Positions 1-46,947 of a stretch of DNA of 46,947 nucleotides are shown one piece after another. The stretch is from contig DASRER010000045.1 of the NCBI GenBank assembly GCA_035651995.1, forward strand, positions 1-46,947, in the 5' to 3' direction. The stretch's first letter is position 1. The number at the start of each line of letters is the position of its first letter. Position numbers and translations under genes: made by a program. The notes beneath the pieces are model-generated. The model was given only the letters and a program-made list of their open reading frames with translations, did not search any database and was not told where the DNA came from. Origin of the DNA: Terriglobales bacterium. GTDB taxonomy: Bacteria; Acidobacteriota; Terriglobia; Terriglobales; Acidobacteriaceae.

Positions 1-937
1 CCAGCACGCCAGGGAAAACCGCGAACGCCAAGTCCCATGTAGGACCAGCCAGCCAGTTCGGGAACGGACGGAGCCAACCGCCCAGCCACAGCGTCGCGGC
101 TATGGACGAGACGGCGAACATGCCCGCGTACTCGGCGAGCATGAACAGTGACCAGCGCAATCCGCTGTATTCGGTGTGGAAGCCGGCGACGAGTTCCGAC
201 TCGGCTTCGGGCAGATCAAACGGCGCGCGGTTGGTTTCGGCGATCATCGCGATGGCGAAGATTCCGAATGCGATGAAGCCGAGCGGGAAGAACTTGAAGA
301 TGAACCAGGTGCCCTGCAGCTTCTGGGCTTCGACAATCTTGACCATGCTCAACGTGCCGGCGCCGTTCCAGCCCGCGGTGAAGCTGGTCATCATGATTGC
401 GGACACGATCGCCAATCCCATAGCCACTTCGTACGAGACCATCTGCGCCCTCGACCGCAGCGATCCCATCAGCGGATAGTGCGAGTTCGACGCCCATCCC
501 GCCATGATGATCCCGAGCACGCCCAGCGACGACACCCCCAGCATGAACAGCAGCCCGATGTTCATGTCGGTCACGGCATGCGTCGGCCCGAACGGCACCA
601 CAATAAAGACGGTGAACGCCGCAATCACCACCGCCACCGGCGCCAGCCAGAAAACCACGCGGTCGGCCTCGTCGGGCACGATGTCTTCTTTAATAAGCAG
701 CTTGAGGGCGTCGGCAATCGGCTGCAGCAGCCCATGCGGCCCCACGCGCATCGGCCCCAGCCGCACCTGCATGTGCGCCAGGATCTTGCGCTCCAGCCAG
801 TTCATGGCGATCACCGCAACCGAAATCCCGGTGAAGATCAGGAGGATGTAGATCAGCGCCCACACCGCTCCCCACATCGGATCGCCATACTGACCCGGCG
901 TGCCGCTCGATTTCAGGTAGTCCAGGAAGCTTTGCAT
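1..937 (-). CDS. nuoH: NADH-quinone oxidoreductase subunit H (partial, runs off left edge)
   Basis: NuoH is the membrane subunit of complex I that, with NuoB and NuoD, forms the quinone pocket at the foot of the membrane arm. The minus-strand frame is open from an ATG at 935-937 to the window edge, giving 312 residues; NuoH is usually about 330-350, so only the C-terminus is missing. I see the conserved loop ERKILAHMQVRLGP at residues 49-62, the RVGPHGLLQPIADALKLL stretch after it, and ETNRAPFDLPEAESELVAGF at 234-253, which are NuoH signatures. Several hydrophobic segments (near 25-45, 93-115, 126-147, 170-190, 215-233, 262-285) fit a polytopic protein. No clear Shine-Dalgarno precedes the ATG. 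An 89-base gap containing an inverted repeat separates it from nuoD. Confidence 0.95.
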   Translation of the reverse strand, partial: MQSFLDYLKSSGTPGQYGDPMWGAVWALIYILLIFTGISVAVIAMNWLERKILAHMQVRLGPMRVGPHGLLQPIADALKLLIKEDIVPDEADRVVFWLAPVAVVIAAFTVFIVVPFGPTHAVTDMNIGLLFMLGVSSLGVLGIIMAGWASNSHYPLMGSLRSRAQMVSYEVAMGLAIVSAIMMTSFTAGWNGAGTLSMVKIVEAQKLQGTWFIFKFFPLGFIAFGIFAIAMIAETNRAPFDLPEAESELVAGFHTEYSGLRWSLFMLAEYAGMFAVSSIAATLWLGGWLRPFPNWLAGPTWDLAFAVFPGVL

Positions 938-954
938 TTCAGAAGCTGGCAGTT

Positions 955-1023
955 AGCGCTTAGCAATTCGCATTTGGCCCCTGCGCTTCACGGCTAAATG
1001 CCAGGTGCGAACTGCTAAGTGCC
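955..1023. repeat. Dispersed inverted repeat (CTTAGCA family), copy 1
   Basis: Two imperfectly complementary 24-base arms, 955-978 and 1000-1023, with shared core GCACTTAGCAGTTCGCA (read from the right arm), enclose a 21-base loop. The same core recurs at 27110-27180. The element fills most of the nuoD-nuoH gap. It may form a hairpin in the nuo transcript, but no T-run follows, so it does not look like a terminator. Confidence 0.7.
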
Positions 1024-1026
1024 GCC

Positions 1027-2226
1027 CTACCGATCCACTTCCCCCAGCACGATATCAATCGTCCCAATCACCGCCACCACGTCGGCCACCAGCGCCCCGC
1101 GCACCATTTTGTCGAGCGCCTGAAGATTCACGAACGACGGCGGCCTCACGCGCACCCGATACGGCTGCGTGGACCCGTCGCTCACGATGAAGTATCCCAG
1201 CTCGCCCTTGGGCGCCTCGATCGAGTGATAAATCTCGCCCACGGCCGGCTTGATGACCTTGGGAATCTTGGCCATGATCGGCCCTTCCGGCAGCCCGTCC
1301 ACCGCCTGCTGGATGATGCGCAGCGACTGCCGCATCTCGGCGATGCGCACCAGGTACCGGTCGTAGGTGTCGCCGTTGGACCCAATCGGAATCTCGAAGT
1401 CGAAGTCCTTGTACGCCGCGTAGGGCTGCGCCTTGCGCAGGTCCCACTTCACGCCGGAAGCGCGCAGCACCGGCCCGGTCACGCCCAGGTCAATCGCGTC
1501 TTTCGCGCTGATGAATCCCACGCCCTTGGTCCGCTCCACCCAGATGCGGTTCGTCGTCAGCAGCGTCTCGTACTCGTCAATCTTGGGCGCCACGAACTTG
1601 CTGAACTTGCGGACGTCTTCCTCGAACCCGTCGTAGGTCTCGTACAGGCAGCCGCCGATGCGAAACGCATGCGTCGTGAGCCGCGCCCCGCAGTACTTCT
1701 CGAAGATCTTCAGGATCTCTTCGCGGTCGCGGAAGGTGTAGAACAGCGGCGTGATGGCGCCGATATCGAGCGCGTGCGTGCCCAGCCACAGCATGTGGCT
1801 CGCCAGCCGGTTCAGCTCCGCCAGGATCACCCGGATGTACTGCGCCCGCGGCGGCGCCTCCACGTTGAGGATTTTTTCCACCGCTTCGCAGTAGCCGAGT
1901 CCGTTCGAGACCGCCGCCACGTAGTCCATGCGGTCCACGTACGGATTGAACATCGTGTAGGTGCGGTGCTCGGCAATCTTCTCCACGCCGCGGTGCAGAT
2001 ATCCGATCACGCACTCGGTGCCCAGCACCTTTTCGCCGTCCAGCTTCAGGATGACGCGCAGCACGCCGTGCGTCGAAGGATGCTGCGGGCCCATGTTGAG
2101 CACCAGCTCGTTGGCGTCGAGGAACGTCTCATCGCGCCGCGCGCGTTCCTGTTGCGTCAGCCGGAGCTGCGCCTCGGGCGTGTCGAGATCCAGATGCGCC
2201 GTGCCCGGATTGTGCTCGTCTTTCAT
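1027..2226 (-). CDS. nuoD: NADH-quinone oxidoreductase subunit D (49 kDa subunit)
   Basis: NuoD is a peripheral-arm subunit that lines the quinone-binding site opposite NuoB. The 399-residue product carries GPQHPSTHG at 46-54, [10 protein letters not shown] at 77-86 and DRMDY at 98-102, and ends in the typical [10 protein letters not shown]. It is a stand-alone NuoD, not the NuoCD fusion of enterobacteria. I chose the ATG at 2224-2226; a TTG at 2275-2277 would add 17 unconserved residues and overlap nuoC. nuoC ends 34 bases upstream. The partner subunit NuoB is not encoded nearby. Confidence 0.96.
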
Positions 2227-2260
2227 TGGCTCGCGCGCCGCCGTCCGCCGGCGGCAAAAC

Positions 2261-2842
2261 TCACTGCCCCGATTCAATCCCCAGGTTGATCCTCACCCAC
2301 TCATTGTCCTGCTGGATGATCCCGTAGTCCTTGCGCAGCGGATGTCCCTTCCAGTCGTCAGGCAGCAGGATGCGGCGCATGTCCGGATGCCCGTCGAACT
2401 GCACGCCGAACATGTCGAATGCCTCGCGCTCCAGCCAGTTCGCCGTTCCCCACAGCGCCACTACGCTGGGCGCGGCTTCGCCTTCGGCCACGCCGGTCTT
2501 CACCCGAATGCGCTCGTTGCGCGCAAAGCTGTACACGATCCACACCACCTCGAACTGCTTGGCGCGCTCCGGATAGTGCACGCAGGTCACGTCCACCAGG
2601 TAGTCGAACTCTTCATCGTCACGCATCAGCGCCAGCACGTCGTAAGCGACCGAACGATCGACGATCAAATAATTCTGGCCGAGATATGTGCTCGCCTCGC
2701 TGATGCCCGATCCAAAGCGCTGGCGCAGGCGCGCCACCATCTCCGACTCCCACGGCTGCGCCGCGGGTCCAGATGGTTTAGCGGGGGCGGCGTGGCCGCC
2801 TTCAGAAGGCTTTGCGGGTTGGGACTTGGCTTCGTCGGCCAT
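2261..2842 (-). CDS. nuoC: NADH-quinone oxidoreductase subunit C (30 kDa subunit)
   Basis: NuoC is a peripheral-arm scaffold subunit of complex I that binds NuoD. The 193-residue product ends with the family signature: [20 protein letters not shown] followed by [17 protein letters not shown]. The first ~35 residues are Ala/Pro/Lys-rich and unconserved. The ATG at 2840-2842 has an AGGA Shine-Dalgarno just upstream; an upstream in-frame start near 2893 would only add low-complexity residues. It is the first gene after the 283-base gap that follows nuoA. nuoB normally lies between nuoA and nuoC but is absent. Confidence 0.95.
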
Positions 2843-2958
2843 TCGCGTCCTGCACACAACCGCGGGCGCGCCCACTCTGCCCGAAGCGCGCACCGGCCCA
2901 AAGGCTCTGTCAACAGCTACTTACGTGCCAAAAGGAGCGAGAATCCTGAAGAAACTTA

Positions 2959-2988
2959 CTTGTAACAGCTTGCAGCAACGAGTGTCAA
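2959..2988 (-). promoter_or_regulatory. Candidate sigma-70 promoter for nuoC-nuoD-nuoH
   Basis: On the minus strand a perfect -35 box TTGACA (2983-2988) is followed after 18 bases by TACAAG (2959-2964, four of six matches to TATAAT). The start of transcription would fall near 2952, leaving a leader of about 110 bases before nuoC. The rest of the 283-base gap (2843-3125) holds no gene that I can recognise, and no trace of nuoB. Confidence 0.45.
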
Positions 2989-3125
2989 CGCGCCTGAGGG
3001 ACGGCCGCGTTCTGCTCAGGCGTGAGCTGCTTGGCTGGGTGATCTTGCGATGCTTCGACAACGCCGGTCTGGCAGCGACCGGCTTCCATTCGGCAGTTCC
3101 GCAGTTCGGCAATTCGGCAATTGCG

Positions 3126-3482
3126 CTACACCCACTCCAGCGCGCCCTTTTTCCATATCCAGATGTACCCGACGACCAGGATCGCCAGGAACACCATCAT
3201 CTCCATGAAGCCGAACCAGGCCAGCGCCTTGAACTGCACCGCCCAGGGGAACAGGAAGATGGTTTCCACGTCGAAGACGACGAACAGGATGGCGACAATG
3301 TAGAAGCGCACCGTGTAGCGCCCGCGCGCGCCGTCCACCGGATCAATGCCGCATTCGTACGGCATGAGCTTCGTCTTGAACGGGTTCTCCGGACGCACCA
3401 GCTTGGCGATGACGAGCGTCACCACCGGAATCGCCAGCGCCACCAGGATGAACAGGAACGCGGGAATGTAGTTCTGCGGCAT
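3126..3482 (-). CDS. nuoA: NADH-quinone oxidoreductase subunit A
   Basis: NuoA is a small three-helix membrane subunit of complex I next to NuoH. The 118-residue product has three hydrophobic segments (about 6-28, 60-80, 87-108), the conserved loop KLMPYECGIDPVDGARGRY between the first two, and a typical end, IWKKGALEWV. I chose the ATG at 3480-3482; a GTG three codons upstream is possible. A minus-strand extended -10 (TGG TATGAT, 3492-3500) lies so close that the transcript could be nearly leaderless, which favours the ATG; this promoter is a weak inference. First gene of the complex I group seen here. Confidence 0.93.
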   Translation of the reverse strand: MPQNYIPAFLFILVALAIPVVTLVIAKLVRPENPFKTKLMPYECGIDPVDGARGRYTVRFYIVAILFVVFDVETIFLFPWAVQFKALAWFGFMEMMVFLAILVVGYIWIWKKGALEWV

Positions 3483-3511
3483 CCGCCGCACATCATACCA
3501 AATCTTGACTT

Positions 3512-3700
3512 ACCACGGATTCTCACGCATGAACACGGACCTGGACGAGATGGACCCGCCGCCTGCGGCCGGGCGCCGTCAGGGCCGCGCTACATGACCG
3601 CCTCTTGCCGTTGAGGTGGTCCTCTCGGAATCCGCTCTCCCACGGATTCTCGTGAACACCGAGTGAGACCTGTTTCGAATTTCTGTCCATCCGCGGTGAG
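3512..3700. repeat. Degenerate copies of a dispersed CCACGGAT / GAACACGGA element
   Basis: The intergenic stretch between nuoA and the divergent multicopper oxidase holds two pieces of a dispersed element. One is CCACGGATTCTCACGCATGA followed by ACACGGACC at 3513-3541. The other is CCACGGATTCTCGTGAACAC at 3640-3659, continuing to TGTCCATCCGCGGTGAG near 3685-3701. I see no coding capacity here. Confidence 0.45.
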
Positions 3701-3754
3701 CTTGCGCCTTTTCGCCGTCCGCGCGCACAATGTCCACCGCCTGGAGAGGCCCCA

Positions 3755-4927
3755 ATGCTCAAAGCACTGCGCACTACTGCGGTTTTGCTCTGTTGTTCCA
3801 CGTTCCTTCTCGCCCAAGCTCCGCCGTCGCCGAAAAAACCAGCCGCCAAGTCCCCGGCCGGCAAAGTCCGCAACTACTTCATCGCCGCCGACGAGGTCGA
3901 GTGGGACTACGCCCCGCTCGGCATGGACCACATGACCGGCAAGCCCTTCGACAAGCTCGCTAGCGCCTTTGTGGACAAAGCGCCCAACCGCATCGGCCAC
4001 ATCTATCGCAAGGCCGTCTATCGCGAGTACACCGACGCCACATTCCAGCACCTCAAGCCGCGCCCCGAAGCCGAGCAGCACATGGGCATCCTCGGCCCCG
4101 TGATCCGCGCCGAGGTCGGCGACACCATCAGGATCACCTTCAAGAACAACGCCACCCAGCCCTACAGCATGCATCCGCACGGCGTCTCTTATAAGAAGGA
4201 CTCGGAGGGCTCGCCCTACGCCAACATGTCCATGGCCGCCACCGGCCTGGTGCCGCCCGGTCAGACGCACATCTACACCTGGGAGGTGCCCGAGCGTGCC
4301 GGCCCCGCGAATGGCGACGAAAGCTCCGCGCTCTGGCTCTACCACTCGCACAACTACGAACCCAAAGACGTGAACGCCGGCCTCGTCGGTCCGCTCATCA
4401 TCACCCGCCGCGGCATGGCGCGGCCCGACGGCAGCCCCAAAGATGTGGATCGCGAAGTCTTCGCCTTTTTCATGGTCTTCGACGAGATCCGCTCGCACTA
4501 CATCGACCACAACATCAACACCTACGCCGGCGATCCCAGCACGATCAAGGACCGCTCCGAGTTCTTGCCCTTCGACGCCAACGGCGACCCCAACATCCTG
4601 CTCGGCTCCGGCTTCGCCGCCGTGAACCACAAGTACGCCATCAACGGATTCCTCTACGGCAACAATCCCCCCATCAGGATGAAGCGGGGCCAGCACGTGC
4701 GCTGGTACCTGATGACCATGGGCGACGCCTTCAACTTCCACACGCCGCACTGGCACGGCAACGTCGTCACCGTGGACCACCACAATGCCGACATCGTGGC
4801 ACTCTCGCCGGCACAGTTCGTCATCGCCGACATGACGCCCGACAACCCCGGCACCTGGATGTTCCACTGCCACATCAGCGAACACATGGAAGCCGGCATG
4901 ATGACGAATTACGAAGTGACGGAGTAG
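3755..4927 (+). CDS. Exported two-domain multicopper oxidase
   Basis: This is a copper oxidase that would couple one-electron oxidation of a substrate to reduction of O2 to water outside the inner membrane. The 390-residue precursor starts with a signal peptide (about 1-20) preceded by a good GGAGAGG ribosome site. Copper ligands are visible: HPHG (H140, H142), LYHSHN (H197, H199), FHTPHWHG (H329, H332, H334) and MFHCHISEHMEAGM (H371, C372, H373, H377, M382). The type 1 site (His, Cys, His, Met) is complete only in the second cupredoxin domain; the first domain has HSH in place of HCH. That is the pattern of two-domain (small laccase/ceruloplasmin-like) enzymes, which assemble as trimers. It stands alone, divergent from nuoA. 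The physiological substrate cannot be read from the sequence; metal ions or phenolics are both possible. Confidence 0.88.
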   Translation: MLKALRTTAVLLCCSTFLLAQAPPSPKKPAAKSPAGKVRNYFIAADEVEWDYAPLGMDHMTGKPFDKLASAFVDKAPNRIGHIYRKAVYREYTDATFQHLKPRPEAEQHMGILGPVIRAEVGDTIRITFKNNATQPYSMHPHGVSYKKDSEGSPYANMSMAATGLVPPGQTHIYTWEVPERAGPANGDESSALWLYHSHNYEPKDVNAGLVGPLIITRRGMARPDGSPKDVDREVFAFFMVFDEIRSHYIDHNINTYAGDPSTIKDRSEFLPFDANGDPNILLGSGFAAVNHKYAINGFLYGNNPPIRMKRGQHVRWYLMTMGDAFNFHTPHWHGNVVTVDHHNADIVALSPAQFVIADMTPDNPGTWMFHCHISEHMEAGMMTNYEVTE

Positions 4928-4947
4928 CGGGCAAATCCTTCGGAATT

Positions 4948-5103
4948 GTCATCCCGAGGAGCGGAGCGACGAGGGATCTGCTTTTGATTCTCGGTGGAAG
5001 CACCGGGCTTTAGCCCGGTGAACAAACGCGGAACAGCTCGGGGCTTTAGCCCCGGAACGAAAGAGTGTTCCCACGTCCGCGCCGTGTTTGCGGCGAGCAC
5101 GGA
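4948..5103. repeat. Cluster of three dispersed repeat elements downstream of the multicopper oxidase
   Basis: Three elements lie in tandem. At 4948-4980 is half of the GTCATCC...GGGATCT element that is complete at 8580-8692. At 4991-5055 is a two-palindrome module: CACCGGGCTTTAGCCCGGTG (5001-5020) and CGGGGCTTTAGCCCCG (5039-5054). At 5064-5103 is a degenerate copy of the CCCACGT...GCGCCG element. The last two recur in the same orientation, but in reverse order, at 6443-6698, on the other side of the membrane protein gene. No T-run follows the hairpins. Confidence 0.75.
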
Positions 5104-5195
5104 CCGTGTGGCCGCGGGCGAATCGGGGCCCCCGGCGCGCCTGCTTTTGGCGAGGCGGGGTGAGGACCCCGCCCGCGCTCGCATCATGCGGAGCC

Positions 5196-6323
5196 TCATT
5201 CCTTCTCGATCTGCAACCCTCCCCAGAACGCAAACGCAAACACCGTCGCCGCCAGGAACTCGAACAGAATGTCTTTGGGCTGAAAGAAGCCGCTCAGGGT
5301 TGCGCCGTGGAACTTCGTGCGGATGTATAGGAAGTTCACCACGCCGCCCACCAGCATGTCGCCGAGCTGGCCCGCGGCCGCGCCCACCCAGATCGCCAGC
5401 CACAGCGGCGAGCGGGTCATGCGCAACGCCAGCGCCAGCCCGCCCAGCGTGAACGACGCAGCCATGAAGGCGAGTAGCATCGATATCGGACGCCAGTCCG
5501 TGTGTCCGGCCATGATCGCGCTCACGATGGCGCGCTCGATCAGCCGCAGGACCGAGTACGCGCCTGCCGCCGCAAAAATCCCGCCCCACTCGTTGCGAAT
5601 GGGACGAAGCAACAGCAGCACGCACGCCGCCAGCAGCAGGTCGCCGATGAAGGCCATCACCGCGAACCATATCGGGACTGCCGCCTGCCGCATGACCATC
5701 GGTCCGATGAAAAAGGTGAACGCGGTAGAGAGCAGCAACGCCACCGTGAAGGCCACGATCGGCATCCATCGGATGCGCGCGCCCGCCAGCCCCAGGAGCT
5801 TTCGCAGGCCTTCGCCGGCGTCTTCCGCCGCGGGCGCGTAAGTCACACTGCCCGGCCGAGCGCCCACCACATGCCGCTGCCAGTGCGCGTTCAGGCTGCT
5901 CTGGCAGGTGAGGAAGCCGGCCAACACCATCGCCTCGGTAATCAACGCCAGCGCCGGGTGAATGAAACCCACAACGCAGTTGCCAGCGATGCCGCCGATG
6001 AGCAGTCCGCGCGCCAGCCCGGTGTTGAGCAGCGGATCACCCAGTCCTTCCTTACGCTGCATGCCGTGGATCGTCCCCGTAAAGTCGATCAGCACGCGGA
6101 AGAACCAGTAGATGTTGAAGAACGGAATCAGCAGGAACCCCGCCGCCTGCCCGGGCTGCACCGTCGTGACGCCGGGCGAATGCGCGCGCATCTCCTTGTA
6201 GATCTGGTACAGCCAGTAGACCCAGTAGATGTTGGCGGTGATCAGCAGCAAGCCGGCCATCGCCGGCAGATTGCGTGGCTTTCCCAGGGGAGCCGCAACA
6301 GCGGCCGATGCCGCAGCAGACAT
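5196..6323 (-). CDS. Polytopic membrane protein of unknown function (DUF4234-like N-terminus)
   Basis: I cannot assign a function. The 375-residue product has roughly nine to ten hydrophobic segments. Near the N-terminus two related segments, NIYWVYWLYQIYKEMR and FFNIYWFFRVLIDF, both carry a NIYW core, which resembles small membrane domains of the DUF4234 type. The C-terminal two-thirds look like a separate helical bundle. The ATG at 6321-6323 has a strong GGAGG site six bases upstream; an upstream extension to 6452 would be a soluble, non-conserved tail running through repeat DNA. The gene is monocistronic and lies between two sets of dispersed repeats, 4991-5103 and 6443-6698. Confidence 0.8.
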   Translation of the reverse strand: MSAAASAAVAAPLGKPRNLPAMAGLLLITANIYWVYWLYQIYKEMRAHSPGVTTVQPGQAAGFLLIPFFNIYWFFRVLIDFTGTIHGMQRKEGLGDPLLNTGLARGLLIGGIAGNCVVGFIHPALALITEAMVLAGFLTCQSSLNAHWQRHVVGARPGSVTYAPAAEDAGEGLRKLLGLAGARIRWMPIVAFTVALLLSTAFTFFIGPMVMRQAAVPIWFAVMAFIGDLLLAACVLLLLRPIRNEWGGIFAAAGAYSVLRLIERAIVSAIMAGHTDWRPISMLLAFMAASFTLGGLALALRMTRSPLWLAIWVGAAAGQLGDMLVGGVVNFLYIRTKFHGATLSGFFQPKDILFEFLAATVFAFAFWGGLQIEKE

Positions 6324-6442
6324 GTTTGCCTCCGGTCGAGCGGGCCCGGGGCCTATCGCGAATTGCGCGCCATTATGGCCATCCGCCCGCCAGACGCAAG
6401 GGAAATCTGCAACGCGGACCCACGAAAGGATGGCCGCGCAGA

Positions 6443-6698
6443 AGGCGCCCACGTTCGCGCCGCGTTCTTTGCTGCGCTAACGTGGGGACAACCGTCCAAA
6501 CGAGGCACTTCACGTTGTAGCGACGGGCGCCCTCGCCCGTCGGCGCGCCGCAGGCGCGCTTGGAAAATAGCCCGGCGCTTCCAGCGCCGGGTACGGCGCC
6601 ACCAGAGAATGCCGTCCCGTAGGGACGGCATCTCGGTGGGAGCACCGGGCTTTAGCCCGTTGAATACAAGCGCTCACCAATCGGGGCTATAGCCCCGG
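6443..6698. repeat. Palindrome-rich region: one inverted element and six perfect hairpins in tandem
   Basis: The intergenic stretch 6324-6993 contains no gene that I can support. It starts with a CCCACGTTCGCGCC element (arms 6448-6461 and 6473-6486). Six perfect hairpins follow: 6521-6542 (9-bp stem), 6543-6559 (7 bp), 6571-6591 (9 bp), 6609-6631 (10 bp), 6643-6662 (8-9 bp) and 6682-6697 (7 bp). Stem sequences differ from each other; the last two match the module at 4991-5055. No T-runs follow, so these look like REP-type elements rather than terminators. The remainder (6699-6944) is less structured, and a second -10-like TATAAG sits near 6803. Confidence 0.8.
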
Positions 6699-6944
6699 GG
6701 CCCGCGGCGCAGCCAGCAGCGGTTCCCTGTCGCACCTTGTCGCTTGCAATCCACAGCCTGGACATGTCAACCTCGGGAAAACTCACGCACGCGGCCTATA
6801 GCTATAAGACATTGTTCTTTGTTCCCAATACTTTGCCTCTAAGCCATCTGAACTCAAAGACCCGGAAACAGGGTTTCGCCAACTCATCGATTCCCAAAGA
6901 CCGCGCCAAAACCCACCGGGGGGCTGCGCACGCGGCGTGCCATT

Positions 6945-6950
6945 TATAAT
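6945..6950 (+). promoter_or_regulatory. Candidate -10 box for lysS
   Basis: A perfect TATAAT lies 44 bases before the lysS start, within an AT-rich patch in otherwise GC-rich DNA. No good -35 box is visible 16-18 bases upstream. Transcription would start near 6957 and give a leader of about 37 bases. Confidence 0.45.
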
Positions 6951-6993
6951 TCCTTGCTTTGTCGCTACGTTCTGCGCAACCCAGGTGAACTGA

Positions 6994-8556
6994 TTGTCTC
7001 TTGACGAAAAAATCTACGAGCAGCGCCGCGAGAAGCTGAAGCAGATCGAGGCGCTGGGGCAGGAAGCCTATCCGCGCCGCTTCGAAGCGTCGCACTCGGT
7101 TTCGCAAATTCTGAGCGCCTACTCCGGCAAGACCGGCGAGCAACTCGAACACGAGCGCGTCAACGTCACCGTCGCCGGCCGCATCCGCGCCATCCGTCTC
7201 ATGGGCAAGGCCGGCTTCGCGCATATCCAGCAAGGCGGCGGGCGGCTTCAGGCCTACATCAAGAAGGACGACGTCGGCGAGAAAGGCTTCGAGCTCTGGA
7301 AGCTGCTCGATATCGGCGACCACATCGGCGTGCGCGGCTACCTGTTCCGCACGCGGACGGGCGAGCTCACCGTCCACGTCGCCGAGATCACGTTCCTGTC
7401 AAAAGACCTGCTGCCGCTGCCGGAAAAATGGCACGGCCTCACCGACGTCGAACTGCGCTATCGCCAGCGCTACGTGGACCTGGTGATGAACCCCGAAGTC
7501 CGCGACGTATTCGTGAAGCGCAGCAAGGTCGTGCAGGCGATCCGCGCGTTCCTGGAATCGCGCGGCTACATCGAAGTCGAGACGCCCATGCTTCAGCCGA
7601 TCGCCGGGGGCGCCACGGCCAAGCCATTCATCACCCACCACAACACGCTCGACATGGACCTGTACCTGCGCATCGCGCCCGAGCTTTACCTGAAGCGGCT
7701 CATCGTGGGCGGGCTGGATCGCGTGTACGAAATCAATCGCAACTTCCGCAACGAGGGCATCAGCACGCAGCACAATCCCGAGTTCACCATGCTGGAGTTC
7801 TACCAGGCGTACGCCGGCTATCGCGACCTGATGGACCTGACCGAGCAGATGCTGGCCGAAGTCGCGCGCCAGGTGAACGGCGCCACCAAAGCTCGGTTCG
7901 GCGACAAAGAGTTCGATTTCGCCGGCTGGCAGCGCCTCTCCATGCGCGAGGCCATCATCAAGTACTGGCCGGAGAAGGCCGCGCCAAAGCCGCAAATGAG
8001 CGATTTCGCCACCGCCGGCTCAGTCGCCACGCTGGTGAAGCGCTTCAACGCGGCGCACACGCCGCACATGCCGTTCGATCCCACCGATCCGCCCGGAAAA
8101 ACGATCGCGGCGCTCTTCGAGGCCGCGGCCGAAGAGCACCTGATCCAGCCGACGATCCTCTACGACTTCCCGCTGGCCATCTCTCCGCTCTCCAAGCGCA
8201 AGCCCGACGAGCCCGATTGGGTGGAGCGCTTCGAGATCTTCATCGGCGGGCTGGAGATCGGCAACGCCTTCAGCGAATTGAACGATCCCGAGGAGCAGCT
8301 GCGCCGCTTCCAGGAACAAGTCGAGCAGCGCAAGCGCGGTGACGAAGAGGCCATGGCCGAGGTGGACCACGACTACGTCCGCGCGCTCAGCTACGGTATG
8401 CCGCCGACCGCGGGCGAAGGCGTCGGCATCGACCGCCTCACGATGCTGCTCACCGGCTCGCGCTCCATCCGCGACGTGATCCTGTTCCCGCTCCTGCGCC
8501 CGGAGAGGCCACAGGAGACCGCGAGCGAAACTGCCGAAACAAAAAAAGAGACGTAG
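6994..8556 (+). CDS. lysS: Lysyl-tRNA synthetase (class II)
   Basis: LysS charges tRNA-Lys with lysine in the cytoplasm. The 520-residue product has the N-terminal OB-fold anticodon-binding domain (about 55-140) and the class II catalytic core. Motif 1 lies around 173-213 ([15 protein letters not shown], then GGATAKPF), motif 2 around 246-271 ([13 protein letters not shown], then [10 protein letters not shown]) and motif 3 at 475-486 ([12 protein letters not shown]). The start is a TTG at 6994-6996 with AGGTGA upstream; no ATG is available nearby. The C-terminal ~15 residues ([15 protein letters not shown]) are a charged extension. Its last codons and stop lie inside the terminator hairpin of the convergent amidohydrolase gene. 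Confidence 0.97.
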
Positions 8557-8570
8557 CAAGCTGCGTCTCT
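8541..8570 (-). terminator. Rho-independent terminator overlapping the lysS stop codon
   Basis: Read on the minus strand, AGAGACGCAGC (8560-8570) pairs with GCTACGTCTCT (8547-8557) with one wobble, across a minimal loop, and is followed by a run of seven T (8541-8547). It would terminate transcripts coming from the amidohydrolase/T2SS block. The lysS stop (8554-8556) lies in the stem and the T-run is read as AAA codons of lysS, so the site is both coding and regulatory. Confidence 0.75.
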
Positions 8571-8579
8571 GCACAGGCA

Positions 8580-8692
8580 GTCATCCTGAGCGAGCGCGAA
8601 GCGCGAGTCGAAGGATCCCTACCTGGCCCGTGAAGTTGCCATCGGGATCCTTCGGCCGCGCTTCGCTGACACTCAGCCCCGCTCGGGATGAC
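8580..8692. repeat. Long imperfect inverted repeat of the GTCATCC / GGGATCCTTCG family
   Basis: The left end begins GTCATCCTGAGCGAGCGCGA and ends in GAAGGATCCC near 8620. The right end begins GGGATCCTTCGGCCGCGCTT (8645) and ends CGGGATGAC (8692). The arms are complementary with gaps, giving a 113-base cruciform-capable element. A half copy is at 4948-4980. Elements of this look are common in intergenic DNA of environmental bacteria, as far as I recall. Confidence 0.75.
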
Positions 8693-8694
8693 AG

Positions 8695-10260
8695 CTAGTA
8701 AATGTCCGGTTCGTCCGGCGTAATCTTCCGTCCGCCGCGCAGCACGGTATTGATCTTCGCCAGGTTGCCGATGTCGGCCAGCGGATCGGCGTCGAGCAGC
8801 ACCAGGTCGCCGAGTTTGCCGGTTTCGATCGTGCCGCTGTCGGCGTCTTTGCCCATGCTGGCTGCGGTGTTGCGCGTGGCGGCGGTGATGGCCTGTATCG
8901 GCGTCATGCCTGCCTTCACCAGCAGCGCCAGCTCTCGATGAAGTCCCGGGCCGGCGAAGATGAGCGGGTTCCCTGCTCCGCTGCCGGTGACGATGGGAAT
9001 GCCGGCCGCGAGCGCCCGCTTCACGTTCTGCTCGGCGCGCTCCTGCTGCTTCTCCAGCAGCGTGCCGATTCTTTCGCCGGTAGGTTCGCGCGGAGCGGGA
9101 GGCGCGGGCGCAACGGCTTCCTTCTTGCCGTCTCCGCCTTTGGATTTTTGCCTGGTTTCGGCGGCCTTCTTCGCTGCTTCTTCGGCCTTCTTCGCGTCAG
9201 CCTGCGCGGCTTCCATGTCGGCGCGCGTGATCATGCGCTCGTCCAAGACAAGCCGCATCTGCGGCAGCGCGCCTTTCTCGCTGGCAAGGCTCTTCTTCAT
9301 TACGGGCGAAAGGCTGCGCGCGACGAGCGGATCAGCAAGATAGGTCTTCATGGCTTCCGGCTGGATCAGCGTCACCAGATCGCCCTGCGACGCGAGCGAC
9401 GGCAGGAACGCGACCTTCTTGGCCGCCATTTCGGCGAGAACGGCATCGCTGACCACTTCCTCCGAAATGCCCTCGATCACGTCGGCGCCGGCTGCAATCG
9501 CCGTCAGCGCTTCTTCGTTGTAGCTGACCCAGACGAAGACCTTCAGGTCGTGGCCGTGAGCTTCGGTGATGATCAGCTTCAACACGTCGTCGCTCAAGCG
9601 CGGCGCAGGCCGAGCCGCTGGGCCCGAGTCGTAGACAATCTCGAAGGCTTCCCCGCCGTTGTGCGCGACCACGCGCGCCTTCTCGCGCGCCTGGTCCACG
9701 TCCTTGATCTCGTACACCTCGCGCTCCTTCACCATGCGCGCGAGCACGGGATATTGATCGGCAGGAATTCCATCGACTGCGGTGAAGGTCGGCCCGGCAG
9801 CGATCAGGTGCGGCGCGTTGAGCAGATCGAGCGTGGTCCAATGCTGGAAGTAGCGCTGCTCGACCAGATCGCCCTGAATCAGGCGCGCCGAGGTAACACC
9901 GGCGGCGACCAGCGAGTGCATCCAGGCGACGCGCTGCTCTTCACCAACCTCGGCGCGCAGAATGCGGTTCGCGGGGCTGCTGCTGAGCTGCACGCGCGCG
10001 TCGAACAAGCCAGGCACAACGTACTTGCCCGTGCCGTCAATCACCTGCGCGCGAGCGGGAGCATCGACGGCAGCGCCGATCGCCTTGATGCGGCCGTTGT
10101 CGACCAGGATGGAAACGCCCGTCTGGGGCGGCTTTCCCGTGCCGTCGAACAGCGTGACGTTCTTGATGAGCACGGCCGGCGGCGGAAGCTGCGCCGCCAG
10201 CGGAAGCGAGAACAGCAACAGCGTGAGGGCGATGCGGAACAGGGTTCGGCTTGATTGCAC
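8695..10260 (-). CDS. Exported amidohydrolase-family protein lacking the metal ligands (probable pseudoenzyme)
   Basis: The fold is that of the imidazolonepropionase-like amidohydrolases (metal-dependent hydrolases). A signal peptide spans about 1-23, the N-terminal beta-sandwich segment follows, and the C-terminus is typical (GTIETGKLGDLVLLDADPL). The usual metal ligands are replaced. The HxH after PGLxD reads DARVQ (R89, Q91). The lysine of the GADxIK motif is isoleucine (GEAFEIVY, ~208). The histidines of the two following strands are missing (VFVWVSYN near 241-248; ADVIEGI near 259-265). The GTDAG aspartate is glycine (GSGAG, 426-430). A charged Ala/Lys-rich insert, then a Pro-rich one, occupies about 348-395. 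The GTG start at 10258-10260 has AGGAG upstream. It follows gspD by 49 bases on the same strand and ends at the terminator 8541-8570, so it may be the last gene of the secretion operon. Confidence 0.85.
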   Translation of the reverse strand: MQSSRTLFRIALTLLLFSLPLAAQLPPPAVLIKNVTLFDGTGKPPQTGVSILVDNGRIKAIGAAVDAPARAQVIDGTGKYVVPGLFDARVQLSSSPANRILRAEVGEEQRVAWMHSLVAAGVTSARLIQGDLVEQRYFQHWTTLDLLNAPHLIAAGPTFTAVDGIPADQYPVLARMVKEREVYEIKDVDQAREKARVVAHNGGEAFEIVYDSGPAARPAPRLSDDVLKLIITEAHGHDLKVFVWVSYNEEALTAIAAGADVIEGISEEVVSDAVLAEMAAKKVAFLPSLASQGDLVTLIQPEAMKTYLADPLVARSLSPVMKKSLASEKGALPQMRLVLDERMITRADMEAAQADAKKAEEAAKKAAETRQKSKGGDGKKEAVAPAPPAPREPTGERIGTLLEKQQERAEQNVKRALAAGIPIVTGSGAGNPLIFAGPGLHRELALLVKAGMTPIQAITAATRNTAASMGKDADSGTIETGKLGDLVLLDADPLADIGNLAKINTVLRGGRKITPDEPDIY

Positions 10261-10309
10261 CTTCGTACATCTCCTGAGGATGGGCGTTCTACGTCCAATA
10301 TACCTGCTG

Positions 10310-12610
10310 TCAGCGCGTGACAGCCTTCTGGAGGTCCTTCTTCATGTTCTTCATGCGCGAGACAAAGTCGTCGGTGATCGCCGCGCCCTGGGAGAGGTCT
10401 TCGGCGACGTGCGGCGTGATGAGCAGCACCAGTTCAGACCGCGTCGTGGTGCGGGCCGTGGAGCCGAAGAGCATGCCGACACCGGGAATGTCGCCGAGCA
10501 GCGGCACGCGGTTGCGAAGCAGCGTATTGGTGTCGCGAATGATGCCGCCGAGCGCCATCGTCTGGCCGTCCTTCAGCACCACCGTGGTCTGGAACTGAGA
10601 CTTGTTGATCACCGGACCGCTGTTGGCCTGCAACGTGTTCGCGCCCGGAGTGCTGACTTCCTGTGCCACCGTCAAGGTGACGATGCCGCCGGCGTTCACG
10701 CGTGGCGTCACGGTCAGGATGACGCCGGTGTCGCGATACTGCACGCTCTGCGCGAAAAGGCTGGTGCCGCCGTTCGTAACCGGCGTCAGCGCCGAACCGA
10801 TGGGCACCGGGACTTCGCTCCCCACCTGGACCCGCGCGCTGGTGTTGTCGGTCACCAGAATCGAGGGCGCCGAGAGCGTCTTCACGCGTGACCGGTTCTC
10901 CTGCGCGGTGAGGAAGAGCTGGAGAGCGCGCGTATTGCTGAGCACCGCAAAGGTGGACGCCTGAAGCGCCGGGGACTGCCCGGCGGAAAACGACGCCGTT
11001 GTCACCAGCGGGTTGAGATTGCTCTTCTGGTCGAGAAACGCGGAGATTCCGAGCGAGAGGTCGCCGGTGAGCGCAACCTCGTACACGCGCGCGTCAATGA
11101 GCACCTGGCGCGGGAGCACATCGAGTTCCTGGAGTGTGCGCTGGATGACGTCGTAGTCGTGCGGCGTGCACTGGATGATGAGCGCATTGTTACGCTCGTC
11201 GGCCATGATGCGCAGCTCGCCCTGTACGCGCCCCTGTCCGCTTTCAGCCGCCTTGGGCGCGGCTGCGCCTGCCTGCGGGTTCTGCGGCGCGGCATATCCC
11301 TGCGGCGGGCCGAGAAGAAGCGCAGGATTCTCGGCCGAAGGGTTCGCGGCCGCCGGCGGCGCCTTGGCCGGCTGTCCGCCGTACAGCTCGTTGAGGATGT
11401 CGCGCAACTCGGTCGCCTTGGCGTTCTGCACCTTGTAGACGAAGTTGCGGATGCCGACATCGCGCGAAGGCTGATCGAGCTTCTGGATCCAGGATTCGAC
11501 TTCCGGAAAAACTTCCGGCGACGGGCTGATGGCGAGAATCGAATTCAGCCGGTCCATGGGAACGAACTGGATGCCGCTGCTGCCGGTGGTCAGGCCGTAT
11601 CCGGCGAAGACGCTGCGCAACTCGACGATCAGGTTGGCAGCCAGATTGTTCGTGACCGGGAACAGATGCACGCGCTGGCGGCCGAGGACGGGATCGTCGA
11701 AGACGTCAACGATCTGCTGCAGTTGCTTCAGCTTGGCCGAGCTCTCGCTGATCAGCATGATGTTGCCCTTTTCCTGGACAACGATCTGCCCGGCAGAGGA
11801 CATGAACGGCGTGAGGATCTTGCTCATTTCCGACGCCGACATGAACTTCATCGGGACGACCATCAGCGAAAACGCCTCCTCGGGCGGCGGCCCTTCGGCC
11901 TTCTTCGCATAGTGGAAATTCATTGCCTGCTGGCGCGCGTTGGCCAGCGGCACGATGCTGTAGTAGCCGTTCGCCTTCACCGCGGCGGCGCCGTTCAGCT
12001 CCAGGATCATTTCCAGGACGCTGAACAAGTCCTTGCGCGAGACGCTGGTCGAAGTGTTGATGGTCACCGAGCCCTTCACGGCCGGATCGACCACGTAATT
12101 GATCTTCAACTCGCTGCCCACAATGCGCAGCACCTGGTAGAGATCAGCATTTTCCAGGTTCAGAGACACGGCGGCCTCGGGACCGGAACCTTCGGCGGGC
12201 TTCAGGTCAGAGGGCTTGATGTCCGCCGGCTTGCTTTCGGCCGTGGCCGGCTCGCCAGGCTTTTCCTGCGCCGTGGGCGCGGCAGGCGCCGGAGCGGGCG
12301 GCTGCGCGGGCGCAGCTTGCGGCGCGGCTACGGCCGGCGCTGCCGGCGGATTTCCGGCGTCAGGGCAGCTCTCGATGGGACCAAACGGCGTTTCCATCTT
12401 CTGCTTGGGCGCGCCGTTGGGGCACAACGAAGTCTGCTGCTGTTGTGGCGGATTCGCCGGCTGGCCGCCCTGCTGCGCGGCGCCGGAGCGGGGCGCGCGT
12501 GCCGAGGCGACGCCGGCGAATGAAACCAGCGCCAGCACAACCATCATCGTCCGGGGCAATCGCGCGTTTCGAACAAGCTTGGCGGATTTGGGGCTCATCA
12601 TTCGGTTCAC
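10310..12610 (-). CDS. gspD: Type II secretion system secretin GspD
   Basis: GspD forms the outer-membrane channel of the T2SS. The 766-residue precursor has an N-terminal signal segment (about 20-38), then a Pro/Ala/Gln-rich linker (40-145). The linker carries two cysteines (C63, C82) around METPFGPIES. Next come an N0 domain (about 147-225), several N1-N3 repeats (230-490, with a low-complexity insert near 400-460), and the secretin core (about 495-745) with VGSEVPVP, GVILTVTPRV and LLGDIPGVGMLFGS. A short S-domain-like tail (DDFVSRMKNMKKDLQKAV) follows and could bind a pilotin. The start is a GTG at 12608-12610; ATG codons at residues 4 and 5 are alternatives. It is the last conventional T2SS gene of the run. 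Confidence 0.93.
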   Translation of the reverse strand: MNRMMSPKSAKLVRNARLPRTMMVVLALVSFAGVASARAPRSGAAQQGGQPANPPQQQQTSLCPNGAPKQKMETPFGPIESCPDAGNPPAAPAVAAPQAAPAQPPAPAPAAPTAQEKPGEPATAESKPADIKPSDLKPAEGSGPEAAVSLNLENADLYQVLRIVGSELKINYVVDPAVKGSVTINTSTSVSRKDLFSVLEMILELNGAAAVKANGYYSIVPLANARQQAMNFHYAKKAEGPPPEEAFSLMVVPMKFMSASEMSKILTPFMSSAGQIVVQEKGNIMLISESSAKLKQLQQIVDVFDDPVLGRQRVHLFPVTNNLAANLIVELRSVFAGYGLTTGSSGIQFVPMDRLNSILAISPSPEVFPEVESWIQKLDQPSRDVGIRNFVYKVQNAKATELRDILNELYGGQPAKAPPAAANPSAENPALLLGPPQGYAAPQNPQAGAAAPKAAESGQGRVQGELRIMADERNNALIIQCTPHDYDVIQRTLQELDVLPRQVLIDARVYEVALTGDLSLGISAFLDQKSNLNPLVTTASFSAGQSPALQASTFAVLSNTRALQLFLTAQENRSRVKTLSAPSILVTDNTSARVQVGSEVPVPIGSALTPVTNGGTSLFAQSVQYRDTGVILTVTPRVNAGGIVTLTVAQEVSTPGANTLQANSGPVINKSQFQTTVVLKDGQTMALGGIIRDTNTLLRNRVPLLGDIPGVGMLFGSTARTTTRSELVLLITPHVAEDLSQGAAITDDFVSRMKNMKKDLQKAVTR

Positions 12611-12616
12611 TCTGCT

Positions 12617-13303
12617 CTACTTCGAATTTGCGTCTGCCAGGATCGGCCCAAACGGCGTTTCTACGTATCTCTTGCCCGCGGGCGCCGGCGGCAGGCCTGC
12701 CGGAACGAACGGGCTCTGGGGCGCGGCCGGCTGCTGTTGCGGCGGCGCGCTGGCCACGGTCGTGGCGGCCGGAGCACTGGCCGCGGTGGCGACGGCCGGC
12801 GGCGGTGGCGCGCTGGAAGCCTGTGTGCGCACGTGCTCGCGACGGAGGCGGGTGGCGGCGTTGTAGAGCATCACTTCGTTGCGCGAACCATCCGCTTCAA
12901 AGACCACCGATTGCGCGCGGACTTCCGCCAGCTTGTATCCGTTGAAGTTTTCGCCTTCGAGCACTTTGCGCGGCTTGGGATCGCCTTCGGCGCCGAGCAG
13001 CGCAAACTTTTCCTTGCCCAGCATCATGGAGCCGTACACCAGCGGCGGCGGCCCGGAGACGCGGGCCGGCGGCGGCGGCGTGGCGTCGTTGCGCTCGGGA
13101 TGAAACGGGTTCTGCTGCGCCACCACGGCGTAGTCGCGGGCAGGCTCGGCCGGGGGCATGACCGTGGGCAGCTGCGGCCGCGGCCTGATGGCGGCCGGAT
13201 TGTTCTGCGCGTCGTAGCCACGCCAGTCGGCGCGGACGCGGTATCCCAGGCCGCCGGCGGTGGCGGCGAGCAGCACGAGAACCAACCAGCGAGTCTTTCG
13301 CAT
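12617..13303 (-). CDS. T2SS inner-membrane clamp protein, GspC/XpsN-like
   Basis: The position between gspM and gspD is the slot held by xpsN in the Xanthomonas order, where the product links the inner-membrane platform to the secretin. The 228-residue protein has one N-terminal membrane segment (about 5-21). A periplasmic region follows, with PFHPERNDATPPPP and a small beta domain (about 85-150; PPLVYGSMMLGKEKFALLG) resembling the HR domain of GspC. A Pro/Ala-rich tail comes next. No PDZ domain is present. The tail ends KRYVETPFGPILADANSK; ETPFGPI (215-221) also occurs in the GspD linker. The ATG at 13301-13303 follows AGAGGG, which overlaps the gspM stop. The assignment rests on position and architecture more than on sequence signature. 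Confidence 0.72.
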   Translation of the reverse strand: MRKTRWLVLVLLAATAGGLGYRVRADWRGYDAQNNPAAIRPRPQLPTVMPPAEPARDYAVVAQQNPFHPERNDATPPPPARVSGPPPLVYGSMMLGKEKFALLGAEGDPKPRKVLEGENFNGYKLAEVRAQSVVFEADGSRNEVMLYNAATRLRREHVRTQASSAPPPPAVATAASAPAATTVASAPPQQQPAAPQSPFVPAGLPPAPAGKRYVETPFGPILADANSK

Positions 13304-13309
13304 ATCCCT

Positions 13310-13867
13310 CTAAGCACCTTTGGCCATGAGGCCGGAAATCACCAGCGTGCAACGCACCCGCTTTTCCTTCTCCACGCCGAAACTGGTGACCTGAAGCTCG
13401 TCCACCGACACGAGACGATCGGCGTGCGTGACCGCGTTCATGAACTGCGCCACCTGCGTGATAGGCCCGTTCAAATCCAAGCGCACGGGAACGCGCACAT
13501 ATTTCTCCGAGACGGGCGCAGGCGCGAGGAAGTCGCTGCGCTGCACCTCGAGCTGGAGTTCACCGGCGCGCTGCACGAGCCACGACTGCAACTGCGCGCC
13601 GGATTGGGCTGCGTCGGCGGTGGGCAGCAGGCGCTTCTCTTCGGCGTCGAGGCGCAATTGAAGCGCCTGGGTCTGCGCGGCGATCTGCGGGGCGGCGGCG
13701 AGCAGTTCCTTTTCCTGGCGCAGCTTTTTCTCGGCGAGGCGGAGTTGCTCGCCCGAGTCCATGAGCTGGTCCGTCCACGGGAGCACCACCCAGTTCAGCA
13801 GCGCGAAAACCACGGCCGAAGCGGCGGCGAGCATCACGAATTTCTTTTCACGCGCGGCGAGCGTCAT
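13310..13867 (-). CDS. gspM: T2SS assembly protein GspM / PilO-like
   Basis: GspM (PilO-like) is an inner-membrane platform protein that partners with GspL. The 185-residue product has a short cytoplasmic start, one membrane segment (about 10-29), a coiled coil rich in Leu/Glu/Gln (about 38-78) and a ferredoxin-like periplasmic domain (about 90-180) with VRVPVRLDLNGPITQVAQF, as in PilO/GspM. Its ATG overlaps the gspL stop by four bases (ATGA, 13864-13867), indicating coupling. Sequence alone does not separate GspM from PilO; the surrounding pseudopilin genes decide for T2SS. Confidence 0.83.
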   Translation of the reverse strand: MTLAAREKKFVMLAAASAVVFALLNWVVLPWTDQLMDSGEQLRLAEKKLRQEKELLAAAPQIAAQTQALQLRLDAEEKRLLPTADAAQSGAQLQSWLVQRAGELQLEVQRSDFLAPAPVSEKYVRVPVRLDLNGPITQVAQFMNAVTHADRLVSVDELQVTSFGVEKEKRVRCTLVISGLMAKGA

Positions 13868-15360
13868 CGGCTGGCCCTCAGCTTCATCTGCATGCGGAAG
13901 CGCTCGCCCGCAGGATCGCGAGTGAGCGCGCCGGCGAACTGAACGTCATCGAGCTCGTTGCTGGCCTTCAGCGCAGGCAGCAGAACGGAAGCGGACTTGG
14001 CGATGCCGACCAGTTCGACCGTGCCCTGGTGGCAGGTGAAGTTGCTCACCCATGCGTCAGGCGGGAGCTTTTGCGCCACGTCGCTGAGGGCGTCGAGCGG
14101 CCTGCGGCCTTTCTGCTGGAAGTCGCGCAGCGTGGCGAGCCGCTGCTCGATCTTTTCCGACTTCGCCTTCTGCAGCGCGATCTTCTCCGCGCTGCGCTGT
14201 ACCTGCTCGATTTCGTGGCCGTAGCGGCGAAGGAGCAGCCGTTGCTGGACCGGCTTGCGGGCCACCAGCGCGCCCAGCAGAAGCGCGTCGAGCACCAGCA
14301 GCGCGATGAGCGGCGCGTTGCGCCAGCGCCGGCGCGCGGCGCGCAGTTCGCGCGGCAGCAGGTTGAGCCGATAGTCGCCGGCCCAGCTCAGGCCGTCGAG
14401 CGCCAGGGCGATCGCGCCCCAGAATTCTTCGCTGCCAGAGTCGCGCGCTTCGACCGTCTCGCTGACTTCTTCCGCCTGGCAGAAATAGCTGAGGCGCTCG
14501 ACCGTTCCGAGCGACGCCAGCGGTTCGCGCCAGTCTTCCGAGCCCGGGCCGGCGACCAGGATCGTGAATGGCTCGGCGCGCGTGGTGCGAAGCGTGGCCA
14601 GCGACTGTTGGACCTGTGCGGCAACAGCATCGGCGTTCGCGGCGACGAAACTGCGCGACAGCAGGCAGCGCCCATCTTCGACAACGGCGAGTTCGACCTC
14701 GGCGCCGCGTGCTTGCAGAACGATGAGGCGAGGCGAGGTCTTCAGGTCGCGGCCCCGCAGGACCCAGTCGAGCGTGGAAAATTGCGCGGTGGTGAGCCGC
14801 GCCGGCGCGTAGCCGGCCTCGCGCAGCAGCGCGGCCAGTTCCTGAACGCGCGTCCGGGGCGCGAAGGCAAGGCTGACGGCAAGCTGCGCGTCGTTCGCGC
14901 CCGAGGGAGCGCCGACGGCCGCGTCCCAGCAGAATTCTTCGTCGTCGCTGGGCTTGTAGAGCCCAAGTTGCAGGTCCAGAACGCTGTCGAGTGATTTCTG
15001 TGCCGCGGCTGGCAACTGCAGATGGCGCACGATCACTTCACGGCGCGGCAGGCCAAGCACCACGGCGGGCTCTTCGGCGGCGCTCGATCCAAGCACGTCG
15101 GCAATGCGCTGCCGCAACTGCTCGGCGCTGAGCTGGGCGAAGTCGTGGATCACGCCCGTCGATGTCAGCCAGCGGCGCTTGTATCCCGGGCGCACGCACG
15201 CCAGAAACAGCGACGCGCCCCGCACTTCGAGGCCGAGCGCGGCGCGCCGCACGCTCCATCCGGAGTGGCGCGTGGTCCGAGCCAGGCGCGGCGTGCGCGC
15301 AACTGGCGCCAGCTTCTTCAGCGACGCGAAGGCGTAGCGGTCAGCGAACATAAGAGTCAT
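13864..15360 (-). CDS. gspL: T2SS assembly protein GspL (PilM-PilN-like fusion)
   Basis: GspL recruits the GspE ATPase to the inner membrane. The 498-residue product has a cytoplasmic actin-like (PilM-type) domain (about 40-340), with LGLPRREVIVRHLQLPA and a C-terminal WGAIALALDGLSW. One membrane segment lies near 352-372. A short coiled coil and a PilN-type periplasmic domain (about 410-495; LSDVAQKLPPDAWVSNF) follow. The first ~35 residues, basic and proline-containing, look non-homologous; the ATG at 15351 (residue 4) is an alternative start. The gene overlaps gspK by 20 bases upstream and gspM by four downstream. Confidence 0.85.
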   Translation of the reverse strand: MTLMFADRYAFASLKKLAPVARTPRLARTTRHSGWSVRRAALGLEVRGASLFLACVRPGYKRRWLTSTGVIHDFAQLSAEQLRQRIADVLGSSAAEEPAVVLGLPRREVIVRHLQLPAAAQKSLDSVLDLQLGLYKPSDDEEFCWDAAVGAPSGANDAQLAVSLAFAPRTRVQELAALLREAGYAPARLTTAQFSTLDWVLRGRDLKTSPRLIVLQARGAEVELAVVEDGRCLLSRSFVAANADAVAAQVQQSLATLRTTRAEPFTILVAGPGSEDWREPLASLGTVERLSYFCQAEEVSETVEARDSGSEEFWGAIALALDGLSWAGDYRLNLLPRELRAARRRWRNAPLIALLVLDALLLGALVARKPVQQRLLLRRYGHEIEQVQRSAEKIALQKAKSEKIEQRLATLRDFQQKGRRPLDALSDVAQKLPPDAWVSNFTCHQGTVELVGIAKSASVLLPALKASNELDDVQFAGALTRDPAGERFRMQMKLRASR

Positions 15361-16384
15361 CCCAACTGAGAATGGCGAACGGGACCGCCGGCGCTTCGCT
15401 CGAGACCGGCTGCCCGCTCGCGTTCACCAGCCGTCCGAACTGGTCGCGGTGCGTCGCCGGCTGAAAACCGCCCACCTGCACGACGGCGCGGACGCGCGAC
15501 GTGATGCCGCTGGGCGTCACACCGGCAGCAATCAGCGAGTAGCGGCCGCTGCTGGAAGTGCTCAGATAGTTCATCGTGTCGGTCGAGAGCAGCACCGGAT
15601 TGTCGTGCACGAAGTCGCTGACCGCGGCGTAAGGCTTCCGCTCGCGTCCCGCGATGATGAGCCGCGCGGTGGCGGGATCCATCGCGGGAATCGCCATCAG
15701 CACCGCATACGGCGCGTAATTGATGTTCACCGCCGCGGCGTGCGAGTGCACGGTCAGGCAATCCACCAGGCCGGGCCGGCGAGTGACTTCGCCTTGGTCA
15801 CTGACCGCGTAGCCTCCATAGAAAAGCTCAGGCGTTACGCCGCGCGCCAGGAGCAGCTCTTCGACCGAACGGAAATCGGCGTTGGCCGGGTGATAAGGCT
15901 CGCCAAGATTGCTGTAGTAGCCGTCTTCGGCGCCGCCGGGGCGCGTGTCGGAGTCGGCATCGCGCCAATCTTCGATCGCGGCAGCCAGGTCATGCGCCTG
16001 CTGGAATTGCAGTCCGAGATTCATGAACAGGCGCTCGAGGACTTCAGGCGGCGTTGCGTTGACGTCGAATTTGCCCGATTCGTCCTGAACGTCGATGTTG
16101 ATGCGCGTGTCGCCTTCCGTCCACGTGAGTTCGCGCTGGCCGGGTACGAAAGGCGCCGGCTTGGCCGGATCGCTGCTCACGGCCGTCAGCATCGGGATTG
16201 CCTTGTATACGGCGCCGCGGGCGAGGTAGTGCGCCTGCAGGCCTTCTTTGCGCGCGCGCAGTTCTTCACCGCCGCCGCGTACGGTGGTGGAGAGCGCGAA
16301 GGCGAGCGCCGTTAGCAGGAACACGCCCCACATTACGGCGATGAGCACCACGCCGCGCTGCCGGGTTTTGTGGGCGCGCCTCAC
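15341..16384 (-). CDS. gspK: T2SS minor pseudopilin GspK
   Basis: GspK caps the pseudopilus tip with GspI and GspJ. The 347-residue product has a short basic leader ending KTRQRG before VVLIAVMWGVFLLTALAF, the hydrophobic N-helix. It lacks the Glu at position 5 of the mature protein, as GspK proteins usually do. The large globular domain follows, including DESGKFDVNA and AAIEDWRDADSDTRPGGAED, a stretch typical of the calcium-binding part of GspK. I set the start at GTG 16382-16384 because it overlaps the gspJ TGA and has GGGAGG upstream. Longer in-frame versions run antisense-like through gspJ. Confidence 0.9.
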   Translation of the reverse strand: MRRAHKTRQRGVVLIAVMWGVFLLTALAFALSTTVRGGGEELRARKEGLQAHYLARGAVYKAIPMLTAVSSDPAKPAPFVPGQRELTWTEGDTRINIDVQDESGKFDVNATPPEVLERLFMNLGLQFQQAHDLAAAIEDWRDADSDTRPGGAEDGYYSNLGEPYHPANADFRSVEELLLARGVTPELFYGGYAVSDQGEVTRRPGLVDCLTVHSHAAAVNINYAPYAVLMAIPAMDPATARLIIAGRERKPYAAVSDFVHDNPVLLSTDTMNYLSTSSSGRYSLIAAGVTPSGITSRVRAVVQVGGFQPATHRDQFGRLVNASGQPVSSEAPAVPFAILSWDDSYVR

Positions 16385-17079
16385 TGCTGCCTCCCTGCCT
16401 GCGCCGGATCGCGAGTGAGTGTGACCGGAAGCGTCACGGTTTCGATCTGGCTGCCACGCGTCCACTCGATGCGCACGCCGCACGGCAGGCGATCGTGCTG
16501 CTCGGGGTCCCACTCGGCGATCCACTGCGCCGGCTGCTGCGGCGTTGCGGTCAGCAGGTAGGCAAGGCGGATGCGATCGGCGGGATCGCCCACCGGCTCG
16601 CTGGCCGGCTCAACCCATCCGCCGAAGCGCAGGCCGTAGTCGCGATACAGCTCGCGGACGATGGAGTCGTTGTCGGTGAGCGCAGATTCGCTGACGAACA
16701 GTTGGCGCTTGCCTTCGGGCGCTTCGGCCACGCGGTAGCGCGCGAGAAACGCGGGCCGCGAGCGGTCGGCCTGCCAGGACTCACCGCTCACAAAGCGCAG
16801 TTCCGTGGACGAGCCGCTGAAGTCAACGATCGAAATGGGTTTTTCATCGCGTTTGATTTGCAGGACGCGCGGCGAGGCAGCCGCAACCTGGCGCGCGAGC
16901 AGCTCGACCCCGGCCACGACGCGGGCGCGATCGGCAAGGCGCTGTTCGCCGCGGCGCCATGCGTTCGCGCCCAGGCGCAGGCCCATGAAGAGGATGAGGA
17001 TGATGGCGGACGTCATGCTGATGGCGATGACCACCTCCATCAGGGTGAAGCCGGCGGAACGCGGGCGCTGGCGGGTCAT
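16381..17079 (-). CDS. gspJ: T2SS minor pseudopilin GspJ
   Basis: GspJ is a minor pseudopilin of the tip complex. The 232-residue product begins MTRQRPRSAG, with the prepilin cleavage site before FTLMEVVIAISMTSAIILIL (Glu at +5). A long beta-rich domain follows that ends near WTRGSQIETVTLPVTL. The ATG at 17077-17079 overlaps the gspI stop (ATGA), which decides against an upstream in-frame ATG ten codons earlier. Its own stop overlaps the GTG of gspK. Confidence 0.9.
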   Translation of the reverse strand: MTRQRPRSAGFTLMEVVIAISMTSAIILILFMGLRLGANAWRRGEQRLADRARVVAGVELLARQVAAASPRVLQIKRDEKPISIVDFSGSSTELRFVSGESWQADRSRPAFLARYRVAEAPEGKRQLFVSESALTDNDSIVRELYRDYGLRFGGWVEPASEPVGDPADRIRLAYLLTATPQQPAQWIAEWDPEQHDRLPCGVRIEWTRGSQIETVTLPVTLTRDPAQAGRQQ

Positions 17080-17543
17080 CGCTGCGCCTCCGGCGCTTGC
17101 TGCGCCCATTGTGTGGTTTCGAGCGCGTAAGTGCGCGCCTCCCGGGCCTCGCCCCAGGCGACTTCGACGCGGATGCGGAACAGCCCGTAGCCGGCGAGCT
17201 GCGGCGCCGGACCCGGCGCTGGATCGATCTGCACCCGCCAGCGGTAACCGTCGTCCCAGCGGCCCGACGTTGTGCCGGCAGCGAGCTGCTCGTTGAGGAG
17301 CTGTTCGCTCATCTTCTCGCGCGCGTGCAGCAGGGCCGTCTCGTGCGGCCGCATGCGGTCGAGATTGCGCAGCGACTGCGACATGAGCGACACGACAGCG
17401 ACAAAAGCGGTCGCCATCACCACCGAGGCGACCAGGACTTCCATGAGCGTAAAGCCGCGCTGGGCTACGCGCTTCCCCACGTTAGCGGCCAAAAGACGGC
17501 CGCGAACGCGGGACACCCTCATAAGTTGGGCACGCCTCTTCAT
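17076..17543 (-). CDS. gspI: T2SS minor pseudopilin GspI with repeat-derived long leader
   Basis: GspI is the minor pseudopilin thought to start the tip complex. The mature part begins FTLMEVLVASVVMATAFVAV (Glu at +5) after AQRG. Residues to the C-terminus fit GspI (ERMSEQLL-like: HAREKMSEQLLNEQ, then a small beta domain). The leader is unusually long, about 30 residues, because residues ~11-23 (SRVRGRLLAANVG) are encoded by a palindromic dispersed repeat (17476-17512). The ATG at 17541-17543 overlaps the gspH stop (ATGA), supporting the long form; an ATG at residue 8 (17522) would still include the repeat. The peptidase GspO that would cut it is not in the window. Confidence 0.88.
   Translation of the reverse strand: MKRRAQLMRVSRVRGRLLAANVGKRVAQRGFTLMEVLVASVVMATAFVAVVSLMSQSLRNLDRMRPHETALLHAREKMSEQLLNEQLAAGTTSGRWDDGYRWRVQIDPAPGPAPQLAGYGLFRIRVEVAWGEAREARTYALETTQWAQQAPEAQR
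17476..17512. repeat. Palindromic dispersed repeat inside the gspI coding sequence
   Basis: Arms CCCACGTTAGCGGCC (17476-17490) and GGCCGCGAACGCGGG (17498-17512) match in 13 of 15 pairs, with a 7-base loop. The same element, with the same CTTT-type loop, lies in intergenic DNA at 6448-6486 (arms CCCACGTTCGCGCC and TGCGCTAACGTGGG). A degenerate copy is near 5070. Confidence 0.75.
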
Positions 17544-18043
17544 TCGACCACCTCATCGCGCAGATACAGCGGGCTGACGCGGGCGCGAGCGGTGAGCGGG
17601 TCGAGCGTGATGTCCACCCGGCTGCCGCGCTGGTTGGTCAGCTCCAGGCGGGCGCGCTGGCTGGTGCCGTTGGGGAAGAAATGCAGCGGCGGCAGGTCGC
17701 GCGTCCACGCGTCGCGCGACTGTTCAAGTTTGAGTTGAACCTGCGCCGGTAACGTGAGGCTCTGGATGGTTTTACCGTCGTCGCGAACGAGCAGAAGCGT
17801 TTGTGGCGCCTCCGGCTCGGGGCTGCGCAAAACCGAGTAGCTGCGCGCCTCGTAAATGGCGTGGGTGCGCGCCTGCGCGTAGAAGTTCGACAGCGAGCCG
17901 GCGGCGAGGCGCAGCTCCAGGTTGGCGAACGAGCGCGTGACGCTGGGCATGACCAGCGCGGCGGCGACTGCCACAAGCGCCAGCACGACCACAAGCTCCA
18001 TGAGCGTGTAGCCGCGTTGGCCGGATTGGTGAGCGCGCGTCAT
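17540..18043 (-). CDS. gspH: T2SS minor pseudopilin GspH
   Basis: GspH links the tip complex to the GspG shaft. The 167-residue product starts MTRAHQSGQRG, with cleavage before YTLMELVVVLALVAVAAALV (Glu at +5). It continues with the usual SLSNFYAQARTHAIYEARSY helix and a beta-sandwich. The ATG at 18041-18043 overlaps the gspG stop (ATGA); a longer reading adds an Arg-rich stretch made from the gspG 3' end and is rejected. Confidence 0.9.
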   Translation of the reverse strand: MTRAHQSGQRGYTLMELVVVLALVAVAAALVMPSVTRSFANLELRLAAGSLSNFYAQARTHAIYEARSYSVLRSPEPEAPQTLLLVRDDGKTIQSLTLPAQVQLKLEQSRDAWTRDLPPLHFFPNGTSQRARLELTNQRGSRVDITLDPLTARARVSPLYLRDEVVE

Positions 18044-18480
18044 TTCCAGGAAACAACGTCTGCGTTGATGCCGTCGCCGCCTTCGCGTCCGTCGGCGCCG
18101 TAGCAAACGATTTCGTAATCACCGTGATCACTGGGCTGCTTGTAGTGGTACGGATTGCCCCACGGATCCATCGGGACTTCCTTGGGGATGTAGGGACCGT
18201 CCCACTTGTCCACGCCGCTCGGCTTGGTGCGCAGCGCCTGGAGCCCCTGCTCGGTCGTCGGATACGAGCCGACATCGAGGCGATAGGCGTCGAGCGCGGT
18301 TTCCAGAGCCGAGATCTGCGCTTTGGCGGCGTTGACCTTGGACTTGTCCACGTTCTTGAACAGGCGCGGGACCACGAGCGCGGCGAGCATCGCCAGGATG
18401 GTGAGGACCACCACCAGCTCGATCAGGGTGAAGCCGCGTTGACGTTTTTGCGTCCGAGTGAAGCGCATGCTCTTCCTCAT
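18040..18480 (-). CDS. gspG: T2SS major pseudopilin GspG
   Basis: GspG polymerises into the pseudopilus shaft. The 146-residue product has leader MRKSMRFTRTQKRQRG, cleavage before FTLIELVVVLTILAMLAALV, and the family hallmark SYPTTEQGLQAL. The C-terminal calcium-site region reads WDGPYIPKEVPMDPWGNPYH and ends GADGREGGDGINADVVSWK. The ATG at 18478-18480 overlaps the gspF stop (ATGA). Confidence 0.96.
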   Translation of the reverse strand: MRKSMRFTRTQKRQRGFTLIELVVVLTILAMLAALVVPRLFKNVDKSKVNAAKAQISALETALDAYRLDVGSYPTTEQGLQALRTKPSGVDKWDGPYIPKEVPMDPWGNPYHYKQPSDHGDYEIVCYGADGREGGDGINADVVSWK

Positions 18481-19697
18481 AGCGGAATGTCGTTGATGCT
18501 GAAAATCGCCAGCAGAATCGAAATCACAATCGTGCCGACCACGAGGCCCATCACCAGGATCATGGCCGGCTCGAACAGCGCGACCATGTTCTTGATGGCC
18601 TGGCGCGTCTCGCGCTCGTAGACGTCGGCGACGTGGAGCAGCATCGCGTCCACCCGCCCGGTTTCCTCCCCGACGCCGAGCAGGTGAATCGAGAGCGGCG
18701 GGAACGCGCCGGTCTCGGCCAGCGGGCGGCTCAGGCCTTTGCCCTGCTTCACGCCTTGCGCGGCGCTTTCGACGGCGGCGGCGATTCGCGTGTTGGCCGC
18801 GACCTGTCCGGCGATCTGCAGCGAGCGAATCATCGGGACGCCGCCCTGGAGCAGCGTGCCGAGGCTGCGCGCGAAGCGCGTCACCAGCACGCGCTCGATC
18901 ACGGCGCCGAGCCTGGGCACGCGCAGGATGAAGTGGTCCCAGCGGCTGCGGCCTTCCTTCGTCTGCAGCCAGCGGTAGAAGAGCCACGCGGCGAACGGAA
19001 TCCCGATGAGCCACGCCCACCATGTCGCGCGGATGAAGTTGCTCACGTTCATCAGGATCTGCGTGGGCAGCGGCAGCGCGGCGCCGGTCTGCTCAAAGAC
19101 CACGGCGAACTTGGGCACAACGAATTCCAGCAGCGCGAACACCGACGTGCCGCCAACGATGGTCAGCAGCGCGGGATAGATGAGCGCCGAGGTGACCTGT
19201 CCGCGAAGTTCGTTCACAGATTCCTGGTAGTCGGCGAGCTGGGCGAAGACGGCGGCGGTGTTGCCGCTGGCTTCGCCGGCCCGAACCATGCTGATGTAAA
19301 ACGACGGGAACAGGTCTTCGTGGGCTTCGAGCGCGGCGCTCAGGCTCTTGCCGCCCTTCACCGCGCGCAGCGTCTGCTCGAGCGCGGAACGCAGCAGCGG
19401 CGATTCGCTCAGCTCGGCGCTGACCGCCAGCGAGCGATCGAGCGGAACGCCGGCAGCGAGCAGCGAAGCCAATGTTCGCGCGAAGACCTGGCGATGCTGT
19501 GCCAGGCCCTGGCGGGCGAACAGCGCCTTGATTTTCTGCGTGCCGAGGCGGCTCGCGGCGGTCGCGTCGGCGACGTTGATCGGGATCAGGCCGCGTTCCT
19601 GCAGGCGTCCGACGGCGACGAGGCGATCGGCGGCATCAATGGCGCCGTTCACCAGCTTTCCGTCTGCGGTAGCGGCCTGGTATGCGAAGCTCGGCAT
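18477..19697 (-). CDS. gspF: T2SS inner-membrane platform protein GspF
   Basis: GspF is the polytopic platform protein on which the pseudopilus is assembled. The 406-residue product has two tandem GspF domains (about 70-193 and 273-396). Characteristic stretches are LLAAGVPLDRSLAVSAE and LLQGGVPMIRSLQIAG, and hydrophobic segments lie near 172-190, 220-245 and 375-400. Its ATG (19695-19697) shares one base with the gspE stop (TGATG), and its stop overlaps gspG. Confidence 0.95.
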   Translation of the reverse strand: MPSFAYQAATADGKLVNGAIDAADRLVAVGRLQERGLIPINVADATAASRLGTQKIKALFARQGLAQHRQVFARTLASLLAAGVPLDRSLAVSAELSESPLLRSALEQTLRAVKGGKSLSAALEAHEDLFPSFYISMVRAGEASGNTAAVFAQLADYQESVNELRGQVTSALIYPALLTIVGGTSVFALLEFVVPKFAVVFEQTGAALPLPTQILMNVSNFIRATWWAWLIGIPFAAWLFYRWLQTKEGRSRWDHFILRVPRLGAVIERVLVTRFARSLGTLLQGGVPMIRSLQIAGQVAANTRIAAAVESAAQGVKQGKGLSRPLAETGAFPPLSIHLLGVGEETGRVDAMLLHVADVYERETRQAIKNMVALFEPAMILVMGLVVGTIVISILLAIFSINDIPL

Positions 19698-21448
19698 CAG
19701 CTTGCGCCCTCCAGGGCCGCCTCTTCCTGGGTAACGCGCAGGACTTCATCGATCGTGGTCGCCCCGCTGAGGACCAGTTCGTATCCAGACTGGCGCAGCG
19801 TGCGCATGCCGGCTTTCCGTGCATGCTCGCGCAGCACGTTGGACTCGCTGGTGCGGGCGACGAGCGACTGCATGGGCTCGTCGACGATCATGAATTCGAA
19901 AATCCCGAGACGCCCGCGGAAGCCGGTGTTGCGGCAGGCGGCGCAGCCAACCGCGCGATAGACGGTCAGCGTGCGGCCGGCCCCGGCCGGAACGCAGTCG
20001 CTGGGCAGCGCCGAAAGAGACACCTGCTCCGGGTGTTTGCATTCACTGCAAAGCACCCGGACCAGGCGTTGAGCGAGCACAGCAAGCACAGACGAAGAAA
20101 TCAGGTAAGCGGGCACCCCCATATCCACCAGGCGCGTGATGGCGCTCGGCGCGTCGTTGGTGTGGAGCGTGGAGAACACCAGGTGGCCGGTCAGCGCGGC
20201 GCGAATCGCGATCTCGGCGGTTTCCAGGTCGCGGATTTCGCCGACCATGATGACGTCGGGGTCCTGGCGCAGGATGCTGCGCAGCCCCGAGGCAAACGTC
20301 AGCCCGATCTGCGTGTTCACGTGCATCTGGTTGACGCCGCTCATCTGGTACTCAACCGGGTCTTCCAGCGTGATGATCTTCTTGTCGGACTGATTGATGT
20401 TGCTCAGCGCGGCGTACAGCGTAGTGGTTTTCCCGCTGCCCGTCGGGCCGGTGACCAGAAAAATTCCGTGCGGGCGCGCGGTGACCTGCTTCATGCGCTC
20501 GAAGTCGAGATCGTTGAAGCCGAGCGAGCTGAGCGTGATCTTTTTCGATTCGTTGCGCTCCAGGATGCGCATGACTACGCTCTCACCGTAGAGCGTGGGC
20601 AGCGAGGAGACGCGCAGATCGATGTCGCGTCCCATCACGCGCAGGCGGATGCGGCCATCCTGCGGCAGGCGGCGTTCGGCGATGTTGAGCTTCGCCGTAA
20701 GCTTGATGCGCGAGATGATGGCCGGCGCCATCGCTTTGGCCGGCGACTCGATCGGATAAAGCACGCCGTCAATGCGGAAGCGGACGCGCAGGTCGTCTTC
20801 CATCGGCTCGATGTGGATGTCGCTGGCGCGGCTCTCGACGGCTCGCGCAATGAGCATGTTGACATAGCGGATGACCGGCGCTTCCAGCGCCAGGTCGCGC
20901 AGGTGCTCCACATCTTCCGCGGCGGCTTCAAGGGCGAGTTCGCCGTCACCGAGCGCGCCGAGGAGTCGGTCAAACTGGCCGGGCTGCGCGCCCGCGCCGA
21001 AGAACTTCTCGATGGCGTCGAGGACCTCGGATTCCAGCGCCAGGTACGGCTTGGGCTCGCAGGCGGTGGCCAGCCGGATGGAGTCGAGCGTCTCGTAGTC
21101 GAGCGGATCGGCAACGGCGATGTGCAGCACCCCGTCCTGCAGATCGAACGGGAAGAACTTCGCGGCGCGCATGAAGCGCGGCGAGAGACCTTTGATTTCC
21201 GGCGGCAGCGAGGGAAACTGGGCGGCCTCGATGACGGGCAGGTCGAGCTGCTCGCTCAGCGCGGCCAGCAGGTCGCGCTCGGCCAGGACGCCGAGATCAA
21301 CCAGCAGCTTGCCGAGGCGGTCGCGGCTTCCCTGCTGGAGTTCGAGCGCGCGCTCAAGATCAGCCGCCGTGACCTTGCCCGACTCGCTCAGGATCTCGCC
21401 GAGAAACTTGCGCCCGGCGCGCACGTGGATGGGAGCGGAAGCGGCCAT
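19697..21448 (-). CDS. gspE: T2SS assembly ATPase GspE
   Basis: GspE is the cytoplasmic hexameric ATPase that drives pseudopilus extension. The 583-residue product has an N-terminal MshEN/GspE-N domain (about 10-150), a second N-domain with ASDIHIEPMEDDLRVRFRID, and the RecA-like core. The core holds Walker A GPTGSGKTTTLY (from about 332), the Asp box, Walker B (DPDVIMVGEIRD) and the His box. A four-cysteine zinc motif is complete: C467, C470 (CSEC) and C502, C505 (CAAC). The ATG at 21446-21448 shares a base with the stop of the upstream exported protein, so the two are probably translated together. Confidence 0.96.
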   Translation of the reverse strand: MAASAPIHVRAGRKFLGEILSESGKVTAADLERALELQQGSRDRLGKLLVDLGVLAERDLLAALSEQLDLPVIEAAQFPSLPPEIKGLSPRFMRAAKFFPFDLQDGVLHIAVADPLDYETLDSIRLATACEPKPYLALESEVLDAIEKFFGAGAQPGQFDRLLGALGDGELALEAAAEDVEHLRDLALEAPVIRYVNMLIARAVESRASDIHIEPMEDDLRVRFRIDGVLYPIESPAKAMAPAIISRIKLTAKLNIAERRLPQDGRIRLRVMGRDIDLRVSSLPTLYGESVVMRILERNESKKITLSSLGFNDLDFERMKQVTARPHGIFLVTGPTGSGKTTTLYAALSNINQSDKKIITLEDPVEYQMSGVNQMHVNTQIGLTFASGLRSILRQDPDVIMVGEIRDLETAEIAIRAALTGHLVFSTLHTNDAPSAITRLVDMGVPAYLISSSVLAVLAQRLVRVLCSECKHPEQVSLSALPSDCVPAGAGRTLTVYRAVGCAACRNTGFRGRLGIFEFMIVDEPMQSLVARTSESNVLREHARKAGMRTLRQSGYELVLSGATTIDEVLRVTQEEAALEGAS

Positions 21449-22020
21449 CAGTATTCCAGCGTCTGGACTTTGCTCATGAAACCGGCGCGGTCGAGCGCGT
21501 TGGCGCGGTATTGGTCCACGTCCTTCTTGGCGACGCGCAGCACCGCGGTGCTCTTCTCCACGCCCTGCGCGGTCGCAGCCGAGCCATAAACGATCACGGC
21601 CACGGATTCATCCGGCCCGAGCTGGTCGAGCGTGTGGCTGAAGTCGGCAAGCACGCGCTGCGCAAGGTCCTTCGCCTGGTCGAACTTGCGGCGCGCTTCC
21701 TCGCGCTTGGCGCGCTCGGTGGCCGCGGTCGGCGTGCCTTCGAACGGCCCCATCGAGGGACGCGACAGGTTGATCTCGAAGGTGAAGATGACCCCGTAGC
21801 CGGGCAAGTAGGCGCCGTGCGCGGCGTTGAGGTAGGCGAACGGCGCGGGAAACGCCTGCGTCAGGTTCTGGTTGAGCACCGATTCGAGCACGCGGATTTC
21901 GTCGCGCAGACGGGTGATGTTCTGCGGGCCGGAAGCCTTGGCCGCGTCTTGTGGGCCGGCGAACGACAGGGCGCACAGGGCGACGAGGCAGGCGATCAAC
22001 TTCATCGGGTTCGGTTTCAT
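21448..22020 (-). CDS. Exported protein of unknown function coupled to gspE
   Basis: I do not recognise this family. The 190-residue product has a signal peptide (MKPNPMKLIACLVALCALSFAG) and then a soluble domain. That domain includes ITRLRDEIRVLESVLNQNL, an aromatic/Gly-rich stretch (YLNAAHGAYLPGYGVIFTFE), a charged helix (residues ~100-125, rich in Arg, Lys, Glu) and DESVAVIVYG. It has no cysteine lipobox and no predicted membrane segment beyond the signal. Its stop and the gspE start share one base (TGATG), so it sits at the head of the T2SS run and is a candidate accessory factor. It could instead simply share the sigma-factor locus. Confidence 0.8.
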   Translation of the reverse strand: MKPNPMKLIACLVALCALSFAGPQDAAKASGPQNITRLRDEIRVLESVLNQNLTQAFPAPFAYLNAAHGAYLPGYGVIFTFEINLSRPSMGPFEGTPTAATERAKREEARRKFDQAKDLAQRVLADFSHTLDQLGPDESVAVIVYGSAATAQGVEKSTAVLRVAKKDVDQYRANALDRAGFMSKVQTLEY

Positions 22021-22061
22021 GTTCCTTCTCTCGACTTCGTATTTCCCGCGGTAAGTCTTTC

Positions 22062-22114
22062 AGCGGCTGAAGCCGCTTTCATTCACGGCCTTTCGCGAAC
22101 GGCCTTGAAGGCCG
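22062..22114. repeat. Two short perfect palindromes between the anti-sigma gene and the T2SS run
   Basis: AGCGGCTGAAGCCGCT (22062-22077) and CGGCCTTGAAGGCCG (22100-22114) sit in the 110-base gap 22021-22130. They are similar in style to the palindromes at 5001-5054 and 6521-6697. No T-run follows on the minus strand, so they need not stop transcription, but they could stabilise or be processed in an mRNA running from the sigma factor into the secretion genes. Confidence 0.6.
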
Positions 22115-22130
22115 CCCCCTTCAACGCAAC

Positions 22131-22769
22131 TCAACGGCTCAGGCTCGCGGGCCGCACGTTGTCGCGCCACAGGCTTTCCAGCACCAGGTGCTGGCTCTGG
22201 ACTTCCTGCGCCAGCACCGCCTGCGACTGCTGAAGCTGGCGGACCGTGTAGGCGACTTGTACGCTGTCCGGCGAGGCTGCGGGCTTGGGCGCGGGGGCAA
22301 CAGCAGGCTGCGCCTGCGCCATGCGCTGGGCAACGGCCGCGTCAACCATGGCCTGGAGCTGCTCCGGCGTGATGGCGGGCGCGTTCGCTGCGTTCTGTGC
22401 GACAGGCGCAGGCCTGGCGCCGCCGAAGGCGATGTGCACGCCAGCAGAGTCACGGCTGATCGCGGGACGCACGAGCACGAGCGCGACCAGAGCCGCCATC
22501 ACGACAGCGGCGCTGGCGCGCGAGAACCACAGGCCGGCAACGTCTAACCAGTTGCGCGCGGCGTGCTGCGGCACCACCACGCCGAGCGGCGGCGCGTCTT
22601 CCGCGGGCCAGCCGGCGCGCAGGCGCGCAGAGAGCGACTTGAACTGCGCCAGCTCGGCGCGGCACACGGCGCACGACTGCTCGTGCTGCGCGGCGGCGCG
22701 CTCCTGCTCGGCGGAAAGCTCGCCCGACAAGCGCTCAAACATCAGGCCGCGATATTCGTTGCAGACCAT
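22131..22769 (-). CDS. Zinc-binding anti-sigma factor (zf-HC2 type)
   Basis: This product would hold the neighbouring ECF sigma factor at the membrane. The 212-residue protein has an N-terminal zinc anti-sigma domain with C3 and the H-x3-C-x2-C motif (H29, C33, C36). One membrane segment (about 84-101) is followed by an Ala/Pro-rich periplasmic region, with a helix (ITPEQLQAMVDAAVAQRMA) and a Gln-rich end (VRQLQQSQAVLAQEVQSQ). The ATG at 22767-22769 has GAGGTG upstream; a longer in-frame reading enters the sigma gene and is rejected. The sigma gene ends 67 bases upstream. Confidence 0.88.
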   Translation of the reverse strand: MVCNEYRGLMFERLSGELSAEQERAAAQHEQSCAVCRAELAQFKSLSARLRAGWPAEDAPPLGVVVPQHAARNWLDVAGLWFSRASAAVVMAALVALVLVRPAISRDSAGVHIAFGGARPAPVAQNAANAPAITPEQLQAMVDAAVAQRMAQAQPAVAPAPKPAASPDSVQVAYTVRQLQQSQAVLAQEVQSQHLVLESLWRDNVRPASLSR

Positions 22770-22836
22770 GGTTACACCTCGTCCTTGGTGCAATGGATTG
22801 GGGAGCAGCGGGGGAAACGGAAAACTGGATCGAGAA

Positions 22837-23400
22837 CTACTGGCGTGCGGCGGCTGCCGGCTGCGCTTCCAGTCCCGCGCGCAACTGGTCGAAGGCGGCA
22901 TAGAGGCGCGACTTCACCGTGCTGACGGGCGCGTCCACGATGGCGGCAATCTCTTCGAAGCGAAATCCCTCGTAGATCTTGAGCACCACCACTTCGCGCT
23001 GCTCGGGCGAGAGGCGCGCAAGCAGCGAGCGCACTGTGATGCGCAACTCGCGCGTGATGGGATCGAGCGGGCCGGCGGTTTCGTCCAGCGCCGCGGCTTC
23101 GATCTGCGCCGACCACGCCATGTCCTGCTGGCGGCTGCGGAACTGTGAACGATATTGGTTGACGGCGATCCGGAACAGCCACGAGGCGAACTTGCCGCGC
23201 TCGCGCAGGTCCTTGAGCCGGGTGTAGGCGCGCAGGAAGGCGTCCTGCGAGAGATCGCGCGCCTGCTCGCGGTCGCCGGTCATGCGATACAGGAAGTTGT
23301 AGAGCGAACGCTGCCATCGCCACACCAGGAGATTGAAGGCCTCCGTGCGGCCGGCCAGGACCTGTTCAACGAGTTCCCTGTCGAGTTCCTGATCGGCCAA
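22837..23400 (-). CDS. ECF-type RNA polymerase sigma factor
   Basis: This is a group 4 (RpoE-like) sigma factor that redirects RNA polymerase in response to an envelope signal. The 187-residue product has region 2 (LYNFLYRMTGDREQARDLSQ, then DAFLRAYTRL, about 33-63) and region 4 (SPEQREVVVLKIYEGF, then FEEIAAIVDAPVSTVKSRLY, about 128-170). No region 3 is present. The start is TTG at 23398-23400 after AGGAGAGAAGCAGG; no better start is visible. It is the first gene of the minus-strand block that continues through the anti-sigma factor to the T2SS. The target promoter sequence was not identifiable by eye. Confidence 0.93.
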   Translation of the reverse strand: MADQELDRELVEQVLAGRTEAFNLLVWRWQRSLYNFLYRMTGDREQARDLSQDAFLRAYTRLKDLRERGKFASWLFRIAVNQYRSQFRSRQQDMAWSAQIEAAALDETAGPLDPITRELRITVRSLLARLSPEQREVVVLKIYEGFRFEEIAAIVDAPVSTVKSRLYAAFDQLRAGLEAQPAAAARQ

Positions 23401-23557
23401 ACCTGCTTCTCTCCTGTGCAGACGCAGCTACTCTGAAAAAAGACGAGTGGCTGAAAAATATTTGTTATTTGCGCTTGTGACTTGTGACTCCCGGTCCCCG
23501 GCCCGACTGCGCCGACGGCTGCAAGCCGGCATCAGCAAGCCACAACCAATAAATCCC

Positions 23558-24301
23558 TCAATGACTTACGCCGACTATTTCACGCTGCTTCCCGGCCGAG
23601 CTTGGGCTTGTTACCGCGTTCGGCTTTTCGGCGGCGATCACAAACTGGTAGGCCAGCAGGCCTTTGCACATGGGAGTGACCGCCCTAAGCAGCCACATGC
23701 CCAGGCGTATCCACCAGCTCCCGGCCGAGCGCGGAAAAGCTTCGGGCAGCGGGATGGGTGTAGCACGCAGCTCGGTGATCCTGAGGCCGGCGGCTTCGAT
23801 CAGCCCAATGAACGTACGCCGTGTGAAGAAGCGCAGGTGCGTGGCATCGAGGATGCCGCGCGGCGCGTACTGAAAGCGTCCGGCGAGCAGGTTCAGCCGC
23901 ACGTAAACGTTGGCCACGTTGGGCACGCAGGCGATCACCCGGGCGCCGGGGCGCGCGGTGGCGAGCACCTTGGCGAGCGCGGCGGCCGGATCTTTCAGGT
24001 GCTCAAGCACGTCGGCCAGGACGATAACGTCGTGGTTCCCTGCCCAGGCGCTGAGGTCGAGCGCCTCCACGTCGCCGATGAGAAGCTCGTCACAGAACGG
24101 CCGGGCCTGCTCCGCGCTGCCAACGTCGCGCTCAATGCCGGTGACGTGCAGGCCACGGGCCTTCATCTCGCGATCGAGGTAACCGGTGGCGACACCCACG
24201 TCGAGCACACGCGCGTCGCGAGGCACGTCCTCCAGCAGCCGCAGGATGACCTGGTGGCTGCTGCCGGCATGGTCCTTCATGACGTACCTGCCCGAGGTCA
24301 T
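23558..24301 (-). CDS. SAM-dependent methyltransferase (MetW/UbiE-like class I)
   Basis: The 247-residue product has a Rossmann SAM-binding core: ARVLDVGVATGYLDREMKAR (motif I), then LLIGDVEALDL, HDVIVLADVLEHLKDP (motif II region) and GARVIACVPNVANVYVR. The methyl acceptor is unknown. It is probably a sugar, lipid carrier or metabolite, given that the polysaccharide locus starts next door. The C-terminal hydrophobic stretch (IRLGMWLLRAVTPMCKGLLA) could be membrane-associated. The ATG at 24299-24301 was kept; an ATG at residue 8 (24280) has a better AGG upstream. The 157 bases to the sigma-factor start hold nothing recognisable. Confidence 0.87.
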   Translation of the reverse strand: MTSGRYVMKDHAGSSHQVILRLLEDVPRDARVLDVGVATGYLDREMKARGLHVTGIERDVGSAEQARPFCDELLIGDVEALDLSAWAGNHDVIVLADVLEHLKDPAAALAKVLATARPGARVIACVPNVANVYVRLNLLAGRFQYAPRGILDATHLRFFTRRTFIGLIEAAGLRITELRATPIPLPEAFPRSAGSWWIRLGMWLLRAVTPMCKGLLAYQFVIAAEKPNAVTSPSSAGKQREIVGVSH

Positions 24302-24554
24302 AACGAATGAGTACAGAGTGGTCCCCGTTGCCGAAAACTATACCAGAGCACGTAAGAGCGGCAGTTGCAGGCTAAGGCACTTGGGTGGCGCGGCGTGTGC
24401 GGAAAACGCCGTATTCGGCCGCTGTTTACTTCTTAGTGATCCTTAGTTCGTGTCCGCCGCCTGGCCGCCGCCGGCACATGCCCGCGAACCTTTCGGCTGC
24501 GCCAGAAATACGGCGCCCGCAGTGCCCACGAATTGCGAGGTTATACTGCGAACC

Positions 24555-25706
24555 GTGATCTCCACCGCCACTGCTCCGCAGCCGGTCAGCGTTGCATCGC
24601 CAGCCGGCGCGCGCTTCCACCTGGGTTATGCGCGCACGCTCGACGGAGTGCGCGCCCTAGCCGTCCTGGCGGTGATGTCGGTACATGCCAACCTGCCGGG
24701 GATGCGCGGCGGGTTTCTTGGCGTGGAAGCCTTCTTCGTGCTCAGTGGATTTCTGATCACCGCGCTTCTGATGGAGGAGTGGGAGAAGCGAGGCGGCATC
24801 AGCCTGCGAATGTTCTACGCCCGGCGCGCGCTGCGGCTCCTGCCTGCCCTGTTCGTCTGCGTTGCGGTGGTCACCCTCTTTACCGCCATGCGAACACCTC
24901 CCGAAGACGCGGCCGCCACGCGCCATAGCGCGCTGGCGGCAGTGCTCTACGCGGCCAACTGGGTGCGGGCGTTTCGCATTGAGCCGGCAGCCGACTGGCT
25001 GGCGCACACCTGGTCGCTTTCGATCGAGGAGCAGTTCTACATGCTCTGGCCGCCGCTGCTGGCCTGGCTGCTGCGCGGCAGGGTGAAGACGGCACACGTC
25101 GTCTTGGCCTTGGCCACAGCAGTGGTGGGGGTCGGCGTGTATCGCGCGGCGCTTTTCGGCGCGGGACGCCCGTGGTATCGGCTCTACAATGGCCTCGACA
25201 CGCGGGCGGACTGCCTTCTGACCGGCTGCCTGGTGGGAGTGATCGTCGCGGGCGGGATGTTCAACGCCGCAGGACGAGCGGTCACGGCGCTGAGAGCAGC
25301 AGCTCTGATGTCTCTGGTGGGAGTGCTAGCGGTCGGCGCCCGGGCGACCTACATGGGCGCGCTGCTCTACCTGGGCGGGATGTCGGTGGTGGCGGTGGGA
25401 TTCGCGGCGATCATCATGGCGCTGGTCGTCGCGCCGTGGAGGCCGGTAGCGGCGGCCCTGGAGTGGAAGCCGCTGGTGGGAATTGGACGGATCTCCTACG
25501 GGCTTTATCTGTGGCATGTTCCCGCATTTCATGCGCTGCGCGACGTGCCGTTGCGGACCCGCTACGTCGTCCTGCTGCAATTCGCGGCGGCGTTTGGGTG
25601 CGCCATCGCGTCGTTCTACCTGATCGAAAGACCTTTTCTGCGGCTCAAGCGCCGATTCACGCCCGCGGCCGAACTCAAAGCGCGCGTAATTACCAGCGCC
25701 AGCTAG
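24555..25706 (+). CDS. Acyltransferase 3 (OafA/YrhL family)
   Basis: These integral membrane enzymes transfer acyl groups, usually acetyl, to sugars of surface polysaccharides. About ten hydrophobic segments are present. Hallmarks are RTLDGVRALAVLAVMSVHA (the family motif with the conserved His), FFVLSGFLIT, RALRLLPAL, HTWSLSIEEQFYMLWP and GRISYGLYLWHVP. I set the start at the GTG 24555-24557, which puts the first motif at about residue 26, as is usual. A GTG at 24450 would add 35 residues without support. A TATACT box at 24542-24547 lies just upstream of the chosen start. It is the only plus-strand gene in the polysaccharide half, convergent with the next gene (18-base gap). The stretch 24302-24554 contains no other gene that I can see. 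Confidence 0.9.
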   Translation: MISTATAPQPVSVASPAGARFHLGYARTLDGVRALAVLAVMSVHANLPGMRGGFLGVEAFFVLSGFLITALLMEEWEKRGGISLRMFYARRALRLLPALFVCVAVVTLFTAMRTPPEDAAATRHSALAAVLYAANWVRAFRIEPAADWLAHTWSLSIEEQFYMLWPPLLAWLLRGRVKTAHVVLALATAVVGVGVYRAALFGAGRPWYRLYNGLDTRADCLLTGCLVGVIVAGGMFNAAGRAVTALRAAALMSLVGVLAVGARATYMGALLYLGGMSVVAVGFAAIIMALVVAPWRPVAAALEWKPLVGIGRISYGLYLWHVPAFHALRDVPLRTRYVVLLQFAAAFGCAIASFYLIERPFLRLKRRFTPAAELKARVITSAS

Positions 25707-25724
25707 TTCTCACCTTCACACACC

Positions 25725-27116
25725 TTACCGCTGCTGCTCGTGCTTTCCCCGCAGGTGATCTAGCAGCCGCGTGGACGCCGGACCGGCGCGCAGTGTGCGC
25801 ACGATCTGGAGATCGTGCCAGTCCCAGGCGCGTTGCGGCGCAACGTCAATGCTGACCGGTGCGCTGCTCCAGTCTCCATTCGGATGGAAGTAAGCGCCGA
25901 TCACCTGCACGCCGAAGGAGAGCGCGACCGCCAGCGCGAACGCCGGCTTGAGCAGGCGCGACGAGGTCAGCGCCGGCCAGAGTGGAACCAGGAAAAATGT
26001 GAGCAGCGGAAGAATGTCGCACATGTAGCGCGGGCCGAAGCAGTATCCGGCATACCAGCGCTCGAGCTTGGCATACAGAAACAGGTGCAGCACCGCGCCG
26101 ATCACCAGCGCGCGCGACCATCCGTGCTGATGGTTGCGCCACAGCCGGATCGCGCCCCACGCGGCGAACAGCGTCCAGGGAACGAAGATGAACAGTCCGC
26201 GATTGGGGCTGGCCAGCAATCCCGCCAAGCCTTCGAAAAAGTTACCGCGGAAGCCGCTGGCCGCCCGCGCGTAGCCCATCGATTCCAGCGCCTGCGTGTA
26301 GGCGCCGAGCAGATTGCCGAAGTAATAGAGGTTATAACCGAAAACGAGCGCGCCGATCATGACGATGGGCGCGAGCAATGGTAGAGCGCGGGCGCGGCTC
26401 TTCCACAGCATCCACAGGAAAACGGGCGCGACCGTGACCACGTTGGTCGGCTTGTTGGCGGCCGCGAGAGCGATCGCGAGCCCGGTCAGGAGCGCGGACC
26501 GCGGAGAACCGTCGTCGCGGACGAGCGCCCAGATCAGCAGCGCCAGGCACAGCTCGGTGAAGCCGTGCAGCCACAGCACCTGGCTGGCGGTGCTCCACGT
26601 CGGCGAAGCGAGGGCGTAGATGAGCGTGAGTGCCAGCGCGCCGCCCGTGGGCAGCAGCCGGCGCAGCGCGAGGTAAAGAATTCCCGCCGAGAGCGCGGCG
26701 ATGAGCGCGGCGCTGAGTTTTTCCATCGCCTCGGCGACGAACAACATGGCGCGCGGCGAAGGCTGGCGTTGCGAGACCCATACGGCGGCGGGGACGTACA
26801 GCGGCGTCACCACGAGCGGCGTGAGCACCGGATAGCTCGACATCCAGTGGCCGCGGCTCTGCGTGGCGAAGTACACGCCGTAGGGCATGCCTCTCCGCTT
26901 GTAGATTTCCAGGTGTGGAGCGATGAAGCGGTCTACGTCGAGGCGGGCGTCGAGCAGGATGCTGAACGGGACGTAGCGGACGGCGTCGGTGTCGCCCGTA
27001 GAGATGTAGCGGAGGTTAGCGAGGTAAGCGAGGAAGAGGAAAACCGCGAGAAGGGCGGCGGCGCGGGGAGCTGAGGTGCTGCTCAGTTGTTTTCGCGTTG
27101 GCGCGGCAGTTGGCAC
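25725..27116 (-). CDS. Polytopic GT-C-like membrane protein (probable glycosyltransferase)
   Basis: The 463-residue product has about ten to twelve hydrophobic segments and an early periplasmic loop with STGDTDAVRYVPFSIL. This resembles the acidic loop of GT-C glycosyltransferases that use polyprenyl-linked sugars. Near the C-terminus is ERWYAGYCFGPRYMCDILPL, similar to loops in PMT/ArnT-like or DUF-type membrane proteins. No family signature is decisive. Place in the locus suggests a role in modifying the polysaccharide or lipid carrier. The start, GTG 27114-27116, lies inside the left arm of the dispersed repeat 27110-27180; I found no other start before the first membrane segment. Confidence 0.72.
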   Translation of the reverse strand: MPTAAPTRKQLSSTSAPRAAALLAVFLFLAYLANLRYISTGDTDAVRYVPFSILLDARLDVDRFIAPHLEIYKRRGMPYGVYFATQSRGHWMSSYPVLTPLVVTPLYVPAAVWVSQRQPSPRAMLFVAEAMEKLSAALIAALSAGILYLALRRLLPTGGALALTLIYALASPTWSTASQVLWLHGFTELCLALLIWALVRDDGSPRSALLTGLAIALAAANKPTNVVTVAPVFLWMLWKSRARALPLLAPIVMIGALVFGYNLYYFGNLLGAYTQALESMGYARAASGFRGNFFEGLAGLLASPNRGLFIFVPWTLFAAWGAIRLWRNHQHGWSRALVIGAVLHLFLYAKLERWYAGYCFGPRYMCDILPLLTFFLVPLWPALTSSRLLKPAFALAVALSFGVQVIGAYFHPNGDWSSAPVSIDVAPQRAWDWHDLQIVRTLRAGPASTRLLDHLRGKHEQQR

Positions 27117-27180
27117 TTAGCAGTTGGCATCTGGCCTTGAAAGACCGTGCGCTGGCCAAGTGCCAAGTGCTAATTGCCAA
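27110..27180. repeat. Dispersed inverted repeat (CTTAGCA family), copy 2
   Basis: Arms TTGGCACTTAGCAGTTGGCA (27110-27129) and TGCCAAGTGCTAATTGCCAA (27161-27180) pair in 18 of 20 positions around a 31-base loop. The loop holds a smaller CTGGCC repeat. The core matches copy 1 at 955-1023. The gap 27117-27190 contains little else. Confidence 0.8.
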
Positions 27181-27190
27181 GTGCTGTTTC

Positions 27191-28006
27191 CTAGATGTCC
27201 TTCGGGCGTTTACCGAGCGCCTGCAAAATCACACGCCCAACGAAGGCGGGATTGTTGACCAGGTAGCGCATGAAGAGTCGCCGCGGCTCGGTGCACACGC
27301 GGAAAAACCATTCCATGCCGATGCGCTGCATCCAGCGCGGCGCCATCGGCTTGTTGCCGCTCAGGAAGTCGAAGGCGGCGCCGACGCCCGCCATCACGCC
27401 GCAGCGCATGCGACCGACGTGCTCGGCCATGAATCGTTCCATGGCGCCGGGACCCACAGCCATCCAGAAGATGTCAGCGCCGGAGGCGTTCACGCGTTCG
27501 ACAACCTCGGCGTCTTCTTCGGGGGTGAGCGGACGGAACGGCGGGCAGTAAGTTCCGGCCACCTGCAATCCCGGGAAGCGTTCACTCAAGTTCTCAGCGA
27601 GGCGATCAGCGACGCCGGGCATGGCGCCGTAGAAGTAATGCTTCCAGCCGCGCGGAAGGCCGTACTCACACGCCGCCAGCATCAGGTCGGGGCCGCAGAC
27701 GCGCTCCACGTGCTTGAAACCCTTCAGGCGCGTCAGCCAGAGCAGCGGCACCCCATCCGGCGTCACCAGGCCCGCCTGGTTGTGGATGCGGCGCAGCTCC
27801 TCGTCATGCTGGCACATCATCACCAGGTGCGTGTTGGCCACGCAGATGTAGTGAGGATCACCGGCGGTGATCCACTGCTCTATCGCGCGCAGGGCGGTCT
27901 CCATGTTGATGGGGCTGACGCCGACGCCGAGGATGTTGGCGCGCTTGCGCACGAACGGGCGCGTGTTTACCTGTCGCCCGGGAGCAGTTGTGACCGAAGA
28001 AACCAA
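27191..28006 (-). CDS. WecG/TagA/CpsF-family glycosyltransferase (GT26)
   Basis: This family adds a sugar, often N-acetylmannosamine or its uronate, to a polyprenyl-linked acceptor at the cytoplasmic membrane face. The 271-residue product carries NILGVGVSPINMETAL, CVANTHLVMM, LVTPDGVPLLWL, and in the C-terminal half FWMAVGPGAMERFMAEHVGR and GVGAAFDFLSG. These are family landmarks; the usual GTPKQE segment is changed to GPGAME. The C-terminus (RVCTEPRRLFMRYL) is the typical membrane-binding tail. It follows the nucleotide-sugar dehydrogenase by nine bases. The dehydrogenase could supply a uronate donor, but the donor cannot be read from sequence. Confidence 0.9.
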   Translation of the reverse strand: MVSSVTTAPGRQVNTRPFVRKRANILGVGVSPINMETALRAIEQWITAGDPHYICVANTHLVMMCQHDEELRRIHNQAGLVTPDGVPLLWLTRLKGFKHVERVCGPDLMLAACEYGLPRGWKHYFYGAMPGVADRLAENLSERFPGLQVAGTYCPPFRPLTPEEDAEVVERVNASGADIFWMAVGPGAMERFMAEHVGRMRCGVMAGVGAAFDFLSGNKPMAPRWMQRIGMEWFFRVCTEPRRLFMRYLVNNPAFVGRVILQALGKRPKDI

Positions 28007-28015
28007 CGTCTGATT

Positions 28016-29389
28016 CTACAGCGCTCCGGCGCGCTGCGCTTCGACGCGGCGCGCGCGCGCCTGGTCATCGCGTCCGACGCCCACAGCGACGTACTGCACC
28101 CAACTGCAATCGCGCAACTCCGAAGCGAGTACCCGCCAGCAATCGAAGACGAGCACGCGCTGCTTGTGCACCGGGAAGTCGGCGGCGCGCAGGCTGCGGA
28201 ATTCTTCGCAAGGCTGCGCGATGACAACCACGTCGGCGCTGCGCAGGCACTCCAGCGCGGAGTTCATGTACTGCACGCTGTCTTTCAGCACGACGTGCGC
28301 GTTTTCCATCGCGAGCGGATCGTAAACCGCGACCACGTGGCCGGCGTCCGCCAGTTTCTGGGCGAGCATCAAGCCCTGGGACTCTTCGACCACGTTGGTG
28401 TTCGGCTTGTAGGCGAGCCCGAGCAGACCCACCGTCATGCCCGGCTTCAGCAGTTCTTCAATGCGCTGCGCCTGCCGGTTCAGCAGCAGGTGGTTCATGC
28501 GATCGGTGGCCTCGGCCAGCGCCGCGGGCGCGCCCAGCGCCGTGGCCATCGAGCTGAGGGCCTTGTTGTCGCGCGGGAAACAGGGACCGCCGTACCCGAG
28601 TCCGCCGGTGAGGTACTTGCGTCCGATGCGTGAATCGTGGCCGATGGCCTTGCTGACAGCGTCCACGTCGGCGCCGGGCAGTTCTTCGCACACCGCCGCC
28701 AGCATGTTGGCGAACGTGATCTTCATCGTGACAAAAGTATTGATGGAGATCTTCACCAGCTCGGCGTTCACCAGGTTCATGCGCATGACAGTCGCACTGT
28801 TCAGGGTGAAGCTCTTGTACCACGACTCCAGTTCGGTGCCCGCGCGCTCATCGTGCTCGCCGATAAGGACGAAGTCGGGATGGAGCAGGTCGTGGATCAC
28901 GCTGCCGAGCGCGATAAACTCCGGGTTGTAGCAGACGCCGAAATCGCGCCCGCACTTCTTGCCGGATTCTTCTTCGATCAGCGGCAGGATGCCAAACTCG
29001 GTGGCGCCCGGCAGCACCGTGCTGGTGAGCGCCACCAGGTGGTAGTCCTTCTTGGCGCGCAGGGCGCGGCCGATTTCACGCGCTGCTTGCGCCGCGTAGC
29101 GGATGGAAAAGCCGCCGGCTTCATCCGACGGGGTTGGAACGATGATGAAGGTGAGGCCGGAGGCGCGCACCGCTTCCTGAAAGTCGGTGGTGGCGCGGAG
29201 GCGGCCATGGTTCGCCGCGATGTATTCGGCCAGTTCGGGTTCGACCACCGGAGCACGGTTGCTGTTGATGGCGTCCACCGTGCTCGAGTTGACGTCCACG
29301 CCAGTTACCTGCATGCCGCGGCTCGCCATGGCCGCCGCCATGCAAGCTCCCAGCTTTCCCAAACCCACAACAGAAACGCGATCGATCAT
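28016..29389 (-). CDS. Nucleotide-sugar 6-dehydrogenase (UDP-glucose/GDP-mannose dehydrogenase family)
   Basis: The enzyme oxidises the C6 hydroxyl of a nucleotide sugar to a carboxylate using two NAD, giving uronic acid donors. The 457-residue product has an N-terminal Rossmann motif (VVGLGKLGACMAAAMASRGM, from 7), CYNPEFIALGS (153-163), NAELVKISINTFVTMKITFA with the catalytic Lys, and the nucleophile in GLGYGGPCFPRDNKAL (C270). The C-terminal UDP-binding domain follows. I chose ATG 29387-29389, with GGGAG upstream. Whether the substrate is UDP-glucose, UDP-ManNAc or GDP-mannose is not decided. The nearby WecG-type transferase makes an amino-sugar uronate conceivable. Confidence 0.93.
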   Translation of the reverse strand: MIDRVSVVGLGKLGACMAAAMASRGMQVTGVDVNSSTVDAINSNRAPVVEPELAEYIAANHGRLRATTDFQEAVRASGLTFIIVPTPSDEAGGFSIRYAAQAAREIGRALRAKKDYHLVALTSTVLPGATEFGILPLIEEESGKKCGRDFGVCYNPEFIALGSVIHDLLHPDFVLIGEHDERAGTELESWYKSFTLNSATVMRMNLVNAELVKISINTFVTMKITFANMLAAVCEELPGADVDAVSKAIGHDSRIGRKYLTGGLGYGGPCFPRDNKALSSMATALGAPAALAEATDRMNHLLLNRQAQRIEELLKPGMTVGLLGLAYKPNTNVVEESQGLMLAQKLADAGHVVAVYDPLAMENAHVVLKDSVQYMNSALECLRSADVVVIAQPCEEFRSLRAADFPVHKQRVLVFDCWRVLASELRDCSWVQYVAVGVGRDDQARARRVEAQRAGAL

Positions 29390-29499
29390 GCTTTCTCCCG
29401 GAACCGTCGTCTCCTTCTCTGCTTCCGTCCTGCCGGGAAAGCCGCGCAGGACATGACCCGCCACCCTGGCGCCGGGTGTGGGTTGATACGTCCTTGAAT

Positions 29500-29530
29500 C
29501 TTATAAATCGTAACCAGTGTCGATTGGCAA
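29500..29530 (-). promoter_or_regulatory. Candidate promoter for the dehydrogenase-WecG group
   Basis: On the minus strand, TTGCCA (29525-29530) is followed after 19 bases by TATAAG (29500-29505), or after 18 by TTATAA. It lies in an AT-rich patch of the 203-base gap 29390-29592, about 110 bases before the dehydrogenase start. The rest of the gap shows nothing recognisable. Confidence 0.35.
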
Positions 29531-29592
29531 GTGCAAAGTTGTCCTGGTCGAAACTCGGGTCGCTGAACCGCTGGAAGCCGCAGCGCCCGATT

Positions 29593-30447
29593 TTACTTGC
29601 TGGCGCGCAAAACGAAGAACCAGCCCCAGCGGTCAGGGAGAAGCGGATGCAGCCAGCGCGCGAAGGCCCGCGTGTCGTACGGTGTTTTGATGGCCTTGCC
29701 GGAAAACTCGCTGTAGGCCGCAAACATCTTTTTCAGCTCATTGAACGTATAGGCCTTCGTTCCCTTGCTCTCAACGTGCTGCCAAACCACCTGCCGGAAG
29801 GTGCGCCACGGGCGTCCGCGCAGCAGCGCGTAATAGGCCCAGGCGGTGAGGACCTTGAGCGAGCGCCGGTGGTACATCATGCCGATGAAGGCGCCTCCCG
29901 GCTTGAGAATTCGGTGTATCTCGTCCACGATTTTCTCGGGATGCTCGGAGTGATGGATGACGCCCCAGGAGTAGACCACGTCGAAGAAATTGTCGTCGAA
30001 CGGCAGCGACTCGGCGTCGGCGCGCTGCAATCGCGATGAGAGGCCGTAAAGCGCGAGGCGCTGGCGAGTGAGCTCAATGGCGGTGTCGGTGAGGTCCACG
30101 CCATAGCAATCGGCCCCGGCGCGCGCCCATTGAAGATGGTCCACGCCCGCGCCCACTCCCACTTCAAGCAGCCGCTTGCCCCTGGCTTCGGGAAACCGCG
30201 CCACCTGGTGAATGAACGGTTCTTTGGCGTAGCGGGCGCGCTCGGTCGCTTCGAACCACTCGCGTGTGCGTTCTGTCGCGCTGTTTATCGCGGAGGCAGG
30301 AACGCCACAGGGCGACTTTTCCCAGTACTGGCGCACCTCCTGATTGAGCATGCTGGTCACGGCGCGCGCCGGGGTGGAGACTTCCCGCCCGCCCATTGCT
30401 CCTGGGTCTTTTTCGAAAGCGGCTTGGGAATTTGTCTCGGAACTCAT
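29593..30447 (-). CDS. SAM-dependent methyltransferase (class I)
   Basis: The 284-residue product has a non-conserved N-terminus and a region (EVRQYWEKSPCGVPASA) typical of a subgroup of Methyltransf_11 enzymes. The SAM core follows: KRLLEVGVGAGVDHLQWARA, GVDLTDTAIELTRQRL, DAESLPFDDNFFDVVYSWGV and HHSEHPEKIVDEIHRILKPG. The methyl acceptor is unknown. The ATG at 30445-30447 overlaps the flippase stop (ATGA), which decides against a much longer in-frame reading. Translational coupling to the flippase suggests a polysaccharide role. Confidence 0.88.
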   Translation of the reverse strand: MSSETNSQAAFEKDPGAMGGREVSTPARAVTSMLNQEVRQYWEKSPCGVPASAINSATERTREWFEATERARYAKEPFIHQVARFPEARGKRLLEVGVGAGVDHLQWARAGADCYGVDLTDTAIELTRQRLALYGLSSRLQRADAESLPFDDNFFDVVYSWGVIHHSEHPEKIVDEIHRILKPGGAFIGMMYHRRSLKVLTAWAYYALLRGRPWRTFRQVVWQHVESKGTKAYTFNELKKMFAAYSEFSGKAIKTPYDTRAFARWLHPLLPDRWGWFFVLRASK

Positions 30448-31931
30448 GCCAGTCGCGGCAGCAGTCTTCTTCCCGCGCTGCGAAGCGCGTGGCGCTCTTC
30501 CAGGCAAACACCGCCTTGCGCAAACAGTACCAGAACGTAGATCGCCGCGCTGAGGAGGCCCGCGGTCAGCAAAACCACGAGCGGCGACGCGGCGAAGTTG
30601 CGCTCCAGCAGCGCCAGCGCGCCGAGCGAGGCGGCGAAAGCAACAGCCATCGTCCTCCACTCGGCAAGCGCGAGCCGTGCGCCACCGTAGCGGGAAGCGA
30701 GCCGGCCGTAGATCACGGCGACCACGATCTGCGCCACCGCCAGGCTGGCTCCGGCGCCGACCGGACCCCAGCGCGGCGCCAGCACGAGCCCGCTGCCAAC
30801 GTTCAGCAGGACGCTGATGATGGAGACGGCGGCGACCTTCCTCTGCCGGTCAATCGCGGGCATGAACAAATGGCTCATCGCGATGATGACGATGCTCACA
30901 AAGTACGGGGCCAGGCAGCGCAGCACGGCAACGCTCTCGGCATACGGCCCGCCGTAGAGCAGAAGCATGAGCGGGCGTCCGAAGACCAGGCAAACGGCTG
31001 CGCCCGGGAGCGCGATGTGCAGCAGCCCGCGCACGCCAAGGCGATAAAGCCGGGCACTCTCCAGCGGGTCCACTTTGAAGCGCGAGGCCATCGGCGCGTA
31101 CAGGCTCGCTGAGACTGCCGTGCACAGGAGCACGGCGGGCATCACCGTCTTGAACGCCGCCTGGAAGATGCCGGTGGCGTGCTCGCCCGCGAAGAACGTC
31201 ACAATGACGGGCGGCACGTACATGTTGGCGCGCTCGCACACCAAAAGCACCGCCAGCGGAAGCGCCTGTCGCCAGATGTCGGCGATGAACAACCGGTCGA
31301 GCCCGAGCGGAAACCAGCCAATGCGCCGGACCAGCAAAACGAGCGCAAACAGAAGCGAAGCCAATCGCGCGCCCAGATAGAGCCAGCCAATCGCCTGAAG
31401 TCCGTAGCCCTGGCGGAGCAGCCACCAGCCGGCAGCCAGTGCCGCCATGCGCTCCACTCCGAGCGAAAAGGCTTCGTAAGAATTGCGCTGATGTCCGCGA
31501 AACACCGAGCAGAGATACAGTGTCATGCTCCGCAGATGCTCGGAAACGAGGATGATGGTGAGGAAGACCGCGTTCCGCCGCATGTAGGCACTGAACCCAA
31601 ACGGCAGCATGGAGATCGCGAGCACGGCGACAGAGAGCAGGGCGCGCAGGGCCAGTCCCGTGGCGATAAATTGCTTCTGCCGTTCGGCGTCGCTGGTGGC
31701 GACCAGCTTGGTCATGGCCACGCTGATGCCCGGGTCGGCGAGGACGGAGAACAGCAGCGAATACGAAAGCGCGAACCCCAGCCGGCCGAAATCGCCGGTC
31801 CCCAAATAGCGCGCGAGGAAAACGGTGAACAGGAAAACGACCACCGTTTCGAACACCGAGTAACTCACGAGCACGGCCGTGTTGGCCATCAGGCCGGTGC
31901 GTGGGCGGAGCTGAGCAGTGGCCGCGCTCAT
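30444..31931 (-). CDS. Wzx-type polysaccharide flippase (copy A)
   Basis: The product would flip polyprenyl-linked oligosaccharide across the inner membrane. The 495-residue protein has about twelve to fourteen hydrophobic segments and the MATE/MurJ-like N-terminus VFLARYLGTGDFGRLGFALS. It is clearly related to the second flippase at 34153-35679: SAYMRRNAVFLTIILVSEHL and SVFRGHQRN here correspond to SAYLRQNAFFIMIVGGSEVL and AVFRGFQSM there. The ATG at 31929-31931 overlaps the stop of the upstream GT4 gene (ATGA). Confidence 0.9.
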   Translation of the reverse strand: MSAATAQLRPRTGLMANTAVLVSYSVFETVVVFLFTVFLARYLGTGDFGRLGFALSYSLLFSVLADPGISVAMTKLVATSDAERQKQFIATGLALRALLSVAVLAISMLPFGFSAYMRRNAVFLTIILVSEHLRSMTLYLCSVFRGHQRNSYEAFSLGVERMAALAAGWWLLRQGYGLQAIGWLYLGARLASLLFALVLLVRRIGWFPLGLDRLFIADIWRQALPLAVLLVCERANMYVPPVIVTFFAGEHATGIFQAAFKTVMPAVLLCTAVSASLYAPMASRFKVDPLESARLYRLGVRGLLHIALPGAAVCLVFGRPLMLLLYGGPYAESVAVLRCLAPYFVSIVIIAMSHLFMPAIDRQRKVAAVSIISVLLNVGSGLVLAPRWGPVGAGASLAVAQIVVAVIYGRLASRYGGARLALAEWRTMAVAFAASLGALALLERNFAASPLVVLLTAGLLSAAIYVLVLFAQGGVCLEERHALRSAGRRLLPRLA

Positions 31932-33169
31932 GCCGTCATCGCTCTTTCCGCGCAAAGCATTCGATAGACCTGCATCAGTCCCTGGTAGTGAGTTTCGCGC
32001 GAAAACTGGCGCTCCACTTTCTGGCGTCCCGCTTCGCCCCACGCGCGACTTAACTCCGGGTTCGTCAGCAGAAACTCAAGCTTGTCCGCAAGGTCGGCCG
32101 CGTCGCCGGGCCTGAACAGCAACCCGGTGCTTCCTTCGTCCACCAGCTCGGGAATCCCGCCCAGGCGCGATGCCACCACCGGCTTGCCGAGGGCATATGT
32201 CTCCAGGATGGCGAGTGGCTGGTTCTCGTACCAGATGGAGGGCACCACGGCCACGGCACAGCCTTCGATCAGAGCCCCCATTTCCTGGCGCGAACGCACG
32301 AAGGGCAGCAATTGCAATTTGCCATTCGACCGCGCGGCGTGGCCGGCCAGTTCGTCACGCAGCGGGCCGTCACCGACGATCAGGATCGGCTTGCTGATCC
32401 TTTGTGCGGCGTCGGGCAAGGTCCGGACACCCTTGTTTGCCGAAAGCCGTCCGAAATAAAGGACGTAGTCGCCTGGTTCTTTCCGGGGCGCGTTGGGGAG
32501 CGTCTCGAGAAAAACTGGCAAATACGTGATACGTTCCGGCGGCACGCCGAACTCGATCATTTTTTGGCGCAGGAACCGGCTGGGCGAAATCAGCTGCGAG
32601 ACTTTTTCCCAGGTGCGCCGCGCGGCGTGAACGTACTTGTTCAACATCCCCATGGCGCTGGCTGGAATGCTCTCGTGGAAACAGCGGTGGAGCACGGCAT
32701 TGTAATGGCGGCCGCCATGGCACCGCTCGCACACTTGATCGTGGACGAACAAGGTGCCGGCCGTGCACACCATGCTGTAGTCGTGCAAAGTCATCACCGC
32801 CGGGACACCTTCCTCGGCCAGCGCGTCGAAGATGGAGGGCGACAGCTGGTAGTTGATGTTGTGGGCGTGCGCGATGTCGGGGCGAAACTCGCGCACCATC
32901 GCCTGCAGATCGCGGTAGGCCTGCCGATTGTAAACCCCCTCAAAGAACGCGTCCGCTTTGCGCCGCAATGAAAGCGTTCCGAGATCCGCTTCCGTGAAAC
33001 CACCTTTGACAAAGAATTGCGCATACTTTGACTCAACATTGTTCGGGTGCGCCGTGGCGAAATGTCCAACCTCGTGACCTTGGTCCTCCAGCAGGGCACA
33101 AGTCCTGAAGAAGACTTGGTCGGCGCCGCCGCGGCTGTGGAAGAACTTATTGATTTGCAGAACGCGCAT
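31928..33169 (-). CDS. Glycosyltransferase family 4 (copy A)
   Basis: A retaining GT-B glycosyltransferase that would add a sugar to the lipid-linked repeat unit. The 413-residue product begins MRVLQINKFFHSRGGADQVF. An acceptor-side segment includes HDYSMVCTAGTLFVHDQVCE with a CxxC pair (CERC). The donor-side domain has YVLYFGRLSANKGVRTL and the E-x7-E motif in WYENQPLAILETYALGKPVV (about 306-325). It overlaps the epimerase by 23 bases. Its architecture matches GT4 copy B (35657-36829), including cysteines between the two halves. Confidence 0.92.
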   Translation of the reverse strand: MRVLQINKFFHSRGGADQVFFRTCALLEDQGHEVGHFATAHPNNVESKYAQFFVKGGFTEADLGTLSLRRKADAFFEGVYNRQAYRDLQAMVREFRPDIAHAHNINYQLSPSIFDALAEEGVPAVMTLHDYSMVCTAGTLFVHDQVCERCHGGRHYNAVLHRCFHESIPASAMGMLNKYVHAARRTWEKVSQLISPSRFLRQKMIEFGVPPERITYLPVFLETLPNAPRKEPGDYVLYFGRLSANKGVRTLPDAAQRISKPILIVGDGPLRDELAGHAARSNGKLQLLPFVRSRQEMGALIEGCAVAVVPSIWYENQPLAILETYALGKPVVASRLGGIPELVDEGSTGLLFRPGDAADLADKLEFLLTNPELSRAWGEAGRQKVERQFSRETHYQGLMQVYRMLCAERAMTA

Positions 33170-34088
33170 AGCCCGCCCGGATGAAGTTCACGCTGAGGTC
33201 AATGCCTTCCTGCAGCGGCATGGTCGGTTCCCAGCCGAGAATGCGCTTTGCCTTGGACGCGTCGAGGGCGATGTGCTCCACTTCTCCGGGGCGTACGGGC
33301 GCGTAGCGCGGTTCACCTTTGTAGCCGGTGGCGCGCCGTACGGCCGCGAAGATGTCGAAGTCCGACACCGGCTTGCCCCATCCCAGGTTGATGATTTCGC
33401 CGCTGCCCTTGTCGAGCGCCGCCAGGTTCGCGCCCACCACGTCGTCCACGTAAACGTAGTCGCGGGTCTTGCTGCCGTCGCCGTAGATGGTCGGCTGCTC
33501 GCCTTCCAGCATCTGCAGCGCAAAGATGGACACCACGCCGGCTTCGCCGCGCGGATTCTGCCGCGGTCCATACACATTCGGATAGCGCAACACGGTGTAG
33601 TCGAGGCCGTAAAGGTGGCGATACAGAAAGAGATAGCGCTCCAGCGTGAGCTTGCTTACGCCGTAGTGGCAGATGGGCTCGGCGGGATGGCTTTCGTCCA
33701 CCGGAACCTGCTTCACGTCGCCATAGGTCGCGCCGCCGGTCGAGGCATAGACGATTTTCTTCACGCCGTGTTTCACCGCCATCTCCAGCATCGCGAGGGG
33801 CGCCACGATGTTGACGCGCGCGTCGAAGAGCGGCTCGCGCACCGAACGGCGGACGTCCATCTGCGCGGCGTGATGGTCGATGAGCTCCGGCCTTTCAGCG
33901 GCGATGACAGCGTCCAGGGCCGGTTGATCGCAGATGTCGAGTTCGTAGAACGTTGCGCCGCTCGGGAGGTTTTCCCTGCGCCCGGTGGAAAGGTCGTCAA
34001 CGATGACGATGCTGTGGCCGGCGCGCATCAGTGCTTCGGCCACATGCGACGCGATAAACCCGGCGCCCCCGGTAACGAGAATCTTCAT
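33147..34088 (-). CDS. NAD-dependent sugar-nucleotide epimerase/dehydratase (GalE-like)
   Basis: An extended short-chain dehydrogenase acting on a nucleotide sugar, probably a 4-epimerase. The 313-residue product has the GxxGxxG motif GGAGFIAS (7-14), D31-D32 after the second strand, and the catalytic triad in ASTGGATYGD (T117 region) and YGVSK (Y142, K146). Further marks are RYPNVYGPRQNPRGEAGVVS and YVDDVVGANL. The substrate (UDP-Glc, UDP-GlcNAc or UDP-uronate) is not decided. It is followed by GT4 copy A with an overlap. The 64-base gap to the preceding flippase holds nothing recognisable. Confidence 0.92.
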   Translation of the reverse strand: MKILVTGGAGFIASHVAEALMRAGHSIVIVDDLSTGRRENLPSGATFYELDICDQPALDAVIAAERPELIDHHAAQMDVRRSVREPLFDARVNIVAPLAMLEMAVKHGVKKIVYASTGGATYGDVKQVPVDESHPAEPICHYGVSKLTLERYLFLYRHLYGLDYTVLRYPNVYGPRQNPRGEAGVVSIFALQMLEGEQPTIYGDGSKTRDYVYVDDVVGANLAALDKGSGEIINLGWGKPVSDFDIFAAVRRATGYKGEPRYAPVRPGEVEHIALDASKAKRILGWEPTMPLQEGIDLSVNFIRAGYARSANQ

Positions 34089-34152
34089 GCAGTGTCTCCG
34101 ATCACAGCCCGCAGCGATGGGTGCGGCCGCTACCGGCCGGCCACACGGATCG

Positions 34153-35679
34153 TCATAAGGTACGCCGCCGCGACCATCGCGACGGCAGGCTCGAAAGGAG
34201 CCGCATCTCCTCGGGAAGCAGGCCGCCCGTCAACGCGAGCACGGCAGAGTACAGCACCACACAAGCGGTTGCCGCCACCAGGAGCTGCATCCATCCATGG
34301 ACCGGCCAGCGCAGGCTGATCCAGTACAGCGGCACGAGCGTGACCAGAAATCCGGGCCACTGCCACAAGTCGCGCCGGCTCGTGAAGAACAGCAAATCGC
34401 GCTTCGCTGTGGACCACCAGTAGCCGGCGGCGATCACCGCGTTGGTGACGCTGAGGCTGAGCGCCGCGCCGTCTACGCCGTACAATTTCACCAAGAGCGG
34501 CGCCAGAGTGGCATTCAGCAGCACACTGGTCATCCAAAGCCGCATGGCTGTTTTCTGGTGATTGATCGCGGTGAGCAGGTTGTAGCTCATGGTGACGACT
34601 GCCTGGAAAACATAGAACGGCGTCATCAGTTGCAGCAGCCTGGCCGCGCCCATGTACTGCTCGCCGAAAACAACACGGACGATGGCTTGCGGGAACAGCA
34701 ACGTCATCAGCGAACACGGCAGCAGGCAGTGCCACAACAGCCGGACGCCGTAACGATATAGCTTGCGGATCTGCGCCGAATCACGATACGCCGCGCTCAT
34801 GGCGGGAAACATGCCGCCCCCTATGACGTCGCAGATCAGGTACGGCAGCATGATGATCTTGCCGGCAGCCTGGAACGTTCCCGCAGCCGCCTCGCCGGAC
34901 AGCAGCCCCAGCAGGAATGGCGGTAAGTAGAGATTGATGCGCGCGCTGAGCGACATCAGCGAGAGCGGATAGGCTTCCCACAGAAGCGTGCCGGCCAGCG
35001 GAGGCCAGGGCTCGAACCGGATGGAGGAGCCACTCTTCCAGCCGACGATCGCCAGCGCAAGCAGGAGCGAGACCAGACGCGCCGCCAGAAACATGAACCC
35101 GATCGCCCTCGTGCCATGGCCGGTGTGAAGCAGCCATGCCGCTCCGCCGAGCAATGTGGTTCGTTCTGTCGCGACGACCAGGGCTTCCCAGCCCATCGAT
35201 TGAAAACCGCGGAACACCGCGCAACAGGCCGTGGTGATGCTGCGCAGCACCTCCGAGCCGCCCACGATCATGATGAAGAACGCGTTCTGCCGCAGGTAGG
35301 CGCTGAACGGCAGCGGCACCAACCCAAGCAGCAGCAACCCAGCCGTCAAGGTAAGTCGCAGAGAGATGCTCTGGCGGACCCACGGGTTTTCGCCGCGCGG
35401 ATCGCGGGCGACAAACTTCGTAACGGCAAAACCGAAGCCCGGGTCGAGGGCCGAAATCAGCAGCCCATAGCTGAGAGCAAGAGCGACGCGTCCGTACTCG
35501 ATCACGCCGAGGTGCCGGGCCAGCAGCACGTTGATCCCGAACAGCATGGCCGCGTCGCCGATGTAGTAGGCGGCGAGAAAAACGGAGTTGCCCAGCGCCC
35601 TTCGCGTGGCCGTTGCCGAGGAAGCCGCGGCAGACGCTGGCGCGACGCTCACCCCCTCAGCCACGCTGTGTGTGCTCAT
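34153..35679 (-). CDS. Wzx-type polysaccharide flippase (copy B)
   Basis: A second flippase-like protein of 508 residues with about twelve to fourteen hydrophobic segments. Its N-terminus (INVLLARHLGVIEYGRVALA) and central region are homologous to the flippase at 30444-31931. The N-terminal 25 residues are Ala/Ser-rich. The start at 35677-35679 overlaps the end of GT4 copy B by 23 bases. Two flippases in one locus suggest either two repeat units or a module duplication. Confidence 0.9.
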   Translation of the reverse strand: MSTHSVAEGVSVAPASAAASSATATRRALGNSVFLAAYYIGDAAMLFGINVLLARHLGVIEYGRVALALSYGLLISALDPGFGFAVTKFVARDPRGENPWVRQSISLRLTLTAGLLLLGLVPLPFSAYLRQNAFFIMIVGGSEVLRSITTACCAVFRGFQSMGWEALVVATERTTLLGGAAWLLHTGHGTRAIGFMFLAARLVSLLLALAIVGWKSGSSIRFEPWPPLAGTLLWEAYPLSLMSLSARINLYLPPFLLGLLSGEAAAGTFQAAGKIIMLPYLICDVIGGGMFPAMSAAYRDSAQIRKLYRYGVRLLWHCLLPCSLMTLLFPQAIVRVVFGEQYMGAARLLQLMTPFYVFQAVVTMSYNLLTAINHQKTAMRLWMTSVLLNATLAPLLVKLYGVDGAALSLSVTNAVIAAGYWWSTAKRDLLFFTSRRDLWQWPGFLVTLVPLYWISLRWPVHGWMQLLVAATACVVLYSAVLALTGGLLPEEMRLLSSLPSRWSRRRTL

Positions 35680-36829
35680 AGATGGCGATCAGTTCGCGGT
35701 AGTTCTGTTCAGGCGTGTATCGCTGCTGGTAGCGCTCGCGTGCCTGCTTTCCCATGGCTTGCATTTCGCGGGGATGCTCCCAGGCCCACTGGACTTTCTT
35801 CGCCAGATCGGCCGCATCGCCGGCCTTGACGTGCAGTCCGGTTTCGCCGTCGGTAACCAGTTCGGCGCAAGCGCCCAGATCGGAAGCAATCACCGGCACA
35901 CCGCACGCGAACGCTTCGATGACAACGCGACCGAAGGTTTCATAGTAGCCGATGGACGGCCACACCAAGAAACGCGCGCCGCGCACCAGGTTGTAGTAGT
36001 CGGCGCGCCCGAGGCGCGGCAACATCTCGATACAGGAATTCTCGGCTGCGGCGCGCTCCATCTCGTCGCTCAACGGCCCTTCACCACGGACCTTCAGCGG
36101 GATGTTGCGCAGTTGCTTCCAGGCGCTGGCGAGCGTAGCAATCCCCTTCTCTTCGGCAAGCCTGCCGGCGAACAAGGCGTACGTGCCCGTGCCGGTCCCT
36201 ACTCCAGGATCTTCGAAGACGAAGTGCGGTTTGACGTGAATCTTCTCCTCCGGCAGACCCGCGGCGATGAACTGGCCGCGATAGAACGCGGTCGAGACAA
36301 TGTAAGCGTCGATCGCGTCGTTCCACGTGCCGATCGCGTGGTGGGCCGCGATCATCAGGCTGATGGCCGCGCTCTGTGCGCGCGACTTGTGATAGCAACC
36401 GTGGACCACGCTCGGCCACGGCGCCGATTTCCCGAAGCAATCCAGGCAGAGCTTTCCTTCTCTGAACATCGTGTTACCCGGGCACAAGAGCCGCGGGTTG
36501 TGCAGAGACTGGACCACACGCACGCCGGCGTCGCGGCAGGCGTAGTAAGCGGAAGGCGAGATCAGGGGAAAGGTGTTGTGGAAGTGCGCCACGTCGGCAC
36601 GATTGTCGCGCAGGAGCTGAGCAATGCTGCGCCCCGCGGCCGGCGACCAGGTCGCGCGCAGGCCCAGGACCGCCCGCTGCAGCGGAGAGTAGGTTTCGAT
36701 CTCGCGATTGTCGCGGACGAACGTGCTGGTGGTGTGGCCGTGCTTTTCGAGCAGCGCCTTCTCGCCGGCAAAGACGTCGTCTTCGCCGCCGGGATAAATA
36801 TAGGTGTTGTGGACGAGGAGAATGTGCAC
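35657..36829 (-). CDS. Glycosyltransferase family 4 (copy B)
   Basis: A GT-B glycosyltransferase of 390 residues beginning MHILLVHNTYIYPGGEDDVF. It has HFHNTFPLISPSAYY, a cysteine pair in LCLDCFGKSAPWPSV, YALFAGRLAEEKGIATL in the donor domain, and the E-x7-E motif in GYYETFGRVVIEAFACGVPV (about 290-309). Sequence and layout parallel GT4 copy A, and both are followed by a flippase. Donor and linkage are unknown. The ATG at 36827-36829 lies 30 bases after the stop of the methyltransferase before it. Confidence 0.92.
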   Translation of the reverse strand: MHILLVHNTYIYPGGEDDVFAGEKALLEKHGHTTSTFVRDNREIETYSPLQRAVLGLRATWSPAAGRSIAQLLRDNRADVAHFHNTFPLISPSAYYACRDAGVRVVQSLHNPRLLCPGNTMFREGKLCLDCFGKSAPWPSVVHGCYHKSRAQSAAISLMIAAHHAIGTWNDAIDAYIVSTAFYRGQFIAAGLPEEKIHVKPHFVFEDPGVGTGTGTYALFAGRLAEEKGIATLASAWKQLRNIPLKVRGEGPLSDEMERAAAENSCIEMLPRLGRADYYNLVRGARFLVWPSIGYYETFGRVVIEAFACGVPVIASDLGACAELVTDGETGLHVKAGDAADLAKKVQWAWEHPREMQAMGKQARERYQQRYTPEQNYRELIAIYEHTQRG

Positions 36830-36859
36830 GAGGAGTCGATCGCAGCCGCCGGGCGGCGT

Positions 36860-37714
36860 CTATTTTGGCGGAATCGGGATTGGGGAGGCCGCGTGCAGCA
36901 GCCCTCCCTGCAAACCGAACGCGCCCAGCGCGCGCTGCAGGCTGCGTCGCCAGAACCCATGAGTGCTGTAGGTGAGGATTGGTGGGAGGGGACACACCGA
37001 ATGAAAACCGGCCCGCACGAGCACGGCAGTCAGCGAGCGATCGTTGAAGTGAAACAAGTGCGTCGGGTTTGTGCGCTGGTCCCATCGCGCCCGACGCAAG
37101 CGCGACTTGAGGCAGTCGGTGTTCGGCGCTGTCACCACGATCACGCCGTCCATCTTCATGACTGTTCGGATGTCTGCCAGCTCCTCCCAAGGCTGTCGCA
37201 GGTGCTCCACCACGGTACTGAGGATGACGCAATCGAACAACGGCACCTGGGCTTCGCGCAGCTCGGCAAGGTTCGAAAACACTGGCGCACCGAGCTGCTG
37301 TGCCTGCTGACGGGCCACGTCGTCCATCTCAATGCCCGCCACGCTGGCGCCCTGTCCGTGGCACGCTTTGAGCAGCGTACCGCGTCCGCAGCCGTAATCG
37401 AGGACGTGCGTCCCCTTGAGCGTGCGACAGTGTCTCGCAATGTGTTCTACAAAAATCACCGCATCCTCGTCGGGCGTGTTTTCCAGATGGGGAGAGTGCC
37501 CGCTTTGCGGGTAGTAAAGATCGGTGTACGCGGCGCTCAGCTCAGCGTCGCTCATTTGGGGCCAGACGAATTCGAGTCCACATCCGTCTGAGGCGCACTT
37601 GAACGTCTGGCCATGAGCGAGCCGAAAGCGCGGGCGACTCGCGGCAAAACACAGCGGACATGGCGGTCTCTGATCCAGTGATAAAACGGCCGCGACGTGC
37701 TTACTCATGGCCAT
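36860..37714 (-). CDS. SAM-dependent methyltransferase with N-terminal zinc ribbon
   Basis: The 284-residue product has an N-terminal four-cysteine element (CPLC, then CASDGC within the first ~50 residues). A Methyltransf_23-type core follows: THVLDYGCGRGTLLKACHGQ, GIEMDDVARQQAQQLG, FDCVILSTVVEHLRQPWEEL and VIVVTAPNTDCLKS. Such enzymes occur widely in polysaccharide loci and modify sugars. The ATG at 37712-37714 shares a base with the stop of the preceding methyltransferase (TGATG); an ATG two codons later is possible. Confidence 0.88.
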   Translation of the reverse strand: MAMSKHVAAVLSLDQRPPCPLCFAASRPRFRLAHGQTFKCASDGCGLEFVWPQMSDAELSAAYTDLYYPQSGHSPHLENTPDEDAVIFVEHIARHCRTLKGTHVLDYGCGRGTLLKACHGQGASVAGIEMDDVARQQAQQLGAPVFSNLAELREAQVPLFDCVILSTVVEHLRQPWEELADIRTVMKMDGVIVVTAPNTDCLKSRLRRARWDQRTNPTHLFHFNDRSLTAVLVRAGFHSVCPLPPILTYSTHGFWRRSLQRALGAFGLQGGLLHAASPIPIPPK

Positions 37715-38622
37715 CAATACTGGCGGTTGAAGACGATGTTGCCGGTATCGGGCTCGCGCAATAGCCACTCGCGCAGCTCGCCCGTCTTTTCCAGCACGCA
37801 GAAGAATTTGTTCCCTTGCCGGCGAACGAATGGAAGTGTGTTCAGCAGCGCAGGACCCAGGTGCAACAGGCGCACGAAGTTACGCATGCCACCTAGGCAG
37901 GCCGCCACCAGCTTCAGCCGTGTTCCCTTGCGTAAGTCCAAGTCACGCTCGCTGGCATTCAGCTCCCAATATGGATAAGCGTGCACACGTACGCTTTCTT
38001 CCGGGAGAAACGCCGACACTGTTTTCCAGACCTCATGGGCGTCCCATCGGAAGATGAAGTTGGGGATGTTCGAATTGCGCACGCCACCGGTAGCGTAACC
38101 TTGGTCAATAACCACGGCAATCTCGAACGGGTACGAAAGCTTGAGTCGCGTCAGGAGTCGCATGAGCAAGCAGTCGTTCGGTTCCATGAAAACCACATAC
38201 CGTCGGCTCACCCGCAGCATCTCGCACACCGCCCGATGCGGCGAACGGCAGTGGTGGATCATCTCATGCGCGAAGACGACGTCAAACGAGCCATCCGGCA
38301 GCTCCATCTGCTCCGCGTCGAGGCGAAGTGTCGGGTACTCAGCCGCCACGACGGCCATGCGCTCCCATTCGATGCCGCCACCAAAGTTCGACAGCGTGAT
38401 ATGGTCGAAGCCGGCCGCGCGAAGTACCGCTGCGTCCTCATTACTGGCGCCAACGGCAAGGACATTGCCAACCGTTGCAAGCTTGCCTGAGCGAATGTGC
38501 GCGCGCAGGACCCTGAGAAAGCCGGACCTGTCCTTTTGCGGCGGAAGGCAAATCGCCGCCGGGGCCACGGCAACCTCGGTCCCGGCGGCGTGCTCGTCTT
38601 GTGGCGGGCCCTTAAGTCTCAC
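37714..38622 (-). CDS. SAM-dependent methyltransferase (Methyltransf_11-like)
   Basis: The product is about 302 residues. The SAM core has VGNVLAVGASNEDAAVLRAA (a divergent motif I, AVGASNE), LRLDAEQMELPDGSFDVVFA, HEMIHHCRSPHRAVCEMLRV and RRYVVFMEPNDC. The C-terminal third is family-specific. The start is uncertain. I favour the GTG at 38620-38622, nine bases after the stop of the beta-helix gene. A TTG at 38662-38664 would overlap that gene by 34 bases. Acceptor unknown; tandem arrangement with the next methyltransferase suggests a doubly methylated sugar or a related step. Confidence 0.82.
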   Translation of the reverse strand: MRLKGPPQDEHAAGTEVAVAPAAICLPPQKDRSGFLRVLRAHIRSGKLATVGNVLAVGASNEDAAVLRAAGFDHITLSNFGGGIEWERMAVVAAEYPTLRLDAEQMELPDGSFDVVFAHEMIHHCRSPHRAVCEMLRVSRRYVVFMEPNDCLLMRLLTRLKLSYPFEIAVVIDQGYATGGVRNSNIPNFIFRWDAHEVWKTVSAFLPEESVRVHAYPYWELNASERDLDLRKGTRLKLVAACLGGMRNFVRLLHLGPALLNTLPFVRRQGNKFFCVLEKTGELREWLLREPDTGNIVFNRQY

Positions 38623-38630
38623 CGACCAAC

Positions 38631-40103
38631 CTAGTTTGCGCCTCCATCCGTAAGGATTACGCAATTCGGATTGGGCGCAATGTTGGTGCCAGAAACATGG
38701 CCACTAAGGTAAATACACGGGTTGGCACTCTGGAGGCCATACTGCTGAATCGTAGTTCCTGTCGTCGAGCCATAGTCACCCTCGATCTTGATTCCTATCG
38801 CATTTTGACCAGGAGGCGGATAAGCCCAGACCGTGTTGTTTGTAAATGTGTTGTCGGCGCACGTACCACCACCGCCATTGGACTGATTGCATTGCAGCCA
38901 AAAATTGATACCGGTCGCCCCGGAGTGATTGTTAGAGATATTGCTATCAAACACATTGTTCGAGGCTGTCGTTATCGTCGATTCCGCCAATTCCCCATTA
39001 CCAAGGTACAGAAGGTACCCAACACTGGACGGCGATAGCCCAAATCCGTCAACTCGATTACCGCTCACGTTGATGTGGTTACACCATGAGCATGCAATGC
39101 CAATTTGACCATGCGTCGAATCTGGAGCCAGCACTACCTGGTTGCCATTGATACTTCCAGTGGAACTCAACGTTACCTCAATTCCGCTATATGAAACCGC
39201 CGCACATGGCCCGGGATAGCATGCCTGAAATACGTTGTTCGACACGTCTACATTATTAGCCAACACGATTGAATAACCACCAAAGGCCAGCGTGTCGCTT
39301 GGAAGCAGGCCGCAGAAGTTTCCGTCAACATGGATCCCGTCCGCAGAACCAATCTGCCCGATGGCACCCGCTTCAACGCAAGCTCCTGCTCCTGCGTTGT
39401 AGATGTAGGAGTTGTTAGTCACCCAGATATCGCTGATGGCCCTGCCGGCCACGCCGGGTGCAACTGAGATTCCGTCATTACATGCACTGGAGGGATTCTG
39501 CGCGCATTGCTGAGTCCGCGTCACGGAAATGGCATTCCCGGAGAAGTGTGCGCTCACAAAGTCATTGTCGGGCGTGGCCCTCGCAAGTATGCCATTGCTG
39601 TGGATGACGAGGTCCCCTGTCAAGGGGACCCAACTCGGGACGGCGCCGATGTAGTTGCTGGTGACCTGCGCACCTGAGGCGCCGCGAAATACGACTGCTC
39701 CTCTATCATTTTGACCCTGAGTCGTATCGCTGACTCGAACGATGACGTTGTCCTGGACTATTGGATTGGTGACGTTTTGCATGTCTATCACGGGGCTCTC
39801 GAAGGCGTTTCCGTCGAACGTGCAATTCGCAATCTTGATTCCCTTCAAACTGTTCCCAGGACTCTCACCATGGGCGACAACCATCGTGAAATTGCTCGAC
39901 CTAGTGAGGATGACCGACTGGTCCGTACACTGCAATGTTACATAGGAATGCTCGATCGTGATCGACTGAGATATTGTAGCCCCGGACGAAATACTTACGG
40001 TACAGTTTGCACTTGAAGTCCCAGTGGAGCAGTCTGAAATCTGACCGACAGCTGGAAGTGAACACAGTGCGACGACAGCGGCAACTAGAAACCAGCGTGA
40101 CAT
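38631..40103 (-). CDS. Exported right-handed beta-helix protein, AT-richer than neighbours
   Basis: The 490-residue precursor has a signal peptide (about 1-20, ending SLPAVGQ) and then regularly spaced Asn-rich turns typical of parallel beta-helix rungs: IANCTFDGNAF, VTSNYIGAV, VTNNSYIYNAG, VDGNFCGLL, VSNNVFQAC, VSGNRVDGFG, TNNTVWAY. About sixteen cysteines, an even number by my count, suggest disulfides and life outside the cytoplasm. By family, such proteins act as polysaccharide lyases, epimerases or hydrolases; no catalytic residues could be assigned. Its base composition (near 50% G+C by eye) is well below the ~63% of flanking genes, hinting at transfer. The ATG at 40101-40103 has a strong GGAGG site. 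Confidence 0.85.
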   Translation of the reverse strand: MSRWFLVAAVVALCSLPAVGQISDCSTGTSSANCTVSISSGATISQSITIEHSYVTLQCTDQSVILTRSSNFTMVVAHGESPGNSLKGIKIANCTFDGNAFESPVIDMQNVTNPIVQDNVIVRVSDTTQGQNDRGAVVFRGASGAQVTSNYIGAVPSWVPLTGDLVIHSNGILARATPDNDFVSAHFSGNAISVTRTQQCAQNPSSACNDGISVAPGVAGRAISDIWVTNNSYIYNAGAGACVEAGAIGQIGSADGIHVDGNFCGLLPSDTLAFGGYSIVLANNVDVSNNVFQACYPGPCAAVSYSGIEVTLSSTGSINGNQVVLAPDSTHGQIGIACSWCNHINVSGNRVDGFGLSPSSVGYLLYLGNGELAESTITTASNNVFDSNISNNHSGATGINFWLQCNQSNGGGGTCADNTFTNNTVWAYPPPGQNAIGIKIEGDYGSTTGTTIQQYGLQSANPCIYLSGHVSGTNIAPNPNCVILTDGGAN

Positions 40104-40142
40104 ATCGCCCTCCAGGGCTTTTGCAGTAGATCAGGCCAGAGA

Positions 40143-40171
40143 ACGATACGCCGGGTTTTGTTGGTTTACAA
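40143..40171 (-). promoter_or_regulatory. Candidate promoter for the beta-helix gene
   Basis: On the minus strand, TTGTAA (40166-40171) and TATCGT (40143-40148) are separated by exactly 17 bases, about 40 bases before the ATG. The 87-base gap to the Wzy-like gene is otherwise featureless. Confidence 0.4.
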
Positions 40172-40190
40172 AATAGCTCTCTGCGATGCT

Positions 40191-41702
40191 TCACACTTGG
40201 CCGCTAACGATCAGCCTGCCTGGGACCGCCAACAGCCAGCCCATGCGATAGCCAATCGCCATCGTCAGCCATACTACACTCGCCAGGTACGGGCTCTCGA
40301 AGACAAAGCTGAAGTTCCCCGCGATGAAGACCGCGAGCAATCCGAGCAAAAGCGCATAAAGCAATCCCGCCTCCCGCATGTCGCGGAAGGTGCGCACTGC
40401 GGTCCAGCCCCGCAGGAAAAAGCGCGCCAGCACGACAATCAAGGCCACAAAACCTGTGACTCCAGTCTTGTAAAGAAACGTCAGGTAGGTATTGTGCGGT
40501 CGTGGATCTTCCTCGAAGTTCTCGAACGTGAATGGGAGCCCGTAGCCCTCCCCTATGATCGGATTCTTGGCAAAGCGTGCCATCGCTTCGGCCCACGCGA
40601 GCAGGCGAAATTGCGCCTGTGGGTCGTCTTGCGAATACACGACGCCGCTCACCAGCTCTTCGGCGGCGCGGCCCACCAGGGCGGCCCCGGGTGCGGTCTG
40701 CACCAGGGCGGCCAGGACCAGCACGCCGGTCACAACCGAAGCAGCGACGGCCTTGAAACGCGCCCGCAGCGTGGTGTGACCGGTAGAAGGGCCGAACAAG
40801 ACGAGGATAGCGATGATTCCCGCCAGCGAGACATCGAGGGCCCGCGAGTTTGCGAGCAGCACTCCGAGCGTCAAGGCGAGACACGCCGACCATCCCACAA
40901 GGCGAGGTACGAGCCGGTTCAGCGTGGCGACGAGCACGAGCACCAGGCACATCAGCACCAACTGGCCGGCGCCGTTTTGCACGATGTAGCGCCGTTGGCC
41001 AGGCGTATTGAGCAGCCAAGCCAGCGCATTCACGCTCATGAAGATCGCACCTGTCACCAGCACGCACAGCACGCGCCCGATGCTCTTCCAGTCGCGGATC
41101 ATGACGATCCCAACGATCAGGAAAAGGCCGTACACCACCATGGCCAGGTCGCGAAACACCAGAACTACCTGGGCTCCGCCCGCCAGCCCGCGCAGAGCCG
41201 CTACGCAGCCAATACCGATCAGCACCAGGATGGAAAAAACCGGGGTGGAGCGCAGGCGAAACCATCGCAGTCGCGGCCACACGAACTGGCGCAGCAGCAG
41301 CCAGCCGAGCACGTAATCGGAGATGTAAAGCGGCAAGCCGGGAATCTGGAGGTAAGCGAAGTCCTTGCTGTAGGTCATGGTGCACAGCAGAAACCAGAGC
41401 AGGACTCCCTCCTGTGTAGACGCCCGCGCTCGGCGTGCGTACAGCAGGACCAGAGGCAGCATAATGGCGGCGAACGCGCCCGCCGCCGGGGTCACCTTGT
41501 GGCTCAGGACCACTTCCGCGGTGAACTCCCAGTCATTGTCGAACGGCTTGGTCAGACCATCCGCGGTGACGATCAGCAAGCCGGCAGTCAGGACGACCAG
41601 CAGCCAGAAGTTGATCAGCCGGCCGTCACCGAAGAAGGAACGTGCTCCCTCTCGCGGAAACGGAACCGATGGAGAAAAGCCGAAGCTGTGGGCGTGGTCC
41701 AT
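40191..41702 (-). CDS. O-antigen polymerase/ligase-like membrane protein (Wzy/WaaL fold)
   Basis: The product would join repeat units at the periplasmic face of the inner membrane. The 503-residue protein has about ten to twelve hydrophobic segments and the Wzy_C-type region with a long periplasmic loop. The loop contains NPIIGEGYGLPF and then the conserved PHNTYLTFLYKTGVTGF (His near 403). Sequence alone does not separate Wzy polymerase from WaaL ligase. The neighbouring Wzz and initiating transferase favour a polymerase. The ATG at 41700-41702 lies 20 bases after the stop of the wzz-like gene. Confidence 0.87.
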   Translation of the reverse strand: MDHAHSFGFSPSVPFPREGARSFFGDGRLINFWLLVVLTAGLLIVTADGLTKPFDNDWEFTAEVVLSHKVTPAAGAFAAIMLPLVLLYARRARASTQEGVLLWFLLCTMTYSKDFAYLQIPGLPLYISDYVLGWLLLRQFVWPRLRWFRLRSTPVFSILVLIGIGCVAALRGLAGGAQVVLVFRDLAMVVYGLFLIVGIVMIRDWKSIGRVLCVLVTGAIFMSVNALAWLLNTPGQRRYIVQNGAGQLVLMCLVLVLVATLNRLVPRLVGWSACLALTLGVLLANSRALDVSLAGIIAILVLFGPSTGHTTLRARFKAVAASVVTGVLVLAALVQTAPGAALVGRAAEELVSGVVYSQDDPQAQFRLLAWAEAMARFAKNPIIGEGYGLPFTFENFEEDPRPHNTYLTFLYKTGVTGFVALIVVLARFFLRGWTAVRTFRDMREAGLLYALLLGLLAVFIAGNFSFVFESPYLASVVWLTMAIGYRMGWLLAVPGRLIVSGQV

Positions 41703-41722
41703 TTCGTCGGCAGCGGGATGAA

Positions 41723-43084
41723 CTAGCTGGAGGAATCGCCGTCCTGCGAGCCGGCCGTAGCGGCGCGAACGCGGCCGTTGCGCACGAATTTCATCCGCCC
41801 TGCCGAACGCGCCCAGATTTCCTGAACGATCCGCTTCCTCTCATCGGCCGGATCGATCCGTTCCCAGTAATCGCGCCCGAGGATCCAGGAGGCGGACAGA
41901 AGGAACGAGAACATGGTCCCGATCAGGACGACCAGCCAGCGTTTCGGGCTGTACTTGCGCTCAGGATAGACGGCGGGATCGAGCACGTTCACCGGCGGCA
42001 CTTCCTTGGCCTCCTGCACGCGCGCCAGCTCGTACTGCTTCGTCAGCGCCTCGAAGACGGCCTCGTTGATCATCGTCTTGCGGTAGAGATCGGCGTAGGT
42101 CACACCCAGGCGCGGCAGCTCGCGGATGATTTGCCCGAGCGACTGGTTCGAGGGGTTCGTGGTGCTGTCGGCGGCGCCCGACGACTGCACCTGGCGGCGG
42201 AGTTCCTCGATGCGCGCCCGCAATGACTTCACGCGCACGTTGCTGTCGGTGTAGATCTGCTCCATTCCCTGGAGTTGCGACTCGGCGGCGGCCAGCTCGC
42301 CCTGCACGCGTGCGGCGGCCGTGAACGCGGCCTTCGCCTGTTCGGGAATGTTGAGCGCCGTATTGGCCGAGGCGAACTTGCTGAACTCGACAGCGGATTG
42401 GTCGAGTTCTTTCTTCACGACCTTCAAGCGTTCTTCCAGGAAGATGCGCTCACGGCGCGCCGAAGAAGTAGAAACCTCGGCCATGAGCTTGCCGAGCTCC
42501 TCCGCATAGGCGTTCGTGATATCGCGGGCGCGACCGGGGTCGCGGTCGACGTACTTGATGGTGATGACGCCGGTCTTCCGATCTTCCCCGATATCGGTTG
42601 CGTTTTCCAGGTCGCGGCGCGCGTCCTCGTAAAAGGTGCGGCCGTAGACCTTCTTCAGGTCGAAGCGGTCCACCATGCGATCTTCCAGAACGCGGCTTTG
42701 GAGCGCCGCGATGAACAACGCACCCGTGGTCTTCATCCCCAACAGACTGGCCGCAAGACCGAGTCCAGCCGAAGCACCGGCGCTGTTGCCCCCGCCGCCA
42801 AATCCGATCAGCGTGTTCAGCATGCTGGAATTGTCAGGCGGCATCAGGCGCGTGACCGCCTGGTAGCGCTTGGGAATGACGAACGCCAGAATGATGCTCA
42901 CGACGACGCCAACCGCCAGCGCCTTCTTTACGATTTGACGCTCGCGCCACAGCAGCCGCAGGCTTCGATAAACGGCGTCATCGAGCTGAATTCCTACCAG
43001 CTCGTCGGTCGGGTCGGCGTGGCGCAACCGCCGTTCTGGCGGCGTCTCCACCGCCGAGCCATAGCGCTGACTGGGACTTTCCAC
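41723..43084 (-). CDS. Polysaccharide chain-length regulator (Wzz/GumC family)
   Basis: This inner-membrane co-polymerase would set polymer length with Wzy. The 453-residue product has two membrane segments (about 57-73 and 390-410) around a large periplasmic domain. The domain contains KRYQAVTRLMPPDNSSMLNT (Wzz motif), a Gly-rich loop, and a long coiled coil (about 205-310). Proximal to the second membrane segment is VLDPAVYPERKYSPKRWLVV, the conserved Pro-rich motif. No tyrosine-kinase domain is attached, and no separate kinase gene is in view. It starts at 43082-43084. The 124-base gap before it (43085-43208) shows nothing certain. Confidence 0.92.
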   Translation of the reverse strand: MESPSQRYGSAVETPPERRLRHADPTDELVGIQLDDAVYRSLRLLWRERQIVKKALAVGVVVSIILAFVIPKRYQAVTRLMPPDNSSMLNTLIGFGGGGNSAGASAGLGLAASLLGMKTTGALFIAALQSRVLEDRMVDRFDLKKVYGRTFYEDARRDLENATDIGEDRKTGVITIKYVDRDPGRARDITNAYAEELGKLMAEVSTSSARRERIFLEERLKVVKKELDQSAVEFSKFASANTALNIPEQAKAAFTAAARVQGELAAAESQLQGMEQIYTDSNVRVKSLRARIEELRRQVQSSGAADSTTNPSNQSLGQIIRELPRLGVTYADLYRKTMINEAVFEALTKQYELARVQEAKEVPPVNVLDPAVYPERKYSPKRWLVVLIGTMFSFLLSASWILGRDYWERIDPADERKRIVQEIWARSAGRMKFVRNGRVRAATAGSQDGDSSS

Positions 43085-43208
43085 TCGGTGTGTTTCTCCT
43101 TGTTGCGGGGCCTCACCGCGAGGCAGACAGGCGCGAATCCAGGTCCGGCCGGCAGCTCAGGTGAGCATCAATACTATAGGCCAATTTGCGTTGGACTGCA
43201 GGCCATCG

Positions 43209-44708
43209 CTACTGCCCGTTGCCGTGCAACACCGCGGGCAGCGTGCGCAGAAGGATCTTCATGTCGAGGGCCAGTGTCCAGTTCTCGATGTATTCCAGGT
43301 CCAGCGCCATGTTTTTTTCGAACGAGGGATCGCTGCGCGCCATCACCTGCCACAAGCCGGTCAGGCCGGGCTTCACGTGCAGGCGGACCATGTGCTCCAG
43401 GTCGTAATGCTCGAAGTCATCAAGCGGATGCGGCCGCGGCCCCACCAGGCTCATGTCGCCCAGCAAAATGTTCCACAGCTGCGGCAGCTCGTCCAGGCTG
43501 TATCGGCGCAGGAACCCGCCGAGGCGCGTGACGCGCGGGTCATCCACGACCTTGAACGTCGGTCCGCGGCGGTAGTTGTTGTTCTGGCGAAGCTCGGCCT
43601 TCAGGGCGTCGGCGTTGTTCACCATGGAGCGGAACTTGTAGCAGACGAAGCGGCGGCCCTTCTTGCCCACGCGCTCGGAGCAATACAGCACCGGCCCGCG
43701 TGAATCGAGTTTGATGAGCAAAGCAATGAGCGCCATCAGCGGCGCGGTCACAACCAGGCCGAAGGCAGCGACCGCGATGTCCATGGCGCGCTTGGCTGCC
43801 AGCCCCGCCCGCGGGATGGGCTCGCGGTGCAGCTCCATCGTGGGAAACTTCCCGATGTAGTCGATGGGCGCCTGCAGCCCCAGGCCGTCGAACAACTCCG
43901 GAATCACCTTCACGGCTACGCCGTGCTCCTGCGCTTCATTCACCAGGTTGCGGACGATCTGGCGCTCGGAGGGAATCGTCACCAGCACTTCGTCGACAAA
44001 GTGCGCGCGCACGATCTTTGAAAAGTCTTCAATCTTGCCCAGCAGGCGCGGGTCCTGATGGTGGTCCTGGTCGAGGAAGCCCTTCACGACGTATCCGAGC
44101 GGCTTGTTCTGCTCCAGGTGCGCGGCCAGAGACATCCCGACGCGCCCTGCGCCGACGATGATCACGTTGCGCGTGCCGCGTCCGGAGGCGACCCGGCGCT
44201 GGCCGATCTTCATGCGAATGGCGCGCCACCCCATCAGCGATCCCAGATCGATTCCGGCCGCGGTGAACACCGGCGCCAACAGGAAGGTCTGCTGACTCAG
44301 ATAGAAGAAGAGCAGGACCACGCCCATCGCAATCGCGGTCGCATAGAAGATGGCCGCCAGATCGCCGAACATTCCCGAGCGCCGCGGCCGGATGTACAGG
44401 TGCAGCCCGCGCAAGGAAAGCACCAGCAGCGCCGAGAACAGCAGCAGCACAGCCGCCGTCTGCGGCGCCGGCAATTCATGGGTGTGAAGGCCGCCCGGCG
44501 CGAGGCTGAACCATGCGAGCGTGCCCGCCGCAGCCCCGCCGATGATGACCAGGTCGAGCAGGAAAGCCAGCAGCCGTGCTACGCGCGGCGTGCGTACGAA
44601 AAACTCGTCGCGCTGGCGCGCCACGTCCTGCCCAATCAGGTGCGGGAGCAGGTCAATGGAGCTTTCCGGTGAGGGGATACGGGCGGGTTCCTGTGCAGTC
44701 GCGCTCAC
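43209..44708 (-). CDS. Polyprenyl-phosphate glycosyl-1-phosphate transferase (initiating enzyme)
   Basis: This enzyme starts repeat-unit synthesis by moving a sugar-1-phosphate onto undecaprenyl phosphate. The 499-residue product has four to five N-terminal hydrophobic segments, a CoA-binding-like domain ([20 protein letters not shown]) and the C-terminal bacterial sugar transferase domain. The last carries [15 protein letters not shown] (about 306), [33 protein letters not shown] (from about 404) and [13 protein letters not shown]. The architecture is that of WbaP/WcaJ enzymes. I set the start at GTG 44706-44708 with AAGGGAC upstream; a longer reading enters the pseudogene region. Glucose or galactose are usual substrates. 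Confidence 0.93.
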
Positions 44709-44775
44709 GTTTGTCCCTTGGAACGGAGTGGCGCAAAAACGTTGCGGTTGAGATTGCGGCTTCAGAGCGGAAATT

Positions 44776-45225
44776 TCAAGCGGAAAAACGCGGCGCGCTG
44801 TCTTGTAACCTCTCGCTTCCGCAACCGTGCAACTGTTCGTAGAGAGCAGGCATGCGCTGGGCGCGTGCGTCCCACGTTTCCGTGCGGGCGAAATTCCACC
44901 CCACCGTGCCCATGCGACAACGCAAATCGGGAGAGGCGGCCAGCAGGTCCATCGCGCTGGCAAGCCCCTGAATCGTGCCCGCCACGGTCGTAATGGGCAC
45001 CTTGATGCTGGCGCCAGCCGGAACGAACGTTCCCACGCCCTGGTGGTCGAGCGTGACTACCGGCAGGGCCTGCGAGCACGCTTCCAGCACCTGCATGCCG
45101 AAGGAGTCGCGCAGGCTGGTGAAAAGAAAGATGTCGCTCTGCCGATAAAGCTCGAACATGCGCTGCCACGCGACATGCCCGAGAAAACGTTGAGCGCTTA
45201 TTTCTTTCCCCACTTCGGAAACCAC
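44776..45225 (-). pseudogene. 5'-truncated glycosyltransferase family 4 remnant
   Basis: The frame encodes only the end of a GT-B enzyme, about 149 residues. It starts at RFLGHVAWQRMFELYRQSDI and continues with FLFTSLRDSFGMQVLEACSQ and ALPVVTLDHQGVG, then the C-terminal helices. The acceptor domain and the front of the donor domain (roughly the first 230-250 residues of a GT4 protein) are missing. Recognisable homology begins almost exactly at the stop codon of the PAP2-Wzi gene (45198-45200), whose last codons overlap the frame. An ATG at 45223-45225 exists, so a short protein could be made, but it would lack most of the fold. Deletion, recombination or misassembly could explain it. Confidence 0.75.
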
Positions 45226-46947
45226 GTGAACTGCACCGAGGTACTGAAGTTCGACTGCTTCCCCGGAGCCAGCAGCGGGAACTTCCAGTTCTCATACTGT
45301 ACATTCGTGGTGAGGCCGAGATCGGGGCGAAGCATGAACTCCCCACGCGCGGAGAAGTCCTGCAGCGACCCGCCTTGCAGGAAGTCTTTGTCCACCCACT
45401 GCTGACGGTATCCGATCTGAACTTTGTTGCGCGGCGCCAGCCAATAAGTGCTCCAGAACTGCATGCCCGAGCCCTGGCGTCCGACCCAGTGTCCCAGCAG
45501 CTGGCCCGCATTGGTGTAGCCGTCAGGATAGCGGGCGCTCTTGTAGCTGAAACCTGGCGCCAGCAGGCCCGCCGGCAAGTCGGTGAACACGCCTTCGGCG
45601 CGGAAGTCGAGCTTGGGCAGCTTCGGGATTTGTGGCATGTAGATGCCAGGGTTCATCGCCGAGCGGCGCGGGTACGCGATGGGCGAGATTTCATCTTCAG
45701 CGAACGCGTCGTTATAGAAGACCAGCCACTTGCGCAGCTTCGGGACGCGCCAGGTGAAGTCCACGGCGGATCGCCGGTCGCCGGGATCGTCCGGACCGAA
45801 GGAGTTCGCCGTCGAGAACAGGCTGTTAATGAAGCGGCGGGTGGTGAAGGGAAACTTTGGCCCGCCCATCAGCGTGGTGCGCGAAATGCTGAACTCGAAG
45901 TTTGGCGTGGGCTTGAAGCTGATTTTCTGCCCGTGGATGAATGGCTGCGGATCGAAGGAAGCGTCGGGACTGATGATCACTCCCGTCTCCGAGTTCCCGC
46001 GATGCACGCCGCTCTGGCGCGCCAGGAAGAACTCGGTGCGCATGGGCCCGAGCGCCGAGAAGATCCACGGCAGCCGCGCCGGCGTGGTGCGATTCAGGCG
46101 CAGCATGTACATCGGCTCGGCGTTCGTGCTCAGCAGGAACGAGCCGCTGTGGTCGGGACTCCACCATCCGCTCTGCTTGCCGAACGAGAGCTGGTAGCCG
46201 CGGACATTCAGCACCGCGTACGCGTCGAGGGTCTCAAACCGATTTGCCGGGCCGCCCGGCTGGCTGATTCCCAGCGGAGAAAATGTGTCGTCGGCGTGGA
46301 ACGCCCCAATCGCGTTTTTGACCGCGTCCGAATACGGCTTTGGACCGGGCGAATACTGGTATTCCCCGCTCAGGTAGATGGCCAGCGGCCCGGCGACCGC
46401 GTGACTGCTGAAGCCGGTCACGGAGTTGAAGCCTTCTCCATACGGCCGGCCGTAATCGTTCACGATCGTCTGGCCAAAGTGGTAGCTGTCGCGCAGCGGC
46501 GTTCCTGAGATTCCGGTAAAGCGCACGTAAACGCTATCGACCTGCGCGCCGAAGTTGTCGCCGCCGGCCAGCCGGGCGACTTCGGGAGCGAACTCGTCGG
46601 CAAGCGCGTGTTGCAGAGCGCGTGCCTGGACGGCGCCGCCGTCGTCGTCAGGCCCGAGCTGGTCGCCGGCTTCGGCGGCCAGGCGCGCGCACTCCATGCG
46701 CGTCCACGGCTTCAGGCCGGCAAATGCCGTGCGTAGATGACCCATCGCGGCAAGCCGGTCGAAGGCGTCGTACACCCAGCTGTCGAGCGGGACATAGGGC
46801 GATGCCATCTCCAGCGGCGAGCGCTCGCGCTCGTCGCGGATGAACTGCCCATACTGCGCGCCGTCGCCCGACTCCTCCTCGCGATGCGCGCGCACCACCT
46901 GCCGGCCCACGTACCAGCCCAAAGCGCTGCCCACCACGACGTCACTG
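45198..46947 (-). CDS. Capsule assembly Wzi-like outer-membrane protein, apparently fused to a PAP2 phosphatase domain (partial at right edge)
   Basis: The frame stays open to the right edge. Its first visible residues read SDVVVGSALGWYVGRQVVRA, which matches the last motif and helix of PAP2-type phosphatases (HxxSDVxxGxxxG). The remaining ~560 residues resemble the Wzi/capsule-assembly family. A helical stretch (DSWVYDAFDRLAAMGHLRTA) comes first. Many alternating beta-strands follow, such as QLSFGKQSGWWSPDHSGSF, MRTEFFLARQSGVHRG and FEFSISRTTLMGG. The end is strand-like (FSTSVQFTWFPKWGKK), as in an outer-membrane barrel. Wzi anchors capsule at the surface. A GTG at 46935-46937 could start a shorter protein but has no signal peptide, so a larger upstream part is likely. 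It is the first gene of the polysaccharide run. Confidence 0.8.
   Translation of the reverse strand, partial: SDVVVGSALGWYVGRQVVRAHREEESGDGAQYGQFIRDERERSPLEMASPYVPLDSWVYDAFDRLAAMGHLRTAFAGLKPWTRMECARLAAEAGDQLGPDDDGGAVQARALQHALADEFAPEVARLAGGDNFGAQVDSVYVRFTGISGTPLRDSYHFGQTIVNDYGRPYGEGFNSVTGFSSHAVAGPLAIYLSGEYQYSPGPKPYSDAVKNAIGAFHADDTFSPLGISQPGGPANRFETLDAYAVLNVRGYQLSFGKQSGWWSPDHSGSFLLSTNAEPMYMLRLNRTTPARLPWIFSALGPMRTEFFLARQSGVHRGNSETGVIISPDASFDPQPFIHGQKISFKPTPNFEFSISRTTLMGGPKFPFTTRRFINSLFSTANSFGPDDPGDRRSAVDFTWRVPKLRKWLVFYNDAFAEDEISPIAYPRRSAMNPGIYMPQIPKLPKLDFRAEGVFTDLPAGLLAPGFSYKSARYPDGYTNAGQLLGHWVGRQGSGMQFWSTYWLAPRNKVQIGYRQQWVDKDFLQGGSLQDFSARGEFMLRPDLGLTTNVQYENWKFPLLAPGKQSNFSTSVQFTWFPKWGKK

Follow-up and report, generated by a model that had tools for sequence, protein, structure and literature searches.

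How does a palindromic repeat that lies mostly outside genes come to encode part of the leader of a type II secretion protein, and does the protein profit from it? The question is raised by a 46,947-nt contig of a Terriglobales bacterium (DASRER010000045.1), which was analysed at its full length and is referred to here as the window. An imperfect palindrome with 15-nt arms lies on its plus strand at positions 17476–17512, as had been proposed, inside gspI (17076–17543, minus strand), which encodes a 155-aa minor pseudopilin with a 30-aa leader. The name gspI, assigned from the ORF, profile matches and operon, is a probable one: the gene belongs to a gsp-type operon, and its GspI-type matches fall short of the curated cut-offs (NCBIfam gspI, 42.4 bits with a cut-off of 44.35; XpsI, 61.8 bits with a cut-off of 150); for the same product, the NCBIfam prepilin domain and Pfam N_methyl both scored above cut-off. 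Upstream lies gspH (17540–18043, minus strand; Pfam GspH 20.2 bits, cut-off 21; N_methyl above cut-off), for which the start at 18043 was chosen within a longest ORF beginning at 18106, and whose stop codon overlaps the gspI ATG (ATGA). We consider it highly probable that a dispersed REP-like palindrome, probably moved by a REP-associated tyrosine transposase (RAYT), was captured in frame by the 5′ end of gspI, where it is tolerated in a lengthened leader. The original prediction had described a domesticated REP-type element; the capture is supported, while domestication amounts to tolerance, with no sign of usefulness.

The GspI leader, MKRRAQLMRVSRVRGRLLAANVGKRVAQRG (17454–17543, minus strand), is followed by the prepilin motif FTLMEV, and cleavage is expected after its last glycine. 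The palindrome falls between the start codon at 17543 and this cleavage site, where its core encodes SRVRGRLLAANVG, and the whole element accounts for about half of the 30 residues. As predicted, the insert is in frame: the reading frame is open throughout, so that ribosomes starting at the ATG must read the element. The added positive charge was likewise confirmed: 3 of the 13 core-encoded residues are K or R, and the 30 residues together hold 10 K/R and no D/E ahead of an N_methyl domain above cut-off. GspI thus has the hydrophilic, basic leader ending in Gly before FTLxE that defines class III (prepilin) signal peptides. According to passages in PMC10191384 and PMC4471445, the positive-inside rule retains such leaders in the cytoplasm; their length varies, and cleavage follows the final Gly. 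A stretch added upstream of QRG^F should thus be tolerated if it is hydrophilic and basic, because all that the leader has to do is remain cytoplasmic, hydrophilic and basic, have a terminal Gly and be removed. Other systems process leaders of 6–26 aa, or of about 15–30 aa in type IVb, as a section of PMC4471445 describes; at 30 aa the GspI leader stands at the upper end of this range, and its cleavage may thus be less efficient.

A Shine–Dalgarno-like GAGGTGG (17548–17554, minus strand) precedes the first ATG. Among the five in-frame starts of gspI, duplex energies computed against an assumed 16S 3′ end were −10.4 kcal/mol for this ATG, −5.8 and −5.0 kcal/mol for the next two, −1.7 kcal/mol for a TTG and −1.5 kcal/mol for a GTG within the element (17478–17480, minus strand). 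If translation began at this GTG, in the distal arm of the palindrome, the leader would be VGKRVAQRG, and the element would be extragenic, its hairpin serving as a 5′ spacer or control element. Such a leader, at 9 aa, is of ordinary length, and part of PMC3733652 reports that REPs at the N-termini of ORFs are often extragenic because starts are misannotated. In a second pseudopilin gene of this genome, on contig C42, the GTG within the family copy has the better Shine–Dalgarno duplex (−8.3 kcal/mol versus −5.4 and −4.1 kcal/mol for two upstream ATGs), and the element may there supply both start codon and ribosome-binding site. The gspI GTG, however, has no Shine–Dalgarno sequence and would be buried in the stem, and it is the first ATG that has the strong duplex and overlaps the gspH stop. 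We regard an extragenic position as unlikely; under in-frame capture, translation would begin at the first ATG.

Conservation of the same residues in distant GspI proteins that lack the repeat family had been named as the finding that would make the match coincidental. No such conservation was seen in 101 homologue loci (34 from the genome search and 67 from the related-loci search), where the best match reached 5 of 13 residues, below the mean best match of 6.3 for 50 shuffled 13-residue queries against the prepilin-type ORFs of these loci. The class-wide GspI search matched 86 of 299 genomes, with loci taken from the best matches only; none of 36 same-family relatives gave a gspI match better than E 2e-4, and the 60 relatives drawn included no congener. 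The distance from the gspH stop to the start of mature GspI is 86 nt here versus a median of 23 nt in 65 measurable rows (of 85 rows, 20 could not be measured, and each of two loci contributed two); the median was also 23 nt without our own row and the second rows (n=62). As 5 of the 65 rows exceeded 86 nt, long gspH–gspI spacers are uncommon but not unique.

The nearest relative found, G182, is among these five (128 nt), its GspI being 51% identical and the next one 34% (class search, best matches). The G182 gspI starts on the gspH stop, as read by eye (SD duplex −9.3), and its leader of 43 residues contains a different palindrome, GTAGGGGCACGCTGCAGCGTGGCCCTAC. With up to 3 mismatches, this pattern occupied 30 distinct places in G182 (hand count, leader copy included) and none in our genome, and the reversed control had no match, so that two unrelated repeat families are present in one orthologous leader in two lineages. 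Since G182 belongs to another taxonomic family, its leader is no model of the pre-insertion state here.

Folded as RNA, the core at 17476–17512 gave −22.6 kcal/mol on the plus strand and −27.3 kcal/mol on the minus, coding strand (z −4.8 and −6.4, respectively). A coding-strand hairpin of this stability, in a palindrome that is intact although its inner stem letters differ from the consensus, might have been kept for control of translation or of mRNA decay in the gsp operon. We judge this very unlikely, as the intact stem may reflect recent insertion only, and the varied frames and orientations of captured copies, together with the unrelated palindrome of G182, argue that no particular sequence is kept, though different palindromes might share a hairpin role. 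The family consensus has no stop codon in 4 of its 6 reading frames, and captured copies occur in different frames and in both orientations, suggesting tolerance rather than selection for one peptide.

The gspI palindrome had been assigned to the same family as an intergenic copy at 6448–6486. This assignment was confirmed by the pattern CCCACGTTNGCG..CGCNAACGNGGG, which was found at 7 distinct places in the genome (10 matches, both strands; reversed control 0), and by a model, R3. The family unit is an imperfect palindrome of about 37–40 nt with an asymmetric 8-nt 3′ tail, GCRCCnTC; in the gspI copy the tail is ACACCCTC (17513–17520), and because other copies share it the copy extends beyond the core, over 17474–17520 (plus strand). 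R3 was built from 25 copies outside genes, 4 of which overlap the edge of a called gene by 5 or 10 nt. The gspI copy was excluded from it, as were 12 further copies located within or close to ORFs and 7 whose E exceeded 1e-4. R3 scored the gspI copy at 46.7 bits and the intergenic copy (6441–6488, minus strand), which was among those used for the model, at 61 bits (E 6.2e-12), and the best match in the window outside these two places had E 0.13. A further model, R1, was built from 7 copies including the window copy, which makes its score for the gspI copy circular, and R3 is cited instead. Across the 25 copies, 91.2% of pair cells were standard pairs and 5 of 15 pairs showed a double change; the covariation score was reached in 3 of 500 shuffles. 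No Rfam family was found in the window at gathering scores. A coincidental palindrome in GC-rich coding DNA has next to no probability: its arms are GC-rich, and one arm alone, with at most one mismatch, should turn up by chance about 2 to 3 times in a window, but the model made without the gspI copy gave it an E-value of 1.2e-8, the tail is conserved and the reversed pattern had no match.

A target-site duplication, hinted at by KRRAQ before and KRVAQ after the element, was considered and dropped after a flank-to-flank alignment test (p 0.041 for the gspI copy; p < 0.05 in 5 of 45 copies, with 2.25 expected). The window also holds another repeat, TCTCGGTGGNAGCACCGGGCTTTAGCCCG, in two copies that are 88% identical (4989–5030 and 6631–6672).

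The number of copies in the genome and the share within genes, which the original prediction had proposed to count, came to at least 45 distinct places at E ≤ 0.01, counted by hand with 150 of 6275 first-look candidates scored, and 9 of these were judged to be within genes. Gene calls came from a hexamer score trained on our own data, with no standard gene finder, and the places were labelled by hand: 27 overlapped no called gene, and a further 9 were edge cases or doubtful, 5 of them falling in mechanically extended ORF starts only and 4 sharing 5 or 10 nt with the edge of a gene. The family is therefore of REP type in the broad sense, being a dispersed, imperfect palindrome of 20–40 nt in many copies that is mostly extragenic (27 of 45 places clear of called genes). 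The GTAG/CGTC end tag of the two described REP super-families is absent, the consensus ending in TTCCCCACG and GGGGCRCCnTC, so that the term does not hold in this narrower sense. In a search with R1 (strict filters, 109 candidates scored per genome), 17 of 61 genomes had matches at E ≤ 0.01, all of them within the 37 genomes of the same taxonomic family, our own included; the remaining 24 genomes had none.

The clearest in-frame capture is that in valS, where the copy encodes PHVSADEAGVNTG. The gene is open, and its homologues are without the insert in all 29 aligned relatives, none of which agrees with it at more than 4 of 13 letters (29 of the 43 relatives matched by the search were aligned, and G007 was examined besides), a behaviour like that of Rickettsia palindromic elements (RPE). 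In G007 the same loop carries an insert of its own of about 73 residues (G007:C63:500-1600, 380–640), other relatives having roughly 4 to 17, and this insert contains three copies of GGCGCGGGTTNACCCGCGCC and a GGGGGCTTTAGCCCCC palindrome that differs from the valS element here and was not found in 359 other loci. Like the GspI leader, the valS loop is a place in a protein where two lineages carry different palindromes.

The remaining in-gene copies lie at various positions. In lolA (G000:C37, 1470–2156) the copy encodes PRVRAALSAALTWG, comprising the n-region and part of the hydrophobic core of a presumed signal peptide, and just two start codons precede the assumed mature start, both of them upstream of the element. 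In an amidase gene (C47) it occupies the presumed n-region of the signal peptide. The second pseudopilin gene (G000:C42, 1366–1977) has its copy directly before KRRSQRG^LTLVEL. Its distance equals that in gspI, and so does its orientation if judged by the better R3 score (34.9 vs 29.1 bits). Its G015 ortholog begins, without the element, at an ATG with MRKLRSQRG^LTLVEL, and the leaders of other orthologs vary much. Copies are near the C-terminus in hemA and a radical SAM protein, and internal in a PMT_2 membrane protein and in argS, the latter weak (27.1 bits).

The first 40 codons hold three of the 9 in-gene copies (gspI, lolA and amidase; p 0.067 if a share of 11% is assumed). The C42 copy lies in codons 41–54 of the longest ORF and counts as a leader copy only if translation starts later than the longest-ORF start; counting it raises the figure to 4 of 9 (p 0.012). 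Both p values are post hoc, so that the enrichment is suggestive only. All four leader copies are antisense (that in C42 by its R3 score), the valS and hemA copies being sense, and the antisense consensus translates as EGAPRSRRVLCGANVG or RVPHVRAAFFAALTWG, basic and then more hydrophobic; as there are four cases, this bias is a lead only. It is possible, if somewhat doubtful, that in this clade mobile palindromes repeatedly end up in cleaved N-terminal leaders, both prepilin and Sec, the antisense repeat perhaps being pre-adapted as an export signal. If so, the lolA element would provide part of a signal-peptide core and the C42 element perhaps a start codon.

Mobilization of the family by RAYTs is likely, judging by analogy with known systems. 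The Y1_Tnp domain, which is that of RAYTs and also occurs in IS200-type transposases, had matches in 33 of 41 genomes searched; our own has 3. At one locus (G005:C85, 1150–2150), chosen because copies had already been seen there, a Y1_Tnp gene broken by an internal stop has one family copy on either side, the two in inverted orientation (40.8 and 39.2 bits). Family copies at E < 0.1 were present at 2 of the 15 Y1_Tnp loci searched, 9 of which come from genomes holding the family, and 13 had no convincing copy. In our genome, weak copies (23.1 and 23.4 bits) were found near one Y1_Tnp gene and none near the other two.

Taken together, family membership, in-frame position, start context, absence of the residues in homologues and the capture in valS are computed results, and the course of events that they suggest is as follows. 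Palindromes of the family would be moved by RAYTs, and one copy would have inserted into the 5′ end of gspI while keeping the frame open, so that about half of the class III signal peptide, now longer, is encoded by it. Prepilin peptidase would cleave this leader normally, leaving the mature pseudopilin unchanged, and the insert would be selectively neutral. The case suggests that throw-away leader peptides can absorb dispersed palindromic repeats: a probably selfish palindrome does no harm because the peptide that it entered is discarded, and in one gene this has involved different repeats in two lineages. It opens tests of which protein sites tolerate in-frame insertion, and of whether the length and charge of export signals drift through repeat capture.

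Reports of REPs in prepilins or signal peptides were absent among the matches listed in the open-licence literature, which is weak evidence of absence, and the words "leader" and "pilin" do not occur in the main text of PMC3733652. The repeated use of cleaved leaders and the presence of two unrelated families in one orthologous leader seem to be new. Intragenic REPs and Rickettsia palindromic elements are precedents for the insertion of palindromes in genes. As described in part of PMC3733652, intragenic REPs are, like the family here, short palindromes that are mostly extragenic, sometimes lie in genes including those for tRNA synthetases, and are associated with RAYTs; two Xanthomonas recB genes carry different REPs at about the same site. 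Unlike those REPs, as far as that part goes, our family is without the GTAG/CGTC tag, occupies at least 45 places and has several in-gene copies in cleaved secretory leaders. RPEs, which PMC3733652 also mentions, are likewise palindromes tolerated in protein-coding genes, also at N-termini, but differ from our family in sequence and in host, and RPE-1 is the longer element according to that paper. The REPIN/RAYT systems of Pseudomonas (PMC3116915) also combine non-autonomous palindromes with a tyrosine transposase, an arrangement that the inverted pair in G005 resembles, whereas our family consists mostly of single units and is without the GTAG tag known from those REPs (PMC3733652).
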